Below are positions 1-64,000 of a stretch of 64,000 nucleotides of DNA, one piece after another (positions within the stretch are counted from its first letter, which is position 1; each line of letters opens with the position of its first letter). The DNA lies in contig NZ_AVPK01000003.1 of assembly GCF_000768685.1 (NCBI RefSeq), positions 62,001 to 126,000 on the forward strand. The letters run 5' to 3'. Under the pieces are notes generated by a model that saw only the letters and a program-made list of their open reading frames with translations, made no database searches and was not told the origin of the DNA. This DNA comes from Knoellia subterranea KCTC 19937 (GTDB lineage: Bacteria; Actinomycetota; Actinomycetes; Actinomycetales; Dermatophilaceae). The position numbers and the translations under genes are program-made.

Positions 1-136
1 CATCAACGGCGCGAGCGAACTGCTCGGCAAGGCCTTCGGCGACCGCGGCATCCACGCCCGCTCGGCCGTCGGTGTCGCGGTGCTCCCGCTCGACGCACCC
101 GTCGAGGTCGAGATCATCGTCCACATCGCCGACTGA
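1..136 (+). CDS. RidA-family protein, C-terminal part
   Basis: The window opens inside this gene; 44 codons and a TGA stop are visible. The tail contains [14 protein letters not shown] followed by VEVE, the conserved end of the RidA/YjgF family, trimeric proteins that hydrolyse reactive enamine/imine intermediates. In M. tuberculosis a RidA-like gene (Rv3678c) sits beside the MBL hydrolase and crp genes, which fits the genes that follow. The start and active-site arginine lie outside or at the window edge, so catalytic competence cannot be judged. Confidence 0.75.
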
Positions 137-139
137 CGC

Positions 140-198
140 GTCCCGAAGTCGCCCCATTGGGCGGTCGACGACGGTCCGTCCCGAAGTCACCCACTTGG
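140..198. repeat. Two copies of TCCCGAAGTC repeat element
   Basis: TCCCGAAGTCgCCCCA at 141 and TCCCGAAGTCACCCA at 179 are direct copies in the gap between the RidA-like gene and the NUDIX gene. The same element returns three times at 5895-5998, there arranged as an inverted repeat, so it is a dispersed family rather than a local accident. Confidence 0.65.
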
Positions 199-220
199 AC
201 AGTCAAGGACAGGATTTCGT

Positions 221-919
221 ATGCCGTTGCGCGAGTTCCCCGCGCCCCGCTCCGATGCGTGGGTCGAGAATGCGCGCGCGTGGCTGGCGTCCCCCGGTGA
301 GGCCCTCGTGCCCCGGGGCGCCGCCACCGTCATGGTCGTGCGCGACTCCTCCGACGGGCCGATGGTCTTCGTCCAGCGACGGGTCTCGACGATGGCGTTC
401 GCTCCGTCGATGTATGTCTTCCCCGGCGGTGGAGTCGATGCCTCCGACGCGTCGGCTGAGTTGGACGACGTTGCCGTGGAGGCTCTGGCGCGGCGAATGG
501 AGCTCGGCATCGACGATGCGAAACCGTTGGTGGCAGCCGCGATTCGCGAGGTCGAGGAGGAGTGTGGACTCCGGCTGTCGACTGCTGACCTCGTGGCCCG
601 AGCTCACTGGATCACCCCACCGTTCGAGAAGCGCCGCTACGACACGTGGTTCTTCGCCGCGGCCATGCCGTCCGGTCAATCGGCCGTGGGGGACAGTGGC
701 GAGACCGACCACGACGCCTGGGTTCTCCCGGGAAGTCTCCTCACGGCATACAGCGAAGGTCGTGCGGTCATGCTGCCGCCGACGGTGGTCATGCTCGAGC
801 AACTGGCTGCGTTCGGGTCGGTGGCGGACTTCCTCGCCGATCAGCCCGCGCTGACGGCCGTGTCACCCGAGCTCGTCGACCTCGGCGACCGCCTCGTCAT
901 GCGCTCCGACATCCCCTGA
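221..919 (+). CDS. NUDIX hydrolase with long insertion
   Basis: A 232-residue NUDIX-family pyrophosphohydrolase. The Nudix box is split: FPGGGVDAS at residues 67-75 and REVEEECG at 109-116, separated by about 35 residues, the arrangement of the NUDT7/NUDT19-type subfamily, which often acts on CoA or acyl-CoA. Catalytic glutamates of REVEEE are present. AAGGACAGG upstream serves as ribosome binding site, and the motif GTATGCC overlaps the ATG. It sits between RidA and, after an inserted DUF559 gene, the MBL hydrolase, as in other actinobacteria. The substrate is unknown. Confidence 0.85.
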   Translation: MPLREFPAPRSDAWVENARAWLASPGEALVPRGAATVMVVRDSSDGPMVFVQRRVSTMAFAPSMYVFPGGGVDASDASAELDDVAVEALARRMELGIDDAKPLVAAAIREVEEECGLRLSTADLVARAHWITPPFEKRRYDTWFFAAAMPSGQSAVGDSGETDHDAWVLPGSLLTAYSEGRAVMLPPTVVMLEQLAAFGSVADFLADQPALTAVSPELVDLGDRLVMRSDIP

Positions 920-942
920 CCCAGCACTTGGCCCGGGCCGCT

Positions 943-1093
943 GGACATGCAGTAGTGCCGTGGCTGTGTGCCGCCGGACATGCAGTAGGTGCCGTGCGTC
1001 GCTGAGCTGCGTGCGTGGCTGCCGGCTTCTCTGGGCGCCTGACGGGTCCATTGCATGTCCAACGGTGCGGACGCCGTGGACCACTGCATGTCG
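943..1093. repeat. Palindromic repeat array upstream of DUF559 gene
   Basis: Four copies of an 11-mer GGACATGCAGT: direct at 943 and 976, inverted at 1050 (ATTGCATGTCC) and 1083 (ACTGCATGTCg). Spacings are 33, 74 and 33 bp, so the array is symmetric about position 1018 and could fold into a two-stem hairpin. TGTGCCGCCGGACATGCAGT at 967-986 is identical to 2120-2139 on the other side of the gene. Confidence 0.85.
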
Positions 1094-1164
1094 GCCGGTA
1101 CGCGCCCGAGCGCCCCTGTGGATGACGGCCCGGGCGCCTCGGCGGAATGCGCAAGGCTGGGGCC

Positions 1165-2064
1165 ATGTCCGTCGCCAGCACTCTCACCCGTCTGGGTGGC
1201 TGCGCGACGACCAAGGAGCTGCGCAAGCACCACTCGCGCCGGGCCATCGCGGCCGCCACGGCCGCGGGTGAGGTGGAGCGCGCCGGCAAGGGGCGCTACG
1301 CGCTGCCGTCCGTCGGCGAGCACCGGCGCCTGGCCCACGCCCGCAAGGCCGCGCAATCCCACCTCAGCGCTGCCCTGGAACATGGCTGGAAGGTCAAGAC
1401 TGTCCCCGAGACGGCGCAGCTGACCTTCCCACGCCGCCGTCGGCTGCGGTCCGAGCACCAAGGAGGCTTCGAGCCGCACTGGGCCGTGCTGGAGCTCGGT
1501 GAGATCAAGGCGGGCGTCACGTCGCCGTTGCGCACCGTTCTCGATTGCGCCCGCACGCTGCCCTTCGACGAAGGGCTCGCCGTAGCCGACTCGGCGCTGC
1601 GCTCGGGCAAGGTCGACAAGGCCGACCTGGAGTGCGCTGCTCTCGTGCTCAAGGGTCCCGGAGCTGTCGCTGCCCGACGGGTGGCCAAGCATGCCGACGG
1701 CAGAGCGGCGAACCCGCTCGAGTCCGTGCTTCGAGCCCTCACCATCGAGGTGGGGCTGGAGCTGACGCCGCAGTTGGAGGTGGCGGATCCCGGCCTGTAC
1801 GCCAAGGTGGACCTCGGCAGCGAGGAACTGCGGCTCGTGGTCGAGGCCGAGGGCTACGAGACCCACGGCACGCGCAAGGGGCTGCGACGTGACTGCCGGC
1901 GGCACGCGCTCTTCGCGATCTGGGGGTGGGCGTCGCTGCGCTTTGCCTACGAGGACGTGATGTTCGAGCAGGAGTGGGTCCGGTGGGTCCTCAGGTCGTG
2001 GCTGGTGCTGCGGGAAGGCGGAACGCCGAGCTCACCGCCCAACAGGTTCCGCGACGCCGCTTGA
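1165..2064 (+). CDS. AbiEi-like N-terminal domain plus DUF559 nuclease-fold protein
   Basis: A 299-residue protein. Residues 1-50 (TLTRLGGCATTKEL through GRYALP) resemble the winged-helix antitoxin domain of AbiEi type IV systems. Residues 183-280 match DUF559, a Vsr/PD-(D/E)XK-like fold: ESVLR (E186), VDLG (D216), VVEAEG (E227, E229), then H234, RRDCRRHAL and GWASLRF. The conserved acidic residues are kept, so it may cut or bind DNA. ATG at 1165 is chosen because AAGGCTGGGG lies just upstream; an in-frame ATG exists at 1147. No toxin partner follows. The gene interrupts an otherwise conserved block and is enclosed by matching repeat arrays. Confidence 0.75.
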   Translation: MSVASTLTRLGGCATTKELRKHHSRRAIAAATAAGEVERAGKGRYALPSVGEHRRLAHARKAAQSHLSAALEHGWKVKTVPETAQLTFPRRRRLRSEHQGGFEPHWAVLELGEIKAGVTSPLRTVLDCARTLPFDEGLAVADSALRSGKVDKADLECAALVLKGPGAVAARRVAKHADGRAANPLESVLRALTIEVGLELTPQLEVADPGLYAKVDLGSEELRLVVEAEGYETHGTRKGLRRDCRRHALFAIWGWASLRFAYEDVMFEQEWVRWVLRSWLVLREGGTPSSPPNRFRDAA

Positions 2065-2095
2065 GCAAGCGACACTTGGGTCGGTGCCTGCCAAC

Positions 2096-2245
2096 GGACA
2101 TGCAGTGGTCGCCGGCGCCTGTGCCGCCGGACATGCAGTGCTCGCCCAAGTGGGGTTGGGGTTGTGTGTGACCAACGCAGTTCGTAGAGGAACTCGCCGG
2201 CCATTGCATGTCCGGCGGCCCGGCCTGCTGTCGCACTGCATGTCC
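2096..2245. repeat. Palindromic repeat array downstream of DUF559 gene
   Basis: Second array of four copies of GGACATGCAGT: direct at 2096 and 2129, inverted at 2203 (ATTGCATGTCC) and 2235 (ACTGCATGTCC). Spacings are 33, 74 and 32 bp, nearly the same layout and the same 150-bp length as the array at 943-1093, although the spacer sequences between copies differ. Confidence 0.85.
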
Positions 2246-2304
2246 GGCGGCCGGCCTGTGGCCACCACGCCACCGACTGGCGGGGCGGGTGGCAGGGTGG
2301 GGGG

Positions 2305-3105
2305 ATGACGGAGCAGACTTGGGCCGGAGGGCAGATCACGACCCGGGCGCACTGCGTCCTCGCGCCGAACCCGGGCCCCATGACTCTCGACGGCACGAAC
2401 ACGTGGATCCTCCTGGAGCCGGGCAGCACCGAGGCCGTCGTCATCGACCCCGGCCCTCTCGAGGAGGGCCACCTCCAGCGGGTCGTCCAGCACGTGGTCG
2501 ATGCCGGCGCCCGTGTCACCCAGACCGTCCTCACCCACGGACACCACGACCACGCCGAGGCCGCCCCGCGCTTCGCCGAGCTCACCGGCAGTCGCATCCG
2601 CGCGGTGGGCCGCGGCCACGACGACCTCTCAGACGGTTCGGTCATCACGGCCGGCGGACTCGAGATCCGCGTCGTCGCCACCCCGGGTCACACCAAGGAT
2701 TCGGTGTCGTTCGCGATCGCCGCCGACCACGCCCTCCTCACCGGCGACACCATTCTCGGCCGGGGCACCACGGTGGTCGCGCACCCGGATGGTGAGCTCG
2801 CGGCATACCTTGCGTCTTTGGAAAGGCTGGCGAACCTGACGGGCAACGGCCAGGTGACCAGCATCCTCCCCGGCCACGGTCCCGTGGTGCCGGACGCCAA
2901 CGCGATGGTCGAGTTCTATCGCACCCACCGGCAGGAACGCCTCGACCAGGTCCGACAGGCCCTCACCGACGGCGCGGCGCAGGAAGCCGACCCGGTCGAG
3001 GGCGTGCTGACGCGGGTCTACGCAGACGTGCCGCCGACCGTGTGGCCGGCGGCACGCATGAGCATTCGTGCCCAGCTGGACTACCTGGGCGTGCGCTGGG
3101 ACTGA
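2305..3105 (+). CDS. MBL-fold metallo-hydrolase (LACTB2-like)
   Basis: A 266-residue metallo-beta-lactamase-fold hydrolase. THGHHDH at residues 77-83 is the HxHxDH zinc motif; further ligands are in TPGHT (about 128-132) and GHGP (about 191-194). A C-terminal helical/winged-helix segment follows, as in LACTB2-like endoribonucleases and Rv3677c. GGTGGGGGG precedes the ATG. It stands next to crp in the order seen in M. tuberculosis. The physiological substrate is not deducible. Confidence 0.88.
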   Translation: MTEQTWAGGQITTRAHCVLAPNPGPMTLDGTNTWILLEPGSTEAVVIDPGPLEEGHLQRVVQHVVDAGARVTQTVLTHGHHDHAEAAPRFAELTGSRIRAVGRGHDDLSDGSVITAGGLEIRVVATPGHTKDSVSFAIAADHALLTGDTILGRGTTVVAHPDGELAAYLASLERLANLTGNGQVTSILPGHGPVVPDANAMVEFYRTHRQERLDQVRQALTDGAAQEADPVEGVLTRVYADVPPTVWPAARMSIRAQLDYLGVRWD

Positions 3106-3111
3106 GCGGGG

Positions 3112-3789
3112 TCAGCGCGCGCGGCGCTGGAGGCGCTCCATGTCCAGGACGAGGACGGCGCGCGCCTCGAGCTTGAGCCAACCGCGGGTCGCGAAGTCCG
3201 CGAGCGCCTTGTTGACCGTCTCGCGGGAGGCGCCGACGAGTTGCGCCAGCTCCTCCTGAGTGAGGTCGTGGCTCACCATGACGCCGCCGTCGACGGGACG
3301 ACCGAATCGGTCGGCGAGGTCGAGCAGCGCCTTGGCGACACGGCCGGGCACGTCGGTGAAGACGAGGTCGGCCAGCGATTCGTTGGTGCGGCGCAGTCGG
3401 CGGGCGAGAGCGGCGAGCAGAGTGGCAGCCACACCGGGACGCTCGGCAAGGAAGGACTTGAGCTGCTCGTGCGTCAGCCCGACGATCTGCGTCTCCGCCA
3501 CTGCGGTTGCCGTCGCGGTGCGCGGGCCCGGGTCGAAGAGGCTGAGCTCGCCGAACATCTCACCCGGACCGAGAATGGCGAGGAGGTTCTCGCGACCATC
3601 GGCGGACGAGCGGCCGAGCTTGATCTTGCCCTCGCCGATGACATAGAGCCGGTCGCCGGGATCGCCCTCGCGGAAGAGCACGTCACCGCGCTCCATGTGC
3701 TGGGGCGTCATGGACGCGATGAGGCTGTCGGCGGTCTCGTCATCGAGTGCCGCGAACAGCGGGGCCTTGCGCACGACGTCGTGATTCAC
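3112..3789 (-). CDS. crp: Crp/Fnr-family cAMP receptor regulator
   Basis: At 225 residues it is the length of M. tuberculosis Rv3676 and GlxR. The cyclic-nucleotide pocket FGELSLFD...PRTATA occupies residues 79-95 with the ligand-binding Glu and Arg kept. A helix-turn-helix [21 protein letters not shown] lies at about 176-197. Start is GTG at 3789. It is transcribed divergently from nth across 88 bp. A good TGTGA-N6-TCACC site upstream of hppA in this window is a plausible target. Global regulator of carbon and energy metabolism in relatives. Confidence 0.92.
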
Positions 3790-3877
3790 GGGCCACAGTG
3801 TGCCATGTGGACCGGGTCCACGGCGTCCCTTGGCCGCACGGCGGGCTCAGTCGGTGTCGCGCCGTAGGGTGGCGTGC

Positions 3878-4666
3878 GTGCCTGCCCCCTCCGCTTCACC
3901 TGCCGATGTGTATGCCGTTGAGTCGCCTGTCGCACGCACGCGCCGGGCGCGCAAGACCTACCGCGCGCTCGTCGAGCGCTATCCCTACGCGCACGCCGAA
4001 CTCGACTTCGAGACGCCGCTGCAACTGCTCGTGGCGACCGTGCTCTCGGCCCAGACGACGGACGTCATGGTCAACAAGGTGACGCCGGTGCTGTTCGAGC
4101 GCTGGCCCACGGCGGAGGCGCTCGCTGGTGCCGACCGCGCCGAGATGGAGGCCGTGCTCAAGCCGACGGGCTTCTTCCGGGCCAAGACGAACTCGACGAT
4201 CACGCTGAGCCAGGCGCTGGTGGAGAGGTTCAAGGGCGAGGTCCCGCGGCGGCTCAAGGACCTCGTCACACTGCCCGGGGTGGGGCGCAAGACGGCGAAT
4301 GTCGTGCTCGGCAACGCGTTCGGGGTGCCGGGCATCACGGTGGACACGCACTTCGGCCGGCTGGCGCGTCGCTTCGGCTGGACCGTCGAGACGGACCCGG
4401 TCAAGGTCGAGCATGAGGTCGGCGCGCTCTTCCCGCGCAAGGACTGGGTCATGCTCAGCCACGTCCTCATCTTCCACGGACGCCGGACCTGCCACGCCCG
4501 CAAGCCCGCGTGTGGGGCGTGCCCCGTTGCCCGGTGGTGTCCGAGCTACGGCGAGGGTGAGACGGACCCGGCCAAGGCGCTCAAGCTGCTCAAGTACGAA
4601 CTCGCCCCCGGTGCCGTTCTCCCCGACCCGCCACCCGGGCCCATTCCGGCCGAGGGGTCACTGTGA
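3878..4666 (+). CDS. nth: Endonuclease III (DNA glycosylase/AP lyase)
   Basis: Base-excision repair enzyme removing oxidised pyrimidines. From the GTG at 3878 (262 residues) the helix-hairpin-helix [12 protein letters not shown] carries catalytic Lys138 and VDTH carries Asp156. Four cysteines in C-X6-C-X2-C-X5-C spacing (205, 212, 215, 221) bind the [4Fe-4S] cluster. TAGGGTGGC precedes the chosen start; an in-frame GTG at 3869 is the alternative. The stop overlaps the next gene by GTGA, so the two are translationally coupled. Confidence 0.95.
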
Positions 4667-5385
4667 CGCCAGCGGGTGAAGGCGCCGGTGAGCGCGGGCG
4701 AGGGGGCAACGCGACCGGACCGGACGGCATACCCCGTCCGCAGTGGATGGCGCAGGTCTTCAGCAACCTCGCCGACGAGGAGCCGGAGGCGTTCGCACGC
4801 TTTGCCCCGCCGGGCGAGGTAGGCCGCCGGTCCGCCGTGCTCATGCTCTTCGGCCCGACAGAGGACGGCGGAACCGATGTGGTGCTGACCGCGCGCTCGC
4901 GCGAACTCCGCTCGCACCCCGGTCAGGTCTCCTTCCCCGGCGGTCGCGTCGATCCGACCGACGCCGGCGTGGTCGATGCCGCACTGCGCGAAGCCGAAGA
5001 AGAGGTCGGGGTCGAGCCCGACAGCGTGGACGTCGTCGGTGAGCTGCCCGAGCTCTTCCTCATGCCGAGCGACAACTCGGTGACGCCGGTCCTCGGCTGG
5101 TGGCCGGTGCCCGGTGAGGTGCGCGTCGTCGACCCCGGTGAGGTGGAGCGGGTCGAGCGCGTGCGTCTCGACGAGTTGCTCGACCCGGCGAACCGGTTCA
5201 CCGTGGCGCACCCGTCGGGCTATCGCGGGCCGGGGTTCGAGGCTGGCGGGTTGTTCGTGTGGGGTTTCACGGCGCTGTTGCTCAACGGGGCGTTCGAGCT
5301 CGCCGAACTCAACGTCCCCTGGGACGAGAGCGTCGAGCGACCCATTCCGGAACACGTCCTCGCGGACTGGGCGCGCAACCGCTGA
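4663..5385 (+). CDS. CoA pyrophosphatase, NUDIX family (YeaB/NudL type)
   Basis: 240 residues. It shows the UPF0035 signature of CoA pyrophosphatases, [13 protein letters not shown], running into the Nudix box [10 protein letters not shown]...REAEEEVG at about 92-115. It would hydrolyse CoA or oxidised CoA to phosphopantetheine and 3',5'-ADP. GTG start overlaps the nth stop by four bases. The N-terminal 20 residues are low-complexity and include a copy of the GGCATAC motif in coding sequence (GIPRP). In mycobacteria the periplasmic protease gene marP follows this gene; it is absent here. Confidence 0.9.
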
Positions 5386-5406
5386 CGTCGAGCGACGCCG
5401 GTCGGT

Positions 5407-5790
5407 TCAGCCCTTGAGGCTGGCGATGGTCTGCTCGGCCTCGGCGATGGCGCGCTTCGGCACCGGCTTGGCCTTGGTGAGGGCGTTCTTGCCGAGCAGC
5501 CCGAGGACGCCGGCCACGACGAACATCAGCACGGTGACGATGAGGTAGCCCGCCCACACCGGCAGCCAGATCGCGATGACCTGGGCGAGGGTGTGGAAGA
5601 GGAAGATCAGCCCGAGCAGTGCGATGAACGCGGCTCCACCGAGGAGTCCGGCGCCCTTGCCCATGACCTTGGCACCCGCGGAGACCTCGGCCTTGGCCAG
5701 GGCGATCTCGCTGCGCACGATGCCCTGCACGTCGTGGGTGGCATCGGCGACGAGCTGGCCGATGGTCCGCTCGGGGGTTCCGCTTGTCAT
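5407..5790 (-). CDS. Phage-holin-like superfamily membrane protein (PF07332 type)
   Basis: 127 residues from ATG 5790, which has GAAGG eight bases upstream; a GTG at 5799 is less likely. An amphipathic N-terminal half (VRSEIALAKAEV) is followed by two transmembrane segments (about 48-70 and 78-100) and a basic tail. This pattern is the Actinobacterial 'phage holin family' protein, a chromosomal membrane protein of unknown role and not evidence for a prophage. It faces nth/CoA-pyrophosphatase tail to tail. Confidence 0.75.
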   Translation of the reverse strand: MTSGTPERTIGQLVADATHDVQGIVRSEIALAKAEVSAGAKVMGKGAGLLGGAAFIALLGLIFLFHTLAQVIAIWLPVWAGYLIVTVLMFVVAGVLGLLGKNALTKAKPVPKRAIAEAEQTIASLKG

Positions 5791-5894
5791 GCTGCTCACC
5801 TTCGCAGGTCGGGAGGGTTTCGGGCGACTGAACCGACCTTACCGATCCGTATGCCGTCCGCTCGCGGCACGTCGGACAACTCACCTCCCGCTGT

Positions 5895-5998
5895 CGTCCC
5901 GAAGTCACCCAATTCCCGGGTTGGGGACGGTCCCCAACCCGGGAATTGGGTGAGTTCGGGACGGTCGAGGAGGGGAGGAATGGGCGACTTCGGGACGG
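5895..5998. repeat. Long near-perfect inverted repeat of the TCCCGAAGTC family
   Basis: Arms of about 34 bp at 5895-5928 and 5930-5964 pair with a single mismatch (GAAGTC against GAACTC) and almost no loop. A third inverted copy, CGACTTCGGGACGG, lies at 5985-5998. The outer motif is the same as the two copies at 141 and 179. It lies between the holin-like gene and the 3' end of nhaA, where it could also act as a terminator for nhaA. Confidence 0.85.
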
Positions 5999-6001
5999 AG
6001 G

Positions 6002-7330
6002 TCAGGGTGACGTGGGCCGGGGATCCTGGAAGGCGTCGGGGATGCCGTCGGCGTCGGCATCGACCGAGTCCTCGTGCCGGATCCGCCGATAGACCGCGTC
6101 GCGGCGGCGCAGCACCACCGAGGCCAGCAGGGCCGCCAGGACCGAGGCGACGATGACTGCGAGCTTGGCGTGGGCGTCCCGGTCCGAGCCCGCACCGAAG
6201 GCGAGCTCACCGACGAGCAGCGACACCGTGAACCCGATTCCGGTGAGGAGCGACAGTCCCACGACGTCACTCCAGGCCAGGTCGTCGTCGAGCTCGGCGC
6301 GAGTGAACCGGGCCATGGCAAAGGTGCTTCCGAGGACGCCAACGAGCTTGCCCACCACGAGGGCCAAGACGATGCCGATGGCGACTGGGTCGCGCAGCGC
6401 GTCACCGAAACCGCCACCCACGATCGTCACGCCGGACGCGAAGAACGCGAACACCGGCACCGCGAAACCGGCCGACAGCGGCCGCAACCGGTGCTCCAGC
6501 CGCTCGGCCACATCGGTCTCGGCGGGCAGCGTCGAGACCGCCGGGACGTGCTCCCGCGGCCGCACCGGCACCGCCAGGCCCAACAGCACACCGGCCACCG
6601 TGGCGTGGATACCCGACGCGTGCACGAGCGCCCAGGTCACGAACGCCAGCGGCACGAGCAGCCACCACACGACGATCCGCCGCTGCACGAGGAACGCGAA
6701 GGCCGCGAGCGGAACCAGCGCCAGCACGAGCGGCAGTACGGAGAGGGAGTCCGTGTAGAAGATCGCGATGATCGTGATGGCGATGAGGTCGTCGACGACG
6801 GCCAGCGTCAACAGGAACGAGCGCAGTCCCGACGGCAAGTGGGACCCGATGACGGCGAGCACCGCGAGAGCGAACGCGATGTCCGTGGCCGTCGGGATTG
6901 CCCAACCACGCAGACCGGCGCTGTCGCCCGCCACGAGGACCGTCCCCGCGAACACGAGCGCCGGCACGGCCACGCCACATGCCGCGGCAACGACCGGCAC
7001 CGCCGCCTTCGCCGGGGTGCGCAGGTCGCCGACGAGGAACTCACGCTTGACCTCGAGCCCGGCGACGAAGAAGAAGATCGCCAGCAGCCCGTCGGCGGCC
7101 CAGTGCCCGAGCGACAGGTCGAGGTGCCACGGTTCGTAGCCGACATGCGTGTCGCGCAGCGTCGAATACGACTCTCGCCACGGCGAGTTCGCCCACACGA
7201 GGGCGACGACGGCGGCAAGCAGCAACACGGCGCCACCGACGGTCTCGGTGCGCAACGCCTTGGCGACGACCTGCGTCTCGGTCCAGGTCGGGCGACGGAA
7301 GAGGCGGTCGGTGGGAGTGCGCGTGGTCAT
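6002..7330 (-). CDS. nhaA: Na+/H+ antiporter NhaA
   Basis: 442 residues with about 12 hydrophobic segments. The family signature [11 protein letters not shown] (Asp150) and VVDD (Asp180, Asp181) correspond to the unwound helix IV and the ion-binding aspartate pair of E. coli NhaA. It exports Na+ in exchange for protons. The last 25 residues ([11 protein letters not shown]) form an acidic hydrophilic tail like a calcium-binding D-x-D-x-D-G motif, which NhaA proteins do not need for activity. Start ATG at 7330 gives an N-terminus of usual length. Confidence 0.95.
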
Positions 7331-7502
7331 GTGGCCCTTTCGGGGTCGATGGCAGAACTGCCGACCAGACTTCCCGGCTCACCAACATCCATTCTACGGG
7401 CGGCCACTCGCGGTTCGCTCACCGCGAACTGTGGGTGAACAGACGCCTGTATGCCGTGTGCCCGCCACCCGTGGTCCACCTCGCCTCGGGAGCATGGTTG
7501 GC

Positions 7503-8354
7503 ATGGCGTACCCCTCGCAGGTCGGCCCGCTCGCCATCGCCCACCGTGGCGGTGCCGGACTCGCACCCGAGAACACGTTGGCGGCATTCGGTCGGGCCAC
7601 CGCTCTGGGGATCCGCTACCTCGAGACCGATGTCCGGTTGACCCGCGACGGCCAGCTCGCCTGCTTCCACGACGAAACCCTCGACCGCGTCACGAGTGCG
7701 CGCGGGCCGGTCCGTCACCGCACGATGGCCGAGCTGCGTCGGCTCGGTGTCGGGGGCGAACCGATCGTCACGCTGACGGAGGCGCTCGAGGCGTTCCCGG
7801 ACGCGCGCTTCACCGTGGACATGAAGGAGGGTGCGGCGATCGAACCCATGGCCCGCGTGCTGGCCCAGCGTTCGGTGGGGGAGCGGGTCTGCGTGGCCGG
7901 CGCCTGGGACGGCTGGCTACGGCGTCTGCGCGAGCTTGCGCCGCACGCCCACACGGCACTCGGCTGGCGTTCGCTGACGACGCTGATCTCGTGCGCCCGG
8001 GCGGGCGTCAACGCGCCCCGGTGGGTGCGGACAGCCGAGTTCGCGCACGTCCCCGTCTCACTGGGCCGGGTCCCGGTCTTCGTCGACCGCCTCGTCGACA
8101 AGGCGCACGCACACGGCATACGCATCATCGTCTGGACGGTCGACGAACCCGGACTCATGGACCGTCTCCTCGACGCGGGCGTCGACGGCATCATCACGGA
8201 TCGGCCAGATGTGTTGCGGGAGAGCTGGATTCGCCGCGGCATCTGGGACCCGATGCCCACCACGCCACTCCCCGACTTCGTGCCCCACACGGACACGACG
8301 AAGGGTGCCTTTCGGTCGACCGACCGAGTTCGTATGGGGCACGAAGTCGCCTGA
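7503..8354 (+). CDS. Glycerophosphodiester phosphodiesterase
   Basis: 283 residues. Catalytic motifs are AHRGGAGLAPENT near the start (His, Arg, Glu), ETDVRLTRDG and FHDETLDR, and a TIM-barrel end WTVDEPGLMDRLLDAGVDGIITD is split around Trp. It hydrolyses glycerophosphodiesters to glycerol 3-phosphate and an alcohol. No signal peptide, so likely cytoplasmic. ATG 7503 is preferred over 7494 because CGGGAG is better spaced. The last 25 or so residues are encoded by a long inverted repeat, an apparent extension of the reading frame. Confidence 0.88.
   Translation: MAYPSQVGPLAIAHRGGAGLAPENTLAAFGRATALGIRYLETDVRLTRDGQLACFHDETLDRVTSARGPVRHRTMAELRRLGVGGEPIVTLTEALEAFPDARFTVDMKEGAAIEPMARVLAQRSVGERVCVAGAWDGWLRRLRELAPHAHTALGWRSLTTLISCARAGVNAPRWVRTAEFAHVPVSLGRVPVFVDRLVDKAHAHGIRIIVWTVDEPGLMDRLLDAGVDGIITDRPDVLRESWIRRGIWDPMPTTPLPDFVPHTDTTKGAFRSTDRVRMGHEVA
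8274..8348. repeat. Inverted repeat inside the 3' end of the GDPD gene
   Basis: GACTTCGTGCCCCA at 8274-8287 pairs perfectly with TGGGGCACGAAGTC at 8335-8348. The arm resembles the GAAGTC element at 5895-5998. It lies within the last codons, so it is translated, and probably also ends transcription between the convergent GDPD and GNAT genes. Confidence 0.75.
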
Positions 8355-8365
8355 CCCTGCACTGA

Positions 8366-8968
8366 TCAGTGGGAGAGGGACAGGCCGAGGAAGAGGGCGT
8401 CGGGTGAGGTGTCGTCGAGGACGGTGAACCCGAGCCGCTCGTAGAAGCCGATCGCGCGCAGGTTGGCCCGTCCGACGCCGAGGTGCACTCCCGGCGACCC
8501 CGCCTCGGTGAGCTGCGCGAGCAGCCGTTCCATGAGGCGGCGGCCCCAGCCGCCACCCTGCCACTGAGGCAGCAGGTCGATGTGCAGGTGCGAGGGGTGT
8601 CGTGCCACAACGTGATCCGGCGCAATCGGGGGTGAGTGGATCAGCGCCACCAGCCGCGCATCGGCGCTCTCGTCAGGCGCCGACCCGAGCGGGTGGTCCT
8701 CCCTCAGGACTGGCCACCACTCCGCCTCGCACCGTGCCTCGAACGCCCGCGTGTCGAGGCACCCCAACAGATAGCCGCCCACGCCGTCACCAGCGCCGTC
8801 GTCGAGGACAGTCGCCAACTCGGGTTCGAAGGCGACGTAGGGACCGACGTACACGTCCCCGAGAAGTCTCGGGACGGCATACAGGCTGCTTGCATCGGAA
8901 CCGGAATCGCCGGTGAGCAGGCAGACGTCGTACAACGCTGCCTGGTCACCGGCGACATAGGGGCGCAA
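8366..8968 (-). CDS. GNAT-family N-acetyltransferase
   Basis: 200 residues. The acetyl-CoA binding stretch QGGGWGRRLMERLL and the closing NLRAIGFYERLGF identify the GNAT fold. The N-terminal LRPYVAGDQAALYDVCLLTGDSG is typical of the actinobacterial branch related to the acetyltransferase-like domain of O-GlcNAcase. The start is unclear: TTG at 8968 is used. It lies 36 bp downstream of acs on the same strand, so co-transcription is possible. The acceptor substrate is unknown. Confidence 0.8.
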   Translation of the reverse strand: MRPYVAGDQAALYDVCLLTGDSGSDASSLYAVPRLLGDVYVGPYVAFEPELATVLDDGAGDGVGGYLLGCLDTRAFEARCEAEWWPVLREDHPLGSAPDESADARLVALIHSPPIAPDHVVARHPSHLHIDLLPQWQGGGWGRRLMERLLAQLTEAGSPGVHLGVGRANLRAIGFYERLGFTVLDDTSPDALFLGLSLSH

Positions 8969-9004
8969 GGGCGAAAAGACCTGTGCGCCAAGGCTGCTGA
9001 CGGT

Positions 9005-10969
9005 TCAGTCCTCCTTGCCGGAGCCGAGGCCCTGCTGGATGAGCGACATGACAGACGAGTCGGCCAGGGTGGTGACGTCACCGATTTCGCGGTTCTCGGC
9101 GACGTCCTTGAGGAGGCGGCGCATGATCTTGCCGGAGCGGGTCTTGGGCAGCTCGGGCACGACCATGATCTGGCGCGGTTTGGCGATCGGGCCGATCTCC
9201 TTGGCGACGTGGTTGCGCAGCTCCTGGACCGTGTCGTCACCGTGGTCCTCCGCCCCTCCCCGGAGGATCACGAAGGCGACGACGGCCTGACCAGTGGTCT
9301 CGTCCGACGCGCCGACGACCGCCGCCTCGGCCACGGACGGATGCGACACGAGGGCCGACTCGATCTCGGCTGTGGAGAGGCGGTGGCCCGAGACGTTCAT
9401 GACGTCGTCGACGCGGCCGAGGAGCCAGATGTTGCCCTTGGCGTCGTACTTCGCACCGTCACCGGCGAAGTAGTACTTGTCGCCGAAGCGGCTCCAGTAC
9501 GTCTCCTTGTAGCGCTCCGGGTCGCCCCAGATGCCGCGGAGCATCGACGGCCACGGCTTGGTGAGGACGAGGTAGCCGACCTTCTCGGCCTCGGTGAACG
9601 GCTGACCCTCGTCGTCGAGGATCTCGGCGCTGATGCCGGGGATCGGGCGCTGGGCCGAGCCGGGCTCGAGTGTCGTCACACCGGGCAGCGGGCTGATCAT
9701 GATCGCGCCCGTCTCGGTCTGCCACCACGTGTCGACGATGGGGGCCCTGTCGCCGCCGATGTTCTTGCGGTACCAGAGCCAGGCCTCGGGGTTGATCGGC
9801 TCACCGACCGAGCCGAGGACGCGGATCGAGGAGAGGTCGAACTTCGCGGGGATGTCCTCGCCCCACTTCATGAACGTGCGGATCGCGGTCGGCGCCGTGT
9901 AGAGGATCGACACCTTGTACTTCTGCACGATCTCCCACCAGCGGCCCTGGTGCGGAGTGTCCGGCGTCCCTTCGTACAGCACCTGCGTCGCGCCGTTCGC
10001 GAGCGGCCCGTAGACGATGTAGGAGTGACCGGTCACCCAGCCGATGTCGGCGGTGCACCAGTAGACGTCGGACTCCGGGTGCACGTCGTGGACGACGGAG
10101 TTCGTGTACGCCGCCTGGGTGAGGTAGCCACCCGTCGTGTGGAAGATGCCCTTCGGCTTCCCCGTGGTGCCCGACGTGTAGAGGATGAAGAGCGGGTGCT
10201 CGGAGTCCATCGGCTCGGCCGCGTGCTCGGGGCTCTGGCCGTCGACGAGGTCGTGCCACCAGATGTCACGGCCCTCGGTCCACTCGACCTCGGACTCGGT
10301 GCGCTTGACGACGAGCACCCTCTCGACCGGGGTGTCGCCACCGGCGAGGGCCTCGTCCACCGCGGGCTTCAGCGGTGCGGGCTTGCCGCGACGCCACTGG
10401 CCGTCGGCCGTGACGACAACGCGCGCCTCGGCGTCGTTGATGCGGGTGCGCAGGGCCTCCGCCGAGAAGCCACCGAAGATCACCGAGTGCGGGGCGCCGA
10501 GGCGGGCACACGCGAGCATCGTCGCGATCGCCTCCGGGATCATCGGCAGGTAGATCGCGACGCGGTCGCCCTTCTTCACGCCCAACTCGGCCAGAGCGTT
10601 CGCCGCGCGGGACACGTCGGCCAGCAGGTCGGCATACGTGATCGTCCGCGTCTCGCCGCCTTCGCTCTCGAAGTGGATCGCGACGCGGTCGCCGTTGCCC
10701 GCCTCGACGTGGCGGTCGACGCAGTTGACGGCGACGTTGAGCTCACCGCCGAGGTACCACTTCGCGAAGGGAGCCTCGCTCCAGTCGAGCGTCTGGTCGA
10801 AGTCCTTGCTCCACGTGAGGCGCTCGCGGGCCTGACGCGCCCAGAAGGCCTCGTGGTCCGCCTCGGCCTCGGCGTAGAGGTCTTCCTTGCCGTTGGCCTG
10901 CGCGGCGAGCTCGGGGCTGGGGGAGAGGTCGAGCTCGGCCAGGTGGCTGGAGAGGTTCTCGTCGGTCAC
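9005..10969 (-). CDS. acs: Acetyl-CoA synthetase
   Basis: 654 residues from GTG 10969, the usual length of Acs; GAGGAG lies seven bases upstream. Motifs: YTSGTTGKPKG (AMP-forming phosphate loop), WWQTETGAIMI, and PKTRSGKIMRR near the C-terminus, whose lysine is the conserved acetylation target. Converts acetate, ATP and CoA to acetyl-CoA. The ActP-type symporter pair downstream at 15.4-17.4 kb would supply acetate. A weak Crp-like sequence (GTGTGATGCAGCGCACGC, near 11034) lies upstream but is not convincing. Confidence 0.96.
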   Translation of the reverse strand: MTDENLSSHLAELDLSPSPELAAQANGKEDLYAEAEADHEAFWARQARERLTWSKDFDQTLDWSEAPFAKWYLGGELNVAVNCVDRHVEAGNGDRVAIHFESEGGETRTITYADLLADVSRAANALAELGVKKGDRVAIYLPMIPEAIATMLACARLGAPHSVIFGGFSAEALRTRINDAEARVVVTADGQWRRGKPAPLKPAVDEALAGGDTPVERVLVVKRTESEVEWTEGRDIWWHDLVDGQSPEHAAEPMDSEHPLFILYTSGTTGKPKGIFHTTGGYLTQAAYTNSVVHDVHPESDVYWCTADIGWVTGHSYIVYGPLANGATQVLYEGTPDTPHQGRWWEIVQKYKVSILYTAPTAIRTFMKWGEDIPAKFDLSSIRVLGSVGEPINPEAWLWYRKNIGGDRAPIVDTWWQTETGAIMISPLPGVTTLEPGSAQRPIPGISAEILDDEGQPFTEAEKVGYLVLTKPWPSMLRGIWGDPERYKETYWSRFGDKYYFAGDGAKYDAKGNIWLLGRVDDVMNVSGHRLSTAEIESALVSHPSVAEAAVVGASDETTGQAVVAFVILRGGAEDHGDDTVQELRNHVAKEIGPIAKPRQIMVVPELPKTRSGKIMRRLLKDVAENREIGDVTTLADSSVMSLIQQGLGSGKED

Positions 10970-11233
10970 TTCAGGGCTCCTCGTCATCGGGGATCGTGCG
11001 CCGCAGGGTTCGGGGTCGTGCCACGAAAGGCGCGGTGTGATGCAGCGCACGCACTGGTCCCACCCAACCCTGTCGGCGGCGGCGCATCAACACCGGTCCA
11101 CACATTCGTCGCCGGGAGGCAGGTGCCCTGCGACGGGCGGTGCGACCAACGGGTGGCCGTCACCTTCCGGAGGCCTGCGATCAACGGCACAAGGTATGCC
11201 GTCCGCTCCCGACCCGCAGTAACCTCGCGTCCC

Positions 11234-12256
11234 ATGGGCGACACATTTACCCCGGATGCCACTCCTGACGTCACGCACGACGCGGGCGAGGTCTACACGC
11301 GAGTTGAGTCACCGCGGGCCAGCGCAGGAGCCGGCGCAGGCGAGGGTGCGCCGTCAGCCGCAGCGGCACCCCCGGCGACACCACAGGCCCCCGCCGGCTC
11401 ACCGACCGGCTCGCCGACCGACCTGACGACCGACCCGACGACGCGCGACTGGTCGGCGCTCGCGGCCAAGGCGTGGCCGGTGGTGGCCATGGTTCTCGCG
11501 GCAGCTCTGTGGTGGCCGACCGCGTTCTCGGGGCGCGCCGACTGGATGCACCTGCCGCTCGCGGGTGATTCGAGCCAGGGGGTGGCTGCGCTCGGCAGCA
11601 CGGTCTTCCTCGGCTGCCTCGTCGGCGCATCGGTCGTGGCGGCGTTGGTGTCCTCGCCGTGGCCGAGGTTCGGGATCGCGTTCGGCCTGACCGTCGCAGC
11701 CTGGCTGCTCAGCGACGGTTCGGGCGACCTGCTCAAGGGTGGGCGGCCGGTGCTCGCCGCGCTCGCCGGTCTGGGCATGTTGCTCGGACTCTGGGTCGGT
11801 GCCCGCGCGCCGCGTGGTCCGGTCGCCGTCGCGGCCTACCTCGGCATGGTGGCCGGGTTGTCGCCGGCGACGTGGGGGCGTGGGGTCGTACTCGCCATCG
11901 CCGTGGCCCTGCCGTTCTGGGCGGCCACGAAGGATCGGGTCGCCCCCACGATCTTCGCCGTCGTGCGAGTCATCCTCACCTGGCTGTTCGCGGTGTTGAT
12001 CGCGATCGGTCTGCACGTCGGCTGGTCGAAGCTCCGGCCCGGGCTCGCCGGCTCCGGCCCGGTCGAGGCGGCCAGGGTCGTGGCTCGGGGCTTCGTCGAC
12101 CACCTGCGTGCCCACTGGCTCGACCTCGCCGAGACGGCCCTTCGCGCCTACACCGGGTGGATCTGGCTCGCAGCCGTCCTGGCCGTCGTGTTCGTCGCGG
12201 CCCGGGTGGCCTGGACGTCACGAACCCGGCTCACCCGCAAGGCGACCGCTTCCTGA
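11234..12256 (+). CDS. Multi-pass membrane protein, function unknown
   Basis: 340 residues. A hydrophilic N-terminal 70 residues rich in Ala, Pro and Thr precede about eight transmembrane segments. No conserved motif was recognised. ATG 11234 (MGDTFTPD) is chosen as the first start of the hydrophobic unit; no strong ribosome binding site is visible, so the message may be leaderless. It is divergent from acs across 264 bp, which contains one exact copy of the 13-bp GTATGCCGTCCGC motif; a second copy follows its stop. Confidence 0.6.
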   Translation: MGDTFTPDATPDVTHDAGEVYTRVESPRASAGAGAGEGAPSAAAAPPATPQAPAGSPTGSPTDLTTDPTTRDWSALAAKAWPVVAMVLAAALWWPTAFSGRADWMHLPLAGDSSQGVAALGSTVFLGCLVGASVVAALVSSPWPRFGIAFGLTVAAWLLSDGSGDLLKGGRPVLAALAGLGMLLGLWVGARAPRGPVAVAAYLGMVAGLSPATWGRGVVLAIAVALPFWAATKDRVAPTIFAVVRVILTWLFAVLIAIGLHVGWSKLRPGLAGSGPVEAARVVARGFVDHLRAHWLDLAETALRAYTGWIWLAAVLAVVFVAARVAWTSRTRLTRKATAS

Positions 12257-12432
12257 CGGAGGCGAGCGGACGGCATACCCCGTCAGCCCACGAAGTGGGC
12301 AAAGTGCACCGTATGCCGGTTCCCACGATGGTCTGAACGTGCACTCTGTGCCCAGTGTGTTCGGCAACGGTTCCACTCTGTCCAGCTTCATGCTGCACTG
12401 AGGTCACACAACGACCTACAAGGAAGTGGGCC

Positions 12433-13350
12433 ATGTTCGAAGAAGGTCAGCTGTACTCGCCCGTGACCCGGCACGAGGACGGCACCGTCGAAGTTCACCT
12501 GAGTGACAACCACCCGGGCCGCAATGACGAGCACTACCTCCAGCGCCGCGGCGAGATCGCCGGAGCCGCGCTGTCGTGGACGCGTGGGGAGCCGATCCCG
12601 GTCATCGACTACACCGAGACCGAGCACGAGATCTGGCGGACCGTGAGTCACCAGCTCGCACCGAAGCACGAGAAGTACGCGCACAGCGAGTACCTCGCCG
12701 CCAAGCACGCGCTGCGTCTGCCGACCGAGCATGTGCCTCAGCTGCACGAGGTCACCGAGCGGCTTCAGCCGCTGACCGGTTGGTCCTACATTGCCGCGCC
12801 CGGGCTCGTGCCGCTGCGCGACTTCTACGGCGACCTGGGGTCGCGGACCTTCAACTCGACGCAGTACCTGCGCCACGGCTCCGAGCCGCTCTACACCCCC
12901 GAGCCCGACATCATCCACGAGGTCATCGGACACGGAAACCAGCTCGCCTCACCGCGATTCGCGCGCATCACCGAGGCTGCCGGCAAGGCGTCGCTGCGGG
13001 TCGAGACCGACGACGCGATGAAGTTCATCGCCGACGTGTTCTGGTTCTCCATGGAGTTCGGCGTCATGCGCGAGCACGGTGAGGTCAAGGCCTACGGCGC
13101 CGGCATCCTGTCGAGCTACGGCGAGATGGACGAGTTCGCGCACATGGAGCTGCGCGCCCTCGACCTCGCCGACATGGGGACGCTCAACTACGACATCACG
13201 CAGTACCAGCCGGTGCTGTTCTGCGCCGCCTCGCTCGACCAGCTCGAGGACGTCGTGGGCAGCTTCTTCGAGACGGTCGACGACGACTCGGCCGCGAAGC
13301 TGCGGGCCGAGGCGGTCGACCGCGGGCTCGTCGAGGCTGCGTCCGACTGA
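12433..13350 (+). CDS. phhA: Phenylalanine-4-hydroxylase (aromatic amino acid hydroxylase)
   Basis: 305 residues. Iron ligands are the pair in HEVIGH (His162, His167) and Glu208 of WFSMEFG, the non-haem 2-His-1-carboxylate triad of pterin-dependent hydroxylases. It would convert phenylalanine to tyrosine with tetrahydrobiopterin and O2 as first step of phenylalanine breakdown. AAGGAAGTGGG precedes the ATG. It lacks a regulatory ACT domain, as usual for bacterial enzymes. The gene stands alone between a membrane protein and a convergent secreted protein. Confidence 0.92.
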   Translation: MFEEGQLYSPVTRHEDGTVEVHLSDNHPGRNDEHYLQRRGEIAGAALSWTRGEPIPVIDYTETEHEIWRTVSHQLAPKHEKYAHSEYLAAKHALRLPTEHVPQLHEVTERLQPLTGWSYIAAPGLVPLRDFYGDLGSRTFNSTQYLRHGSEPLYTPEPDIIHEVIGHGNQLASPRFARITEAAGKASLRVETDDAMKFIADVFWFSMEFGVMREHGEVKAYGAGILSSYGEMDEFAHMELRALDLADMGTLNYDITQYQPVLFCAASLDQLEDVVGSFFETVDDDSAAKLRAEAVDRGLVEAASD

Positions 13351-13362
13351 CCTCTGCTCGAC

Positions 13363-13442
13363 TTCGACTGGTTGCCCGTTTGGGCGGTTCCGGGCGGTGG
13401 TTCGCCGCTCCGAGACGCGCCCAAACGGGCAATTCAGTCGAA
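13363..13442. terminator. Long inverted repeat, likely bidirectional terminator
   Basis: Arms 13363-13386 and 13418-13442 (core TTGCCCGTTTGGGCG against CGCCCAAACGGGCAA, outer CGACTG/CAGTCG) pair almost perfectly. It fills the gap between the convergent phhA and AMIN-like genes. No U-run follows. Confidence 0.75.
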
Positions 13443-13444
13443 CT

Positions 13445-13981
13445 TCACCACTTGTGGGCGACGTCGATGACGAGCCGGCTCGTGCCGGTCGCGGTGTCGT
13501 TGAGCGTGAAGACGCGGAAGGGGAGCCGGGCTCGGACGCCGAGCGCGACGGTGGACTGGCCCTCGAACGACCCGGCCCACTTCACCTGCCGGAAGGTCGT
13601 GTAGCCCGTGACGTTCGGCATGGCCGGCGCCGTCGTGTAGCGCGCTGCCCGGTCGACGACCTGGATCGCCGCGCCACCGGCAACCGGCACCGGGAATCCC
13701 GATCCGTCCTGCGTGACGACGCTGACGTAGCGCACGTCGTAGCCGGTGGCCGAGCCACGGTGGTCGATGACGAGCCGGTCGAAGCACGCGTGTCGACCTG
13801 CTCGCACCCCCGTGAGCGTCGTGGCCTTCATCGTGGACGAGGACTTTGCGAGCGAGCCCCAGGTGATGCCGCAGTACGGCGCGGCGGAAGCAGTGGTGGC
13901 GCCGATGGCGGCAGGTGCGGTGGCGGCGGCGAGGCCCAGTGCGAGGGCGGCGGCGCTGCGGCGAAGGGTGGTGCGGTTCAT
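13445..13981 (-). CDS. Secreted AMIN-like domain protein
   Basis: 178 residues. A signal peptide (MNRTTLRRSAA, hydrophobic LALGLAAATAP, cleavage after TTASA) is followed by a domain with CFDRLVIDHRG, TFRQVKWAGSFEGQ and the closing SRLVIDVAHKW, the pattern of the actinobacterial 'AMIN-like' (lipo)proteins. Two cysteines (in PYCGI and HACFD) may form a disulphide. GAGGAGGACACC is a strong ribosome binding site in front of ATG 13981. Probably exported, cell-envelope associated; role unknown. Confidence 0.7.
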   Translation of the reverse strand: MNRTTLRRSAAALALGLAAATAPAAIGATTASAAPYCGITWGSLAKSSSTMKATTLTGVRAGRHACFDRLVIDHRGSATGYDVRYVSVVTQDGSGFPVPVAGGAAIQVVDRAARYTTAPAMPNVTGYTTFRQVKWAGSFEGQSTVALGVRARLPFRVFTLNDTATGTSRLVIDVAHKW

Positions 13982-14163
13982 GGTGTCCTCCTCGTGTGGT
14001 GCGGTCACAGGGAAGACGCGTATGCCGCCCGCCCCGGTTGACAGGTCAGGAGGACCGAGTGCCGGGCCAGATACACGAGAGCCGACAAAGGCGCCTGTCT
14101 TCACTCATCACAGATGGTGTCCAGCGCCGTCGCCAAGCCCTGCGCAAGGCCCCCTTCCGCCGA

Positions 14164-14706
14164 TCAACCTGGTTGCTGTCGGCCGGGTATCAAGGCGTGC
14201 GCGTCGGAAACAACGTCCTCCAACGTCGTGAGTGGCTCGAGCCCACCAACGCCATATGCATCGAGCGTCAGCTGAATCGCTTCCTCCGCGTCCACCTCCA
14301 GTGCCGCCGCCAACGCGACGATGTCCGCTCGGTCGCGCGCGCGACCTGCCGCCAACTTCATCGCGAGCAGTTGCTCGAGCGATGCCAATTGAACTCGCAG
14401 TCCGGGGTGCTCGGGCGGCGCGAGGGCATCGGCAGGCAACGGCGGCAGGAAGGGGCGCGCTGCTCCGTTGAGCCATCCCTCCGGCAAGCCCAGTTCGTGA
14501 GCCATGTGCGCGACGATCTCGGCCACCCGACTCTCGGTCGTGATGCCGTCGATGTCCTGGGTCGGGCGGTCGCTATTCGGAAGGTGTAGCGATATCGCAG
14601 CCCCTCCGACGACGTAGACAGTGGCCGCGATCCCCGCGCTGCGAAGGCGTTGGTCGAGCTCGTCCAGCAGTTGCCGGATGCGTACCGCGTCGAAGTCGAA
14701 GGTCAT
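14164..14706 (-). CDS. DUF6036-type nucleotidyltransferase (putative toxin-like partner)
   Basis: 180 residues. VVGGAAISLHLPNSDRPTQDID contains the GG-x(n)-R-x-T-x-D-I-D nucleotidyltransferase core of the AbiEii/MNT/DUF6036 group. An AMKLAAGRARDRADI segment further on is the typical second motif (K...R..RDR.D). The ATG overlaps the upstream XRE gene by ATGA, so the two are coupled. Such pairs behave as toxin-antitoxin or phage-defence modules in other systems, where the enzyme nucleotidylates tRNA or proteins. Here this is inference. Confidence 0.72.
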   Translation of the reverse strand: MTFDFDAVRIRQLLDELDQRLRSAGIAATVYVVGGAAISLHLPNSDRPTQDIDGITTESRVAEIVAHMAHELGLPEGWLNGAARPFLPPLPADALAPPEHPGLRVQLASLEQLLAMKLAAGRARDRADIVALAAALEVDAEEAIQLTLDAYGVGGLEPLTTLEDVVSDAHALIPGRQQPG

Positions 14707-15260
14707 GCGGTCACCAGATCGCGCTCGTTGATCTCGATCCCGAGCCTGGCGAGGCCCTCGTCCAAGGGTCGCCCCGTCCTCAAGGGCAAGGGGGCCCAAG
14801 GTTCACGCAACGGCATCGGGGCAGCCAGCCACTTGGGAACGGGTCGCCCGTCGTTGGCCGCCTCGCGCAGGAGGGTGTGGGTCAGGGTCTTCCACGGGCC
14901 AGCCAATCGCCGCTGTGGAGAGCCCGTCGCCCAGATGGCCCGACGGGCGGGGCTGCTCAGGGCGAGCGACTGGTCGCGTCCCTGAAGCAACATTCGCAGG
15001 GCCCACATCGGATCGGTCTCGTCAGAGGTGGCGACGGCATCGATGACGTCTGCGGCCCGCATCCAGGTGCGATTTCGGGCCTGTTCCGCTGCCTCCTCAA
15101 GGTCGAGGAGAACCATGGCAGACGGGACGGTCCGCCCAGCCAGATAGTCCCCAAGTCGAGACGGGGTGCACCCGAGCGCATATGCCGCCTGACTCCGGTT
15201 GAAACCGGCAGCCTCCATCAACGCCTGAAGGCGCCGTTGGAGTGTCTCGTGCGTGGCCAT
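14703..15260 (-). CDS. XRE-family helix-turn-helix protein paired with nucleotidyltransferase
   Basis: 185 residues from ATG 15260. The N-terminal helix-turn-helix (ETLQRRLQALMEAAGFNRSQ then AAYALGCTPSRLGDYLAGR, about 5-43) is Cro/C1-like; the remaining 140 residues are helical and unassigned. It likely represses its own promoter and may neutralise the coupled nucleotidyltransferase. The promoter is an AT-rich island in otherwise GC-rich DNA, a sign of acquisition. The start immediately behind a TATATT -10 box suggests a leaderless message. Confidence 0.72.
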   Translation of the reverse strand: MATHETLQRRLQALMEAAGFNRSQAAYALGCTPSRLGDYLAGRTVPSAMVLLDLEEAAEQARNRTWMRAADVIDAVATSDETDPMWALRMLLQGRDQSLALSSPARRAIWATGSPQRRLAGPWKTLTHTLLREAANDGRPVPKWLAAPMPLREPWAPLPLRTGRPLDEGLARLGIEINERDLVTA

Positions 15261-15297
15261 GCAGCTAGAATATACCCAAATATGGATATTGACATAT
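15261..15297 (-). promoter_or_regulatory. AT-rich promoter and operator of XRE/NTase pair
   Basis: On the minus strand TATATT (15274-15269) sits eight bases before the ATG, placing transcription start at or near the start codon. The same stretch holds an imperfect palindrome, AATAT at 15269 and ATATT at 15286-15290, a natural site for the XRE protein. Composition contrasts sharply with the surroundings. Confidence 0.55.
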
Positions 15298-15360
15298 AGG
15301 AGAACCGACTCCGTACCCCGTCGGCGCACGGCGAGCGGACGGCATACCCCTCACAACGTC

Positions 15361-15401
15361 GTGTGCCCCAGCGGTCCCGGAAAGGGACCGCTGGGGCACA
15401 C
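15361..15401. terminator. Perfect 18-bp hairpin downstream of ActP gene
   Basis: Arms 15361-15378 and 15384-15401 (GTGTGCCCCAGCGGTCCC and its complement) with loop GGAAA. It follows the stop of the symporter on the minus strand; no U-run, as is common in actinobacteria. Confidence 0.8.
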
Positions 15402-15413
15402 GAGGCGAGTGGA

Positions 15414-17075
15414 TCAGTGGTCGAGAGCCTTCGCGACACCGTGGCCGGTGAGCGAGCGGACCTCCATCTCCGCGTACTTCTGGGCGTTGTGCTCCTGGCT
15501 CGTGACCGTGCCGAGCCAGCCGAGGAAGAACGCCAGCGGGATCGTCACGAGGCCCGGGTTGTCGAGCGGGAACCATGAGAAGTCGATGTTCGGGTTGGTG
15601 ATCATCGACGGGGAGGGGCCGCCCTCGACGAGCGGGGCCTTGCCCGACACGACAGGGCTGAAGATGATCAGGCCGATCGTCGAGATGAGACCGCCGTAGA
15701 TCGACCAGAGCGCGCCACGGGTGTTGAAGCGCTTCCAGAACAGCGAGTAGAGAATCGTCGGCAGGTTCGCCGACGCCGCGACGGCGAAGGCGAGGGCCAC
15801 GAGGAACGCGATGTTCTGGCTCTTGGCGAACATGCCACCGAGGATCGCGACCGCACCGATGACGATGGCGGCGATGCGGGCCACCTTGACCTCGTTCTCG
15901 TTGGTCGTGTCACCGCGCTTGATGACCTCCTTGTAGATGTCGTGCGCGAAGGTCGCCGACGCCGTGATCGTCAGACCGGCGACGACGGCGAGGATCGTGG
16001 CGAACGCGATGCCGGACACGATGCCGAGGAACGTGCTGCCGCCGAGGTGGAACGCGAGCAGCGGTGCGGCCGAGTTGGCCTTGCCCGGTGCGGCGTTGAT
16101 CTCGGCCGAACCGACGAGCGCGCCGGCGCCGTAGCCGACGACGAGGGTCAGCAGGTAGAAGCCGCCGATGAGCCAGATGGCCCACTCGACCGACTTGCGG
16201 GCCTGCTTGCTCGTCGGGACCGTGTAGAAGCGCTGGAGCACGTGCGGCAGACCGGCGGTGCCGAGGACGAGGGCGAGCGACAGCGAGATGAAGTCGATCT
16301 TCGTCGTCGTGTTGAGGCCGTACTTCACGCCGGGCTCGAGAAGCTTCTCGCCGACCTTGGGGTTCTTCTCGATCGCGGCGTCGAAGAGGCCGGACAGGTT
16401 GAAGCCGTACTTGCCGAGCACCCAGACGGTCATGATCGCCGTGGCCGCGATGAGGAGGACGGCCTTGATGATCTGCACCCAGGTCGTGCCACGCATGCCG
16501 CCGATGAGGACGTAGGTGATCATGACGATGCCGACGATGGCGATGACCAGGTTCTGGGCGGCCTCACCGGAGACGCCGAGGAGCAGCGACACGAGGCCAC
16601 CGGCTCCGGCCATCTGGGCCAGCAGGTAGAAGAACGACACGCAGAGGACCGACACGGCGGTGGCGATGCGGACCGGGCGCTGCTTGAGGCGGTAGCTCAG
16701 CACGTCGGCCATCGTGAGGCGACCCGTGTTGCGCATGAGCTCGGCGACGAGCAGCAGCGCGACGAGCCACGCGACGAGGAAGCCGATCGAGTAGAGGAAG
16801 CCGTCGTAGCCCTGGAGGGCGATGGCGCCGGCGATGCCGAGGAAGCTCGCGGCCGAGAGGTAGTCGCCGGCGATGGCGACACCGTTCTGACGACCGGAGA
16901 AGCCGCCACTCGCGGTGTAGAACTCGCCGGCGGTCTTGTTGCCGCGGGCGATCTTGACGATGACGACGAGCGTCACGAGGACGAAGCCGGCGAAGATCGC
17001 GATGTTGAGGGCGGGGGAGCCGACGGAGGTTGCGGCCTCAGTGGGGAGAGCCGAAGGGAGGGCGATGGCAGCCAT
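15414..17075 (-). CDS. actP: Cation/acetate symporter (SSS family, ActP-like)
   Basis: 553 residues with about 13 transmembrane segments. It carries SSS-family features including GGFSGRQNGVAIAGDYLSAASFLG near residues 57-80 and a GTAGLPHVLQRFYT segment typical of acetate/pyruvate-type symporters. It begins two bases after the stop of the DUF485 gene, the standard pairing in which the small protein supports the transporter. With acs nearby it likely imports acetate with Na+ or H+. The hairpin at 15361-15401 ends the operon. Confidence 0.85.
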   Translation of the reverse strand: MAAIALPSALPTEAATSVGSPALNIAIFAGFVLVTLVVIVKIARGNKTAGEFYTASGGFSGRQNGVAIAGDYLSAASFLGIAGAIALQGYDGFLYSIGFLVAWLVALLLVAELMRNTGRLTMADVLSYRLKQRPVRIATAVSVLCVSFFYLLAQMAGAGGLVSLLLGVSGEAAQNLVIAIVGIVMITYVLIGGMRGTTWVQIIKAVLLIAATAIMTVWVLGKYGFNLSGLFDAAIEKNPKVGEKLLEPGVKYGLNTTTKIDFISLSLALVLGTAGLPHVLQRFYTVPTSKQARKSVEWAIWLIGGFYLLTLVVGYGAGALVGSAEINAAPGKANSAAPLLAFHLGGSTFLGIVSGIAFATILAVVAGLTITASATFAHDIYKEVIKRGDTTNENEVKVARIAAIVIGAVAILGGMFAKSQNIAFLVALAFAVAASANLPTILYSLFWKRFNTRGALWSIYGGLISTIGLIIFSPVVSGKAPLVEGGPSPSMITNPNIDFSWFPLDNPGLVTIPLAFFLGWLGTVTSQEHNAQKYAEMEVRSLTGHGVAKALDH

Positions 17076-17077
17076 TT

Positions 17078-17419
17078 TCAGTGCTCCTTGTCGCCGTCGA
17101 GCTTCGAGCCGAGGGCGTCCGCCAGCGGGTCGAGCTCACGGTTGGCCCACCGGGCATAGATGAACGTGATGGCGAACGTCGTGACGAACTGGCCGAGCCC
17201 GAAGAACAGGCCGACGGTGATGTTGCCGAAGACCTTGGTGCCCATGAACCCGGGCGCGAAGATCGACAGCAGAACGTAGACGAAGTACCAGACGAGGAAG
17301 AACGCCGTCATGGGGAAGACGAAGCCGCGGAACTTGCGGCGCAGCTCCTGGAATTCGTCCGTGGACTGCATTGCGACGTAGGGATCCTCGTCGCGCAGGG
17401 TGCGAGCGTCGTTGCTCAC
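17078..17419 (-). CDS. DUF485 membrane protein, symporter partner
   Basis: 113 residues with two transmembrane segments (about 36-58 and 70-92) and the DUF485 core ELRRKFRGFVFPMTAFFLVWY. It precedes the ActP-like gene in the same operon, as in E. coli yjcH-actP. It probably acts as accessory subunit. GGAGGTGCACCC lies just before the start. Confidence 0.9.
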   Translation of the reverse strand: MSNDARTLRDEDPYVAMQSTDEFQELRRKFRGFVFPMTAFFLVWYFVYVLLSIFAPGFMGTKVFGNITVGLFFGLGQFVTTFAITFIYARWANRELDPLADALGSKLDGDKEH

Positions 17420-17728
17420 GGGTGCACCTCCAGTGGGGTCGGTCCCCGGTCAGCTCAGGGAACAGCCGGGTCTCCGCATACTGTCGATGCTTCGGTATGC
17501 CGTCCGCGCCCCTTGGCGATGCCCGCTCGCCGGGCGGGTGGCGGGGTTCGTTCGATGGCCCGGGCCCGCGATGGGCGGTACGGCGAGCGGCAGGTGAGGC
17601 GCGACGAACGGTCGCCCGGCCGGCATACCCATCCGCCTCCCCATTTACGGGGCCCCCGCTAAACGGTTCCCGAGCAAGGGAACTGTTCTCTTGCTCGGGA
17701 ACTGTTTCCCTTGTTCAGCCAGCCCCGG
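17420..17728. other. 309-bp intergenic gap with two GTATGCC motifs and a hairpin
   Basis: Upstream region of the DUF485-actP operon. It contains an exact 13-bp GTATGCCGTCCGC at 17495, an inverted GGCATAC at 17622 and the hairpin at 17664-17704. No coding gene is seen. The promoter of the operon must lie here but no clear -35/-10 pair stands out. Confidence 0.6.
17664..17704. terminator. Hairpin downstream of AhpD-like gene
   Basis: GTTCCCGAGCAAG (17666-17678) pairs with CTTGCTCGGGAAC (17690-17702). A partial third copy, GGAACTGTTTCCCTTGTTC, overlaps its right end. It follows the minus-strand gene at 17729 and probably terminates it. Confidence 0.7.
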
Positions 17729-18241
17729 TCAGGCTCCGGTGAGGCGATTGGCGTAGGTCGACAGGGTGTAGGCGCCGACGCCCAGGACGACCTCGAGTGC
17801 CTGTCGCGGCGTGAATCCCGCTGCGGCGAAGGCGTTCTGGAGCGCGTCGGGGACGGCACCCGTGTGGTCCATGACGTCGTGGGTGAAGCGTTGGAGGGCG
17901 GCGAGTCTCGCGTCGTCGAGCGGGAGGTCGGCGCGGAGAGCGGGCTCGAGGTCCGCGTGCCCGAGGCGGCGAAGGGTGGCGGCGTGCATCTCGATGCAGA
18001 CGTCGCAGCCGTTGCGGACGGCGACGGTGAGGATGAGGACCTCCTGTTCGAGCGTGGTGAGGGTGCTGCCCTGGAAGAGGCGGCTCGTCGTGAGGAAGGC
18101 GTCGAGCAGCTGCGGGGCCTCGGCCATCCGGGCGACGGCGGTGGGCAGCGTTCCGCCGAACGCGGCGGCTACGCGCTTGAGAGTCGGGGCGGCCTCGGCG
18201 GGTGCGGTCTCCGTGGTGTGGTCGGGAAAGGTGAGTGTCAT
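17729..18241 (-). CDS. Carboxymuconolactone decarboxylase/AhpD-like protein
   Basis: 170 residues. The redox motif CDVCIEMH (Cys79, Cys82, His86) in an all-helical domain is the AhpD-type CxxC...H active site, suggesting peroxidase or thiol-disulphide activity rather than ring-cleavage metabolism. It is divergent from a MarR regulator across 139 bp carrying two matching palindromes, so it is the probable target of that regulator and may respond to oxidants or electrophiles. Confidence 0.88.
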   Translation of the reverse strand: MTLTFPDHTTETAPAEAAPTLKRVAAAFGGTLPTAVARMAEAPQLLDAFLTTSRLFQGSTLTTLEQEVLILTVAVRNGCDVCIEMHAATLRRLGHADLEPALRADLPLDDARLAALQRFTHDVMDHTGAVPDALQNAFAAAGFTPRQALEVVLGVGAYTLSTYANRLTGA

Positions 18242-18312
18242 GGCGGGGTCCTTGGTGTCGTGGCGAGAACGGGGACGGGCGGCCGAGACTTCGGGGCCCG
18301 GCGCAGCAGATC

Positions 18313-18360
18313 GTCAACCTAGTTGACCATTGAGTATCCAGTATCGTCAACCCTGTTGTC
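18313..18360. promoter_or_regulatory. Two MarR operators between AhpD-like and marR genes
   Basis: GTCAACctaGTTGAC at 18313-18327 is a perfect palindrome; GTCAACccTGTTGtC at 18346-18360 matches it with one changed base. Centres are 33 bp apart, about three helical turns, which favours two dimers on one face of the DNA. Both promoters of the divergent pair would be covered. Confidence 0.8.
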
Positions 18361-18380
18361 GATCGCTGGAGGTATCGCAC

Positions 18381-18845
18381 ATGGCCGGACACGAGTTGCC
18401 GCTGCTGCTGCTCGGCGGATTCCGCCAGCTCATCGACGAGATGCACCGGCGCCTCGCCGAGCGCGGGCACCCGGACCTGAGGCCGGCGATCGGCTTCGCG
18501 GTGCAGGCGATCTCGCACGGCGCGACGACCGCGTCTGACCTGGGTCGGGCAACGGGGGTGAGCAAGCAGGCCGCGAGCAAGACCGTCGACCAGCTTCTCT
18601 CGATGGGCTACGTCGAGACCGTCCCCGATGAGCGCGACGCGAGACGAAAAGCGTTGCGGCTCACCGCTCGTGGCGTCGACCTGGTCACGTTGTCCGGAGC
18701 CGTCCTCGATGACCTCCGCGCCGAGTGGGTGGCCGTCGCGGGGGAGTCCGCAGTAGGCACCCTCGAGACCACGCTGCGCCTGCTCGCCGGGCGTGAGGGT
18801 GTGCGCACCGACACCGCTGGCTGGCTCGTGGCCGAGTCCGGCTGA
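18381..18845 (+). CDS. MarR-family transcriptional regulator
   Basis: 154 residues. The winged helix includes TTASDLGRATGVSKQAASKTVDQL and the wing DERDARRKALRLT (about 45-95). GGAGG lies nine bases before ATG 18381; an upstream in-frame ATG at 18330 would start inside the operators and is rejected. It probably represses itself and the divergent AhpD-like gene until an oxidant or aromatic ligand binds. Confidence 0.85.
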   Translation: MAGHELPLLLLGGFRQLIDEMHRRLAERGHPDLRPAIGFAVQAISHGATTASDLGRATGVSKQAASKTVDQLLSMGYVETVPDERDARRKALRLTARGVDLVTLSGAVLDDLRAEWVAVAGESAVGTLETTLRLLAGREGVRTDTAGWLVAESG

Positions 18846-18887
18846 CGCCCCCATCGGGTGGTTGTCTGACCCACCCCTCGCACCGGC

Positions 18888-19940
18888 ATGATGGGCGCCG
18901 TGCGAGCACTTGTGAAGACCACCGCCGGGCCCGGCCTCGAACTCATCGACGTCCCCGAGCCGGAGTGCGGTGACAGCGACGTCAAGATCCGCGTGCTGCG
19001 AGCGGGCCTCTGCGGCACCGACCTCCACCTCGAGCAGTGGGACGACTGGGCGGCCTCCGTCGTCTCCGTGCCGCAGGTCATCGGGCACGAGTTCTATGGC
19101 GAGGTCGTCGAGGTCGGCAAGCGCGTGGACCACATCACGGTCGGTGACCGCGTCTCGGGCGAGGGTCACCTCATCTGCGGCAACTGCCGCAACTGCCGTG
19201 CCGGTCGTCGCCACCTCTGCATCAAGACCGTCGGCGTGGGCGTCAACCGCGACGGTGCGTTCGCGGACTACGTCGTCATCCCCGCGATGAACGCCTGGGT
19301 ACAGCCGGCCGACCTCGACCCCGACCTCGGTGCGATCTTCGATCCGCTCGGCAATGCCACGCACACTGCCCTGCAGTGGCCGGTCGTGGGCGAGGACGTC
19401 GTCGTCACCGGTGCCGGGCCCATCGGTGTCATGGCCGTCGCCATCGCGCGCCACGCAGGCGCCCGCCGCATCGCGGTCACCGACATGAGCGACCAACGTC
19501 TCGACCTCGCCAAGGGCGCCGGAGCCGACCTGTGCGTCAACGTCAGCCGCGGCGAGGACCTCGCGTGGGCGCAGAAGCAGCTCGGGATGCTCGAGGGCTT
19601 CGACATCGGCCTCGAGATGTCCGGCGCGCCCAGGGCCGTTGAGGACATGCTCGCCAACCTCAACCACGGCGCTCGCGTCGCGATGCTCGGACTGCCGAAG
19701 GACCCGTACCCGATCGACTGGGGCCGGGTCATCACGCACATGATCACGATCCGCGGGATCTATGGCCGCGAGATGTTCGAGACCTGGTACCTCATGGGCT
19801 CGATGCTCGCCACCAGCCCTGAGCTGCGCGAGGCCGTGCAGTCCGTCATCACGCACCGCTTCCCCGCCGAGGAGTGGGCGAAGGGCTTCGAGGTCGCCCG
19901 CTCCGGTGAGTGCGGCAAGGTCGTCCTCGACTGGAGCTGA
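18888..19940 (+). CDS. tdh: L-threonine 3-dehydrogenase
   Basis: 350 residues, zinc-dependent medium-chain dehydrogenase. Catalytic zinc ligands are Cys42 (LCGTDLH) and His67-Glu68 (GHE); structural zinc cysteines are 97, 100, 103 and 111. The Rossmann motif GAGPIGVMA follows. It oxidises threonine to 2-amino-3-ketobutyrate, the substrate of Kbl, encoded 11 kb away at 31000. The start is uncertain: ATG 18888/18891 or GTG 18900 (RALVKTT), the last giving the family's usual N-terminus. Confidence 0.88.
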   Translation: MMGAVRALVKTTAGPGLELIDVPEPECGDSDVKIRVLRAGLCGTDLHLEQWDDWAASVVSVPQVIGHEFYGEVVEVGKRVDHITVGDRVSGEGHLICGNCRNCRAGRRHLCIKTVGVGVNRDGAFADYVVIPAMNAWVQPADLDPDLGAIFDPLGNATHTALQWPVVGEDVVVTGAGPIGVMAVAIARHAGARRIAVTDMSDQRLDLAKGAGADLCVNVSRGEDLAWAQKQLGMLEGFDIGLEMSGAPRAVEDMLANLNHGARVAMLGLPKDPYPIDWGRVITHMITIRGIYGREMFETWYLMGSMLATSPELREAVQSVITHRFPAEEWAKGFEVARSGECGKVVLDWS

Positions 19941-20037
19941 TGAGCGCCGGTCGCGCGACCGGCGCTCATGTTGACGACCGGCGTCGGTATGCGAGCGCCG
20001 GTCACCAACCGCTGCGCCGGTCGCGCGACCGGCGCAG
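19940..20037. repeat. Array of perfect palindromes sharing GCGCCGGTCGCGCGACCGGCGC
   Basis: A 30-bp perfect palindrome at 19940-19969 begins at the tdh stop. A 26-bp perfect palindrome lies at 20012-20037. Both share a 22-bp core (GCGCCGGTCGC and its mirror), and a half copy (GAGCGCCGGTCA) lies between them near 19993. Possibly terminator plus repeat; the duplication of an identical core is unusual. Confidence 0.8.
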
Positions 20038-20169
20038 AAGTTCACCCCCGTCGGACTCGCGACCGCGTGTCCCGCGAGGGCAAGAAGTGGCTCGTACTCC
20101 CGGGGGAGTAGTCGCACTGCCTCCCCTCGCTGGGCGCTCCCACCTGCCTTCGATCCCTAGGCTGGGTGC

Positions 20170-21336
20170 ATGCCCTGGGACCCCGATGCGCGGATGTCGG
20201 GACCGCCGCGTCGCGTCCCGCCGATCGCGTGGGTGGTCGGTCCGCTGATCCTCGCGGTCTTCCAGATTGGCGGGAGCTTCGGCGCCGCCCAGGGGCAGAC
20301 GGATGCGCGGCCGCTCGATGCCCTCGCGATCGCCCTTCTGCTCGTCGGACCCGTCGGGGTCGCCCTCTCGCGCCGCTGGCTCACCTACGCCCTGCCGGTG
20401 GCCGCTGCAGCGATGGGAGTCTGGCTCGCCCTCGGCTACCCCTATGGTCCGATCTTTGCCTCGTATGCCGTCCTCACGATCATCGCCGTATCTCGCGGTC
20501 GTCGATGGCTCGCCTGGGGATCCGCGCTGCTCCCGATCGCGGGTCAACTCGTGCGCGGGCTCGACACCGATCGTCAGGGCTCGTGGGGTGGCGTCGGTGG
20601 ATTCGTCGCGTGGCTCATCGTCGCCTTCGCGGTCGCGGAGGTCGTGCGCGGGCGTCGGGACCGCGCGGCGGCGGCCTGGGCTGCTCGCCGCGAGGCGCTC
20701 GCCCGGCGTGAAGGGGAGGAACGCCTCCTCATCGCGCAGGAGTTGCACGACGTCGTCGCCCACCACATGTCGCTCATCAACGTCCAGGCCGGCGTCGCGC
20801 TCCACCTCGGTGAGCGAGAGAAGCCCGAACATGTCGAGCCCGCGCTGCGCGCAATCCGTGACGCGAGCGGGGAGGCCCTGGCCGAATTGCGTTCTCTCGT
20901 GGACGTTCTGCGCTCCGATCACGCGCCGGCTCCCCGCGCGCCGACCGTGCGACTCGCCGCTCTGGGCGACCTCGTCAGCCGCAGCCGCGCAGCAGGTCTC
21001 GACATCACGGTGAAGCGGCTGGGCGCCCAACGCGAGCTGCCGGCGGCGGTCGACCTCGCGGCATACCGGATCGTCCAGGAGGCGATCACGAACGTCGTGC
21101 GCCACGCCTATGCAACCCACGCAACGGTCACCCTCGATCACGACACGGATCTCACGGTGACGATCGAGGACAACGGGCACGGTCCGGATCCGGCGACTCT
21201 CATTGAGGGCAATGGGATCTCGGGGATGCGCGAGCGTGCGCATGCACTCGGAGGGACCGTGGCGCTCGATCCGTCTCCGCTGGGCGGACTGCAGGTGCGC
21301 GCGAACTTCCCACTGGCAGAGGGGAGTTCGTCGTGA
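20170..21336 (+). CDS. Sensor histidine kinase (HisKA_3 type)
   Basis: 388 residues. Four to five transmembrane segments fill residues 20-155 with no large extracellular sensor. A short coiled-coil follows, then the HisKA_3 motif IAQELHDVVAHHM with phospho-acceptor His193, and an ATPase domain with N-box EAITNVVRHA and G-box GNGISGMRERA. It is the partner of the LuxR-type regulator that overlaps its stop by GTGA. Its likely output is the ABC operon downstream, possibly in response to membrane-active compounds. Confidence 0.9.
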   Translation: MPWDPDARMSGPPRRVPPIAWVVGPLILAVFQIGGSFGAAQGQTDARPLDALAIALLLVGPVGVALSRRWLTYALPVAAAAMGVWLALGYPYGPIFASYAVLTIIAVSRGRRWLAWGSALLPIAGQLVRGLDTDRQGSWGGVGGFVAWLIVAFAVAEVVRGRRDRAAAAWAARREALARREGEERLLIAQELHDVVAHHMSLINVQAGVALHLGEREKPEHVEPALRAIRDASGEALAELRSLVDVLRSDHAPAPRAPTVRLAALGDLVSRSRAAGLDITVKRLGAQRELPAAVDLAAYRIVQEAITNVVRHAYATHATVTLDHDTDLTVTIEDNGHGPDPATLIEGNGISGMRERAHALGGTVALDPSPLGGLQVRANFPLAEGSSS

Positions 21337-22007
21337 TTCGGGTCGTGCTGGCCGATGATCAAGTGCTGCTTCGCGCCGGACTGCGTGCCCTGCTCGACGC
21401 CGAGGAGGACATCGAGGTCGTGGGCGAGGCGGGCGACGGCGCGGAGGCGGTCGAGCTCGTCCGCACGCTGTCGCCGGATGTCGTGCTCATGGACATCCGG
21501 ATGCCCGGCACCGACGGTCTCGAGGCCACCCGACTCATCGCCGCGGACGAGGCGCTCGCTGCGACGAAGGTCGTCATCCTCACGACGTTCGACCTGAACG
21601 AATACGTCTTCGAAGCGGTCCGCATCGGAGCCAGCGGCTTCCTCGTCAAGGACACCGAACCCACCGAACTGCTCCGCGGTGTGCGTGCCGTGGCCGAGGG
21701 GGACGCGCTCCTGTCACCGGGTGTCACCCGTCGGCTCATCGGCGAATTCGCCTCTCGCAGCAGGGACACGAGCCTGCCCGCCGCCAGACAGCTCGACCTG
21801 TTGACGGATCGCGAGCGGGAGATCGTCGGTCTCGTCGGAGAAGGTCTCAACAACGACGAGATCGCGGCCCGGCTCGTCGTCTCTCCCGCGACGGCCAAGA
21901 CGCACGTGAGCCGCGCGATGGTGAAGCTGCACGCCCGCGACCGGGCCCAACTCGTCGTCCTCGCCTACGAGTCGGGGCTGGTCCGACCCGGCTGGACCCA
22001 GGCCTGA
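21333..22007 (+). CDS. LuxR/NarL-family response regulator
   Basis: 224 residues. The receiver domain has Asp8-Asp9 and phospho-acceptor Asp54 (VVLMDIRMPG); the switch Thr and Lys are in TTFD and VKDTEP. The helix-turn-helix LTDREREIVGLVGEGLNNDE...SPATAKTHVSRAMVKL occupies about 152-205. Start GTG overlaps the kinase stop. Its probable target promoter is the 150-bp gap before the SHOCT gene and ABC operon. Confidence 0.92.
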   Translation: MIRVVLADDQVLLRAGLRALLDAEEDIEVVGEAGDGAEAVELVRTLSPDVVLMDIRMPGTDGLEATRLIAADEALAATKVVILTTFDLNEYVFEAVRIGASGFLVKDTEPTELLRGVRAVAEGDALLSPGVTRRLIGEFASRSRDTSLPAARQLDLLTDREREIVGLVGEGLNNDEIAARLVVSPATAKTHVSRAMVKLHARDRAQLVVLAYESGLVRPGWTQA

Positions 22008-22158
22008 CCACACAGTTCCACTCGGGGTTTCTCGGGGTTGACCCCTACGCCCGGGGGAGGCCCGCAGGTGTCGCCCGCTGGGGGATTCGGTGAGAGCGCC
22101 GAAACCGAAGGATCGGTGGTGTCGGATCCACCCGGGATCCACCAGCCAAGGAGTCCAC

Positions 22159-22443
22159 ATGAACACCCTCCTCACCGCCGCCGCCACCCTCCCCGTCCAC
22201 GACGGCAACTGGAACGGCCCCGGTCCCTGGTGGCCGACCTTCCCGTTCCTCTGGCTCATCCTCATCGTCGGCGTCATCGCGTCGTTCCGCTTCTTCGGCA
22301 TGCGTCGCTGGCGTCACTTCCACGCCGCGGATGGCATTCGCGACGGTGAGTCGAAGCTGGCCGAGCGGTTCGCGGCCGGTGAGATCGACGAGCAGGAGTA
22401 CGAGGCCCGTCGCGCCGTCCTTCGCCGAGGTCAGCCGTCATGA
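22159..22443 (+). CDS. Small SHOCT-domain membrane protein
   Basis: 94 residues. One transmembrane segment (WLILIVGVIASFRFF, about 34-50) and a C-terminal SHOCT motif KLAERFAAGEIDEQEYEARRAVL. CAAGGAG precedes the ATG. It is the first gene of a three-gene operon; its stop overlaps the ABC ATPase start by ATGA. SHOCT segments mediate oligomerisation and are common next to two-component-controlled efflux genes. Confidence 0.82.
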   Translation: MNTLLTAAATLPVHDGNWNGPGPWWPTFPFLWLILIVGVIASFRFFGMRRWRHFHAADGIRDGESKLAERFAAGEIDEQEYEARRAVLRRGQPS

Positions 22444-23363
22444 CTTCCGTCGTCTCCGTCGAGAACCTCACGAAGCGCTACGGCGACATCACCGCCGTCG
22501 ACGGCGTGAGCCTCGAGGTCCGGTCCGGGGAGGTCTTCGGCTTCCTCGGCCCGAACGGCGCCGGCAAGACGACGACCCTGCGCATGCTGCTCGGTCTCGT
22601 CTCGCCGACGTCGGGTCGGGCGCTCGTCCTCGGACGGGCGCCCGGCGACCCCGGGGCGCTCGCGCGCGTCGGCGCTCTCATCGAGGGGCCGGGTCTGTAC
22701 CCGTACCTTTCCGGTCGCTCCAACCTCGAGATCATTGCCCGGTATGCCGGTGTGTCCCGTTCCGCGATCGCGCCCGCTCTCGAGACGGTCGGGTTGACCG
22801 ACCGGGCCGACGACAAGTTCGCGAAGTACTCGCTCGGCATGAAGCAGCGACTCGGTGTTGCGGCCGCACTGCTCAAGGACCCCGAGCTCGTCATCCTCGA
22901 CGAGCCGACGAACGGCCTTGACCCGCAGGGGATGCGTGACATGCGCGCCCTCGTGCAGAACCTCGGCCGGGAGGGTCGCACCGTCATCCTGTCCAGCCAC
23001 CTCATGAGCGAGGTGCAGCAGATCTGCTCGCGCGTCGCCGTCATCAACAACGGCCGGATCGTCGCCGATGCGGCCGTGGAGGAACTGCGCGGACAGTCCG
23101 ACCTCGAGGTCATGGCTCACCCGCGCGACGTTGCCCGCCGCACGCTCGAGCAGCTTCCGGAGGTCGCGTCGGTGCGTGACGCGGAAGGCGCGTTGATCGT
23201 GGACGTGAGCACCCGGCATACGGCATCGGTTGCGGCAGCGCTCGTCGGCGCGGGAGTCGCCCTCACGGGTCTGCGCCGCACCGAGCGCGACCTGGAAGAC
23301 ATCTTCTTCGACCTCACGGGAGCCGACTCCCGCGAGCCCGAACTGGCCGGGAGGTCATCATGA
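22440..23363 (+). CDS. ABC transporter ATP-binding protein (DrrA-like)
   Basis: 307 residues. Walker A GPNGAGKT at 37-44, signature SLGMKQRLGVAAALL, Walker B LVILDEPTNGLDP. The C-terminal extension (about 220-300) is typical of the DrrA/antibiotic-efflux and bacitracin-type subfamily. It pairs with the downstream permease (ATGA overlap) and probably exports a hydrophobic drug or lipid under control of the two-component system upstream. Confidence 0.92.
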   Translation: MTSVVSVENLTKRYGDITAVDGVSLEVRSGEVFGFLGPNGAGKTTTLRMLLGLVSPTSGRALVLGRAPGDPGALARVGALIEGPGLYPYLSGRSNLEIIARYAGVSRSAIAPALETVGLTDRADDKFAKYSLGMKQRLGVAAALLKDPELVILDEPTNGLDPQGMRDMRALVQNLGREGRTVILSSHLMSEVQQICSRVAVINNGRIVADAAVEELRGQSDLEVMAHPRDVARRTLEQLPEVASVRDAEGALIVDVSTRHTASVAAALVGAGVALTGLRRTERDLEDIFFDLTGADSREPELAGRSS

Positions 23364-24274
23364 GCACCGCCACCGCGGCACCCGCCGCACGCACCACCAT
23401 CAGCCGTTCACCGCTCGTCGGGCTCGGCGCGGCGACCCGCGCCGAGCTGGGCAAGCTCGCTCGGCGCCCTGCCGCCTGGGTGCTGCTCGGGACGGGCGTC
23501 GCCCTCAACCAGGTCTTCGCCTACGTCATCCCGTACTTCGCCTACCGCGGCGATGCGAGCAGCGACTTCGCCACCGAGGGTGCGACCAAGGCCCAGCTGC
23601 TCGCCGGGATGATGCCGGCCGAGGTCGTCGCCAACACGGTGGGTGCGTTCGCCGTCTTCGTCGGTGCGCTCGCCCTCGTGCTCGGTGCTCTCGTCACCGG
23701 GAGCGAGCACACCGGCGGGACGCTCAAGACCCTGCTCACGCAGCGCCCCAGTGGCGCGGTCGTGGCTCTCGGTCAGATGCTCACCGTCGTCGTGGCGGTC
23801 GGGTTCGGCGTGGCCGTGCTCGCCCTCACCGGTGCGGCATCGGGGGTCATCGTTGCCCTCGTCGAGGGTCAGGCGATCGTGTGGCCGTCGCTGGGTTCGG
23901 TGGCGTCGGGCCTCGGCTCCGGCTGGGCGATCCTCGCGATGTGGGGCGCGCTCGGTGCCGCCCTCGGGTCCGTGCTGCGCGCGGTGGCGTTGCCGATCGG
24001 CCTCGGGGTCGTGTGGATCCTCGCCATCGAGAACCTCATCACCGCCGTGTCCCGGTCGACGCTCACCTCGCTCGCGGGGCTGCGTGACGTCCTGCCCGGC
24101 GTCAATGCCGGGTCGCTGCTCGGGTCGGTCCTGCCAGCTTCGCCCGGCGGGGACGCTGCACCCGGCGTGCAGACGCTCGTGTCGGGGGAGCGGGGACTCG
24201 TGACCGTGGTGGTCTATGTCCTCGTGGCCGTCTTGGCCTCGGTCTGGGTGACGAGACGCCGCGACGTGGCCTGA
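23360..24274 (+). CDS. ABC transporter permease (ABC-2 type)
   Basis: 304 residues. After a hydrophilic N-terminal 30 residues come six hydrophobic segments, in the pattern of ABC-2 permeases, with a large first extracytoplasmic loop. It is translationally coupled to the ATPase. Its 3' end overlaps by 60 bp the reading frame of a decayed flavoprotein gene on the other strand. Confidence 0.85.
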   Translation: MSTATAAPAARTTISRSPLVGLGAATRAELGKLARRPAAWVLLGTGVALNQVFAYVIPYFAYRGDASSDFATEGATKAQLLAGMMPAEVVANTVGAFAVFVGALALVLGALVTGSEHTGGTLKTLLTQRPSGAVVALGQMLTVVVAVGFGVAVLALTGAASGVIVALVEGQAIVWPSLGSVASGLGSGWAILAMWGALGAALGSVLRAVALPIGLGVVWILAIENLITAVSRSTLTSLAGLRDVLPGVNAGSLLGSVLPASPGGDAAPGVQTLVSGERGLVTVVVYVLVAVLASVWVTRRRDVA

Positions 24275-24531
24275 TCCATGGCAGCGGAGAGGTGGGACGC
24301 GACGTACGCGGCGTCGCGTCCCACGCCCGCCACGAGCATGCTGGAGAACGCGTACTGGAAGCTCAGGCCGCACAGGTAGAGACCAGGGGCGTCCTCGACC
24401 ACGCCACGCAGTTCCCTCGGCCAGCCGTCCTCGTTGAGGATTGGCAGGTCGATCCAGTCGAAGGACTGGCGGAAGCCTGTGGCCCAGATGACGTTGGCGA
24501 CGGGGAATGGTGCGCCGTTGACCACGGGGCC
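24214..24531 (-). pseudogene. C-terminal remnant of flavin-dependent monooxygenase
   Basis: About 105 codons match the C-terminal quarter of CzcO/FMO-type FAD-dependent monooxygenases: VIWATGFRQSFDWIDLP, GVVEDAPGLYLCGLSFQ, and the end MLVAGVGRDAAYVASHL. The ATG motif (WATGF) is intact but no FAD- or NADP-binding Rossmann motif exists upstream in any frame, so at least 250 residues are missing. The frame runs into the convergent permease gene. A deletion remnant. Confidence 0.75.
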
Positions 24532-24732
24532 GGAAATCGAGGGCCGGGTCGGCGCACTCATCGGCGCGGAGCGACTCCGCCAACTGCGCGTGGACCTCGA
24601 GGCCATCCGGACGGAATTCGCGACTCCCCGCGGCGGAGACGCTTCCGCCGATCGCGTATCTGGCTGACGCCCGGCGCCTCCTGTCCTGCAGAGGCCTCCT
24701 TCCGTGAGGTCCCCTGGGGCAGGAGTCGTGTC

Positions 24733-25575
24733 ATGAACGTCAACCCGTGGAGAACGGCCTCATCGGGGTCGGTGTCTGCGGCGGTCAAGGGTCTGCAGTA
24801 CCTCTTGCGCGCCCACGGGCACGCCATTGCCGCTGACGGCTCGTTCGGTCCGGCGACCCAGGCCGCCGTGACGGACTTCCAGTCCGACGAGGGACTCACC
24901 ACCGACGGCATCGTCGGTCCGAACACGTGGTCGCGACTCGTCATCCCGACGAGCAGTGGGTCCACCGGTGACGCTGTCAGGGCGGTGCAGCAGTTCGGTC
25001 TCGTGTCGTCGCCGGGGCTCGACCCGCTCGACGTCGACGGGTCGTACGGACCGCTCACCCGCGAACGCGTCACCGACGTCCAGCGCGACTGGGGCCTGAC
25101 CCAGGACGGCGCCGCTGGACCCGAGACGTGGTCGTTCCTCAGCACGCAGAGCCCGGGTCCGCGACCGTGGCCGCTCGTCAAGCAGGGCGCCACGCGGGTC
25201 AGCAACTGGCGGGTCCGCGCGGCGCAGCACCTGTTGCGCGCCAAGGGTTATGCCATCGCACCCGACGGCATCTTCGGTCCGGCGAGTGGCAACGCCATCC
25301 GCACGTTCCAGCAGACCCTGAGGGCGACGTACATCAGCACGACCGTCGGCCAGCTCGACTGGCCGGCCCTCATCGTGACCGTCAGCCTCGGCTCGACCGG
25401 CGAGGCGGTCAAGGCCGTCCAGACCCTCGTGCCCGGTGGTCTCACGGTTGACGGCTCGTTCGGTCCGTTGACCGACGGGGCCGTCCGCAACTTCCAGTCG
25501 ATGTTCGCGCCCCCGTCTGACGGCATTGTGGGCCCGATCACGTGGCACGCGCTCACCCAGGCCCTGTTCGAGTAA
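24733..25575 (+). CDS. Four-domain peptidoglycan-binding protein
   Basis: 280 residues made of four PF01471-type domains (about 15-70, 76-138, 157-215, 220-280). Each shows the DGSFGP / DGIVGPNTW pattern, e.g. AADGSFGPATQAAVTDFQ and DGIVGPITWHAL; the second and third are less regular. No catalytic domain and no signal peptide are seen, unusual for a protein that should reach the wall. AGGAG lies eight bases before the ATG. It stands alone. Confidence 0.85.
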   Translation: MNVNPWRTASSGSVSAAVKGLQYLLRAHGHAIAADGSFGPATQAAVTDFQSDEGLTTDGIVGPNTWSRLVIPTSSGSTGDAVRAVQQFGLVSSPGLDPLDVDGSYGPLTRERVTDVQRDWGLTQDGAAGPETWSFLSTQSPGPRPWPLVKQGATRVSNWRVRAAQHLLRAKGYAIAPDGIFGPASGNAIRTFQQTLRATYISTTVGQLDWPALIVTVSLGSTGEAVKAVQTLVPGGLTVDGSFGPLTDGAVRNFQSMFAPPSDGIVGPITWHALTQALFE

Positions 25576-25669
25576 CGGTTCGGCACCACGTCCTGCCTCT
25601 GGACTCGTGACCTCCGAGGGGATGTCACACTGTCTCGGGCCAATCACGGCGCGAGCGAAGGTAGGGGCA

Positions 25670-27130
25670 GTGGAGGTTCTGGTCGAGGCGACCGGTTTGC
25701 ACCAATACAGAGGTGTGCGACACGTTCTCAAGGGTGTTGATCTGACGATCCACCGAGGCGAGATCGTCGGGCTCATCGGGCAGAACGGGTCCGGCAAGTC
25801 CACCCTCATCCAGGTGATCAGCGGCCTGTTGCGTCCCGCTCTCGGGCGGATCGAGTTCGCCGGGGAGTTCTATCGCCCCGAGTCGATCGAGGCAGCACGT
25901 GCAGCCGGGGTGAGCGTCATCGAGCAGGACTTCGAGACACCCTCCGGCCAGACCGTCGCCGAGGCGATGTATCGCAACACGTTCCTCGCGGGTCGGCCCC
26001 ACGAGGAACTGCTCGAGCCGGCTCGGGCCGTCATGGAGCGCACCCAGTTCGAGGTCGATCTCGACGCGCTCACCGAGACCTTCGACCCCGCCGAGCAGGC
26101 GATCGTCGAGGTCCTGCGCGTGCTCGCCGAAGAGGCGCAGCTCGTGGTCTTCGACGAGGCGAGCTCGATGCTCCACGAGATCGACATCGTCCAGCTCCAC
26201 GCTGCGGCCCGTCGCCTGCGCGACCAGGGTTGCGCCGTCCTCTATGTCGCTCACCGCCTCGAGGAGGTCGTCGCGATCTCCGACCGGGTCGCCGTCATGC
26301 GGCAGGGTGCGGTCGTCTCGGTCGTGAACTCCCGCGAAGCCACGATCGACGGCTTGGCGCAGGCGATGCTCGAGCGCCCCATCGGCAGCCTCGCCGGTCG
26401 CGAGCGGCCACCCGCCGGCGACGTTCGACTGTCCGTGCAGGGCCTCAGCGTGGGGAACCGCCTCGCCGAGGTCGACCTCGACGTTCGCGTCGGCGAGGTC
26501 CTAGGTGTCGTCGGCCTGCGTGAGTCCGGCGCCCACGAGCTGGTCGAGGCGATCGCGGGCGTGCGCCCCTCCGCCAGCGCGGGCGTCACCTTCGATGGGG
26601 AGCAGCTCGGCAGCCTTCACGACGCGCGTGACCGCATCGGCTACCTGCCAGCGAACGCCGTCCAGAGCGACGAAAAGATCTCCACCCTCCTCGCCAAGGG
26701 AGCCAATGGCGAGAGCGAGCTGGCACGGCTGCGTCATGCGGTCGGAGTGGCTCACCGTCTCGAGCTCTCCACCTCCGACATCCAGGGGCCCCTGACCAGC
26801 CTCTCCGGCGGTGACGCCCAGAAGGTGTCCGTCGCCGAGATCATGACGAGCGGCGCCGACGTCATCGTCCTCAACCACCCGACTCGTGGCGTCGATGTCG
26901 GCGTCAAGGACCGGGTTCACGGTCTCATCCGAGACCTCGTCGATACGGGTACGTCAGTCGTCTTCTTCGCCAGCAACGTCGAAGAGTTGCTCGCGACGAG
27001 TGACCGCGTCGCCGTCGTCCACGGCGGACGCGTCGTCGCGGTCCTGGACCCCTCGGACGTCAACGAGGACATCGTCATGGACTACGCGGCATACGGAGAA
27101 CTGCAGGTGACTCAGGCGCGCGGCGCCTGA
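25670..27130 (+). CDS. Sugar-type ABC ATPase with two nucleotide-binding domains (RbsA/MglA-like), orphan
   Basis: 486 residues. Domain 1 has Walker A GQNGSGKS (about 34-41) and Walker B LVVFDEASS. Domain 2 has a degenerate Walker A (GLRESGAHE), the signature LSGGDAQKVSV and Walker B VIVLNHPTRGVDV. The fused-domain layout and degenerate second P-loop are standard for ribose/galactose importers. GTG 25670 is chosen because the similarity begins there; ATG 25622 is in frame. No permease or binding-protein gene is adjacent, so its partner is unknown. Confidence 0.82.
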   Translation: MEVLVEATGLHQYRGVRHVLKGVDLTIHRGEIVGLIGQNGSGKSTLIQVISGLLRPALGRIEFAGEFYRPESIEAARAAGVSVIEQDFETPSGQTVAEAMYRNTFLAGRPHEELLEPARAVMERTQFEVDLDALTETFDPAEQAIVEVLRVLAEEAQLVVFDEASSMLHEIDIVQLHAAARRLRDQGCAVLYVAHRLEEVVAISDRVAVMRQGAVVSVVNSREATIDGLAQAMLERPIGSLAGRERPPAGDVRLSVQGLSVGNRLAEVDLDVRVGEVLGVVGLRESGAHELVEAIAGVRPSASAGVTFDGEQLGSLHDARDRIGYLPANAVQSDEKISTLLAKGANGESELARLRHAVGVAHRLELSTSDIQGPLTSLSGGDAQKVSVAEIMTSGADVIVLNHPTRGVDVGVKDRVHGLIRDLVDTGTSVVFFASNVEELLATSDRVAVVHGGRVVAVLDPSDVNEDIVMDYAAYGELQVTQARGA

Positions 27131-27172
27131 CCCGTCACCTGCCCGACAGGTCAGGTGTGGACTCGACCGAGG

Positions 27173-28249
27173 TCAGAGGGAGATGGCCTTGGCGACGCTG
27201 GCGAGGCGGAACCGGGCCAGCGCGAGGTTGGCACCGGTGCGATTGAGCACGAGGTAGACGAACAGGCCGCTCGTCGACTCGCCGTTGAGGACGTTGATCA
27301 GGTGGTACTGGTTGTCCAGCGTGATCATGATGTCGTCGATCGCCTCGGACTTGCCGATGTCGTGCATCGTCGCGAGCTGCGCGCGGACGACGTTGGAGCT
27401 GCCTGCGGCCGCCACGCCCAGGTCGAAGCCGGGGTCGCCGCCCTGGGCCAAGGTCATGCCCGACTCTGAGTCGATGATCGCGGCGCCCATGGCACCGTCG
27501 ATGTCGAGGAGCTGCTGCAGGGATTGGTCGACGCTCATGGCGGGCTCTGTCCTGTCGGTGGCTGGTGCCGGCGGCGCGGTCTGGGCCGCGACTGAAGGGG
27601 CGGGAGGGGTCGCGGCGGCAGGGGTCGGGACCGCGACCGAAGGAGCGGGGGCCGTCGGGGCGGCAGGTGCCGGGGCCGCGACCGAAGGAGCGGGGGCCGT
27701 CGGGGCGGCAGGTGCCGGGGCCGCAGCCGAAGGGGCAGGAGGCGCCGCGGCAGGCCGGGTCGGTGCCTCGGGAGCAGGAATCTGGTGACCCGTGGCCTGC
27801 TGGGCGGCAGCAGCCCGGACGGCATTGCGGACCGAAGGGATCGCCGTCGCGCCCGGACCGCGCTGGGCGAGCCGTGCCGCGGGGAGCGATGATCGGGGGA
27901 TCGTCGCCTCGGCTTCGGTGGCAGTGGGTGTCGGCGTCGCGGCCGGGACCCGGCGGGCGGCCTTCCGGGCGGCAGGCGGCTGGGTCGGCGGCTGACTGGC
28001 CCCGGGCTGCTCCGGTGCGGTGGCCGCGGCAGGGTCGGTAGGTGCGTCACCCTCAGCCTTGGCCCACGGCAGGTCGGGCCGCGCCATCAACGGGTTGGCG
28101 CGATCCGGGAGGGCCTGGTCCGGGAGGGCCTCGGCGCGGCGAGCCGGGCCCAGCGCCCATGCCCGAAGGAAGCTGTCCGCCACGTCCCACTCCTGCAACG
28201 CTCGTTCTGGGCGGCCCCTGGCGGAGCCGAGATGCGCGTCCCGGCGCAT
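27173..28249 (-). CDS. Roadblock/LC7-like domain protein with Pro/Ala repeat linker
   Basis: 358 residues from ATG 28249; a GTG at 28270 is also possible. Residues 1-220 are low-complexity Ala/Pro/Thr sequence including tandem 15-residue repeats. The last 115 residues (SLQQLLDIDGAMGAAIIDSESG, then VRAQLATMHDI, ending ALARFRLASVAKAI) match MglB/roadblock proteins, which regulate small GTPases or form filaments. No GTPase gene is nearby. The linker length probably sets reach between partners. Confidence 0.68.
   Translation of the reverse strand: MRRDAHLGSARGRPERALQEWDVADSFLRAWALGPARRAEALPDQALPDRANPLMARPDLPWAKAEGDAPTDPAAATAPEQPGASQPPTQPPAARKAARRVPAATPTPTATEAEATIPRSSLPAARLAQRGPGATAIPSVRNAVRAAAAQQATGHQIPAPEAPTRPAAAPPAPSAAAPAPAAPTAPAPSVAAPAPAAPTAPAPSVAVPTPAAATPPAPSVAAQTAPPAPATDRTEPAMSVDQSLQQLLDIDGAMGAAIIDSESGMTLAQGGDPGFDLGVAAAGSSNVVRAQLATMHDIGKSEAIDDIMITLDNQYHLINVLNGESTSGLFVYLVLNRTGANLALARFRLASVAKAISL
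27593..27737. repeat. 45-bp tandem repeat coding the linker
   Basis: Units starting CGAAGGAGCGGGGGCCGTCG at 27638 and 27683 are identical; related units flank them (next at 27728). Each encodes the 15-residue APAPAAPTAPAPSVA on the minus strand. Copy number is likely to vary between strains. Confidence 0.85.
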
Positions 28250-28355
28250 CGCCGGGTCATCCTCCCACACGTCGGGGAGTCGGTTTCCGTGGCTCTGCGC
28301 CTCTCGTGGGGTGTGTGATCGAGCGGACGATCGGGTCGCCAGTGAGCGTCGCGGG

Positions 28356-28790
28356 TCAGCCGATCGACGCCTTCGTCCAGGCCTCGGTCTGCGGGGTGCA
28401 GAAGTGCGTCACGGCAGCCGACGCGAAGATGACCGACTGCGTGTGGTCGAGGCCGAGCGCGGATTCGTTCCCCGTGAGGATCGCCTTGGCGGTGGCCTCG
28501 TCCGGGTTGGCCTCGAAGGTCGAACACACCTTCTTGGCCGCGGCGACCACGTCCTCGTCGGACTTCTCGGCGAGCGGTGCAACGGCCTTCTTGACGACTC
28601 CGGCCCACGTGTTCTCCGGGACGATTCCGCTGTTCGTCGGTGCGGGGGAGTTGGCGTCGGATGGTTGCGACGCGCTCGACCCGGTGGTCGGGGTGGACGT
28701 GCCCTCCGCGGAGCCGGAGCCGCAGGCCGACATCGTCAGGGCCAGAGCTGCGGCGGCGAAAAGGGTTGCGGGCAGGCGCAGTCGAGTCAT
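28356..28790 (-). CDS. DUF732 lipoprotein
   Basis: 144 residues. A signal peptide with lipobox LTMSAC (Cys23) is followed by a Ser/Thr/Pro linker and a small helical domain with two cysteines (KKVCSTF, THFCTPQ), the DUF732 pattern common in mycobacteria and relatives. It would be anchored to the outer face of the membrane. Function unknown. It lies downstream of a frameshifted GNAT gene on the other strand. Confidence 0.72.
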   Translation of the reverse strand: MTRLRLPATLFAAAALALTMSACGSGSAEGTSTPTTGSSASQPSDANSPAPTNSGIVPENTWAGVVKKAVAPLAEKSDEDVVAAAKKVCSTFEANPDEATAKAILTGNESALGLDHTQSVIFASAAVTHFCTPQTEAWTKASIG

Positions 28791-28842
28791 GCGTTGAACG
28801 TAACGACTCTCCGAAAGCCTCGCGACCGGAGACGTGTCCGAC

Positions 28843-29378
28843 GTGGCCACAGAGGAGGTGATCAGATCCGCGCGCCATGACGACATCCCCCGACTTCGCG
28901 ACATCGAGCGTGCCGCCGGCGCTGGATTCCGGACGATCGGGGATGGCCGCCATCGCCGATGACGAGCCGTTGCCCAGCGCGGTGCTCGATGACTATGTAC
29001 GGGCGGGCCGCCTGCGTGTGGGTCGTCAACGACGGTGACCGCGAGGGCCACGGAGACATCGCGGGCTACCTGCTCGCCGATGTCGTGGACGGGGCGGGCC
29101 ACATCGAGCAGGTTTCGGTCGACCCGGGATACGCAGGGCAGCGAATCGGTCGGGCACTCATCGACGAAGCGGCCCGATGGGCCACAACGCAGGGGTATGC
29201 CGTGGTGACACTCACGACGTTCACGCGCGTTCCGTGGAACGCGCCGTATTACGAACGGCTCGGCTTCGTCGCTGTGCCACCGGAGCAACTGGGTGAGGGG
29301 CTGCGCCGCGTGCGTGAGCACGAGGCCGATCTGGGTCTCGATCGCTGGCCCCGCACGGCCATGGCACGCCCTCTCTGA
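28843..29378 (+). pseudogene. GNAT acetyltransferase with two +1 frameshifts
   Basis: Three frames together spell one GNAT protein: VIRSARHDDIPRLRDIERAA...FRTIG, then MAAIADDEPLPSAVLDDYVRAGRL, then VWVVNDGDR...HIEQVSVDPGYAGQRIGRALI...WNAPYYERLGF. The breaks are an extra G in the run at 28939-28942 and an extra C near 29011-29016. The last 125 codons are open. Either a pseudogene or two sequencing insertions. Confidence 0.75.
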
Positions 29379-29443
29379 CTCGGCCGGCCTCGTATCTGCC
29401 GGACAACCGCCCGACAGCTATCCTACTGGTACCGCGGGCGGTA

Positions 29444-29571
29444 TCATGGAAGGTCTTCAAGACTCCGTGGCCCGGTGATCCCAGGGTCAACATTCAGAAC
29501 GACCATGGCAACGCCAAGGCGTATCAGGTGCGGCAGGTCTGGCCGCGATCGACAAGAAGGAGGCCAACTGA
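29444..29571 (+). pseudogene. Remnant of a HicA-like toxin gene
   Basis: The frame from 29444 reads WKVFKTPWPGDPRVNIQ then NDHGNAKAYQVRQV, which resembles the C-terminal half of a HicA-type toxin. A missing base near 29539 breaks it; with that base restored it ends LAAIDKKEAN and its TGA overlaps the hicB ATG (TGATG), the expected coupling. No N-terminal half or start is visible upstream. Assignment rests on memory of the family and context. Confidence 0.45.
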
Positions 29572-29915
29572 TGGAGACCATGGCAGTGCCCGACATCGCT
29601 CACTACACGTATCGCGTCACCTGGTCCGTCGAGGATCAGGAGTTCGTTGCGACCTGTATCGAGTTTCCATCACTCTCCTGGCTCGCGGAGTCTCAGGTCT
29701 CTGCCCTCGAAGGCTTGGAAGCACTCATTGCCGACACGATCGAGGACATGCATTCCGAGGGAGAAGACATTCCTCAACCGCTGTCGGAGCGCACGTACTC
29801 CGGAAAATTCAGCTTGCGAGTTGGTGAAACCCTGCATCGACGCCTCGCGGTTGAAGCTGCGGAAGAGAACGTCAGCATCAACCAACTGATCGTCCGCGCG
29901 CTGTCACGACTCTGA
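29571..29915 (+). CDS. hicB: HicB-family antitoxin
   Basis: 114 residues. The N-terminal 75 residues (HYTYRVTWSVEDQEFVATCIEFPSLS split by strands, then TIEDMHSEGEDIPQP) form the HicB RNase-H-like fold. The C-terminus KFSLRVGETLHRRLAVEAA...SVNQLIVRAL-like segment (SINQLIVRALSRL) is a ribbon-helix-helix DNA-binding domain. AAGGAGG lies seven bases before the ATG. The preceding toxin gene is broken, leaving the antitoxin orphaned. Confidence 0.82.
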   Translation: METMAVPDIAHYTYRVTWSVEDQEFVATCIEFPSLSWLAESQVSALEGLEALIADTIEDMHSEGEDIPQPLSERTYSGKFSLRVGETLHRRLAVEAAEENVSINQLIVRALSRL

Positions 29916-29941
29916 CTCAGAGTCACGGGCGCAGCGCTGGG

Positions 29942-30914
29942 TCAGTCCCGGTCGAGGCGCACCACGACGTTGCCGATCTTGACCCCGGACTCGACGTAGC
30001 GGTGGGCCTCGACGATGTCGTCGAGCGGATACGAGCGGTCGATCACCGGACGAAAGGCGCCCGAAGCCAGCAGGTCGCGGATCGCCTCGACGACGTGCTG
30101 CCCCTCCTCGGGATAGGGGAAGACGACCCGCCGCCGCCCCCGCGTCGCCAAACCCACAGCGGCGAGCGGAAGGTTCTGCCACCCGGGCCCAAGCTCTGAC
30201 GAGATGTAGACGCCGCCCGGTGCGAGCAACCGTCGACACCGGCCGAAGGTGCTCTTGCCGACCGCATCGATGACAACGTCGAAGCGGTCGTCGAGGCGGG
30301 TGAAGTCCTCGCTCCGGTAGTCGATGACGCGGTTGGCCCCCAGCCCGCGGACCAGGTCAGCGTGCTCGCCCGCGCAGACGGCCCGTCACCTCGACATCTC
30401 TGACTGAGAGCAATTGCACTGTGGCAGAACCGATTCCGCCGGTTGCGCCGTTGACGAGGACACGCTGTCCAGCATCCGCGCCGGAGCGGTGGATCGCCGA
30501 CATCGCGTAATGGGCACCTTCCGTCGATGCCGCCGCCGTCGCGTCGTCGATGCCGTCCGGCGTCCTCGCGATCATGCTGTCCGCTGCGACGACGACCTGC
30601 TCCGCGTGTGCCCCGAACGTGCCCTCGCAATAGCCGAAGACCCGGTCGCCCACCGCGAGGGTCGTGACCTCCGAGCCGACGGCCAGCACGACACCGGCGT
30701 ACTCCGTGCCCAGGATCGTCCGTTTCGGCGCGCGCAGTCCCGTCATGGCCCGCATGAAGAACGGGTGCGCCCTGCGGTACGCGCAGTCGGTGCGGTTGAC
30801 GGTCGTTGCGTGCACGCGGACGAGGACATCGCCCGGGCCGGGGGTGGGTGCCTCGAGCTCCTCGACGCGCACCACCTCGGGCGGGCCGTAGCGGGTGTTG
30901 ATCGCAGCCCTCAC
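29942..30914 (-). pseudogene. Quinone oxidoreductase-type MDR dehydrogenase with frameshift
   Basis: From GTG 30914: [37 protein letters not shown] and the NADPH motif [14 protein letters not shown]. An extra base in the run at 30382-30384 shifts the frame; beyond it [29 protein letters not shown] and the C-terminal YPLDDIVEAHRYVESG complete a normal 320-residue protein. Pseudogene or single-base sequencing error. It is divergent from kbl. Confidence 0.8.
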
Positions 30915-30944
30915 ACCGCGAAGGTACCGCGCCCGAGGAGGCGC

Positions 30945-30999
30945 GCGGACGGCATACGCTGGCTTGCGTCTGAGACGCACGAGAACGAAGAGGTATGCC
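30945..30999. repeat. Inverted pair of GTATGCC motifs in the kbl promoter gap
   Basis: GCGGACGGCATAC at 30945-30957 (exact 13-mer, minus) and GTATGCC at 30993-30999 (plus). The second copy abuts the kbl GTG start at 31000. Confidence 0.8.
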
Positions 31000-32199
<1,200 letters not shown>

Positions 32200-32219
32200 T
32201 CCGCCCTCTCGAGTCGTCC

Positions 32220-32261
32220 CATGGGGCCAAACGCGCGCTCGGTCGCGCCTTTGGCCCCATG
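32220..32261. terminator. Hairpin between kbl and symporter gene
   Basis: CATGGGGCCAAACGCGCG (32220-32237) pairs with CGCGCCTTTGGCCCCATG (32244-32261) with one mismatch. It sits between convergent genes and can serve both. Confidence 0.75.
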
Positions 32262-32296
32262 TTCATGACCCGGAGCGCCTCGGCGGCAGCAGCCCG

Positions 32297-33829
32297 TCAG
32301 TCGGGGACTCGCGACCGGGCGAGGTGGACCCGCTCGGGCGTGTGCAGCCGAACCATGAGCCTCGCGGTGTCCCGGGGGACGGTCGTGGGTGTGGCCAGCG
32401 AGACGATGACGGCCGTGGCGAACGACAGCGGCGTGCACCACGCCGCCGGGTTCGCGAGCAGCGCACCGACCCACCCGTCCTGAGCTCCCTGGACATACGT
32501 CGTCAGTGCTGCGGACGTCGACGCCACGGCGCCGAACACCAGCCCCGCGATGGCGCCGGCACGCGACAGGCGCCGCCACCACACTCCGAGGATCAGCAAC
32601 GGGGCAAACGTGGCCGCCGCCAGCGAGAAGGCGTAGCCGACCGTCGTTGCGATGCCGATCTGCTCGACGTAGCGGGCCACGACGAACGGCACCACCACGG
32701 CGACGACTGCCGCCAGCCGGAACCCGCCGAAACCGAACGCGTCCCCACCGGTGAGCCGCGACAGCCGCGGCCGGAGGAACTCCTGGTGCAGCACGCCCGT
32801 CACCGACATTGCCAGCCCGGACGCCGTGGACAGCAGGGCCGCGAACGCGCCACCGGCAAGCATCGCGGTCAACAGGTCACCGCCGACGCCGGACACGACC
32901 CGCTCGGGCAGCTGGAGCACGATCGTGTCGGACCGGACCCCCTCGGGAAGTGACGGCAGATGCACGCGGCCCAACACGGCATACACCGGAGGCAGCAGGT
33001 AGAAGAGCCCCAGCAGGGCGACCACCGAGACCGTCGTGCGCCGCGCCGCCACTCCGTCCGGGTTCGTGTAGTAGCGGACGAGGACGTGCGGCAGCCCCAT
33101 CGTCCCGAGGCAGAGCGCGAGCATCATCGAGAAGGTCCGGTAGTACGGATGGTCGCCGGGACCGCGCTCCGCGAACGGCTCCCACCATCCGCCCTGGACC
33201 TCGGGCAGCCCCCCACCCGAACGCACCCACAGGGCCATGAGGACGAACGCGGGCACCGCGAGGCAGGTCAGCTTGATCCAGTACTGCATCGCCTGGACGA
33301 AAGTGATCGACCGCATGCCGCCGGCTCCGACCGCAGCTGCCACGACGACAGCGACGATCAGCGCTCCGGCCCACTGCGGAGCGCCCGTGACGAGGGACAG
33401 CGCCAGCCCGGCCCCCTGGAACTGGGGCACGAGATACATCCAGCCGATCGCCACGACGAGCACCGCCGCGAGGCGTCGTACGACGACAGACCCGAGCCGC
33501 GCCTCGGCGAAGTCGGGCAGCGTGTAGGCCCCCGACCGCCGCATCGGCGCCGCCACCATGACGAGCAGGCACAGGTAGCCCAGTGTGTAGCCGACGGGCA
33601 GCCACAGCAGGTCGACGCCCTGGTCGTAGATCAGTCCGGCGACGCCGAGGAACGAAGCAGCAGAGAGGTATTCGCCAGAGATCGCGCTCGCATTGAGCCG
33701 CGGTGACACGGTCCGGCCCGCGACATAGAAGTCCGACGTGCGCCGCGACAGTCGCAGCCCCAGACCGCCCACGACGACGGTCGTCACGCAGACGAGGGCG
33801 ACCGCGACGACCGACAGCGAGTCACTCAT
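32297..33829 (-). CDS. SSS-family cation/carboxylate symporter (second copy)
   Basis: 510 residues with about 13 transmembrane segments. GRTVSPRLNASAISGEYLSAASFLG-type N-terminal signature (about 27-50) and LGTMGLPHVLVRYYTNP place it in the acetate/pyruvate branch, related to but distinct from the copy at 15414. Its gene overlaps that of a small membrane partner by eight bases and follows a LytTR two-component system, suggesting substrate-induced transport of acetate, pyruvate or another small carboxylate. Confidence 0.82.
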   Translation of the reverse strand: MSDSLSVVAVALVCVTTVVVGGLGLRLSRRTSDFYVAGRTVSPRLNASAISGEYLSAASFLGVAGLIYDQGVDLLWLPVGYTLGYLCLLVMVAAPMRRSGAYTLPDFAEARLGSVVVRRLAAVLVVAIGWMYLVPQFQGAGLALSLVTGAPQWAGALIVAVVVAAAVGAGGMRSITFVQAMQYWIKLTCLAVPAFVLMALWVRSGGGLPEVQGGWWEPFAERGPGDHPYYRTFSMMLALCLGTMGLPHVLVRYYTNPDGVAARRTTVSVVALLGLFYLLPPVYAVLGRVHLPSLPEGVRSDTIVLQLPERVVSGVGGDLLTAMLAGGAFAALLSTASGLAMSVTGVLHQEFLRPRLSRLTGGDAFGFGGFRLAAVVAVVVPFVVARYVEQIGIATTVGYAFSLAAATFAPLLILGVWWRRLSRAGAIAGLVFGAVASTSAALTTYVQGAQDGWVGALLANPAAWCTPLSFATAVIVSLATPTTVPRDTARLMVRLHTPERVHLARSRVPD

Positions 33830-34247
33830 CGCGCACGCTCGGTTCGTGCCCCGCCACCTCGCCGAAGCCTGCCTCGACGATGTCCGAGAACTCCGCCTCG
33901 TTGCGCTCCGCCTGCCGCACGTAGCCTCGCGCCAGCAGCCAGGCGGCCGGATAGACCAGGATGCCAAGAACCAACCAGGGCAACGGAATTCCCGCCAATG
34001 TCATCGTCCGCGTCGACGGCACGAGCGCCAGCAGCACCGGGAACCCGCCGAGAGCCAGAGCCATGAGCCCGAGCACCGTCAGCGCCAGCCGGAGCTGAGC
34101 CCGTCGCAGCCCGTCGATGTAGACGTCACCGAGTCGCGTCTGCTCGTCGATGTCGGTCGCGAGGGCACGAGTCCGCACGGGTTGTGCTCCGCGTCGCGAA
34201 CTCGTCACGCGCACACGGGCGGGAGGGCCGGAACGCTCGGGGGCCAT
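33822..34247 (-). CDS. Small two-TM membrane protein, symporter partner
   Basis: 141 residues: a basic N-terminal 45 residues, two transmembrane segments (about 52-75 and 85-107) and a charged tail. Same size, position and topology as the DUF485 partner of ActP, though the DUF485 signature is not clear. TGATG overlap couples it to the response regulator upstream and an 8-bp overlap couples it to the symporter downstream. Confidence 0.68.
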   Translation of the reverse strand: MAPERSGPPARVRVTSSRRGAQPVRTRALATDIDEQTRLGDVYIDGLRRAQLRLALTVLGLMALALGGFPVLLALVPSTRTMTLAGIPLPWLVLGILVYPAAWLLARGYVRQAERNEAEFSDIVEAGFGEVAGHEPSVRDE

Positions 34248-35050
34248 CAGCTCGCGCTGCCGGGTCGCCTCAGGAGGACGTCGCGCAATTCCTTGGTATG
34301 CCGTCTGCTCACCTGGAGTTCCACGTCGCCGATGACGACCGAGCACCGTCCGTGGTCCATGCGGACCTCGGTGACGTGGGGGAGGGCAACGAGGGTGGAC
34401 CGGTGAATGCGGACGAATCCGGCTGCGGCCCAACGCTCTTCGAGCACCGCGAGAGGGATCCGCACGAGGTGGCTCCCGTCCGGAGTGTGCAGTCGGGCGT
34501 AATCGCCCGAGGCCTCGACGAACCGAATCTGGCTCCGGTTGACGAAGCGGGTCACGCCGCCGAGCTCGACGGGGATGGTCTCGTCCTCCACGCCGACCTC
34601 GGCCGTCCCCGGGGCGCCGACCCCGGACGGCGCACCGGGACCGCCGACGGGAGCGGACGGCATACCCGCCTCGTCCTGCTTGGCCACGACGCGACGCACG
34701 GCTTCCGCGAGACGTTCGCCCCGCACCGGCTTCATGACGTAATCCGTTGCGGCGAGGGCGAATGCGTCCACGGCGTGCTGCTCGTGGGCTGTGACGAAGA
34801 CGAGTTGCGGGGGAGAGGCGAAGCGGGCGAGGACTCGGCCCAGGGCCATCCCGTCGAGGCCCGGCATCGAGATGTCGCTGAAGATGACGTCGATGTCGTG
34901 GGCCTCGAGCATCTGGAGCGCTTCGGTGCCACTCGTCGCCGTCAGGACGGAGGCGATCCGGTCGTCGGAGTCGAGCAGGTAGCGGACCTCGGAGAGGGCT
35001 GGGAGCTCGTCATCGACGACGAGGGCGCGCAGGGACGCGTCACGGGCCAT
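34247..35050 (-). CDS. LytTR-family response regulator
   Basis: 267 residues. Receiver with Asp13-Asp14 and phospho-acceptor Asp59 (IFSDISMPG), then a Gly/Pro/Ala linker, then a LytTR DNA-binding domain (about 160-260; VNRSQIRFVEASGDYARLHT, FVRIHRSTLVAL). The linker codons GMPSAPVGG contain an exact 13-bp GTATGCCGTCCGC motif. Partner of the kinase upstream. LytS/LytTR systems of this type control carboxylate transporters (for example pyruvate via BtsSR), which fits the symporter pair downstream. Confidence 0.9.
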   Translation of the reverse strand: MARDASLRALVVDDELPALSEVRYLLDSDDRIASVLTATSGTEALQMLEAHDIDVIFSDISMPGLDGMALGRVLARFASPPQLVFVTAHEQHAVDAFALAATDYVMKPVRGERLAEAVRRVVAKQDEAGMPSAPVGGPGAPSGVGAPGTAEVGVEDETIPVELGGVTRFVNRSQIRFVEASGDYARLHTPDGSHLVRIPLAVLEERWAAAGFVRIHRSTLVALPHVTEVRMDHGRCSVVIGDVELQVSRRHTKELRDVLLRRPGSAS

Positions 35051-35095
35051 GGGTTCGAGGATAACCATTCGCAGGGCCGGCCCGGGCCCCAAAAG

Positions 35096-36289
35096 CTACT
35101 CGGTGTGGACGCCGGGCGCGTACTTCGGGACGCGGAAGCTGACCCGCGTGCCGGCGCCCTCGGCCGTCTCGACGACGAGACCGAAGTCGTCGCCATAGAC
35201 CTGCCGCAGGCGTGCGTCGACATTGCCCAGGCCGACGGAGTCCGAGCGGGACTGGCCGTCGAGGATGCGCTGGACTCCCTCGGGTGAGGCACCCACGCCG
35301 TCGTCGTCCACCGAGATCTCTGCCTCGCCGCCCTGGTCCGAGGCCGTGATCGTGACGTGTCCGACTCCTTCCTTGGTGGCCAGGCCGTGGCGAACAGCGT
35401 TCTCCACCAGCGGTTGCACCGCCAGATACGGCACGCGCACCGGCAGCACCTCGGGCGCGATGAGGAGGGACACCTGGAGCCGCTCGCCGAAGCGTGCTTG
35501 CTCGAGGACGAGGTAGCGCTCGACGTTGCGCAGTTCCTCGGCGAGCGTCGTGAATGGCCCGCCCTGGCGCAGCGCGTAGCGGGTGAAGTCGGCGAACTCC
35601 AGCAGCAGCTCGCGCGCCCGCTCCGGATCCGTCCGCACGAACGAGGCGATGGCCCCGAGGGAGTTGTAGATGAAGTGTGGGCTGATCTGGGCCCGTAGTG
35701 CGCGCAGCTCCGCCTCCATGGCGCGGGTGCGGGCCCGACCGAGTTCGGCGACGTCGAGTTCGGCCGAGACCCACCGGGCCAGCTCGCCCGCGGCCCGAGC
35801 CAGACCTGCAGAGGCAGCGGGGGCGTAGGCGGTGAGGGTCCCGACGACGCGTTCGTCGGCGATCAGCGGGGTGGTCACAGCAGCGCGGATGGGGCAGTCC
35901 GGGTCGCCACACGTGATGGCGTCGCTGCCGAGGACGGTGGGTGCCCCGGACGTCCTGGTGGCGTCGGCGTGCGCGTGGGCATCCGGGGAGTGGTGTGCCC
36001 CCGGGCCGGTCCACGACAGCACGCCGTTCGCGTCACACAGCGCGACCGACGTTGCGCCGAGGATGGCGAGGAGGTGGCGACCCGCACGTTCGGCCGTCTC
36101 GGGGGTGAGCCCCTCGGACAGGTGGCGGGAGGCCAGGGAGGCGGTGTGGAGCGTCGAGTACGTCACCCGGTCAACCGTGGAGAGGAACCCGCGCCGTCGG
36201 CCCCGACCCGCGAGCCAGATCCCGAGCCCGAGGAGCAGCATCGCGCCCGCCACCACCACCGCAGTGGGGACATGGAACGACGCTGTCAT
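35096..36289 (-). CDS. LytS-type sensor histidine kinase with GAF-like domain
   Basis: 397 residues from ATG 36289. One N-terminal transmembrane helix (about 9-28), a GAF-like sensor (about 60-170; cysteines in CGDPDC), then the His_kinase motif QISPHFIYNSL with His205 and an ATPase domain (LVENAVRHGL, VDDDGVG, GLGNVDARL). The single helix and cytoplasmic GAF domain suggest sensing of an internal metabolite. It lies 45 bp upstream of its regulator. Confidence 0.88.
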   Translation of the reverse strand: MTASFHVPTAVVVAGAMLLLGLGIWLAGRGRRRGFLSTVDRVTYSTLHTASLASRHLSEGLTPETAERAGRHLLAILGATSVALCDANGVLSWTGPGAHHSPDAHAHADATRTSGAPTVLGSDAITCGDPDCPIRAAVTTPLIADERVVGTLTAYAPAASAGLARAAGELARWVSAELDVAELGRARTRAMEAELRALRAQISPHFIYNSLGAIASFVRTDPERARELLLEFADFTRYALRQGGPFTTLAEELRNVERYLVLEQARFGERLQVSLLIAPEVLPVRVPYLAVQPLVENAVRHGLATKEGVGHVTITASDQGGEAEISVDDDGVGASPEGVQRILDGQSRSDSVGLGNVDARLRQVYGDDFGLVVETAEGAGTRVSFRVPKYAPGVHTE

Positions 36290-36375
36290 GCCCGCAAGAG
36301 TAGGTGGCGGAAGCCACGTCGACACATCACGAGACCTGGGAATCAGCACCGGCGCGCCCGGCATACGCTGACGGC

Positions 36376-37188
36376 ATGACTGAGTTCGATGCTGCCACCG
36401 CGATCGGCGAGGGCGGCACCGCCGAACTCAGCGACGGTTGGGTCATCGGCGAGGCCGTCAACGGGGGCATCCTCATGTCCCTCGCCACGCGCGCCGCAGC
36501 CGAGGCCCTCGGGGCCGCCGGCAGCCACACCGACCCCGTCGCCTTCAGCACGACCTTCCTCGCGGCGGCCCAACCGGGCCCGGCCCGGGTCGAGTCACAG
36601 ATCCTGCGCACGGGCCGGTCGTTCTCCACGGCCGAGGTGACGATCAGCCAGGGCGAGACGGCCACTCTCCGCCACACGGCCACGTTCGCCGACCTCGACG
36701 CCAACAGCGAGCCGGTCCACCTGCAGGAGGCACCTCCGGAGCTGCCCGACCCCGAGTCGTGCGCCCCCGCGGCGCGCGGTGGCTTCGCCGAGAAGATCCG
36801 CATCCTCGACCGCCTCGACATGCGCATCGACCCCGCGACGGTCGGCTGGGCGGTCGGCCAGCCGGCCAACGACGGCGAGATGCGGGCGTGGATCCGCTTC
36901 GCGGACGGTCGTGAGCCGGACGTGCTGTCGCTCCCGTTCTTCCTCGACGCCCTGCCGCCGGTGACGTTCACTTTCGGCGCGCTCGGATGGGCGCCGACGA
37001 TCGCGTTCAGCGGCCACGTCCGTTCGCGTCCCGCGCCCGGCTGGTTGCGGATGCGCATCACCACCCGCAACGTCATCGGTGGCCTCTTCGAGGAGGACGC
37101 GGTCATCTGGGACTCCCGTGACCGTGTCGTCGCCCAGTCCCGTCAGCTCGCAGGCGTGCGTATGCCGTCCGCCCCCGTCTCCCCCTGA
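36376..37188 (+). CDS. Acyl-CoA thioesterase family protein (double hot-dog)
   Basis: 270 residues. Two hot-dog folds as in TesB-like thioesterases: GWVIGEAVNGGILMSLATRAAAEA at the start split by a turn, AFSTTFLAAAQPGPARVESQILRTGRS, and the C-terminal WLRMRITTRNVIGGLFEEDAVIWDS with the catalytic-type Asp. It hydrolyses acyl-CoAs, specificity unknown. The final codons RMPSAPVSP contain an exact 13-bp GTATGCCGTCCGC motif, apparently tolerated in a disordered tail. Confidence 0.82.
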   Translation: MTEFDAATAIGEGGTAELSDGWVIGEAVNGGILMSLATRAAAEALGAAGSHTDPVAFSTTFLAAAQPGPARVESQILRTGRSFSTAEVTISQGETATLRHTATFADLDANSEPVHLQEAPPELPDPESCAPAARGGFAEKIRILDRLDMRIDPATVGWAVGQPANDGEMRAWIRFADGREPDVLSLPFFLDALPPVTFTFGALGWAPTIAFSGHVRSRPAPGWLRMRITTRNVIGGLFEEDAVIWDSRDRVVAQSRQLAGVRMPSAPVSP

Positions 37189-37200
37189 GGTCCGGTTCCG

Positions 37201-38049
37201 TTGTCGCAGAGAGAGATTCAGACCGCCATCACGTCGCTGGCGGGGCTGCCCGGCATCCCCGAGAAGGTCGACGCCGCCCGTGAGGCGTGCACGAAGTTGC
37301 GCTGGCACAACGCCCTGCGCCGCCGTATCCCCGAGGCGGCGGTCGAGTCGCGGGTGCGCGGGGCCCGGGCCAGTGGCGAACTCGACGGTGCGCGCCTCTC
37401 CGCCGAGATCGTGCGTGACCTCATGCGCGGTGCGGTGACGTGGCACGACGACCCGGACCCGGTTGAGCGGGTCATGCGTGGAGTCATCGCCGCGACCGCC
37501 GAGACCGAACGCCTCGGGCCGGTCATCCTCAACGCGCCGATGCAGGCGCTGGCCCGGCTCCACACCGCCGCCACGGCCGGCCTCGTCCCCGCCGATGAGC
37601 TCGGTCGTCCGCGCAAGGACGGCGAGGACAGCCGCGAGTTCCTCGAGATCAGCCCGGCGCCGCCGGCGGCCGAGGCCCGCGAGCGGCTCCAGCGCGTCGT
37701 GGTGCTGCTCGCCGACTCGTCGACGCTGCCGGTGCCCGTCGTGGCGGCCGTCGCCCACGCCGAGATCATCGCCGCCCGCCCCTTCACCCGCGGCAACGGT
37801 GTCGTCGCGCGCGCCGTGGAGCGTGCCGTCATCCAGGCCGGTGGCCTCGACCCGACCGGTGTCGCCGTGCCGGAGGTCGGGCACGGAGCGGGAGGTGGAC
37901 CGGCGTACTTCGGCGGGCTCACGGCATACACGAGGGGTGACGCCGCAGGCGTCGGTCTGTGGCTCGCGCACTGCTGCGACGCCCTCGTCGCGGCCGCCCA
38001 GGAGGGTGAGCGCATCGCCGACGCGGTTCTGGCCGGTCGGCTCTCCTGA
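37201..38049 (+). CDS. Fic-like fold protein with degenerate active-site loop
   Basis: 282 residues, start TTG 37201. Helical throughout; ARPFTRGNGVVAR (about 197-209) resembles the Fic loop HPFx(D/E)GNGRxxR but lacks the catalytic His (Arg instead) and the last Arg of GNGR (Val). AMPylation activity is therefore doubtful. The family occurs next to ssd/tad clusters in many actinobacteria, often mislabelled 'oxidoreductase'. It starts 12 bp after the thioesterase gene, so they may be co-transcribed. Confidence 0.6.
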   Translation: MSQREIQTAITSLAGLPGIPEKVDAAREACTKLRWHNALRRRIPEAAVESRVRGARASGELDGARLSAEIVRDLMRGAVTWHDDPDPVERVMRGVIAATAETERLGPVILNAPMQALARLHTAATAGLVPADELGRPRKDGEDSREFLEISPAPPAAEARERLQRVVVLLADSSTLPVPVVAAVAHAEIIAARPFTRGNGVVARAVERAVIQAGGLDPTGVAVPEVGHGAGGGPAYFGGLTAYTRGDAAGVGLWLAHCCDALVAAAQEGERIADAVLAGRLS

Positions 38050-38343
38050 CCCAAAGTCAAGTCTTGTCCTCCCTCCGGCAGGGGAGTAGACAGGACGCAT
38101 CGGACAGGCCCCGCGGGGAACCGGCCGACTCGAAACAACCGCGAGAAGCAACGGGTACCCACGCGCGGGCAGTCCACTGATGGACCGGTCTGTTCGGGCT
38201 TGACCCGGTACGACGGCAAGGAACATGCACGCTTGGTCGCCCCGAGCGCTCGCGGCGGATGACGCCCCTCTCGTCAGGGGCGTCATCGTCGTTTCGGGCC
38301 TCACGGCATGGTCAGTTTGGTTGAGTTTTCTCGTTTGTGTTGC
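38050..38343 (+). other. Untranslated stretch, candidate structured RNA
   Basis: About 290 bp without a plausible gene. It contains a possible -10 (TAGACA near 38090), a small hairpin GTCCActgaTGGAC near 38171, an ACCGG...CCCGGT pair near 38185-38210, and ends in the terminator at 38258-38287. It could be the 3' end of the Fic-like transcript or an independent RNA. No known riboswitch class was recognised. Confidence 0.35.
38258..38287 (+). terminator. Intrinsic-type hairpin
   Basis: GATGACGCCCCT (38258-38269) pairs with AGGGGCGTCATC (38276-38287), loop CTCGTC, followed by GTCGTTT. Confidence 0.8.
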
Positions 38344-38379
38344 ATGACCCGCATCGATCCGCAACGATGTACTCATCGC

Positions 38380-38482
38380 TCCCCTTCGGGGTCGTAGCGA
38401 AGGGTGGTCCAGCCTCTCCCCCCCGGGGCTTGGCCCGCCCGACGGCCCCGGTCATCCCCCCCGACCGGGGCCGTCGCCTTTT
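38380..38482 (+). ncRNA. 6C small RNA
   Basis: Two hairpins with C-runs in their loops: CCAGCC-TCT-CCCCCCC-GGGGCTTGG at about 38409-38433 and ACGGCCCCGGTC-AT-CCCCCCC-GACCGGGGCCGT at 38442-38474, then CGCCTTTT, a good terminator. This is the hallmark of the actinobacterial 6C RNA. In M. tuberculosis the homologue (B11) lies between Rv3660c (ssd) and Rv3661, and here too it lies just upstream of ssd. A promoter ATGACC-18-TGTACT (38344-38373) puts the 5' end near 38380. C-rich loops bind G-rich ribosome binding sites of target messages. Confidence 0.85.
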
Positions 38483-38594
38483 CCCGGGGAGTTCGTGGTC
38501 GTCGTTGTCCACAGCCGCGTATGCCGTCCGCCCCCGTCCACAGATCTCCTCGCCGGGGTGGTGGGCGCGGTGTGATCTCGGTGAGGGTCGGGGC

Positions 38595-39356
38595 ATGACT
38601 TCTCTCTTCACGACAGGGACGGCGCCGTGCATCGTGGTGATCGGTGCGAGTGGCGGGCTGGGTGCCTCGACCTGGGCGGCAGCGCTGGCCAGGCGGGTGG
38701 CGGTGCACTTCGGCGAGTGCGTGCTCGTCGACGCCGACGTGGGCGGTGGGGGACTCGACATGACCTGCGGGACCGAGCATCTGCCGGGGCTGCGGTGGCC
38801 CGACCTCGCGCGGCTGCGTGGAGTCACGTCGGGCGAGCGACTCGTCGGCGCGCTGCCCCGGGGCGAGGTGCCGTTGCTCTCGGCCGGTGGTCGCGGTGCG
38901 TCGGTGGGCGCGTCGGTGGTGCGCGACGTGCTCGACTCGCTGCGCGGGGTCGTGCCGGTCGTCGTCGACGCCGGTCGGCCCCACACGATGGGAGGCGAAT
39001 GGGTGCAGGGGGCCCACGCGGTGCAGGTGCTGTCGGGCCTGCGGGCGCGGCAGCTGGCCGACACGGAGGCACTGCTCTCGTCTCTGGGGGCGGCAGCGGG
39101 AGTTGGGCACGGCTCCGACGGAGTGGGCGTCGGCCTGATCACCCGGTCCTCGGGGGCCCTCGGTGGGGACATCGACGAACTCATCGAACACCTCGGCGTC
39201 CCGCACCTCGCCCACCTTCGTGACGACGAGCGGGTGGCGCGCGAGAGTGAGCGGGGCGAGTGGCCGGGAATGCGAGGACCGTTGCGGGACACCGCAGATC
39301 ATCTGGTGCTCGACCTCATGGAGGCGTTCGGGCTGGCTCGACAGGGCGCGGCGTGA
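38595..39356 (+). CDS. ssd: CpaE/Ssd-like MinD-superfamily protein of the Tad cluster
   Basis: 253 residues. A deviant Walker A GASGGLGAST (17-26) lacks the usual lysine of KGGxGK[ST]; ALVDADVGGGGLD-type Walker A' region follows (VLVDADVGGG). M. tuberculosis Rv3660c (Ssd, linked to septum regulation) and CpaE (Tad pilus localisation) are the relatives. It heads the tad operon and overlaps tadA by GTGA. The 6C RNA lies 110 bp upstream. ATPase activity may be weak or absent. Confidence 0.82.
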   Translation: MTSLFTTGTAPCIVVIGASGGLGASTWAAALARRVAVHFGECVLVDADVGGGGLDMTCGTEHLPGLRWPDLARLRGVTSGERLVGALPRGEVPLLSAGGRGASVGASVVRDVLDSLRGVVPVVVDAGRPHTMGGEWVQGAHAVQVLSGLRARQLADTEALLSSLGAAAGVGHGSDGVGVGLITRSSGALGGDIDELIEHLGVPHLAHLRDDERVARESERGEWPGMRGPLRDTADHLVLDLMEAFGLARQGAA

Positions 39357-40627
39357 GTGCGATTCCGGGCGCGTTGCCCGGCGGGTTGCCCGGCTCGATT
39401 TCGGGGGCCGCGCCGTGGCCGGGAGTCGAGGAGGCTATCCGCGCCGGGCGGGCCCCGGACCCCGAACTCATCGGCGAGGTCACCGGGTCGGTGCTCGAGC
39501 TCGGTTCCGTCGGAGCAGTGAGCGAGGGCGCCCGATTGCGAGAGCAGGTGCTCGGCTTCGGGCCACTCGAACCGTGGATCGCGGACGAGTCCGTCACCGA
39601 CGTGCTCGTCAACGGCGACGGGTCCGTGTGGGTCGACCGGGGTCTGGGCATCGAGGACGTGGGGTTGCGACTCGAGGCGGCGGCTGCGCGGGGGCTCGCC
39701 GTTCGACTGGCCGGGTTGGCCCGGCGGCGTCTGGACGAATCGCAGCCCTGGGTCGACGGCGTCCTCCCCGGCGGGGTGCGCCTGCACGCGATCCTGCCGC
39801 CGCTCGCCGAGGTCGGCACGCACCTCTCTTTGCGGATTCCGCGGCACCAGCCCGCGGGTGTCGACGGGCTCGTGCAGCTCGGGGCGGCGGGGGTCGAGAT
39901 GGCCCGCGTGCTGAGGGGCGTGGTCGCCAGCCGGCTGTCGTTCGTCGTCGTGGGTGGCACCGGCGCCGGGAAGACGACCGTGCTCGGTGCGCTGCTCTCG
40001 GAATGCGGTTCGGACGAGCGCCTTGTCGTCGTGGAGGACGTGCGCGAACTCGCGCCGGCCCACCCGCACGTCGTGCGCCTGCAGGGTCGGATGCCCAATG
40101 TCGAGGGGATCGGTGCCGTGTCCATGGTCGACCTCGTCCGTCAGGCCCTGCGCATGCGGCCGGACCGTCTCGTCGTCGGAGAGGTCCGAGGAGCCGAGGT
40201 GCGAGAACTCTTGTCAGCGCTCAACACCGGCCACGACGGCGGCGCCGGCACGGTGCACGCCAACGGGTTGCACGAGGTCCCGGCGCGCTTCGAGGCGCTC
40301 GGAGCCCTGGCCGGGCTGGGGCGTGAGGCGGTGCATGCCCAGCTGCGGGGTGCCGTCCAGGTGATCGTCGAGGTGGCCCGTTCGGGTGGCATCCGGTTCG
40401 TCCGGGCGGTCGGGGTGGCGCGCTGGACCGGGTCGGAAGTGGTCGTGGACGAGGCGGTGTCCGTCACGTTCGATGAGCCGGCGCGGGCCGTGACGACCGG
40501 GGCGCGGTCCGAGGGGCTCCAGTTCACCGTCCGGACAGGGCCGGGTGCGGCGGCGCTCGAGGAACTCCTCCGCGACCGTGAGCCGGGCCGGTCGGCGGTG
40601 TCGATTTCTCCCGGAGCAGCGGCGTGA
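39353..40627 (+). CDS. tadA: Tad pilus assembly ATPase TadA/CpaF
   Basis: 424 residues. Walker A GGTGAGKTT (201-209), Asp box VVEDVREL, Walker B LVVGEVRGAE, His box NTGHDGGAGTVHAN, as in type II/IV secretion ATPases of the TadA branch. A hexamer energises assembly of Flp pili from the cytoplasmic side. Overlaps ssd and tadB by GTGA/TGATG junctions. Similar to Rv3659c. Confidence 0.93.
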   Translation: MSAIPGALPGGLPGSISGAAPWPGVEEAIRAGRAPDPELIGEVTGSVLELGSVGAVSEGARLREQVLGFGPLEPWIADESVTDVLVNGDGSVWVDRGLGIEDVGLRLEAAAARGLAVRLAGLARRRLDESQPWVDGVLPGGVRLHAILPPLAEVGTHLSLRIPRHQPAGVDGLVQLGAAGVEMARVLRGVVASRLSFVVVGGTGAGKTTVLGALLSECGSDERLVVVEDVRELAPAHPHVVRLQGRMPNVEGIGAVSMVDLVRQALRMRPDRLVVGEVRGAEVRELLSALNTGHDGGAGTVHANGLHEVPARFEALGALAGLGREAVHAQLRGAVQVIVEVARSGGIRFVRAVGVARWTGSEVVVDEAVSVTFDEPARAVTTGARSEGLQFTVRTGPGAAALEELLRDREPGRSAVSISPGAAA

Positions 40628-41385
40628 TGGTGCTCGCCACCGCGCTGCTCGTCATCGCGATCCTGACGTGGCCGGAGCCGCTGCGGCGGGTCGTGGCGCG
40701 GTCTACCCGGGAGTCAGGGCTCGCCCGGCCGGCGGCGTCGGACGCAGGATCCTCCGTGGCGGGCCGGGTTCGAGGCGCGGCACCGCGTCTGGCCGATCGC
40801 CTCAGGCGACGGGTGCAGCCCGGCACGGCTTCACGTGGATGGGTGGCGGACTTCGCCGAGCTGGCAGCGGTCGGCCTCGACGCGGGGCTGCCGGCCGCCG
40901 AGGCCGCGCGCCTCGCCTGCGACGTCGGTGGTTCGGCTCGCACTCGGACCGAGTTCGCGATGCTGGGCCAGCGCATCACTCACGCCGTGGCCCATGGCGA
41001 AGCGGTCGGAGGGTGCCTGCGCGCGGCCTCGGACGGCGACCGCGACCTGACCTTCCTCGCTGCGGCATGGCAGCTGAGCGACGAGTTCGGCGTGGCGGCA
41101 GCTCCGGCCGCCCGCACCTCGGCGGCCGTTCTGCGCGAACGCGCTGCGAGCGAAGACCGTCGAATGGTGCTCGCGGCCGGACCCCGAGCCTCCATGTGGC
41201 TGCTCACGCTGCTCCCGCTGGCTGGGCCGCTCGTCGTCGTGGTGCTCGGACTTCCCGTGGACGAGGTCTATGGAGGAGTGGCCTCGATGGCTGCGACCGG
41301 TGTGGGGCTCGTCCTCACCGGACTCGGCTGGCTGTGGTCACGGTCCGTGCTCCGGCGGGCGCTGCGGGCGCGGGAGGTCGCGTGA
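40627..41385 (+). CDS. tadB: Tad pilus assembly membrane protein TadB
   Basis: 252 residues from ATG 40627 (GTG 40624 also possible). Short T2SF-type domain (FAELAAVGLDAGLPAAEAARLA) followed by two C-terminal transmembrane segments; an N-terminal helix is present. Forms with TadC the inner-membrane platform turned by TadA. Coupled to both neighbours. The N-terminal half is shorter than in proteobacterial TadB. Confidence 0.85.
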   Translation: MVLATALLVIAILTWPEPLRRVVARSTRESGLARPAASDAGSSVAGRVRGAAPRLADRLRRRVQPGTASRGWVADFAELAAVGLDAGLPAAEAARLACDVGGSARTRTEFAMLGQRITHAVAHGEAVGGCLRAASDGDRDLTFLAAAWQLSDEFGVAAAPAARTSAAVLRERAASEDRRMVLAAGPRASMWLLTLLPLAGPLVVVVLGLPVDEVYGGVASMAATGVGLVLTGLGWLWSRSVLRRALRAREVA

Positions 41386-42008
41386 CCCCGCTGGCCGTGG
41401 CGTTGATGCTGCTCGTGGGTTGCTGCTTCCTGTGGCCGGGGCGACCGTCCGGGCCGGTGCAGGGAGCTGCGGGCGAGGGGTCACCAGGGGCGTCGGAGCG
41501 GGCCGACTCGGGGTCATCTCATGGTGATGCGGCGAACGACCGGGTCTCCCGACCCCAGACGCCCCGTGCGGTCACGGTGGACACCGCGGCCGACGCCCTC
41601 GTGCTGTGTGCCCTCGTGATGCGTTCCGGGCTCGGACCGGTGGAGGCCCTCGAGGCCGTGGCGGGACAGGCGCCTCCGGAGGTGGCCCACCAACTCCGGG
41701 TCGTGGCCAGTGCGCACCGGTGGGGGCAGGAATCCGCGACGGCGTGGGCCCACGTCGGTGAAGGCTGGCGCCCGGCTGCCTTGGCGTGGGAGGCGGCCGA
41801 ACGATCCGGTGCCGCCCCAGCGGGTGTGGTTCTGGCGGCGGCCGAGCGCATGCGGCGCGAGGAGTCCGCGAGGGTGGAGGCGGCGGTGCAGCGCGCCGGG
41901 GTCCTCCTCGTCCTGCCCCTGGGAGCCTGCTTCCTGCCCGGGTTCGTGGGGACGACGGTCGTGCCGGTCGTCCTGCATCTCGCGCGGGCGACGTTGTCCG
42001 GTGGGTGA
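41382..42008 (+). CDS. tadC: Tad pilus assembly membrane protein TadC
   Basis: 208 residues. An N-terminal transmembrane helix, a Gly/Ser/Pro linker, a T2SF domain (ALVMRSGLGPVEALEAVAGQA) and one C-terminal membrane helix (LLVLPLGACFLPGFVGTTVVPVVL is split by a Gly). GTG overlaps the tadB stop. Completes the assembly platform; similar to Rv3657c. Confidence 0.82.
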   Translation: MTPLAVALMLLVGCCFLWPGRPSGPVQGAAGEGSPGASERADSGSSHGDAANDRVSRPQTPRAVTVDTAADALVLCALVMRSGLGPVEALEAVAGQAPPEVAHQLRVVASAHRWGQESATAWAHVGEGWRPAALAWEAAERSGAAPAGVVLAAAERMRREESARVEAAVQRAGVLLVLPLGACFLPGFVGTTVVPVVLHLARATLSGG

Positions 42009-42186
42009 AGCCGGCGACGCGGCCCGGTTCGTGGGGCCGGCACTGGGGCTGCCATCGCATCGCCACGGGTCCGTCCGGGGCGGGTCAGGTGGACCTGTCA
42101 TCCTGTGGGCCGGCAAGAACGACCACAGCGGAACCGATCGAACGTCCGGGGTGGGCGAGAGCACTCAAGCAGGAAGGCGACCAGGC

Positions 42187-42765
42187 GTGGACAGACTCAA
42201 CGGGTTCGGAGCTCGTTGGCGCCGACCGGTCTTCATCGCCCTGGCGGTTGCGGTCCTCGGGGGATGCTCGGGCGAGTCGTCGAAGGCTCCGAGGTCGACT
42301 CCGACGTCGGTGACGGCGACCGGCGTGCCCATGACCATGTCGGCGCCGACGATCAACGTCAGTGGCCCTCTCAAGGAGACCGTCGCCAAGGATGGTGTGG
42401 TCAACCCCCCGACGATGACCCTTGCGTGGGTCAACGGCTATGAGCGCGTTCGCCCCGGCGACGTGGGCACAGCGGTCATTGCCGGGCACGTCGTGGATGG
42501 CACGAAGCCCGACATCTTTGCCAACCTCGACAAGGTCACCGAGGGCGACCCCATCACGGTGGTCGATGCCGCAGGGAAGTCCTGGACCTACACCGTGACC
42601 CGCACTCGGATCGCGACGAAGAAGGACGTCTCCCACGACCCGGACGTGTGGGGCCAGAACGACTCCGTCCGCCGCATCGCGCTCATCACCTGCGACGACG
42701 ACGACGGATTCCGCGCCGACGGCCACAGGGTGGCCAACTTCGTCGCGATCGCGGAGGCAGCCTGA
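42187..42765 (+). CDS. Class E/F-type sortase, lipoprotein-like N-terminus
   Basis: 192 residues. Catalytic triad: His101 (TAVIAGHVV), Cys169 (ALITCDDDDG) and Arg181 (GHRVANF). An N-terminal hydrophobic segment ends in LGGC (Cys27), a possible lipobox, so it may be lipid-anchored. AGGAAGG precedes the GTG. The next gene is a paralogue. Sortases are not part of known Tad pilus machines; no LPxTG-like substrate is encoded in the window. Confidence 0.85.
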   Translation: MDRLNGFGARWRRPVFIALAVAVLGGCSGESSKAPRSTPTSVTATGVPMTMSAPTINVSGPLKETVAKDGVVNPPTMTLAWVNGYERVRPGDVGTAVIAGHVVDGTKPDIFANLDKVTEGDPITVVDAAGKSWTYTVTRTRIATKKDVSHDPDVWGQNDSVRRIALITCDDDDGFRADGHRVANFVAIAEAA

Positions 42766-42861
42766 CGCGTGCCCGGTGAGGGCTCCTTCTCACCCAGGAG
42801 AGTCGGCACCACCATCCGGCGTCCGGGATCGGCCCGGGCGGGTGTTTGAGACACTCGACGG

Positions 42862-43635
42862 GTGGGTGCGTTCTTCAGGAGGTGGGTGGGACCGAGTGGT
42901 TCCGCCCACTTCGTGCGCCCCGGAACGCTGCTCGTCGCCGGACTGTCGTGCCTGGTGCTTGCGGCGGTGCTGACTCTGGTGCAGAGCACGGACGAGGGCG
43001 TGCCGGCCGCCGCAGCTCCCACGGCAACACCTGCCGCTCCCGCTCGGACCCCCAGCCCGGCGATTCCGACGACCGCGACCGCGACCGCGACGGTCAGTCC
43101 GTCGGTGACGCCCACCCGGTCGACCACCGCGACGAGGTCCGCGTCGCCGTCGACGACGCGCACACCCAAGCCGTCGAGGACGGCCCCCAGCCGCGCACCC
43201 ATGTCGATGTCGGTCCCGGCGATCGACGTGAGCGGCAGGCTGCGTCGCATCGCGGCGGTCAACGGTGTGGTCAATCCGCCGTCGGGCACCCTCGCCTGGG
43301 TCTCGGGATACAACCGCGTGCGACCCGGTGAGATCGGCACCGCTGTTGTCGCCGGCCATGTCGTCCACGGCAAGAGCCCCGATGTCTTCTATCACCTGCA
43401 GAACATTGACCGGGGCGACCGGATCACCGTCTGGGACTCGGACGGCAAGCCCGTCGTCTACACGGTGACGAAGACCCGGGTCGCGAACAAGACGGAAGTG
43501 AGCCGTGACTCTGCCGTGTGGGGAGCGAACTCCTCGGTGCGGCGGCTGGCCCTCATCACGTGTGATGACGATGAGGGCTTCCGCGCGGACGGCCATCGAG
43601 TCGCCAATTTCGTGGCGATCGCGGAGGCGCGCTGA
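42862..43635 (+). CDS. Class E/F-type sortase, membrane-anchored paralogue
   Basis: 257 residues. One transmembrane helix (about 22-41), a Thr/Pro/Ala linker of about 70 residues, then a sortase domain with His166, Cys234 and Arg246. The domain is close to that of the preceding gene (VRPG-IGTAV-AGHVV, LITCDDD-GFRADGHRVANFVAIAEA shared in segments), so the pair arose by tandem duplication. GTG start. The anchoring mode differs between the two. Confidence 0.87.
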   Translation: MGAFFRRWVGPSGSAHFVRPGTLLVAGLSCLVLAAVLTLVQSTDEGVPAAAAPTATPAAPARTPSPAIPTTATATATVSPSVTPTRSTTATRSASPSTTRTPKPSRTAPSRAPMSMSVPAIDVSGRLRRIAAVNGVVNPPSGTLAWVSGYNRVRPGEIGTAVVAGHVVHGKSPDVFYHLQNIDRGDRITVWDSDGKPVVYTVTKTRVANKTEVSRDSAVWGANSSVRRLALITCDDDEGFRADGHRVANFVAIAEAR

Positions 43636-43775
43636 CGCGGCGGCGTCGTCCACAGGTGGGGTGACAGGGCTCGCCTGTCCACAGTTCATCGAACTGGGGC
43701 TGGTGCCCCTCGAGCTCGTCGGCTGAACTCGTTCGCAGGTGGGGACAGGCCCCGCACGGATCGAGGAGTTCAGTT

Positions 43776-43970
43776 GTGACACAACACCTTTCGCGTCGAT
43801 GGAGGCTGGTCAAGGAGTCAGCCGAGGCCGGGATGACGACGGCGGAGTATGCCGTGGGCACGCTCGCTGCGTGCGCCTTCGCTGCCGTCCTCATGCTCGT
43901 GGTCAAGTCGGGCCCGGTGAAGTCGGCGCTGGCCAAGGTCATCACCGCCGCCCTGGGCACGGGAACGTGA
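43776..43970 (+). CDS. Flp-type pilin (DUF4244)
   Basis: 64 residues. AEAG/MTTAEYAVGTLAAC contains the prepilin cleavage site and conserved Glu at +5, followed by one hydrophobic helix. The DUF4244 form is the Flp pilin of actinobacterial Tad clusters (Rv3656c). GTG 43776 start. It overlaps the TadE-like gene by GTGA. A prepilin peptidase is not encoded in the window. Confidence 0.9.
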   Translation: MTQHLSRRWRLVKESAEAGMTTAEYAVGTLAACAFAAVLMLVVKSGPVKSALAKVITAALGTGT

Positions 43971-44326
43971 CCCTGGGACGACACCGCGAGGCTGGCATGG
44001 TCACGGCGGAGCTCGCCGTGGCCGTGCCGGCCCTCGTCCTCGTGCTGGCCCTCGGGCTCGGAGCGGTCGCGGTCGTGACCGACCACTTGCGGTGCATCGA
44101 CGCGGCGCGCGTCGGGGCGCGCCTGCTCGCGCGGGGTGAGGAGGCGGGCCGGGTTCGTGCCGAGGTCATTCGACAGGCGCCTCCGGGGGCGGTGGTCCTG
44201 TTCGATGTCGGCCCGGAGTCGGTGACCGTCGAGGTGACCTCTGACCCGCCCGCGTTGCTCCGCACGCTCGGTGTCAGCGGAGGGCCTCGCGGCGTGGCGC
44301 ACGCCGTTCCGGAAGCGGCTCCGTGA
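43967..44326 (+). CDS. TadE-like pseudopilin
   Basis: 119 residues. EAGMVTAELAVAVPALVLVL (split at its Pro) is the TadE-type N-terminal hydrophobic helix with Glu; a soluble C-terminal domain follows. Minor pilin of the Tad pilus, similar to Rv3655c. Coupled by GTGA overlaps at both ends. Confidence 0.85.
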   Translation: MTLGRHREAGMVTAELAVAVPALVLVLALGLGAVAVVTDHLRCIDAARVGARLLARGEEAGRVRAEVIRQAPPGAVVLFDVGPESVTVEVTSDPPALLRTLGVSGGPRGVAHAVPEAAP

Positions 44327-44706
44327 GGGCCATCGAGGAGCGTGGTTCGGGCTCCGTGCTCGTCGTCGCTGCCATCGGAATCCTGCTCGTCCTCGTCCTG
44401 GCCGGCATGCAGATCGGGGTGGCCGGTGCCGCCGCGCACCGGGCCAGAGGAGCAGCAGACCTCGCGGCCCTCGCCGGCGCCGGGGCCCAACAGCAGGGTG
44501 CGGATCCGTGTGCCGTCGCAGAACGGGTGGCGCGCAGCAACGGGGCCGAGCTCGTGAGTTGCGCGCCGGGTTCCGCCGACTCGCTCAGGGTCCGCGTCTC
44601 GTGCCCGCTGTCCGTGTCCTGGCCGGGTGTGCCCGCCACGGCCGTGGCTTCGGCTCGCGCTGGCCCGTCGGATGCGACGGAAACAGGTATGCCGCCCGCT
44701 CGGTGA
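44323..44706 (+). CDS. Second TadE/TadG-like minor pilin (Rv3654c type)
   Basis: 127 residues. ERGSGSVLVVAAIGILLVLVLAG (interrupted by Ile-Gly) is the membrane helix; ARGAADLAALAGA matches the TadG/Rv3654c family. Two cysteines in the soluble part may pair. The C-terminal codons TGMPPAR lie in a variant of the GTATGCC repeat. Last gene of the tad operon. Confidence 0.82.
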   Translation: MRAIEERGSGSVLVVAAIGILLVLVLAGMQIGVAGAAAHRARGAADLAALAGAGAQQQGADPCAVAERVARSNGAELVSCAPGSADSLRVRVSCPLSVSWPGVPATAVASARAGPSDATETGMPPAR

Positions 44707-44716
44707 GCGGACGGCA
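44687..44716. repeat. Inverted pair of GTATGCC-type motifs at end of tad operon
   Basis: GTATGCCGCCCGCTC, loop GGT, then GAGCGGACGGCATC. The hairpin spans the stop codon of the last tad gene and probably terminates the operon. Here the dispersed motif forms a palindrome with itself. Confidence 0.75.
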
Positions 44717-44736
44717 TCGCTGTGGTTCGGGACGGA

Positions 44737-45216
44737 TCAGGCGCGGGGGTCGTTCCCGGTGGCCTGGGACTCTGCCTCCGCGATCTCTGCGCGGCGGCGA
44801 GCCTCTTCGGTGGAGAGGTGCTGCTCCTGAACCTTCGCATCGGCCTCGCGTCGCAGGGCCTCGGTCTCCTCCTCGTGGCGGCGGCGCTCCTCGGCGAGCT
44901 GGCGCTCGCGCTGCGCGAACTCCTCCTGCATCTGGCGCTCGCGGTCGAGCCGCTGCTGCTCGGCGAGAGCAGCCTCTTCCTTGGCTTCGCGACGTCGACG
45001 CGCGGAGCGCTTGAATCCGCTGCGCATGAGCACCCAGCCCAGCCAGAACACGGTGATGACTGCGGCGCCGGTGACGAGCAGCAGGAGTGGCGGCAGGCTG
45101 ATCGATCCGCCGAGGACGTCGATGTCGACGCCGTCGGTGAGCTGGGAGGTGCCCTCGTAGAGCAGGATCCCGGCAGCAATGGCGAACAGGACGAGGATGA
45201 GGCCGAGGATGATCAC
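44737..45216 (-). CDS. Two-TM protein with long coiled coil
   Basis: 159 residues. Two transmembrane helices (about 2-20 and 42-65) frame a short external loop. The C-terminal 90 residues are a charged coiled coil (REAKEEAALAEQQRLDRERQ and onward). Start GTG 45216. Similar proteins occur next to this helicase in actinobacteria; role unknown. It is convergent with the tad operon. Confidence 0.6.
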   Translation of the reverse strand: MIILGLILVLFAIAAGILLYEGTSQLTDGVDIDVLGGSISLPPLLLLVTGAAVITVFWLGWVLMRSGFKRSARRRREAKEEAALAEQQRLDRERQMQEEFAQRERQLAEERRRHEEETEALRREADAKVQEQHLSTEEARRRAEIAEAESQATGNDPRA

Positions 45217-45335
45217 GCCTGCGAGGCTAGCGCGATCGCGGCGCGAGGTGCCTGAATGCGGCCACTCGTTCGTGTGATCCGATGGCCGGGTGGACGAAAC
45301 CTCAGCCCGCTCGAGCCCTTGTCTCGCCTGAGCCC

Positions 45336-47627
45336 TCAGCCCGGTCGAGACATGAGGACGAGGTCGAGCAGGCGGATGGCGCGCGCCTTGTCGAGTGGCT
45401 CATTGCCGTTGCCACACTTGGGTGACTGCACGCACGCCGGGCATCCCCGCGCGCACTGGCAGCGCCCGACGGCGTCACGGGTCGCCTCGATCCACTCACC
45501 GAACGCCGAGTGGGCTCGTTCGGCGAAGCCGGCACCGCCCGGGTACCCGTCATAGACGAGGATCGTCGGCAGCCCGGTGTCGGGATGGCAGTCGGTGGAC
45601 ACGCCACCGACGTCCCACCGGTCCGAGGTCGCGACGAGCGGGAGCATGCCGATCGCCGCGTGCTCGGCGGCGTGCGCTGCGCCCGGAACCTGGGCCTCCT
45701 CGATGCCCGCCTCCTCGAGCAGGTCGAGCGGCATCGTCCACCACACGCCCCGGGTCACGAGCGAGCGCTGCGGCAGGTCCAGCGGGTGCGTGCCCAGCAC
45801 TTCGCCGGACGGGAGCCGTCGCAGGAACGAGGTCACCTGCGTCGTCACGCGCACCGACCCGAAGCAGACCTCGATCTCGCCCCACGACTCCTGCCTCTGG
45901 GCGCCCAGGATCTCGAACGAACCGACGGACTGCGAGTGCGTGCTCCAGCCCGGGTCCCCTCGCACCACGGTGGCCGTCGCCGCGGCCAGGTCGAGATCGG
46001 TCACGACGAACGTGTCGCCCTGATGCACGTGCACGGCACCCGTGTGCACCTGGGAGTGGGCCGAAGCCTCGTCGATCGTGCCGAGCACCCGCCCGCTGCG
46101 CCGCTCGACGATCGAGACGACCTCGGTCGTGCCGCGCAGGTTGACGTGGTCACCGGGTCGGTCGTCGCGGGCCCAGAACCACCCGGTCGGGCGACGACGC
46201 AGGATCCCCCGCTCGACCAGCAGGTCCACGACCCCACGTGCCGCGGTGCCGAACATCGGCAGGTCGTCCTCGGTCAGCGGGAGTTCGTGGGCCGCGGCAG
46301 CGAGGTGGGGTGCGAGGACGTGTGGGTTGGCCGGGTCCATGACGGTCGACTCGATCGGAGCGCCAAAGATCGCCTCTGGGTGGTCGAGGAGGTAGGTGTC
46401 GAGCGGGTCATCCGCCGCGATGAAGACCGCGAGCGACTCGCGCCCCGACCGCCCTGCTCGCCCGGCCTGCTGCCACAGGTTGGCGCGGCGCCCGGGCCAG
46501 CCGGCGATGAGCACCGCATCGAGCCCACTGATATCGACGCCGAGCTCGAGTGCGTTGGTCGCCGCGAGCCCGCGCAGTTCACCGTCGCGCAGGGCGCGTT
46601 CCAGTTCGCGACGCTCCTGGGGCAGATAACCGCCCCGGTATGCCGCAATGGTCGCCTCCGCGTCGCCACTCACCTGCCCGAGTCGCTTGCGGGCCGACGA
46701 CGCGAGCGCCTCGACGCCCGCTCGGGACCGGGCGAAGGCCAGGGTCTGCACGTTGCGGTCGACGAGCTCGGCCAGGAGCTCCGCGGCTTCGGTCGTGGCC
46801 GATCGGCGGGCCTCGTCGACGAGGGGTGGCTCCCACAGGGCGAAGGTGAGGGCCTCGCGAGGTGACCCGTCGACGTCGACGGGACTCACCGGCATACCCA
46901 CCAGGGAAGCGGCGTGGGACGCAGGGTGGCTGACGGTCGCGGAGGCGAGCACGAAGGTCGGGTGTGCGCGGTAGCGGGTGCCGACCCGACGGAGGCGGCG
47001 CAACACCGAGGACACGTGCGAGCCGAACACGCCCCGATAGAGGTGGCACTCGTCGATGACGACGTAGCGGAGCGAGCGCAGGAAGGACGCCCAGTGCTGG
47101 TGGCCCGGGAGGAGGGAGTGGTGCAGGAGGTCGGGGTTGGTCAGGACGACGTTCGCGTGGTCGCGGATCCAGCGACGCTCGTCGGCCGGGGTGTCGCCGT
47201 CATAGGTCGCCGCGCGGATCCCGGGAAGGGCCATCGCCTCGATGCGGGCCAGTTGATCGGCGGCCAACGCCTTGGTCGGCGCGACGTAGAGCATCGTCGC
47301 GCCGCGCCCGGTCGGCGCCTCGAGCCCGTCGAGGACTGCGGTGAGCGCCGGAACGAGGTAGCCCAGACTCTTGCCGGAGGCCGTGCCCGTCGAGAGGACG
47401 ACGTGCTGGCCCGCGTGTGCGAGGTCCATGGCCTGCCTCTGGTGCGACCACGGTCGGGCGATCCCCGAACCCGTGAGGCTCGCGAGGAGCTGCGGCGCCA
47501 CCCAGCCGGGCCAGTCTGCGGTCTGCGCGGGGCGCGCGGGTAGGCGCTCCACATGGCGCAGCCGAGGGCTGCGATCGCCCGCTGCGAGGGCAGCAAGAAT
47601 CGCGGTCGGCTCGGCAGATGACGACAT
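45336..47627 (-). CDS. DEAD/DEAH helicase with DUF1998 zinc domain
   Basis: 763 residues from ATG 47627. Motif I GTASGKS, motif II VIDECH, motif III SATVS, motif VI QQAGRAGRSGR define an SF2 helicase; the C-terminal CARGCPACVQSPKCG is the four-cysteine DUF1998 element. Homologue of Rv3649 and related to Hrq1/SftH, 3'-5' DNA helicases linked to repair. It is divergent from the STAS gene over 114 bp, the same place it holds in M. tuberculosis beside the tad genes. Confidence 0.9.
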   Translation of the reverse strand: MSSSAEPTAILAALAAGDRSPRLRHVERLPARPAQTADWPGWVAPQLLASLTGSGIARPWSHQRQAMDLAHAGQHVVLSTGTASGKSLGYLVPALTAVLDGLEAPTGRGATMLYVAPTKALAADQLARIEAMALPGIRAATYDGDTPADERRWIRDHANVVLTNPDLLHHSLLPGHQHWASFLRSLRYVVIDECHLYRGVFGSHVSSVLRRLRRVGTRYRAHPTFVLASATVSHPASHAASLVGMPVSPVDVDGSPREALTFALWEPPLVDEARRSATTEAAELLAELVDRNVQTLAFARSRAGVEALASSARKRLGQVSGDAEATIAAYRGGYLPQERRELERALRDGELRGLAATNALELGVDISGLDAVLIAGWPGRRANLWQQAGRAGRSGRESLAVFIAADDPLDTYLLDHPEAIFGAPIESTVMDPANPHVLAPHLAAAAHELPLTEDDLPMFGTAARGVVDLLVERGILRRRPTGWFWARDDRPGDHVNLRGTTEVVSIVERRSGRVLGTIDEASAHSQVHTGAVHVHQGDTFVVTDLDLAAATATVVRGDPGWSTHSQSVGSFEILGAQRQESWGEIEVCFGSVRVTTQVTSFLRRLPSGEVLGTHPLDLPQRSLVTRGVWWTMPLDLLEEAGIEEAQVPGAAHAAEHAAIGMLPLVATSDRWDVGGVSTDCHPDTGLPTILVYDGYPGGAGFAERAHSAFGEWIEATRDAVGRCQCARGCPACVQSPKCGNGNEPLDKARAIRLLDLVLMSRPG

Positions 47628-47741
47628 GGGCGTTACGGTAATGCGGTGCACTGACAGACCCCATGGCTCCGAGCCGTGCGGCCGGGGGCACGAGGGAGGG
47701 TCCGCACCCGGACACGGAAGCACAGCAAGGAGCCAGCCGTA

Positions 47742-48113
47742 GTGAAGCTGACCGTGGCGACCACGGAGCGGGAGGCCGTCACCATCGTGACGGTGTCCGG
47801 TGAGGTCGACGTCTACACCGCACCCCAACTGCGAGCCGCGCTCGAGGAGCGCATCGCCGCAGGTCGCACCGCCATCATCCTCGACCTCGATGACGTCGGC
47901 TTCCTCGACTCGACGGGTCTGGGAGTCCTTGTCGGGCGGCTCAAGGCAGTCAAGAAGGACGGCGGCTGGCTGCGGGTCGTGTGCACCAACGAGCGGATCC
48001 TGCGCCTCTTCGGCATCACCGGGCTCGACCAGGTGCTTCCCGTCCACGCCTCCGTCGACGCGGCGCTCGCGGCTGGTCCCGACAGCGACGTCGAGTCCGA
48101 CGTCTCCGCCTGA
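47742..48113 (+). CDS. STAS-domain anti-sigma factor antagonist
   Basis: 123 residues. Phosphorylation-site serine Ser57 in FLDSTGLGVLVG; strand-helix pattern of SpoIIAA/BldG/RsbV proteins. It would bind an anti-sigma kinase when unphosphorylated and release a sigma factor. CAAGGAG lies ten bases before GTG 47742. No kinase or sigma gene is adjacent. Confidence 0.88.
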   Translation: MKLTVATTEREAVTIVTVSGEVDVYTAPQLRAALEERIAAGRTAIILDLDDVGFLDSTGLGVLVGRLKAVKKDGGWLRVVCTNERILRLFGITGLDQVLPVHASVDAALAAGPDSDVESDVSA

Positions 48114-48196
48114 CCCTTCCTCTGGACCCACCAGGTCCGGGTGTTTCCGGGTGCTTTCGGGCGTGAGAGCCGTCACACCGGCTGGCCGAGTGTTCA

Positions 48197-48212
48197 TGTG
48201 ACCTGAGTCACC
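48197..48212 (+). promoter_or_regulatory. Predicted Crp/GlxR binding site upstream of hppA
   Basis: TGTGACCTGAGTCACC matches the actinobacterial Crp consensus TGTGA-N6-TCACA at nine of ten positions. Centre is 99 bp before the hppA ATG. TAGGGT (48216-48221) may be the -10, which would put the site in a repressing or class-II-like position. Confidence 0.6.
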
Positions 48213-48303
48213 GGGTAGGGTCCACGCTGCGTCTGCCCGTTGTCCGAGTGACGGCGCGCCCGTCAACGTCTGACGACGACGCACACCCGTCAAGGAGGAT
48301 GGA

Positions 48304-50748
48304 ATGGCTGTACTCGCCCTCGCACCGGCCGAGGCGACGTCCACGCTGGACCTCACCGGATCGAACGTCACGCTCGTCATCGGGGTTGCGGTCATTGCCG
48401 TGATCGCGCTCGTCATGGGCTTCGTCTTCCGGCAGCAGGTTCTGCGTGCGGACACCGGGACCGACAACATGCGCACGATCGGCGCGGCGGTCGAGGAGGG
48501 GGCTCAGGCCTACCTCACGCGTCAGTTCAAGACGCTCGGCATCTTCGTCGTCCTCGTCTTCGGGCTGCTGCTCCTCCTCCCGGCGCCCGACTGGGGCGTG
48601 AAGCTGGGTCGCTCCGGGTTCTTCATCGTCGGCGCGCTCTTCTCCGCGTCCATCGGCTACCTCGGCATGAAGCTCGCCACCAAGGCCAACGTCCGCGTCG
48701 CAGCTGCGTCGCGCGGTGCCAACGGTCGCGACGAGGGTATGCGCATCGCCTTCCGCACCGGTGGTGTCGTCGGCATGGCGACCGTCGGCCTCGGCCTTCT
48801 CGGTGCCGCGATCGTCGTCCTCGCCTACAAGGGTGAGGCCCCCAAGGTCCTCGAGGGCTTCGGCTTCGGCGCCGCCCTCCTCGCGATGTTCATGCGCGTC
48901 GGTGGCGGCATCTTCACCAAGGCCGCCGACGTCGGCGCCGACCTCGTCGGCAAGGTCGAGGCGGGCATCCCCGAGGACGACCCTCGCAACGCTGCGACGA
49001 TCGCCGACAACGTCGGTGACAACGTCGGCGACTGCGCCGGCATGGCTGCGGACCTTTTCGAGTCGTATGCCGTGATGCTGGTTGCCGCTCTCATCCTCGG
49101 TTCCGTGGCCTTCGGTGAATACGGCCTGGTCTTCCCGCTGCTCGTGCCCGCGATCGGTGCGGTCACCGCGCTCATCGGTGTCTTCATCACCAAGGCCCGT
49201 CCGGACGAGAGCGCCCTGAGCGCCATCAACCGTGGCTTCTACATCTCGGCCGCGATCGCTGCGGTCCTCGTCGCCGTGGCTGCGTGGCTCTACCTGCCCG
49301 ACACGTTCGGGGACCTCGGCTCGACCGACGAGGGCATCACCGCCCTCGAGGGCAACCCGCGGATCACCGCGATCCTCGCAGTCCTCATCGGCATCGTCCT
49401 CGCGGCGATCATCCTCTGGCTCACGGGCCACTTCACCGGCACCGACAAGCGCCCGACCAAGGACGTCGCACGCACGTCCCTGACCGGTGCGGCCACGGTC
49501 GTCCTCTCCGGCATCGGTGTCGGTCTCGAGTCGGCGGTCTACACGGCGGCCATCATCGCTGGCGCGGTCTACCTCGCCTTCCTGCTCGGTGGCGGATCCG
49601 TCGCCCTCTCGCTGTTCCTCATCGCGCTCGCGGGCTGTGGTCTGCTCACGACGGTCGGCGTCATCGTGGCCATGGACACGTTCGGCCCGGTCTCGGACAA
49701 CGCCCAGGGCATCGCCGAGATGTCCGGAGACGTGGACGAGGACGCGGCGCAGATCCTCACCGAGCTCGACGCGGTCGGCAACACGACCAAGGCCATCACC
49801 AAGGGCATCGCCATCGCCACGGCCGTGCTCGCTGCGACGGCCCTGTTCGGCTCCTACACCGACGCCTGGCAGACGGCCGTCCGCCAGATCGAGGACCCGG
49901 GCGACACGACGCAGGAGCAGGCGACCCGCTTCCTCAACGACGCCTCGGCGCTCATCACCAACCCGTCGACCCTCGTCGGCCTGCTCCTCGGTGCCGCCGT
50001 CGTGTTCCTCTTCTCCGGCCTGGCGATCAACGCAGTGACGCGTGCCGCCGGCGCCATCGTCTTCGAGGTGCGTCGCCAGTTCCGCGACATCCCCGGGATC
50101 ATGGAGGGCACGACCAAGCCGGAGTACGGCAAGGTCGTCGACATCTGCACCCGCGACTCGCTGCGTGAGCTCGCGACGCCGGGTCTCCTCGCCGCACTGA
50201 CCCCGGTCATCGTCGGCTTCGGTCTCGGCATCGGCGCCCTCGCGGGCTTCCTCGCCGGCGCCATCGGCACCGGCTGCCTCATGGCCGTCTTCCTCGCGAA
50301 CGCGGGCGGTGCCTGGGACAACGCGAAGAAGATCGTCGAGGACGGCACGCACGGCGGCAAGGGCTCTGATGCCCACGCGGCCACCGTCATCGGTGACACC
50401 GTCGGGGACCCGTTCAAGGACACGGCTGGTCCCGCGATCAACCCGCTGCTCAAGGTCATGAACCTTGTCGCGGTGCTCATTGCCCCGGCCATCGTCATGC
50501 TCTCGGTCGGCGCGGACGCGTCCGCCCCGATTCGCTACGGCATCGCCGGTGTCGCGTTCGTCATCGTCGTGGCCGCCGTCGCGATCTCCAAGCGTCGTGA
50601 CCTCGCCATCGGTGGCGACGACGACGTCGAGGGAGTCGGGGAGTTCGACGCATCGGCGCCCGACTCCGGTGCCGTCACCGAGCCCGGTGAGGTCGTCGAC
50701 GAGGCGCTCGAGAACGGCGACGCGCTCGAGGTGCCGGCTCCGCGGTAG
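48304..50748 (+). CDS. hppA: Membrane-bound proton-translocating pyrophosphatase, K+-independent
   Basis: 814 residues, about 16 transmembrane helices. Substrate motif GGIFTKAADVGADLVGKVE and DNVGDNVGDCAGMAADL are intact. GNTTKAITKG carries lysine at the position that distinguishes K+-independent enzymes (Ala in K+-dependent ones). It couples PPi hydrolysis to H+ export. AAGGAGGATGG gives a strong ribosome binding site. The C-terminal 60 residues are acidic and specific to this branch. A Crp site upstream links it to carbon status. Confidence 0.95.
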   Translation: MAVLALAPAEATSTLDLTGSNVTLVIGVAVIAVIALVMGFVFRQQVLRADTGTDNMRTIGAAVEEGAQAYLTRQFKTLGIFVVLVFGLLLLLPAPDWGVKLGRSGFFIVGALFSASIGYLGMKLATKANVRVAAASRGANGRDEGMRIAFRTGGVVGMATVGLGLLGAAIVVLAYKGEAPKVLEGFGFGAALLAMFMRVGGGIFTKAADVGADLVGKVEAGIPEDDPRNAATIADNVGDNVGDCAGMAADLFESYAVMLVAALILGSVAFGEYGLVFPLLVPAIGAVTALIGVFITKARPDESALSAINRGFYISAAIAAVLVAVAAWLYLPDTFGDLGSTDEGITALEGNPRITAILAVLIGIVLAAIILWLTGHFTGTDKRPTKDVARTSLTGAATVVLSGIGVGLESAVYTAAIIAGAVYLAFLLGGGSVALSLFLIALAGCGLLTTVGVIVAMDTFGPVSDNAQGIAEMSGDVDEDAAQILTELDAVGNTTKAITKGIAIATAVLAATALFGSYTDAWQTAVRQIEDPGDTTQEQATRFLNDASALITNPSTLVGLLLGAAVVFLFSGLAINAVTRAAGAIVFEVRRQFRDIPGIMEGTTKPEYGKVVDICTRDSLRELATPGLLAALTPVIVGFGLGIGALAGFLAGAIGTGCLMAVFLANAGGAWDNAKKIVEDGTHGGKGSDAHAATVIGDTVGDPFKDTAGPAINPLLKVMNLVAVLIAPAIVMLSVGADASAPIRYGIAGVAFVIVVAAVAISKRRDLAIGGDDDVEGVGEFDASAPDSGAVTEPGEVVDEALENGDALEVPAPR

Positions 50749-50832
50749 GCGAGCGGACGGCATACGTCCTGCAGTGCACGGCGGCCGACCCACCCGAGAG
50801 GGTGAGTCGGCCGCCGTCTCGCGTTCTGGCGG

Positions 50833-50925
50833 GGCACAACGTGGTTCGCGAACCACAAAGTGGCTCGACGACTGGATCGATCCGGTCATCGAAGCAGGCC
50901 AGGGTTCGCGAACCGTTTCGTGCTG
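50833..50925. repeat. Composite palindromic element after hppA
   Basis: GTGGTTCGCGAACCAC (50841-50856) and GGTTCGCGAACC (50903-50914) are perfect palindromes placed symmetrically around GACTGGATCGATCCGGTC (centre near 50880). The outer ends GGGCACAACG and CGTGCTGGCCC also partly pair. The whole 93 bp is a nested inverted repeat like a REP/BIME unit. An exact 13-bp motif, GCGGACGGCATAC, precedes it at 50753. Confidence 0.7.
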
Positions 50926-50965
50926 GCCCGAGGATGCCCTGAGGCCTGACCCTTAGGCTGACCGC

Positions 50966-51676
50966 ATGCGCTCCTCGCTCTTCGACCAGGTCAACCTCGA
51001 GCTGCGGTCCGAGCAGCCCTTCGCCCTGCAGAATCCGCAACTGCTGCGCGTGCGCCTCGGGGGTGACGTCCTCGCGGTCAAGGGCGCGATGGTCGCCTAC
51101 CAGGGGCAGATCCGCTTCGACCACGAGAAGGCCGGGAGCGTCGGCAAGCTCTTCAAGAAGGTCGTGACCGGCGAGGACGTCAGCCTCATGCGCGTGTCCG
51201 GCGACGGGGAGGTCTTCTTCGCCAGCGAGGCCGGCTTCGTCCACCTCATCGAACTCACCGGTGACGGGCTGAGCGTCAACGCCCGCAATCTCTTGGCCTT
51301 CGACGCCCAGATCGAGTGGGATATCAAGCGAGTCCAGGGCGCCGGGATGATGAGCGGTGGCCTGTTCAACACGACTCTCCAGGGCACGGGCACCGTGGCC
51401 GTCCACACCGTTGGCCAGCCGGTGATCCTCGACTGCTCTCAGCAGCCGACCTATGTCGATGTGCAGTCGTGTGTCGGCTGGTCCCTCGGGCTGGTACCGC
51501 AGATCGTGTCGAGCATGAACATGCGCTCGATGCTGCGCGGCGGCAGCGGTGAGGCCTTCCAATACGCCTTCCACGGGCCGGGATTTGTCGTCGTCCAGCC
51601 GAGCGAGTGGACGCCGGCCGCATCGTCGGGTGGTGGCGGCGGGGGAGGCATGCTCGGCGGCCTCCTCGACGGCTGA
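50966..51676 (+). CDS. AIM24-family protein
   Basis: 236 residues. Beta-rich throughout; LGGDVLAVKGAMVAYQGQI split by turns, GEVFFASEAG, and GWSLGLVPQIVSS match the AIM24 family (Pfam PF01987), jelly-roll-like proteins of unknown biochemical role. A Gly-rich tail closes the protein. ATG 50966 follows no obvious ribosome binding site. It precedes the methyltransferase gene by 13 bp. Confidence 0.85.
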   Translation: MRSSLFDQVNLELRSEQPFALQNPQLLRVRLGGDVLAVKGAMVAYQGQIRFDHEKAGSVGKLFKKVVTGEDVSLMRVSGDGEVFFASEAGFVHLIELTGDGLSVNARNLLAFDAQIEWDIKRVQGAGMMSGGLFNTTLQGTGTVAVHTVGQPVILDCSQQPTYVDVQSCVGWSLGLVPQIVSSMNMRSMLRGGSGEAFQYAFHGPGFVVVQPSEWTPAASSGGGGGGGMLGGLLDG

Positions 51677-51689
51677 GCCGGAGCCAGTC

Positions 51690-53189
51690 ATGGCCGATCG
51701 CGTCCCCCACCTCGACCCCGACCGCATCGCCCTCCTGCGGGCCGATCTCACCGCGGCGGACTTCACCTTCGCCGGGGTGACCGAGGCGCTCGGGCCGCTC
51801 GCCAGCGGTGCCCTGTCCCGCGAACAGCCGCTTCCAGCGCGCCGGGTCGCGTCGGGGCAGACATCCGCGATCGCCACGCTCATCCGGCTGTTCACCCTCG
51901 GTGACCCCGTGGACGTCGCCGAGGTCAACGCGGCCCTTCCGACATTGCGGATCCAGGGGGCCGTCGCCCTCGGCCTCGTCGAGGAGGAAGGGGACGGGGT
52001 CATCGCGCGCGTCGACGTGCGGCCCTACGCCTCCGACGAACACCGGTGGTGGGTCGTCTCCGACCTCGCCGAACTCGTCACCCGGGCACCAGTGCGCCCC
52101 GACCACGTGCTCGGCATCGGCGGGGCCTCGACGACGCTCGCCGCGTGGACCATCCGCCGACAGGTGGCCACTGCCCTCGATCTCGGAACGGGCTGCGGCG
52201 TGCAAGCGCTCCACCTGGGTCCGCACGCGTCGTCGATCGTCGCCACTGACCTGTCGACGCGAGCCCTCGCGTTCGCCGCCTTCACCGCCGCCCTCAACGA
52301 GGTCGAGTGGGACATTCGTGAGGGCTCGATGCTCGAACCCGTTGAGGGACAACGGTTCCAGCTCATCGTGAGCAACCCACCGTTTGTCATCACACCGCGC
52401 ACCGGAGACGTGCCGCTGTTCGAGTACCGCGACGGTGGCGCCGCCGGGGATGCGATCGTCGCCGACCTCGTCCGCTCGGTGGGTGCTCATCTGGAGCCCG
52501 GTGGTGTCGCGCAGTTCCTCGGCAACTGGGAGGTGCCGCGCGGGTCGACGTGGACCGACCGGGTGCGGTCGTGGGTGGAGGGCATCGGCCTGGACGCCTG
52601 GGTCGTGCAGCGCGAGGTCCAGGACCCGGCGGAGTACGCCGAGACGTGGTCGCGCGATGGTGGTCACCATTCCGGGACGGCTGACTTCGATGCCATGTAT
52701 GCCGCGTGGCTCGACGACTTCGCTGCCCGCGACATCGAGTCCATCGGCTTCGGGGTCATCACCCTCCAGCGACCGGCCGTCGACCGCGAGCCGTTCATCG
52801 ACCTCATGGACGAGCGCCGGCCCGTGCCGGCCGCCATGGGGGAGACGGTGCAGGTGGGCCTCGAAGCGCGCACCTGGTTGGCCGAACACGCCGACGACGA
52901 GGTGCTCGACCGCTCGTGGAAGGCGACTCCCGACGTCACCGAGGAGCGGCACACGCTGCCCGGCGCCTCCGACCCCTCCGTCATCGTCGCCCGCCAGGGC
53001 GGCGGGCTGGGACGGATCATCACGCTGTCGACGGTCACCGCGGCATACCTCTCCGTTGCGGACGGCGAGCTCACGCCGAGGCAGGCGGCGGGCGCGATCG
53101 CCGGGATCCTCGAGCTCGACCAGGGCGAGGTGGAGCGTGAGGTCGTGGCCTTCGTCCGGGATGCCGCCAAGGACGGCCTCCTGGTCTGA
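51690..53189 (+). CDS. Class I methyltransferase with DUF7059 N-terminal domain
   Basis: 499 residues. N-terminal helical/winged domain (about 1-150, DUF7059-like), SAM-binding DLGTGCGVQALHL (about 168-180), and the catalytic SNPPFVITP (about 229-237), an NPPY-type motif of N-methyltransferases related to HemK/PrmC and RlmG. Glutamine or nucleic-acid base is the likely target. The C-terminal 170 residues are family-specific. Conserved near hppA/AIM24 in actinobacteria. Confidence 0.82.
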   Translation: MADRVPHLDPDRIALLRADLTAADFTFAGVTEALGPLASGALSREQPLPARRVASGQTSAIATLIRLFTLGDPVDVAEVNAALPTLRIQGAVALGLVEEEGDGVIARVDVRPYASDEHRWWVVSDLAELVTRAPVRPDHVLGIGGASTTLAAWTIRRQVATALDLGTGCGVQALHLGPHASSIVATDLSTRALAFAAFTAALNEVEWDIREGSMLEPVEGQRFQLIVSNPPFVITPRTGDVPLFEYRDGGAAGDAIVADLVRSVGAHLEPGGVAQFLGNWEVPRGSTWTDRVRSWVEGIGLDAWVVQREVQDPAEYAETWSRDGGHHSGTADFDAMYAAWLDDFAARDIESIGFGVITLQRPAVDREPFIDLMDERRPVPAAMGETVQVGLEARTWLAEHADDEVLDRSWKATPDVTEERHTLPGASDPSVIVARQGGGLGRIITLSTVTAAYLSVADGELTPRQAAGAIAGILELDQGEVEREVVAFVRDAAKDGLLV

Positions 53190-53341
53190 CTCCATGGGGT
53201 GCGCAGGGGCCCGCCCCCTGCGCTCGGCTGCTCGAGCCACGAGCATTCAGTGGAGCGGGGAGCGATCCGGCGGGGCCGCGGCGACGAATGACGTACAGGG
53301 TCGACTCCCCGACCCTCCCTGCGAAAGTGAGTTGATCCGCA

Positions 53342-53854
53342 ATGAAGCGCACTCTCCTCGGTGGCGCCATGGGCGCCGCCGGACTCGCGGCCGGCCTCAT
53401 GCTGGCTCCCAACGCCGCCCAGGCAGGCCACACCAATACCCTCATCGGCGCACACCTCACGGGGCGGGCCGAAGTCTCCGACGACGCCAAGGGCGTCGTC
53501 GGAGATCCGAACGGACGCGGCGAGGCCTATGTGTTCGGCATCGACGGCGATCCCACGACGCTGTGCTACATCCTCGAGGTGAGCAAAATCGACGAACTAG
53601 AGCAGGCTCCTGGCGGCGCGCGAATGGCGCACATCCACAAGGGTGCCGAGGGCACGAACGGGCCCGTCGAGGTCAATCTCGCGTGGCCGCAGGACGGCCA
53701 GGCCGCCGACTGCCTCACGGAGGGTGAAACGGGCAAGGGCCTCGACCCGGGCGAGGTCCAGGCGATTCTCGGCGACCCCGACGGCTACTACGTCAACGTC
53801 CACAACACCGAGTTCCCCGCGGGCGCCGTCCGAGGTCAGCTGCACACCGACTGA
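53342..53854 (+). CDS. Secreted CHRD-domain protein
   Basis: 170 residues. A signal peptide (MKRTLLGG, hydrophobic core, cleavage near NAAQA) precedes a CHRD domain (about 35-168): GAHLTGRAEV, AHIHKGAEGTNGPV, YYVNVHNTEFPAGAVRGQL. Two cysteines (LCYIL, DCLTE) may pair. CHRD domains occur in chordin and in bacterial secreted proteins; function in bacteria is unknown. It is monocistronic, ended by the hairpin at 53890. Confidence 0.88.
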   Translation: MKRTLLGGAMGAAGLAAGLMLAPNAAQAGHTNTLIGAHLTGRAEVSDDAKGVVGDPNGRGEAYVFGIDGDPTTLCYILEVSKIDELEQAPGGARMAHIHKGAEGTNGPVEVNLAWPQDGQAADCLTEGETGKGLDPGEVQAILGDPDGYYVNVHNTEFPAGAVRGQLHTD

Positions 53855-53889
53855 CGCCGTTCGACCCCTCGGCTGACCACGGTCGGCCT

Positions 53890-53953
53890 CGTGCCCGAAG
53901 CGGCCGCGCACTGCCTGGCCCCCGGCGTGTGCAGCGTCTCCGCTTCGGGCACG
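53890..53953 (+). terminator. Hairpin downstream of CHRD gene
   Basis: CGTGCCCGAAGCGG (53890-53903) pairs perfectly with CCGCTTCGGGCACG (53940-53953); a 36-base loop with further pairing lies between. Confidence 0.7.
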
Positions 53954-54048
53954 ACGTCGACGGTCGGGGCATCAGGGCGAGCTTGGTGAGTGAGTGGGGG
54001 TGCGGGGGAGGGGCTCGTGGAGGGCGTTTGTGCAGGTGGGAAAACTTG

Positions 54049-54084
54049 TTGTGAGTGAGTGCTCACTCACTCATACTTGAGGGC
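54049..54084 (+). promoter_or_regulatory. Promoter and TetR operator of ABC exporter operon
   Basis: TTGTGA (54049-54054), 17-bp spacer, CATACT (54072-54077); transcription would begin at or next to the GTG at 54085, a leaderless message. GAGTGAG-tg-CTCACTC (54053-54068) is a perfect inverted repeat filling the spacer and overlapping the -35 box, so a bound TetR dimer would block polymerase. Confidence 0.75.
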
Positions 54085-54711
54085 GTGACTCCCCGCGCCC
54101 CCGCCATGACCCGAGACGCCCGCCGCGCCTCGATCATCGCCGTGACGATGCCCCTCCTTCGCGAAAAGGGCCGCGTCGTCAGCACCAAGGAGATCGCTGC
54201 GGCGGCCGGCGTCGCTGAGGGAACGATCTTCAAGGTCTTCGACAACAAGGACGAGTTGATCGAGGCGACCATCCAGGACGCCTTCGACAACACCACGGTC
54301 CTCACCGAACTCGAGGACATCGACCGCGACCTCCCGCTTCGGGACCGGCTCTCGGCAGCGGTGGCGATCATGCAGGACCACCTGCGGGGAATGTTCGCCC
54401 TGATGACAGTGCTGCAGGCCTCGGGGAAACCGATGCAGCCACCGCGACACGACAGTGAAGCCCATCGACGCAGGGAGGAGTCGACGGCCCGTCTCGACGA
54501 GGCCTTCGTCGACCTCATCGGCGACGACGTGGCCCAACTGCGCGTCGGGGCAACCCGATTCATCGGCTACCTGCGGATGCTCACCCTTTCGAGCGTCCAT
54601 CCCATCCTCGGCGGGGAGTTCTCGACCCCGGAGGAACTCGTCGAGGTCCTCCTCGACGGCGCCCTCGACCGCAACAACACCCACTCCACCACCAACCGGA
54701 GGAAGAAGTAG
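54085..54711 (+). CDS. TetR-family regulator of the ABC exporter
   Basis: 208 residues. The N-terminal helix-turn-helix [20 protein letters not shown] (about 33-52) is canonical; the ligand domain is unassigned. Its TAG stop shares a base with the exporter's GTG, so regulator and exporter form one autoregulated operon. Inducer likely a substrate of the exporter. Confidence 0.9.
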
Positions 54712-56447
54712 TGCTGCTACGAATCATGCGCGACTACCTGCGCCCCTACCGCGGGGCGCTCACGGTGCTCGTGCTGCTGCAGCTGGCGGGCACGATCGCC
54801 TCGCTCTACCTGCCCAGCCTCAACGGCAAGATCATCGACGATGGGGTGGCCAAGGGCGACACCGACTACATCGTGAGCACCGGCGGCTGGATGCTCGCTG
54901 TCTCGCTCATCCAGATCGCGGCGACGATCGCCGCGACCTACCTCGGCGCCAAGGCCGCCTCCGGCTTCGGCCGCGACCTCCGCGCCGGCATCTTCGCCCG
55001 GGTCGGCGACTTCTCCGCGCAGGAGGTCTCGCGCTTCGGGGCGCCGACGCTCATCTCGCGCAACACCAACGACGTCACCCAGATCCAGACGGTCGTCTTC
55101 ATGGGCGCGGCGATGATGGTCAGCGCGCCGATCATGATGGTCGGCGGCATCATCATGGCGCTGCGCGAGGACGTCGGTCTGTCCTGGCTCGTCGCCGTCG
55201 CGGTGCCGCTGCTCGCGCTGTGCGTCTCGCTCGTCATCCGCCGGATGATCCCGAACTTCCGCCTCATGCAGGAGTCCGTCGACTGGGTCAACCGCATCCT
55301 GCGCGAGCAGATCACCGGTATCCGCGTCGTGCGTGCCTTCGTCCGCGAGGACCACGAGGAGGCGCGCTTCGCCGAGGCCAACACTCAGTACACCAACACC
55401 GCCCTCGCGGTCGGCCGACTGCAGGCCCTCGTCTTCCCCATCGTCATGCTCATCTTCAACGCCTCGACGGTCGCGGTCCTGTGGTTCGGCGCGCACCGTG
55501 TCGAGAACGGGCAGATGCAGATCGGCGCCCTCACGGCGTTCATGTCCTACCTGATGCAGATCCTCATGTCGGTCATGATGGCGACCTTCATGTCGATGAT
55601 GATCCCGCGCGCGACGGTGTCGGCGAACCGCATCGCCGAGGTCCTCGACACGGACTCGACTGTGGTCCAGCCGATCCAGGCGCAGGCCATCCCCGAGGGT
55701 GGCACGGCGGTGGAGTTCCGCGATGTCGAGTTCGCCTATCCGGGGGCGGATGTCCCTGTCCTGCAGGGGATTTCGCTCACCGCAGAGCCGGGTCGCACGA
55801 CCGCCATCATCGGCAGCACCGGCTCCGGCAAGTCCACTCTGCTGTCTCTCGTCCCGCGTCTCTACGACGTCACCGACGGCGCCGTCCTGCTCGGCGGGGT
55901 CGACGTTCGCGACGCCACGCTCGAGGACGTCTGGTCCCACATCGGCCTCGTGCCGCAGAAGCCCTATCTCTTCACGGGCACGGTCGCGTCGAACCTGCGT
56001 TACGGCGACGCGAACGCCACCGACGACGACCTGTGGGAGGCCCTGCGCATCGCCCAGGCCGAGGACTTCGTCCGAGCCATGCCCGAGGGACTGGAGAGCC
56101 ACATCGCCCAGGGCGGAACGAACGTGTCCGGTGGTCAGCGCCAGCGCCTCGCCATCGCGCGGGCGCTCGTCGCCAAGCCGGAGGTGTTCCTCTTCGACGA
56201 CAGCTTCTCGGCCCTGGACCTCTCCACGGACGCGAGGCTGCGCGAGGCACTCAAGCCGGTCACCCGGCATACAACGGTTGTTGTTGTCGCACAACGGGTT
56301 TCGACCATCATCGACGCCGACCACATCGTCGTCCTCGACGACGGAAAGATCGTCGGCCAGGGGACCCACGACCAGCTGCTCGAGACGTGCCCGACGTATG
56401 TCGAGATCGTCGAGAGCCAGCGCAGTGCAGAGGAGGCAGCAGCGTGA
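54711..56447 (+). CDS. ABC exporter half-transporter, first subunit (degenerate catalytic site)
   Basis: 578 residues. Six transmembrane helices (about 15-310), then Walker [10 protein letters not shown], signature [10 protein letters not shown], Walker [13 protein letters not shown]. The catalytic Glu after Walker B is Asp here, the mark of the inactive ATP site in heterodimeric exporters such as TM287/288 and BmrCD. It pairs with the next gene (GTGA overlap). Multidrug or lipid export is probable. Confidence 0.93.
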
Positions 56448-58441
56448 GCGGGGACCGGATCCTGACCGAAGAGGAGAAGGCTGCCGAGCAGCGTCGCGGG
56501 CCGGCCGCCGCGCAGCGCGGTGGACCGCCGCACATGCGGGTCGGCCAGCCGGGGGAGAAGTCCGCGAACTTCGTCCCGTCGGCCAAGCGCCTCCTGGGAC
56601 TCATGCGCCCCGAACGACTTGCCCTGTATGCCGTCCTCGCCTTTGCCGTGGCCAGCGTCGCCCTCAACGCGATCGGGCCGAAGATCCTCGGCCGGGCCAC
56701 CGACCTCATCTTCGCCGGCGTCGTCGGCAAGCAGCTGCCGGCCGAGGGCACCGTCGCGCAGATCGCTGCCGGCCTGAGGGCGCGGGGGCAGGACACCTTC
56801 GCCGACATGATCGAGGGCATGCCGCACCTCGTGCCCGGGGTCGGCATTGACTTCGGTGCCGTCGGGCGGGTGCTCCTGCTCGTCATCGGCCTCTACGTCG
56901 TCGCGAGCCTGCTCCAGTGGGCCATGGGGTGGATCCTCACCGGCGCCGTCAACCGCACCATCTTCAACCTGCGGCGCGACGTCGAGGACAAGCTCAACCG
57001 ACTGCCCCTGCCGTACTTCGACCAGCAGCCGCGCGGTGAGCTCCTCAGCCGCGTCACGAACGACATCGACAACGTCTCGCAGAGCCTGCAGCAGACCCTG
57101 AGCCAGATGCTCACGTCCCTGCTCACGGTGATCGCGATGGTGACGATGATGCTCTACATCTCGCCGCTGCTCGCGCTCATCGCGCTCGTGACGATCCCGA
57201 TCACCATGGTCGTGACCGCGATGATCGGCAAGCGTTCGCAGAAGCACTTCGTGCAGCAGTGGAAGTCGACTGGTGAGCTCAATGGCATCGTCGAGGAGAC
57301 GTTCACGGGCCACCAGCTCGTCAAGGTCTTCGGGCGGCAGGAGGAGGTGCGCGAGTCGTTCCGCACCAAGAACGACGACCTCTTCGCTGCCGGGTTCGGT
57401 GCGCAGTTCGTCAGCGGCATCATCATGCCGACGATGATGTTCATCGGGAACCTCAACTACGTCATCGTCGCCGTCGTCGGTGGCCTCCGCGTGGCGAACG
57501 GGTCGATGACGCTCGGTGACGTCCAGGCGTTCATCCAGTACTCACGCCAGTTCACCCAGCCGCTCACCCAGGTGGCATCGATGGCGAACCTGCTGCAGTC
57601 CGGAGTCGCTTCTGCCGAGCGGGTTTTCGAGGTTCTCGACGCACCGGAGCAGTTGGCCGAGGTGGAGGCGCCCACCGTCCTCGCCGACCCGCACGGGCGC
57701 GTCGAGTTCGAGGACGTGTCCTTCTCCTACGACCCCGAGAAGCCGCTCATCGAGCACCTCGACCTCACCGTCGAGCCGGGCCAGATGGTCGCCATCGTCG
57801 GCCCCACCGGCGCGGGCAAGACGACGCTCGTCAACCTCATCATGCGGTTCTACGAGCTCGACTCCGGTCGCATCACGCTCGATGGCGTCGACATCACCGA
57901 CCTCTCGCGGCACAACCTGCGCGGCGAGATCGGCATGGTCCTCCAGGACACGTGGCTCTTCGGTGGGACGATCCGCGAGAACATCGCCTACGGCCGGCCC
58001 GGTGCGTCCGACGAGGACGTCATCGAGGCCGCGAAGGCGACGTATGTCGACCGGTTCGTGCACTCCTTGCCCGACGGCTACGACACGAAGCTCGACGACG
58101 AGGGCGGCAACATCAGCGCCGGCGAGAAGCAGCTCCTCACCATCGCCCGGGCGTTCCTCTCGGACCCGGCGCTGCTCATCCTCGACGAGGCCACGTCGTC
58201 GGTGGACACGCGCACCGAGAAGCTCGTGCAGGACGCGATGTCGGCGCTGCGTCAGGACCGGACGAGCTTCGTCATCGCCCACCGCCTCTCGACGATCCGC
58301 GACGCCGACCTCATCCTCGTGATGGAGAACGGTCGGATCGTCGAGCAGGGTTCGCATGCGGAGTTGCTCGCGGCGGGTGGAGCGTTCGCGGACCTGTATG
58401 CCGCGCAGTTCCGTTCCGCTGTCGCCGAACCCGTCGACTGA
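56444..58441 (+). CDS. ABC exporter half-transporter, second subunit
   Basis: 665 residues. An N-terminal extension of about 45 residues and an insert of about 55 residues between the first two helices ([20 protein letters not shown]) distinguish it from the partner. Walker [10 protein letters not shown], Walker [13 protein letters not shown] with intact Glu, signature [10 protein letters not shown] (deviant LSGGQ). Together the two halves give one active and one degenerate ATP site. A 19-bp hairpin follows. Confidence 0.93.
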
Positions 58442-58455
58442 GCCGGTTCGCCACC

Positions 58456-58514
58456 ACACGACCGCGGGGAGGTCGCGCCAGCTGTGTGCTGGTGTGACCT
58501 CCCCGCGGTCGTGT
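58456..58514. terminator. Perfect 19-bp hairpin between convergent genes
   Basis: ACACGACCGCGGGGAGGTC (58456-58474) and its complement (58496-58514); inner CCAGC/GCTGG extends the stem. Ends the exporter operon and the minus-strand reductase gene. Confidence 0.85.
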
Positions 58515-58538
58515 TGCGGAAGGGCTCAGGCCTCGGGG

Positions 58539-59114
58539 TCAGCGGACGACGCCGAAGCCACCGTTCCAGGAGACCTTCTCGCCGGCGGCGAGGGTGATCT
58601 GGAGGAAGCCAAGGGCCTCGAGCTCACGGGCGCGCTTGAGAGCGCCGGCGTCGATGACCGTGAGGCCACCGGCCTCGACGAACTCCGCCACGGTGGCCTT
58701 GGCGTCGGCGTCGTCACCGGCGATGAGGACGGTCGTGGGGAGCGGGCCAACCTCCTTGGCGGCGAGGGTGCCGCCGAAGGTGGTGTTGAAGGCCTTGACG
58801 ACCTTGGCCTCGGGGAGCGCCTCGGCGATGACCGCGGCTGCAGAGGAGTCTGCGGGGACGGTGAGCCCGTCGAAGGTCTCGAAGTTCACCGGATTGGTGA
58901 TGTCGACGATGACCTTGCCGGCGAGCTGCTCGCGGCGGGCCTCGATGATCCCGGCGACCTCCGGGTAGGGGACGGCGAGGACGACGATGTCGCCCTGGAC
59001 CGGGGTGGCCGCGTCGGCCTTGCCGAGGGTCTGAACGTCGTTGTTGCCGGCCTGGGCGATGCCGGCGATGGCGCCGCCCATGTTGCCGCTGCCGAAGATC
59101 GTGATGCTGCTCAT
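58539..59114 (-). CDS. NADPH/F420-type oxidoreductase (FNO-like NAD(P)-binding protein)
   Basis: 191 residues from ATG 59114. IFGSGNMGGAIAGIAQ is the dinucleotide-binding loop; VVLAVPYPEV, VDITNPV and KAFNTTF match F420H2:NADP oxidoreductase-like proteins. It could shuttle hydride between NADPH and F420 or act on another small cofactor. It is divergent from a MarR gene with a perfect palindrome in the shared promoter, so it belongs to that regulator's local regulon. Confidence 0.8.
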   Translation of the reverse strand: MSSITIFGSGNMGGAIAGIAQAGNNDVQTLGKADAATPVQGDIVVLAVPYPEVAGIIEARREQLAGKVIVDITNPVNFETFDGLTVPADSSAAAVIAEALPEAKVVKAFNTTFGGTLAAKEVGPLPTTVLIAGDDADAKATVAEFVEAGGLTVIDAGALKRARELEALGFLQITLAAGEKVSWNGGFGVVR

Positions 59115-59142
59115 TGGTGCTCCTCTGGGTCGGGCCGTGCTG

Positions 59143-59168
59143 ATAATAGTTGAGACTACAACTATTAT
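59143..59168. promoter_or_regulatory. MarR operator in reductase/marR divergent promoter
   Basis: ATAATAGTTG-agacta-CAACTATTAT, 10-bp perfect arms. A second, shorter pair GGTTG...CAACC follows at 59169-59184. AT-rich and unlike the surroundings. Confidence 0.8.
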
Positions 59169-59235
59169 GGTTGTTTTTGCAACCAACCTGCACATGCGGG
59201 CATTCCGACAGGCCTCTCCCGCTAGGGTCGGATCC

Positions 59236-59742
59236 GTGGCCGAAGAGGATCAGGTTCAGTGGCTCGACCGCGATGAGATGACGGCGTGGCTGCGGCTCAT
59301 TGCCGTGGCCGAACGGCTTCCCGGCGTGCTCGACACGCAGCTCAGGCGTGACAGTGGTCTCACGCACTACGAGTACCAAGTGCTCGCGATGCTGTCCGCG
59401 GCCCCCGAGCGCACCCTGCGGATGACCCAGCTCGGACGCGAGACCAATGCGACTCTCCCGCGCCTTTCGCACGTCGTCCGCCGCCTCGAGGAGCGAGGTC
59501 TTGTGCGGCGATTGGTCGCCCCTGACGACAAGCGAGCCACCGACGCCTCGCTCACCGACGCCGGGTGGGACGTCCTCGTCGAGGCTGCGCCGGGGCATGT
59601 GGGCACGGTCCGAGAGCACGTGCTCGACCCGCTCACGCCCGGGCAGGTGTCTGCCCTGTCCGACGCGCTCGGGGCCATCCTCACCAGGATCGACCCGCTC
59701 GGCGACGCTCCGCGGGACCAGCGCGACCTCGACAAGAGCTGA
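59236..59742 (+). CDS. MarR-family regulator (MhqR-like)
   Basis: 168 residues from GTG 59236. Winged helix TLRMTQLGRETNATLPRLSHVV and wing VAPDDKRATDASLT (about 60-110). Matching TAGTTG/CAACTA sites lie before this gene and before the VOC gene downstream. Together with a VOC dioxygenase and an esterase remnant this mirrors the MhqR quinone-response regulon of Bacillus subtilis; the inference is from gene content. Confidence 0.85.
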   Translation: MAEEDQVQWLDRDEMTAWLRLIAVAERLPGVLDTQLRRDSGLTHYEYQVLAMLSAAPERTLRMTQLGRETNATLPRLSHVVRRLEERGLVRRLVAPDDKRATDASLTDAGWDVLVEAAPGHVGTVREHVLDPLTPGQVSALSDALGAILTRIDPLGDAPRDQRDLDKS

Positions 59743-59781
59743 CTCGTCGGGTGGTCGGAACAGATCGGCGCGCTCTTGAGT

Positions 59782-59805
59782 TAGTTTGGTTGTAATCACA
59801 ACTAA
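59782..59805 (+). promoter_or_regulatory. MarR operator upstream of VOC gene
   Basis: GTTGT-aatc-ACAAC (59789-59802) within TTAGTTTG...CTAAT. Shares TAGTTG-type half-sites with the palindrome at 59143-59168. About 30 bp before the VOC start codon. Confidence 0.65.
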
Positions 59806-59832
59806 TCCGTCGCCCGTACCCAGGAGTTCGCC

Positions 59833-60342
59833 ATGGCCATCAACCCGGTTCGCCTCAACCACGCCGTCTTCTACGTCGCCGACCTCGAGCGGTCGGTCGC
59901 TTTCTACACCGAGGTCTTCGGCATGGAGGTCGTCGCGAGTGAGCCGCGTTTCGGTGCGGCCTTCCTCCGCCTGCCGCGTTCGGGCAATCACCACGACCTC
60001 GGACTGTTCGGCGTCGGCCCCGACTCGACCCCGAAGACCCGCCGCACCGGCCTCTACCACCTCGCCTGGCAGGTCGATGAGATCACCGACCTCGAGGTGG
60101 CCCGCGACCTGCTCACCGGCGCCGGCGCCTACGTCGGCGAGTCCGACCACGGCGCGACCCGCAGCGTCTACGGCAAGGACCCCGACGGCAACGAGTTCGA
60201 GATCATGTGGATGCTCCCCGTCGAGAAGTGGGGCGAGTTCGACGATCTAGCGCCCGTCCTCCCGCTCAACCTCGACGCCGACATCGCCGAGTGGGGCGGC
60301 GTCCGCACCGCCGGTCGCGTCGTGACCGAGGCGCCGGCATGA
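59833..60342 (+). CDS. VOC-family dioxygenase/glyoxalase
   Basis: 169 residues. Two beta-alpha-beta-beta-beta modules: LNHAVFYVADLERSVAFYTEVFG at the start (split by Asp-Leu) and LYHLAWQVDE ... SVYGKDPDGNEFEIMW. Metal ligands are His10, His67-type and Glu in NEFEIMW. Resembles MhqO/MhqE ring-cleavage dioxygenases that open hydroquinones. Coupled by ATGA to a decayed hydrolase. Confidence 0.88.
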   Translation: MAINPVRLNHAVFYVADLERSVAFYTEVFGMEVVASEPRFGAAFLRLPRSGNHHDLGLFGVGPDSTPKTRRTGLYHLAWQVDEITDLEVARDLLTGAGAYVGESDHGATRSVYGKDPDGNEFEIMWMLPVEKWGEFDDLAPVLPLNLDADIAEWGGVRTAGRVVTEAPA

Positions 60343-60629
60343 GCGACTTTTGCGCCGCCCGTTGTCTCCCGCGCCGGCTCAGCCGAACCCGAGGCGCCGC
60401 TCGTCGTCCTCCTGCACGGCCGTGGCTCGGACGAGACCCAGATCGTGAGTCTTGCCGGGCGCCTCCCGAGCGGGCCGGCATACGCCGCGGTTCGGGCTCC
60501 GATCGCCGAAGGCGGCGGTCCGGTGCGACGACGACGACGTATCGCGACAACGGTGGGCACGGCATCTCACTCGACGCCGCCCGTGCCCTGAGCGACTGGA
60601 TCGGCGAGCGGCTCTCCACCAGCTCCTGA
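60339..60629 (+). pseudogene. Decayed phospholipase/carboxylesterase (MhqD-like)
   Basis: Start ATG overlaps the VOC stop. An extra T in the TTTT at 60348-60351 shifts the frame; beyond it APLVVLLHGRGSDE and SGPAYAAVRAPIAEG form the N-terminal part of an alpha/beta hydrolase. The catalytic Ser region is gone and the sequence jumps to the C-terminal GGHGISLDAARALSDWI in another frame. So about 100 codons are deleted. The intact ancestor would have been the esterase of a VOC-esterase operon. Confidence 0.75.
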
Positions 60630-60733
60630 CCTGCCGAACCGGGGGTCTCCTCGTCCCCGATCGAAGCCCGGTGCGGGAGTAGGTTGAATTCGTCCGGGCT
60701 CAGCGAGCCGACCCGAGCACGAGGAGGTCGCCG

Positions 60734-62485
60734 ATGTCGTCGGCACTCACTCCGGCCGCGGTGGCGGCCGAGACCTTGATCGACGCGAATGCCGTCGACT
60801 ACCTGATGGTGGCGCTCTATTTCGCCTTCGTCCTCGGCATCGGGCTCGCCGCCCGACGCGCGGTGTCGGACTCGATCGACTTCTTCCTGTCGGGACGTTC
60901 ACTCCCGGCGTGGGTGACGGGTCTGGCGTTCATCTCGGCCAACCTCGGTGCCGTCGAGATCATGGGCATGTCCGCCAATGGCGCCCAGATCGGTCTGCCG
61001 ACGGTGCACTACTTCTGGGTGGGTGCCATCCCGGCGATGCTCTTCCTCGGCGTCGTGATGATGCCGTTCTACTACGGCTCCAAGGTGCGTTCGGTGCCGG
61101 AGTTCATGCTCCGGCGGTTCGGCACAGGAGCGCACCTCGTCAACGCCCTGAGCTTCGCCCTCGCGCAGCTCCTCATCGCCGGCGTCAACCTCTTCCTCCT
61201 CGGCTCGATCGTCCACGCCTTGCTGGGATGGCCCTTGTGGGTCGCGCTGATCATCGCGGCGGCGATCGTCCTCTCCTACATCACGCTCGGAGGCCTGTCG
61301 GCGGCGATCTACAACGAGGTCCTCCAGTTCTTCGTCATCGTCGCCTCGCTCCTGCCGCTGACCCTCATCGGTCTGCACCGCGTGGGCGGGTGGGGCGGCC
61401 TTCAGGACAAGATCACCGAGGCTGCCGCCAACGCCCCCGCCGAGGCCGCTGTCGCCCCGGCCGAGCAGCAGCTCAACTCGTGGCCCGGCCAGGCGCTCTC
61501 CGGCTTCGACTCCGGGATCCTCTCCGTCATCGGCATCGTCTTCGGCCTCGGGTTCGTGCTCTCCTTCGGCTACTGGACGACGAACTTCGTCGAGGTCCAG
61601 CGGGCCATGGCTTCGAACTCGATCTCGGCAGCGCGCAAGACCCCGATCATCGGCGCCTTCCCCAAGATGCTCGTGCCGTTCATCGTCATCCTCCCCGGCA
61701 TGATCGCGGCGGTCCTCGTCACCGAGATCGTCGACCTCAAGAACGGCGGGTCCCCGCCCGGCGGAGCCTCGGGTGAGGGCGTCAAGTACAACGACGCGCT
61801 CCTCCTCCTCATGCGCGACGTGCTCCCCAATGGTTTGCTCGGTCTGGCCATCGCCGGTCTGCTCGCCGCCTTCATGGCCGGCATGGCGGCGAACATCTCG
61901 GCCTTCAACACGGTCTTCAGCTATGACCTGTGGGAGCGCTACATCCGCAAGGACCGCAGCGACGACTACTACCTGCGGATCGGGCGCCTGGCCACCGTGG
62001 CGGCGACGATCATCGCGATCTTCACGGCCTCGATCGCGGGCAACTTCTCGAACATCATGGACTACCTCCAGACGCTGTTCGGGTTCTTCAATGCGCCGCT
62101 GTTCGCCACGTTCATCCTCGGAATGTTCTGGAAGCGGATGACTCCGACAGCCGGATGGATGGGCCTCGTCGCGGGAACGCTCTCGGCGATCCTCGTGTGG
62201 CTCTGCGGCAACCCCGACATCTTCGCGCTCTTCGAGTTGCCGGGTCAGGGACTCGCGTTCGTCGCCGCCTCGACCGCCTTCGTCGTCGACATCGTCGTGT
62301 CGGTCGTGGTCTCGCTCGTCACCGAGCCGAAGCCGGCGTCCGAACTCAAGGGCCTCGTCTACTCCGAGACGCCGAAGGAGGACCTCGTCGATCCGGAGGA
62401 GGCCTCTCGTCCCTGGTACCAGCGGACGGTGCCTCTCGCGAGTATCGCCTTCGTCTTCGTCCTCATCCTCAACTTCGCCTTCTAA
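60734..62485 (+). CDS. SSS-family sodium:solute symporter (third copy)
   Basis: 583 residues with about 14 transmembrane segments. GRSLPAWVTGLAFISANLGAVE split around Trp and the GYWTTNFVEVQRAMA segment are closer to sugar/inositol-type (SGLT-like) symporters than to the acetate-type copies in this window. GAGGAGGTCG precedes the ATG. A small membrane protein gene follows after 12 bp. Substrate unknown. Confidence 0.85.
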   Translation: MSSALTPAAVAAETLIDANAVDYLMVALYFAFVLGIGLAARRAVSDSIDFFLSGRSLPAWVTGLAFISANLGAVEIMGMSANGAQIGLPTVHYFWVGAIPAMLFLGVVMMPFYYGSKVRSVPEFMLRRFGTGAHLVNALSFALAQLLIAGVNLFLLGSIVHALLGWPLWVALIIAAAIVLSYITLGGLSAAIYNEVLQFFVIVASLLPLTLIGLHRVGGWGGLQDKITEAAANAPAEAAVAPAEQQLNSWPGQALSGFDSGILSVIGIVFGLGFVLSFGYWTTNFVEVQRAMASNSISAARKTPIIGAFPKMLVPFIVILPGMIAAVLVTEIVDLKNGGSPPGGASGEGVKYNDALLLLMRDVLPNGLLGLAIAGLLAAFMAGMAANISAFNTVFSYDLWERYIRKDRSDDYYLRIGRLATVAATIIAIFTASIAGNFSNIMDYLQTLFGFFNAPLFATFILGMFWKRMTPTAGWMGLVAGTLSAILVWLCGNPDIFALFELPGQGLAFVAASTAFVVDIVVSVVVSLVTEPKPASELKGLVYSETPKEDLVDPEEASRPWYQRTVPLASIAFVFVLILNFAF

Positions 62486-62497
62486 GGAGGTCGCGCC

Positions 62498-62800
62498 ATG
62501 TCAGACACGACCAAGAAGACCGCCGGAGCCTTCGACATCCGCAACTTCATCGGGATGCTGCTCGGCCTCTATGGCATCATCCTCACCCTCATGGGTTTGT
62601 TCGGCGACAAGGAGTTGGACAAGACCGGCGGGGTCAACGCCAACCTGTGGACGGGCCTGGCCCTGATCGTGGTGTCCGCCGGCTTCATGACCTGGGCCCG
62701 GCTCAAGCCGACGGTGGTGCCCGAGGAGGTCGAACGTGCGGCCGACGACCACACGCGACCGGCGCCGCGCAACAAGCCGAAGCCGAAGCACGGCCACTGA
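62498..62800 (+). CDS. Small two-TM membrane protein, symporter-linked
   Basis: 100 residues. Two transmembrane helices (about 15-33 and 47-66) and a basic, Pro-rich tail. AAGGAGGTCGCGCC is a near-ideal ribosome binding site. Always-adjacent partner type for this class of symporter in actinobacteria; probable accessory subunit. The hairpin at 62814 ends the operon. Confidence 0.72.
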   Translation: MSDTTKKTAGAFDIRNFIGMLLGLYGIILTLMGLFGDKELDKTGGVNANLWTGLALIVVSAGFMTWARLKPTVVPEEVERAADDHTRPAPRNKPKPKHGH

Positions 62801-62813
62801 CCGGTGGCCCAAG

Positions 62814-62846
62814 GGATGCCCGCGTGGAACCTCCACGCGGGCATCC
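62814..62846. terminator. Perfect 14-bp hairpin
   Basis: GGATGCCCGCGTGG (62814-62827), loop AACCT, CCACGCGGGCATCC (62833-62846). Between convergent genes; serves the symporter operon and probably the dioxygenase gene. Confidence 0.85.
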
Positions 62847-62873
62847 GTGTGAGTCGGGTGGGGTGGGGCGAGG

Positions 62874-63662
62874 TCAGGCGAACTGCCAGGAGCGCTTCGA
62901 CAGGCCGTACCAGTACCCGTCGATGACGCTGTCGCCGTCGATGCCACCCCCGGCATGGGCGGCTCCGAGGGTGACGTAGAGCGGCGCCCAGTGCTCCGTG
63001 CGCGGGTGGGCCTCGACCGCCGCCGGGGCCTTGTTCATGAAGTCGAGGATCGCGTCGACGTCACCCGCATCGACGGCTTCGGCGGCCCAGTGGTCGAACT
63101 CGGCCGAGGCCGATGGGGGCGGCGCGTCCGACGGGTTGCGTGGGCTGAACCAGCGCAGGTTGTGGGTCGTGAAGCCGGACCCGATGATGAGGACCCCTTC
63201 GTCGCGCAGGGGTGCGAGTTGCTGCCCGATGGCAAAGAGCTCCTGCGGGTCAAGGGTGGGCATCGACAGCTGGACGACCGGCACATTCGCCTCGGGGAAC
63301 ATCTCCACGAGCGGAACGTAGGCCCCGTGGTCGAGGCCGCGGCTCGGGTCCTGGTGCAGTCCACCGCCGACGTCGCCGAGGAGTCCCGCCACGGACCTCG
63401 CGAGCTCGGGGGCGGGCGGGGCGTCATAGCTGACTTCGTAGTACTTCTGCGGAAATCCCCAGAAGTCATAGAGCAGGGGAGTGCCGGGCGTTGTCGAGCT
63501 CACTGCGATGGGCGCCTGTTCCCAGTGCGCCGACACGACGAGGATGGACGTCGGGCGCGGCAGGTCGGTCGACCAGGCGGCGAGTTGGTCGGTCCACAGT
63601 TCGTCGTCGGCGAGGGGCGGGGCACCGTGGCTGAGATAGAGCGCAGGGGCGCGGGTCTCCAT
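62874..63662 (-). CDS. DODA-type extradiol dioxygenase (LigB family, YgiD-like)
   Basis: 262 residues. Metal-binding and catalytic histidines: His12 (LSHGAPP), His46 (VSAHWE), His112 (GLDHGAYVPL), His167 (TTHNL) and His224 (TEHWAPL), all as in 4,5-DOPA dioxygenase/YgiD, which opens catechol rings. GTC-rich region; ATG 63662. With the MarR/VOC genes nearby it may add to aromatic or quinone detoxification, though no shared operator is seen. Confidence 0.9.
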   Translation of the reverse strand: METRAPALYLSHGAPPLADDELWTDQLAAWSTDLPRPTSILVVSAHWEQAPIAVSSTTPGTPLLYDFWGFPQKYYEVSYDAPPAPELARSVAGLLGDVGGGLHQDPSRGLDHGAYVPLVEMFPEANVPVVQLSMPTLDPQELFAIGQQLAPLRDEGVLIIGSGFTTHNLRWFSPRNPSDAPPPSASAEFDHWAAEAVDAGDVDAILDFMNKAPAAVEAHPRTEHWAPLYVTLGAAHAGGGIDGDSVIDGYWYGLSKRSWQFA

Positions 63663-63671
63663 GGGCCGACT

Positions 63672-63998
63672 CTAGGCCGTCAGCAGCCCGATTCCGAGTG
63701 AGAGGAGGCTGATGGCGAGCAGGGCAGCTCCCGCGAACACCATGGCAATGAACCCATTCGGCTTCGTCCGCCCCTTGCCCATGGACGCGAAGAAGAAGCC
63801 GCCGGGCATGAGCAGTGCCGCCACGGCCACGCCGGAACGGGAGAGCCAGTCGAGGGCGCCGGTCTGTGTCGTCGAGTCGGCGAGGATCTGGCAGATCAGG
63901 GCGAGCAGCAGCAGCACGCCGGCGTGAGCGTGACCGGCCCGGGCGAACTTCTCCTGGAACTCGGTCACCGGCGCGTCGCCACGCACGATCTTGACCAT
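63672..63998 (-). CDS. Membrane protein, probably truncated by window edge
   Basis: 108 codons visible from an ATG three bases inside the window edge; the true start may lie beyond. Three transmembrane segments (about 27-42, 55-71, 84-105). EKFARAGHAHAGVLLLLAL resembles small actinobacterial integral membrane proteins of unknown function. Ends nine bases before the dioxygenase start, so the two may form an operon. Confidence 0.6.
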   Translation of the reverse strand: MVKIVRGDAPVTEFQEKFARAGHAHAGVLLLLALICQILADSTTQTGALDWLSRSGVAVAALLMPGGFFFASMGKGRTKPNGFIAMVFAGAALLAISLLSLGIGLLTA

Positions 63999-64000
63999 GT

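Follow-up and report, generated by a model that had tools for sequence, protein, structure and literature searches.

An AbiEi-like, Vsr-type nuclease gene between two copies of an inverted-repeat element in Knoellia subterranea and related actinobacteria

Why should a single gene be enclosed on both sides by the same set of repeats? The question is raised by a locus of Knoellia subterranea KCTC 19937 in a stretch of 64,000 nucleotides (64 kb; hereafter the window). An earlier note on this DNA had reported eight copies of a short repeat, four on each side of one gene, and had proposed that a single nuclease-like gene is tied to its flanking palindromes as RAYT is to REP. REPtrons consist of REP elements, hairpins of 20-40 bp often present in more than 100 copies, together with RAYT/TnpAREP, an HUH transposase (PMC8266576, PMC3733652, PMC2817692). 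The features of the locus are as follows.

943..1093, no strand assigned: upstream element E1, with units at 943-953 (+), 976-986 (+), 1050-1060 (-) and 1083-1093 (-)
1116..1125, plus strand: CTGTGGATGA box, between E1 and the start codon
1165..2064, plus strand: AbiEi-DUF559 nuclease gene, 299 aa, alternative start at 1147 (Pfam, alignments, AlphaFold, fold search)
2096..2245, no strand assigned: downstream element E2, with units at 2096-2106 (+), 2129-2139 (+), 2203-2213 (-) and 2235-2245 (-)

All eight units lie where the earlier note had placed them, but five are exact copies of GGACATGCAGT and three, at 1050, 1083 and 2203, carry one mismatch. The reported order of direct, direct, inverted, inverted was recovered in both arrays, as were the start-to-start spacings (33/74/33 in E1 and 33/74/32 in E2) and a 20-mer identical at the two flanks (967-986 and 2120-2139); a length of 150 bp, claimed for both, is correct for E2, but E1 measures 151 bp. 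Flank comparison showed the same arms on both sides of the gene. All five exact copies of GGACATGCAGT in the 64 kb fall inside E1 and E2, and when up to two mismatches are allowed the matches rise to 26, where 15.9 are expected and 2 of 100 shuffles reach as many. The four-unit array is a local elaboration, a doubled version of the standard two-arm inverted repeat described below; the same form is present elsewhere in the window genome at C30:270220 and, with one outer unit diverged, at C3:94294. An Rfam scan of both arrays returned no family covering them. Inside the NUDIX gene, at 639-719 of the window, a sub-threshold match to c-di-GMP-II-GAG (30.2 bits, cut-off 40) is probably due to chance. 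Variants resembling CCCGAAGTC/CCCAACCCGGGAATTGGGTGA recur in several intergenic spots (about 142-212 of the window; L062; L256 near 9100).

The encoded protein comprises, from N to C terminus, a winged helix, an AbiEi-like domain and a Vsr/EDxHD-type nuclease domain. Its AlphaFold model has a pLDDT of 95, and a fold search with the nuclease domain gave the homing endonuclease I-Bth0305I as the best match, so that the model and the search together uphold the earlier assignment of a Vsr-like nuclease fold to DUF559. The predicted protein family thus combines the Vsr/EDxHD catalytic fold expected of an EDxHD homing endonuclease with the AbiEi-type regulator domain expected of AbiE, and Pfam scans of 77 members gave no match to a Y1 transposase. 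Residues of the nuclease domain are invariant in the alignment of family members; alignment A2 omits four loci (L105, L106, L129 and L163), and the ortholog L087 has K in place of E at position 227, in one aligned sequence. PADLOC AbiEi models match the protein (best E 1.6e-7), and 3 of the 77 members match the NCBIfam anti-phage ProA model. Its immediate neighbours in the window, of which three proteins were scanned, are NUDIX, metallo-beta-lactamase-fold (Lactamase_B; MBL) and cNMP-binding/Crp-type genes, with no AbiEii nucleotidyltransferase toxin among the three. TGTGGA or its complement lies within 150 bp upstream of the match at 86 of 90 loci, compared with 11 of 445 control windows; the CTGTGGATGA/TGTGGA box looks like a DnaA box in reverse complement.

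Is the enclosure peculiar to this locus? When the flanks of 17 orthologs were read, most carried an inverted repeat with the same arms on each side, the arms varying between orthologs, and two (L084 and L089) had nothing obvious at their flanks. The named loci of a wider comparison, the best 80 of 268 relatives, span Knoellia, Phycicoccus, Janibacter, Tetrasphaera, Serinicoccus, Terrabacter, Humibacillus, Nocardioides, Kribbella and others; 90 loci from Dermatophilaceae, Nocardioidaceae and other actinobacteria were tested, L076-L082 being left out of these counts as duplicates of named loci. A joint criterion, which demanded an inverted repeat at each side and an arm match across the gene with a score of at least 10, was passed by 53 of the 90 loci, and in these 53 the gene lies between palindromic repeats of its own, as in a REPtron. 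In the controls the passes were 0/85 for windows moved by 1 kb and 2/270 for mispaired flanks. Relaxation to a score of 9 gave 56 loci, one shifted window and nine mispaired flanks. A simpler flank-to-flank match, for which L105 had too little flanking sequence, was found at 53/90 loci versus 12/540 mispaired and 5/84 shifted controls, the mispaired set mixing related loci so that some of its matches may be true relatives. The remaining 37 loci failed the two-sided test, and in some of them (e.g., L134, L149 and L165) a good repeat is confined to the downstream flank. The downstream element often starts within the last codons (median 31.5 bp before the stop, 56 loci), unlike that of the window, which lies 58 bp after it.

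Matching flanks extend to more distant proteins. Among 19 further DUF559/AbiEi-type loci (29-42% identity; L005, at a contig end, excluded), 13 had flank cross-matches of at least 16, compared with 3 of 114 mispaired flanks; three of the 19, L028-L030, stand near the main group, and leaving them out gives 10 of 16. Pfam content for ten of the 19 proteins was DUF559 in five, AbiEi_4 alone in one, AbiEi_1 with MTES_1575 in one and nothing in three. A second gene in G003, G006 and G007 has distinct arms of its own. Distant paralogs in the window genome, L006 (G000:C1:236357), L008, L010 and L011, are flanked by other, longer matching repeats of up to ~100 bp.

As the compared sequences show, the usual element consists of an arm, a spacer, often a central core, a spacer and the inverted arm. 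Outer lengths, searched with patterns spanning a range of ~30 bp, are 83-85 (16 copies), 94-96 (6) and 105 bp (1) in Knoellia, 72-74 (11) and 83 bp (1) in the Terrabacter group, and 78-80 bp (15) in Nocardioides. The Knoellia lengths step by about one helical turn, a test of phase that has force only where several lengths occur, namely in Knoellia and for the one long Terrabacter-group copy. In Knoellia the spacers are almost as dissimilar as random sequence (identity 0.36 vs 0.34 shuffled), those of the other groups somewhat less so (0.38-0.42 vs 0.31-0.36). One-turn steps in length combined with free spacer sequence suggest that one protein complex holds both arms on the same face of the helix. 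A motif search of 54 spacers yielded a degenerate core, CRYGCTCAG (log-likelihood 64 vs 17-22 in four shuffles, the shuffles having used fewer starts and rounds, which favours the real set). Its sites lie within 6 bp of the element centre in 34 of the 54, versus 14-27 in shuffles, one of which reached 27; the core orientation was the same in 12 of 18 compared, and the core is weak in the window arrays (4.1 and 4.0 bits). In a solo element common to G003 and G005 the two arms are conserved, as are 18 of the 19 bp surrounding the core. Another, common to four Knoellia species, has intact arms and a spacer of which one half is kept and the other diverged, with a change in length of ~10 bp. GGCATAC/GTATGCC is over-represented in the element spacers of several genera (7/54 vs 0.1 expected) and looks common in these genomes.

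The arms are unlike between protein clades, and across 48 loci arm similarity tracks protein identity (Mantel rho 0.35, 0/300 permutations; shared ancestry uncorrected), a repeat-enzyme co-evolution of the kind known from REPtrons. In an exploratory analysis, the protein columns most linked to the arms included 85, 89, 91, 93, 105, 106 and 108, in the AbiEi-like part.

Elements also occur away from the gene. The window genome comprises 3.57 Mb in 33 contigs and has 41 occurrences of GGACATGCA, where a reversed control has 4; the inverted pair GGACATGCA-N60..88-TGCATGTCC is present nine times and its control never; by coordinates two of the nine pairs are the window flanks and seven are solo elements, and diverged copies were found at two more loci, L052 and L056. 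Pairs of this Knoellia type number 9 in G000 (the window genome), 7 in G003, 4 in G005, 2 in G007 and 1 in G002, with none in the remaining 53 of 58 genomes searched. A search of 16 genomes for pairs of GGACCGCCAC gave 19, spread over six genomes: Terrabacter and Humibacillus have 12, and Kribbella kalugense has 7, whose arm is longer and different (4 of these 7 entered the length, motif and neighbour analyses). For GTCGGACGACC 19 genomes were searched and 15 pairs found, all of them in five Nocardioides genomes; two other Nocardioides genomes tested, where the cassettes have other arms, had none. By coordinates, cassette flanks make up five of the 12 Terrabacter and Humibacillus pairs and five of the 15 Nocardioides pairs, the remainder being solo. 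Copy number is thus 1-9 exact pairs per genome. Of the solo copies whose neighbourhood was read, 37/40 are intergenic, mostly beside 3' ends, and among 34 with both neighbours called 18 lie between convergent, 14 between co-directional and 2 between divergent genes. Solo sites vary among species. The earlier note held that repeats apart from the gene, or the gene without repeats, would speak against the association, and this is in part what is seen: G005 and G007 carry GGACATGCA elements and a detected cassette with other arms, G103 and G111 carry elements unlike their detected cassette, and there are the 37 loci that failed the two-sided test.

Individual sites offered further observations. 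Nocardioides pini has two near-identical solo elements in tandem, ~240 bp apart (G109:C1:297725 and 297966; L242, L247). In the window genome a solo element (L256 8692-9200; G000:C29:126191) lies between the stop codon of a conserved gene and, by comparison with G007, an apparent truncated sensor-kinase remnant. In G006 (L277), past the orthologous stop and at a position where G000 has a solo element, there is a long, near-perfect hairpin of unrelated sequence with arms of ~24 bp.

Orthologous sites show how occupancy changes. The MBL gene is present in 9/9 Knoellia genomes and the nuclease gene in 6/9, and the junction was read both with and without the gene, bearing out the earlier view that it interrupts a conserved NUDIX-MBL block; the comparison of empty sites proposed in that note revealed empty, solo and occupied states. 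The junction is a short empty spacer in G001, and in G002 a solo element with the arms of that genome's own cassette, which sits elsewhere. It holds the gene in one orientation in G000 and G003, and in the opposite orientation with other arms in G005, G006 and G007; in G004 and G008 (L189, L191) there is a different small palindrome, GGTCACC...GGTGTCC and its inverse. Overall, 91 loci fall into 57 genomic contexts, and both orientations occur in 4 of the 7 contexts with at least three members, the arms differing there too. Several cassettes keep one site across genera. These comparisons suggest that cassettes are long-lived at their sites, yet that sites are vacated, refilled or flipped. The compared NUDIX-MBL sites, whose spacers have diverged too far for the ends to be placed, showed neither an exact insertion junction nor a target duplication. 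Active transposition is not evident, because copy numbers are low and several cassettes are fixed at one site across genera.

Sequence comparison shows, in these soil bacteria, an AbiEi-like Vsr/EDxHD-type nuclease gene between two copies of its own element, with arms that change with the protein and solo copies elsewhere. Two-sided matches, arm-protein covariation, dispersed copies and the Vsr-like fold all support the analogy with RAYT/REP drawn in the earlier note, and the reading we favour, with somewhat better than even confidence, is that the locus is one cassette of a low-copy, REPtron-like nuclease-element system in which an EDxHD-type nuclease replaces the HUH transposase. Binding, cutting, copy maintenance and mobility would be the work of the protein. 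We propose a model whereby the protein binds as a dimer, one subunit per arm and both on the same helix face, and uses its nuclease domains to nick or cut the DNA near the element centre, between the arms. The helical phasing of the arms, the enrichment of the core at the centre, the fold of the nuclease and the long target reported to be bound by an I-Bth0305I dimer (PMC3943268) fit this model. If such breaks were repaired with other copies as template, the flanks would stay alike, solo elements would spread to intergenic sites, and a cassette could settle in an element either way round; E1 and the TGTGGA box may in addition regulate expression. The system would then be a selfish element, or one half domesticated, that does the work of RAYT/REP with parts of homing-endonuclease type. 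A wider version seems plausible to us at slightly under even chances: that the AbiEi-fused DUF559/MTES_1575 nucleases of actinobacteria are widespread, undescribed selfish nuclease-element pairs, in which a dimer recognises an inverted repeat by its helically phased, clade-specific arms and cuts at a central core that the elements share, solo elements being vacated or seed sites that cassettes enter or leave in either orientation. If so, a large unexplained actinobacterial family (DUF559/MTES_1575 with AbiEi parts) would gain a testable role, and the REP-like partnership of a gene with dispersed palindromes would seem to have had a separate origin, with a nuclease of unrelated fold. The natural arm-protein pairs, from dozens of species, are a ready table for DNA specificity and also serve the question of how low-copy selfish elements persist.

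The chief rival reading is that of a regulator with its operators, whereby an AbiEi-like DNA-binding protein controls itself and a small regulon, E1 being its operator, the solo elements further operators and the nuclease domain secondary. The N-terminal winged helix and AbiEi-like middle, the position of E1 and the conserved box ahead of the start codon, and helically phased inverted arms such as would suit a DNA-looping regulator all fit. A matching element at the 3' end does not, nor do solo elements of which 18/34 are convergent and 2/34 divergent, invariant residues of catalytic type in the nuclease domain, or solo sites that vary among species, and we consider this reading unlikely, at about one chance in five. 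Somewhat less probable again are palindromes that serve the host in transcription termination, mRNA stability or chromosome organisation, with the protein as a domesticated caretaker: the intergenic position of 37/40 solos, mostly near 3' ends, and the solo site common to four Knoellia genomes speak for it, and against it stand the mere 1-9 exact pairs per genome, arms that change with the nuclease clade, and the lack of any Rfam family over the arrays.

That the gene belongs to defence or to an AbiE-type toxin-antitoxin system, the repeats merely aiding its exchange, would account for the PADLOC AbiEi match (best E 1.6e-7) and the anti-phage ProA match in 3/77 members. It leaves the arm-protein covariation and the solo elements unexplained, and the window neighbours are of NUDIX, metallo-beta-lactamase-fold and Crp-type with no AbiEii among them; we regard it as improbable. 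Ordinary dispersed repeats flanking the gene by chance would be consistent with the orphan elements and with the failure of 37/90 loci in the two-sided test, but are contradicted by the controls (0/85 and 2/270; in the looser test 5/84 and 12/540 vs 53/90), and this explanation is very improbable indeed.

How, then, does the favoured nuclease-element system compare with those already described? A search of the open-access literature found no paper joining DUF559 with 'inverted repeat' or with AbiEi; papers joining it with 'palindrom' concern other subjects, to go by titles and the starts of abstracts, and among the matches listed no title or abstract start describes the nuclease-element association. 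The likeness to REPtrons lies in one DNA-processing enzyme gene between palindromic repeats, dispersed non-coding copies and enzyme-repeat co-evolution (PMC8266576, PMC3733652). The enzyme differs, being here an AbiEi-fused Vsr-like nuclease and there an HUH transposase, and so do the repeats: two long-spaced arms in elements of ~72-105 bp, with at most nine exact pairs per genome tested, rather than hairpins of 20-40 bp often in more than 100 copies. TIRtrons likewise place a transposase-type gene between repeats that possibly form a dispersed family, but their enzyme is of another family, and here each flank is a complete inverted-repeat element (PMC3733652).

EDxHD homing endonucleases, represented by I-Bth0305I (PMC3943268), have the closest predicted fold to the nuclease domain. 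Their insertion destroys their own site, whereas here the gene does not interrupt its target: it is free-standing, with a complete two-arm element at each side, an AbiEi-like part is fused to the nuclease, and further elements are dispersed. With the AbiEi antitoxin of AbiE (type IV) toxin-antitoxin systems the protein has in common a winged helix and an AbiEi-like middle domain; it differs in its fused nuclease domain and in having no AbiEii among the immediate window neighbours scanned. The MTES_1575 Vsr-type REase domain, of the same nuclease family by Pfam, is described in PMC3710099 as a Vsr fold, but its setting there is a HEPN protein, large and with many domains, and that paper uses neither of the terms 'inverted repeat' and 'AbiEi'. 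If a gene plus its palindromes is taken as one kind, the system falls inside a known kind; because it fails one defining feature of each similar known system, we count it as a new one.
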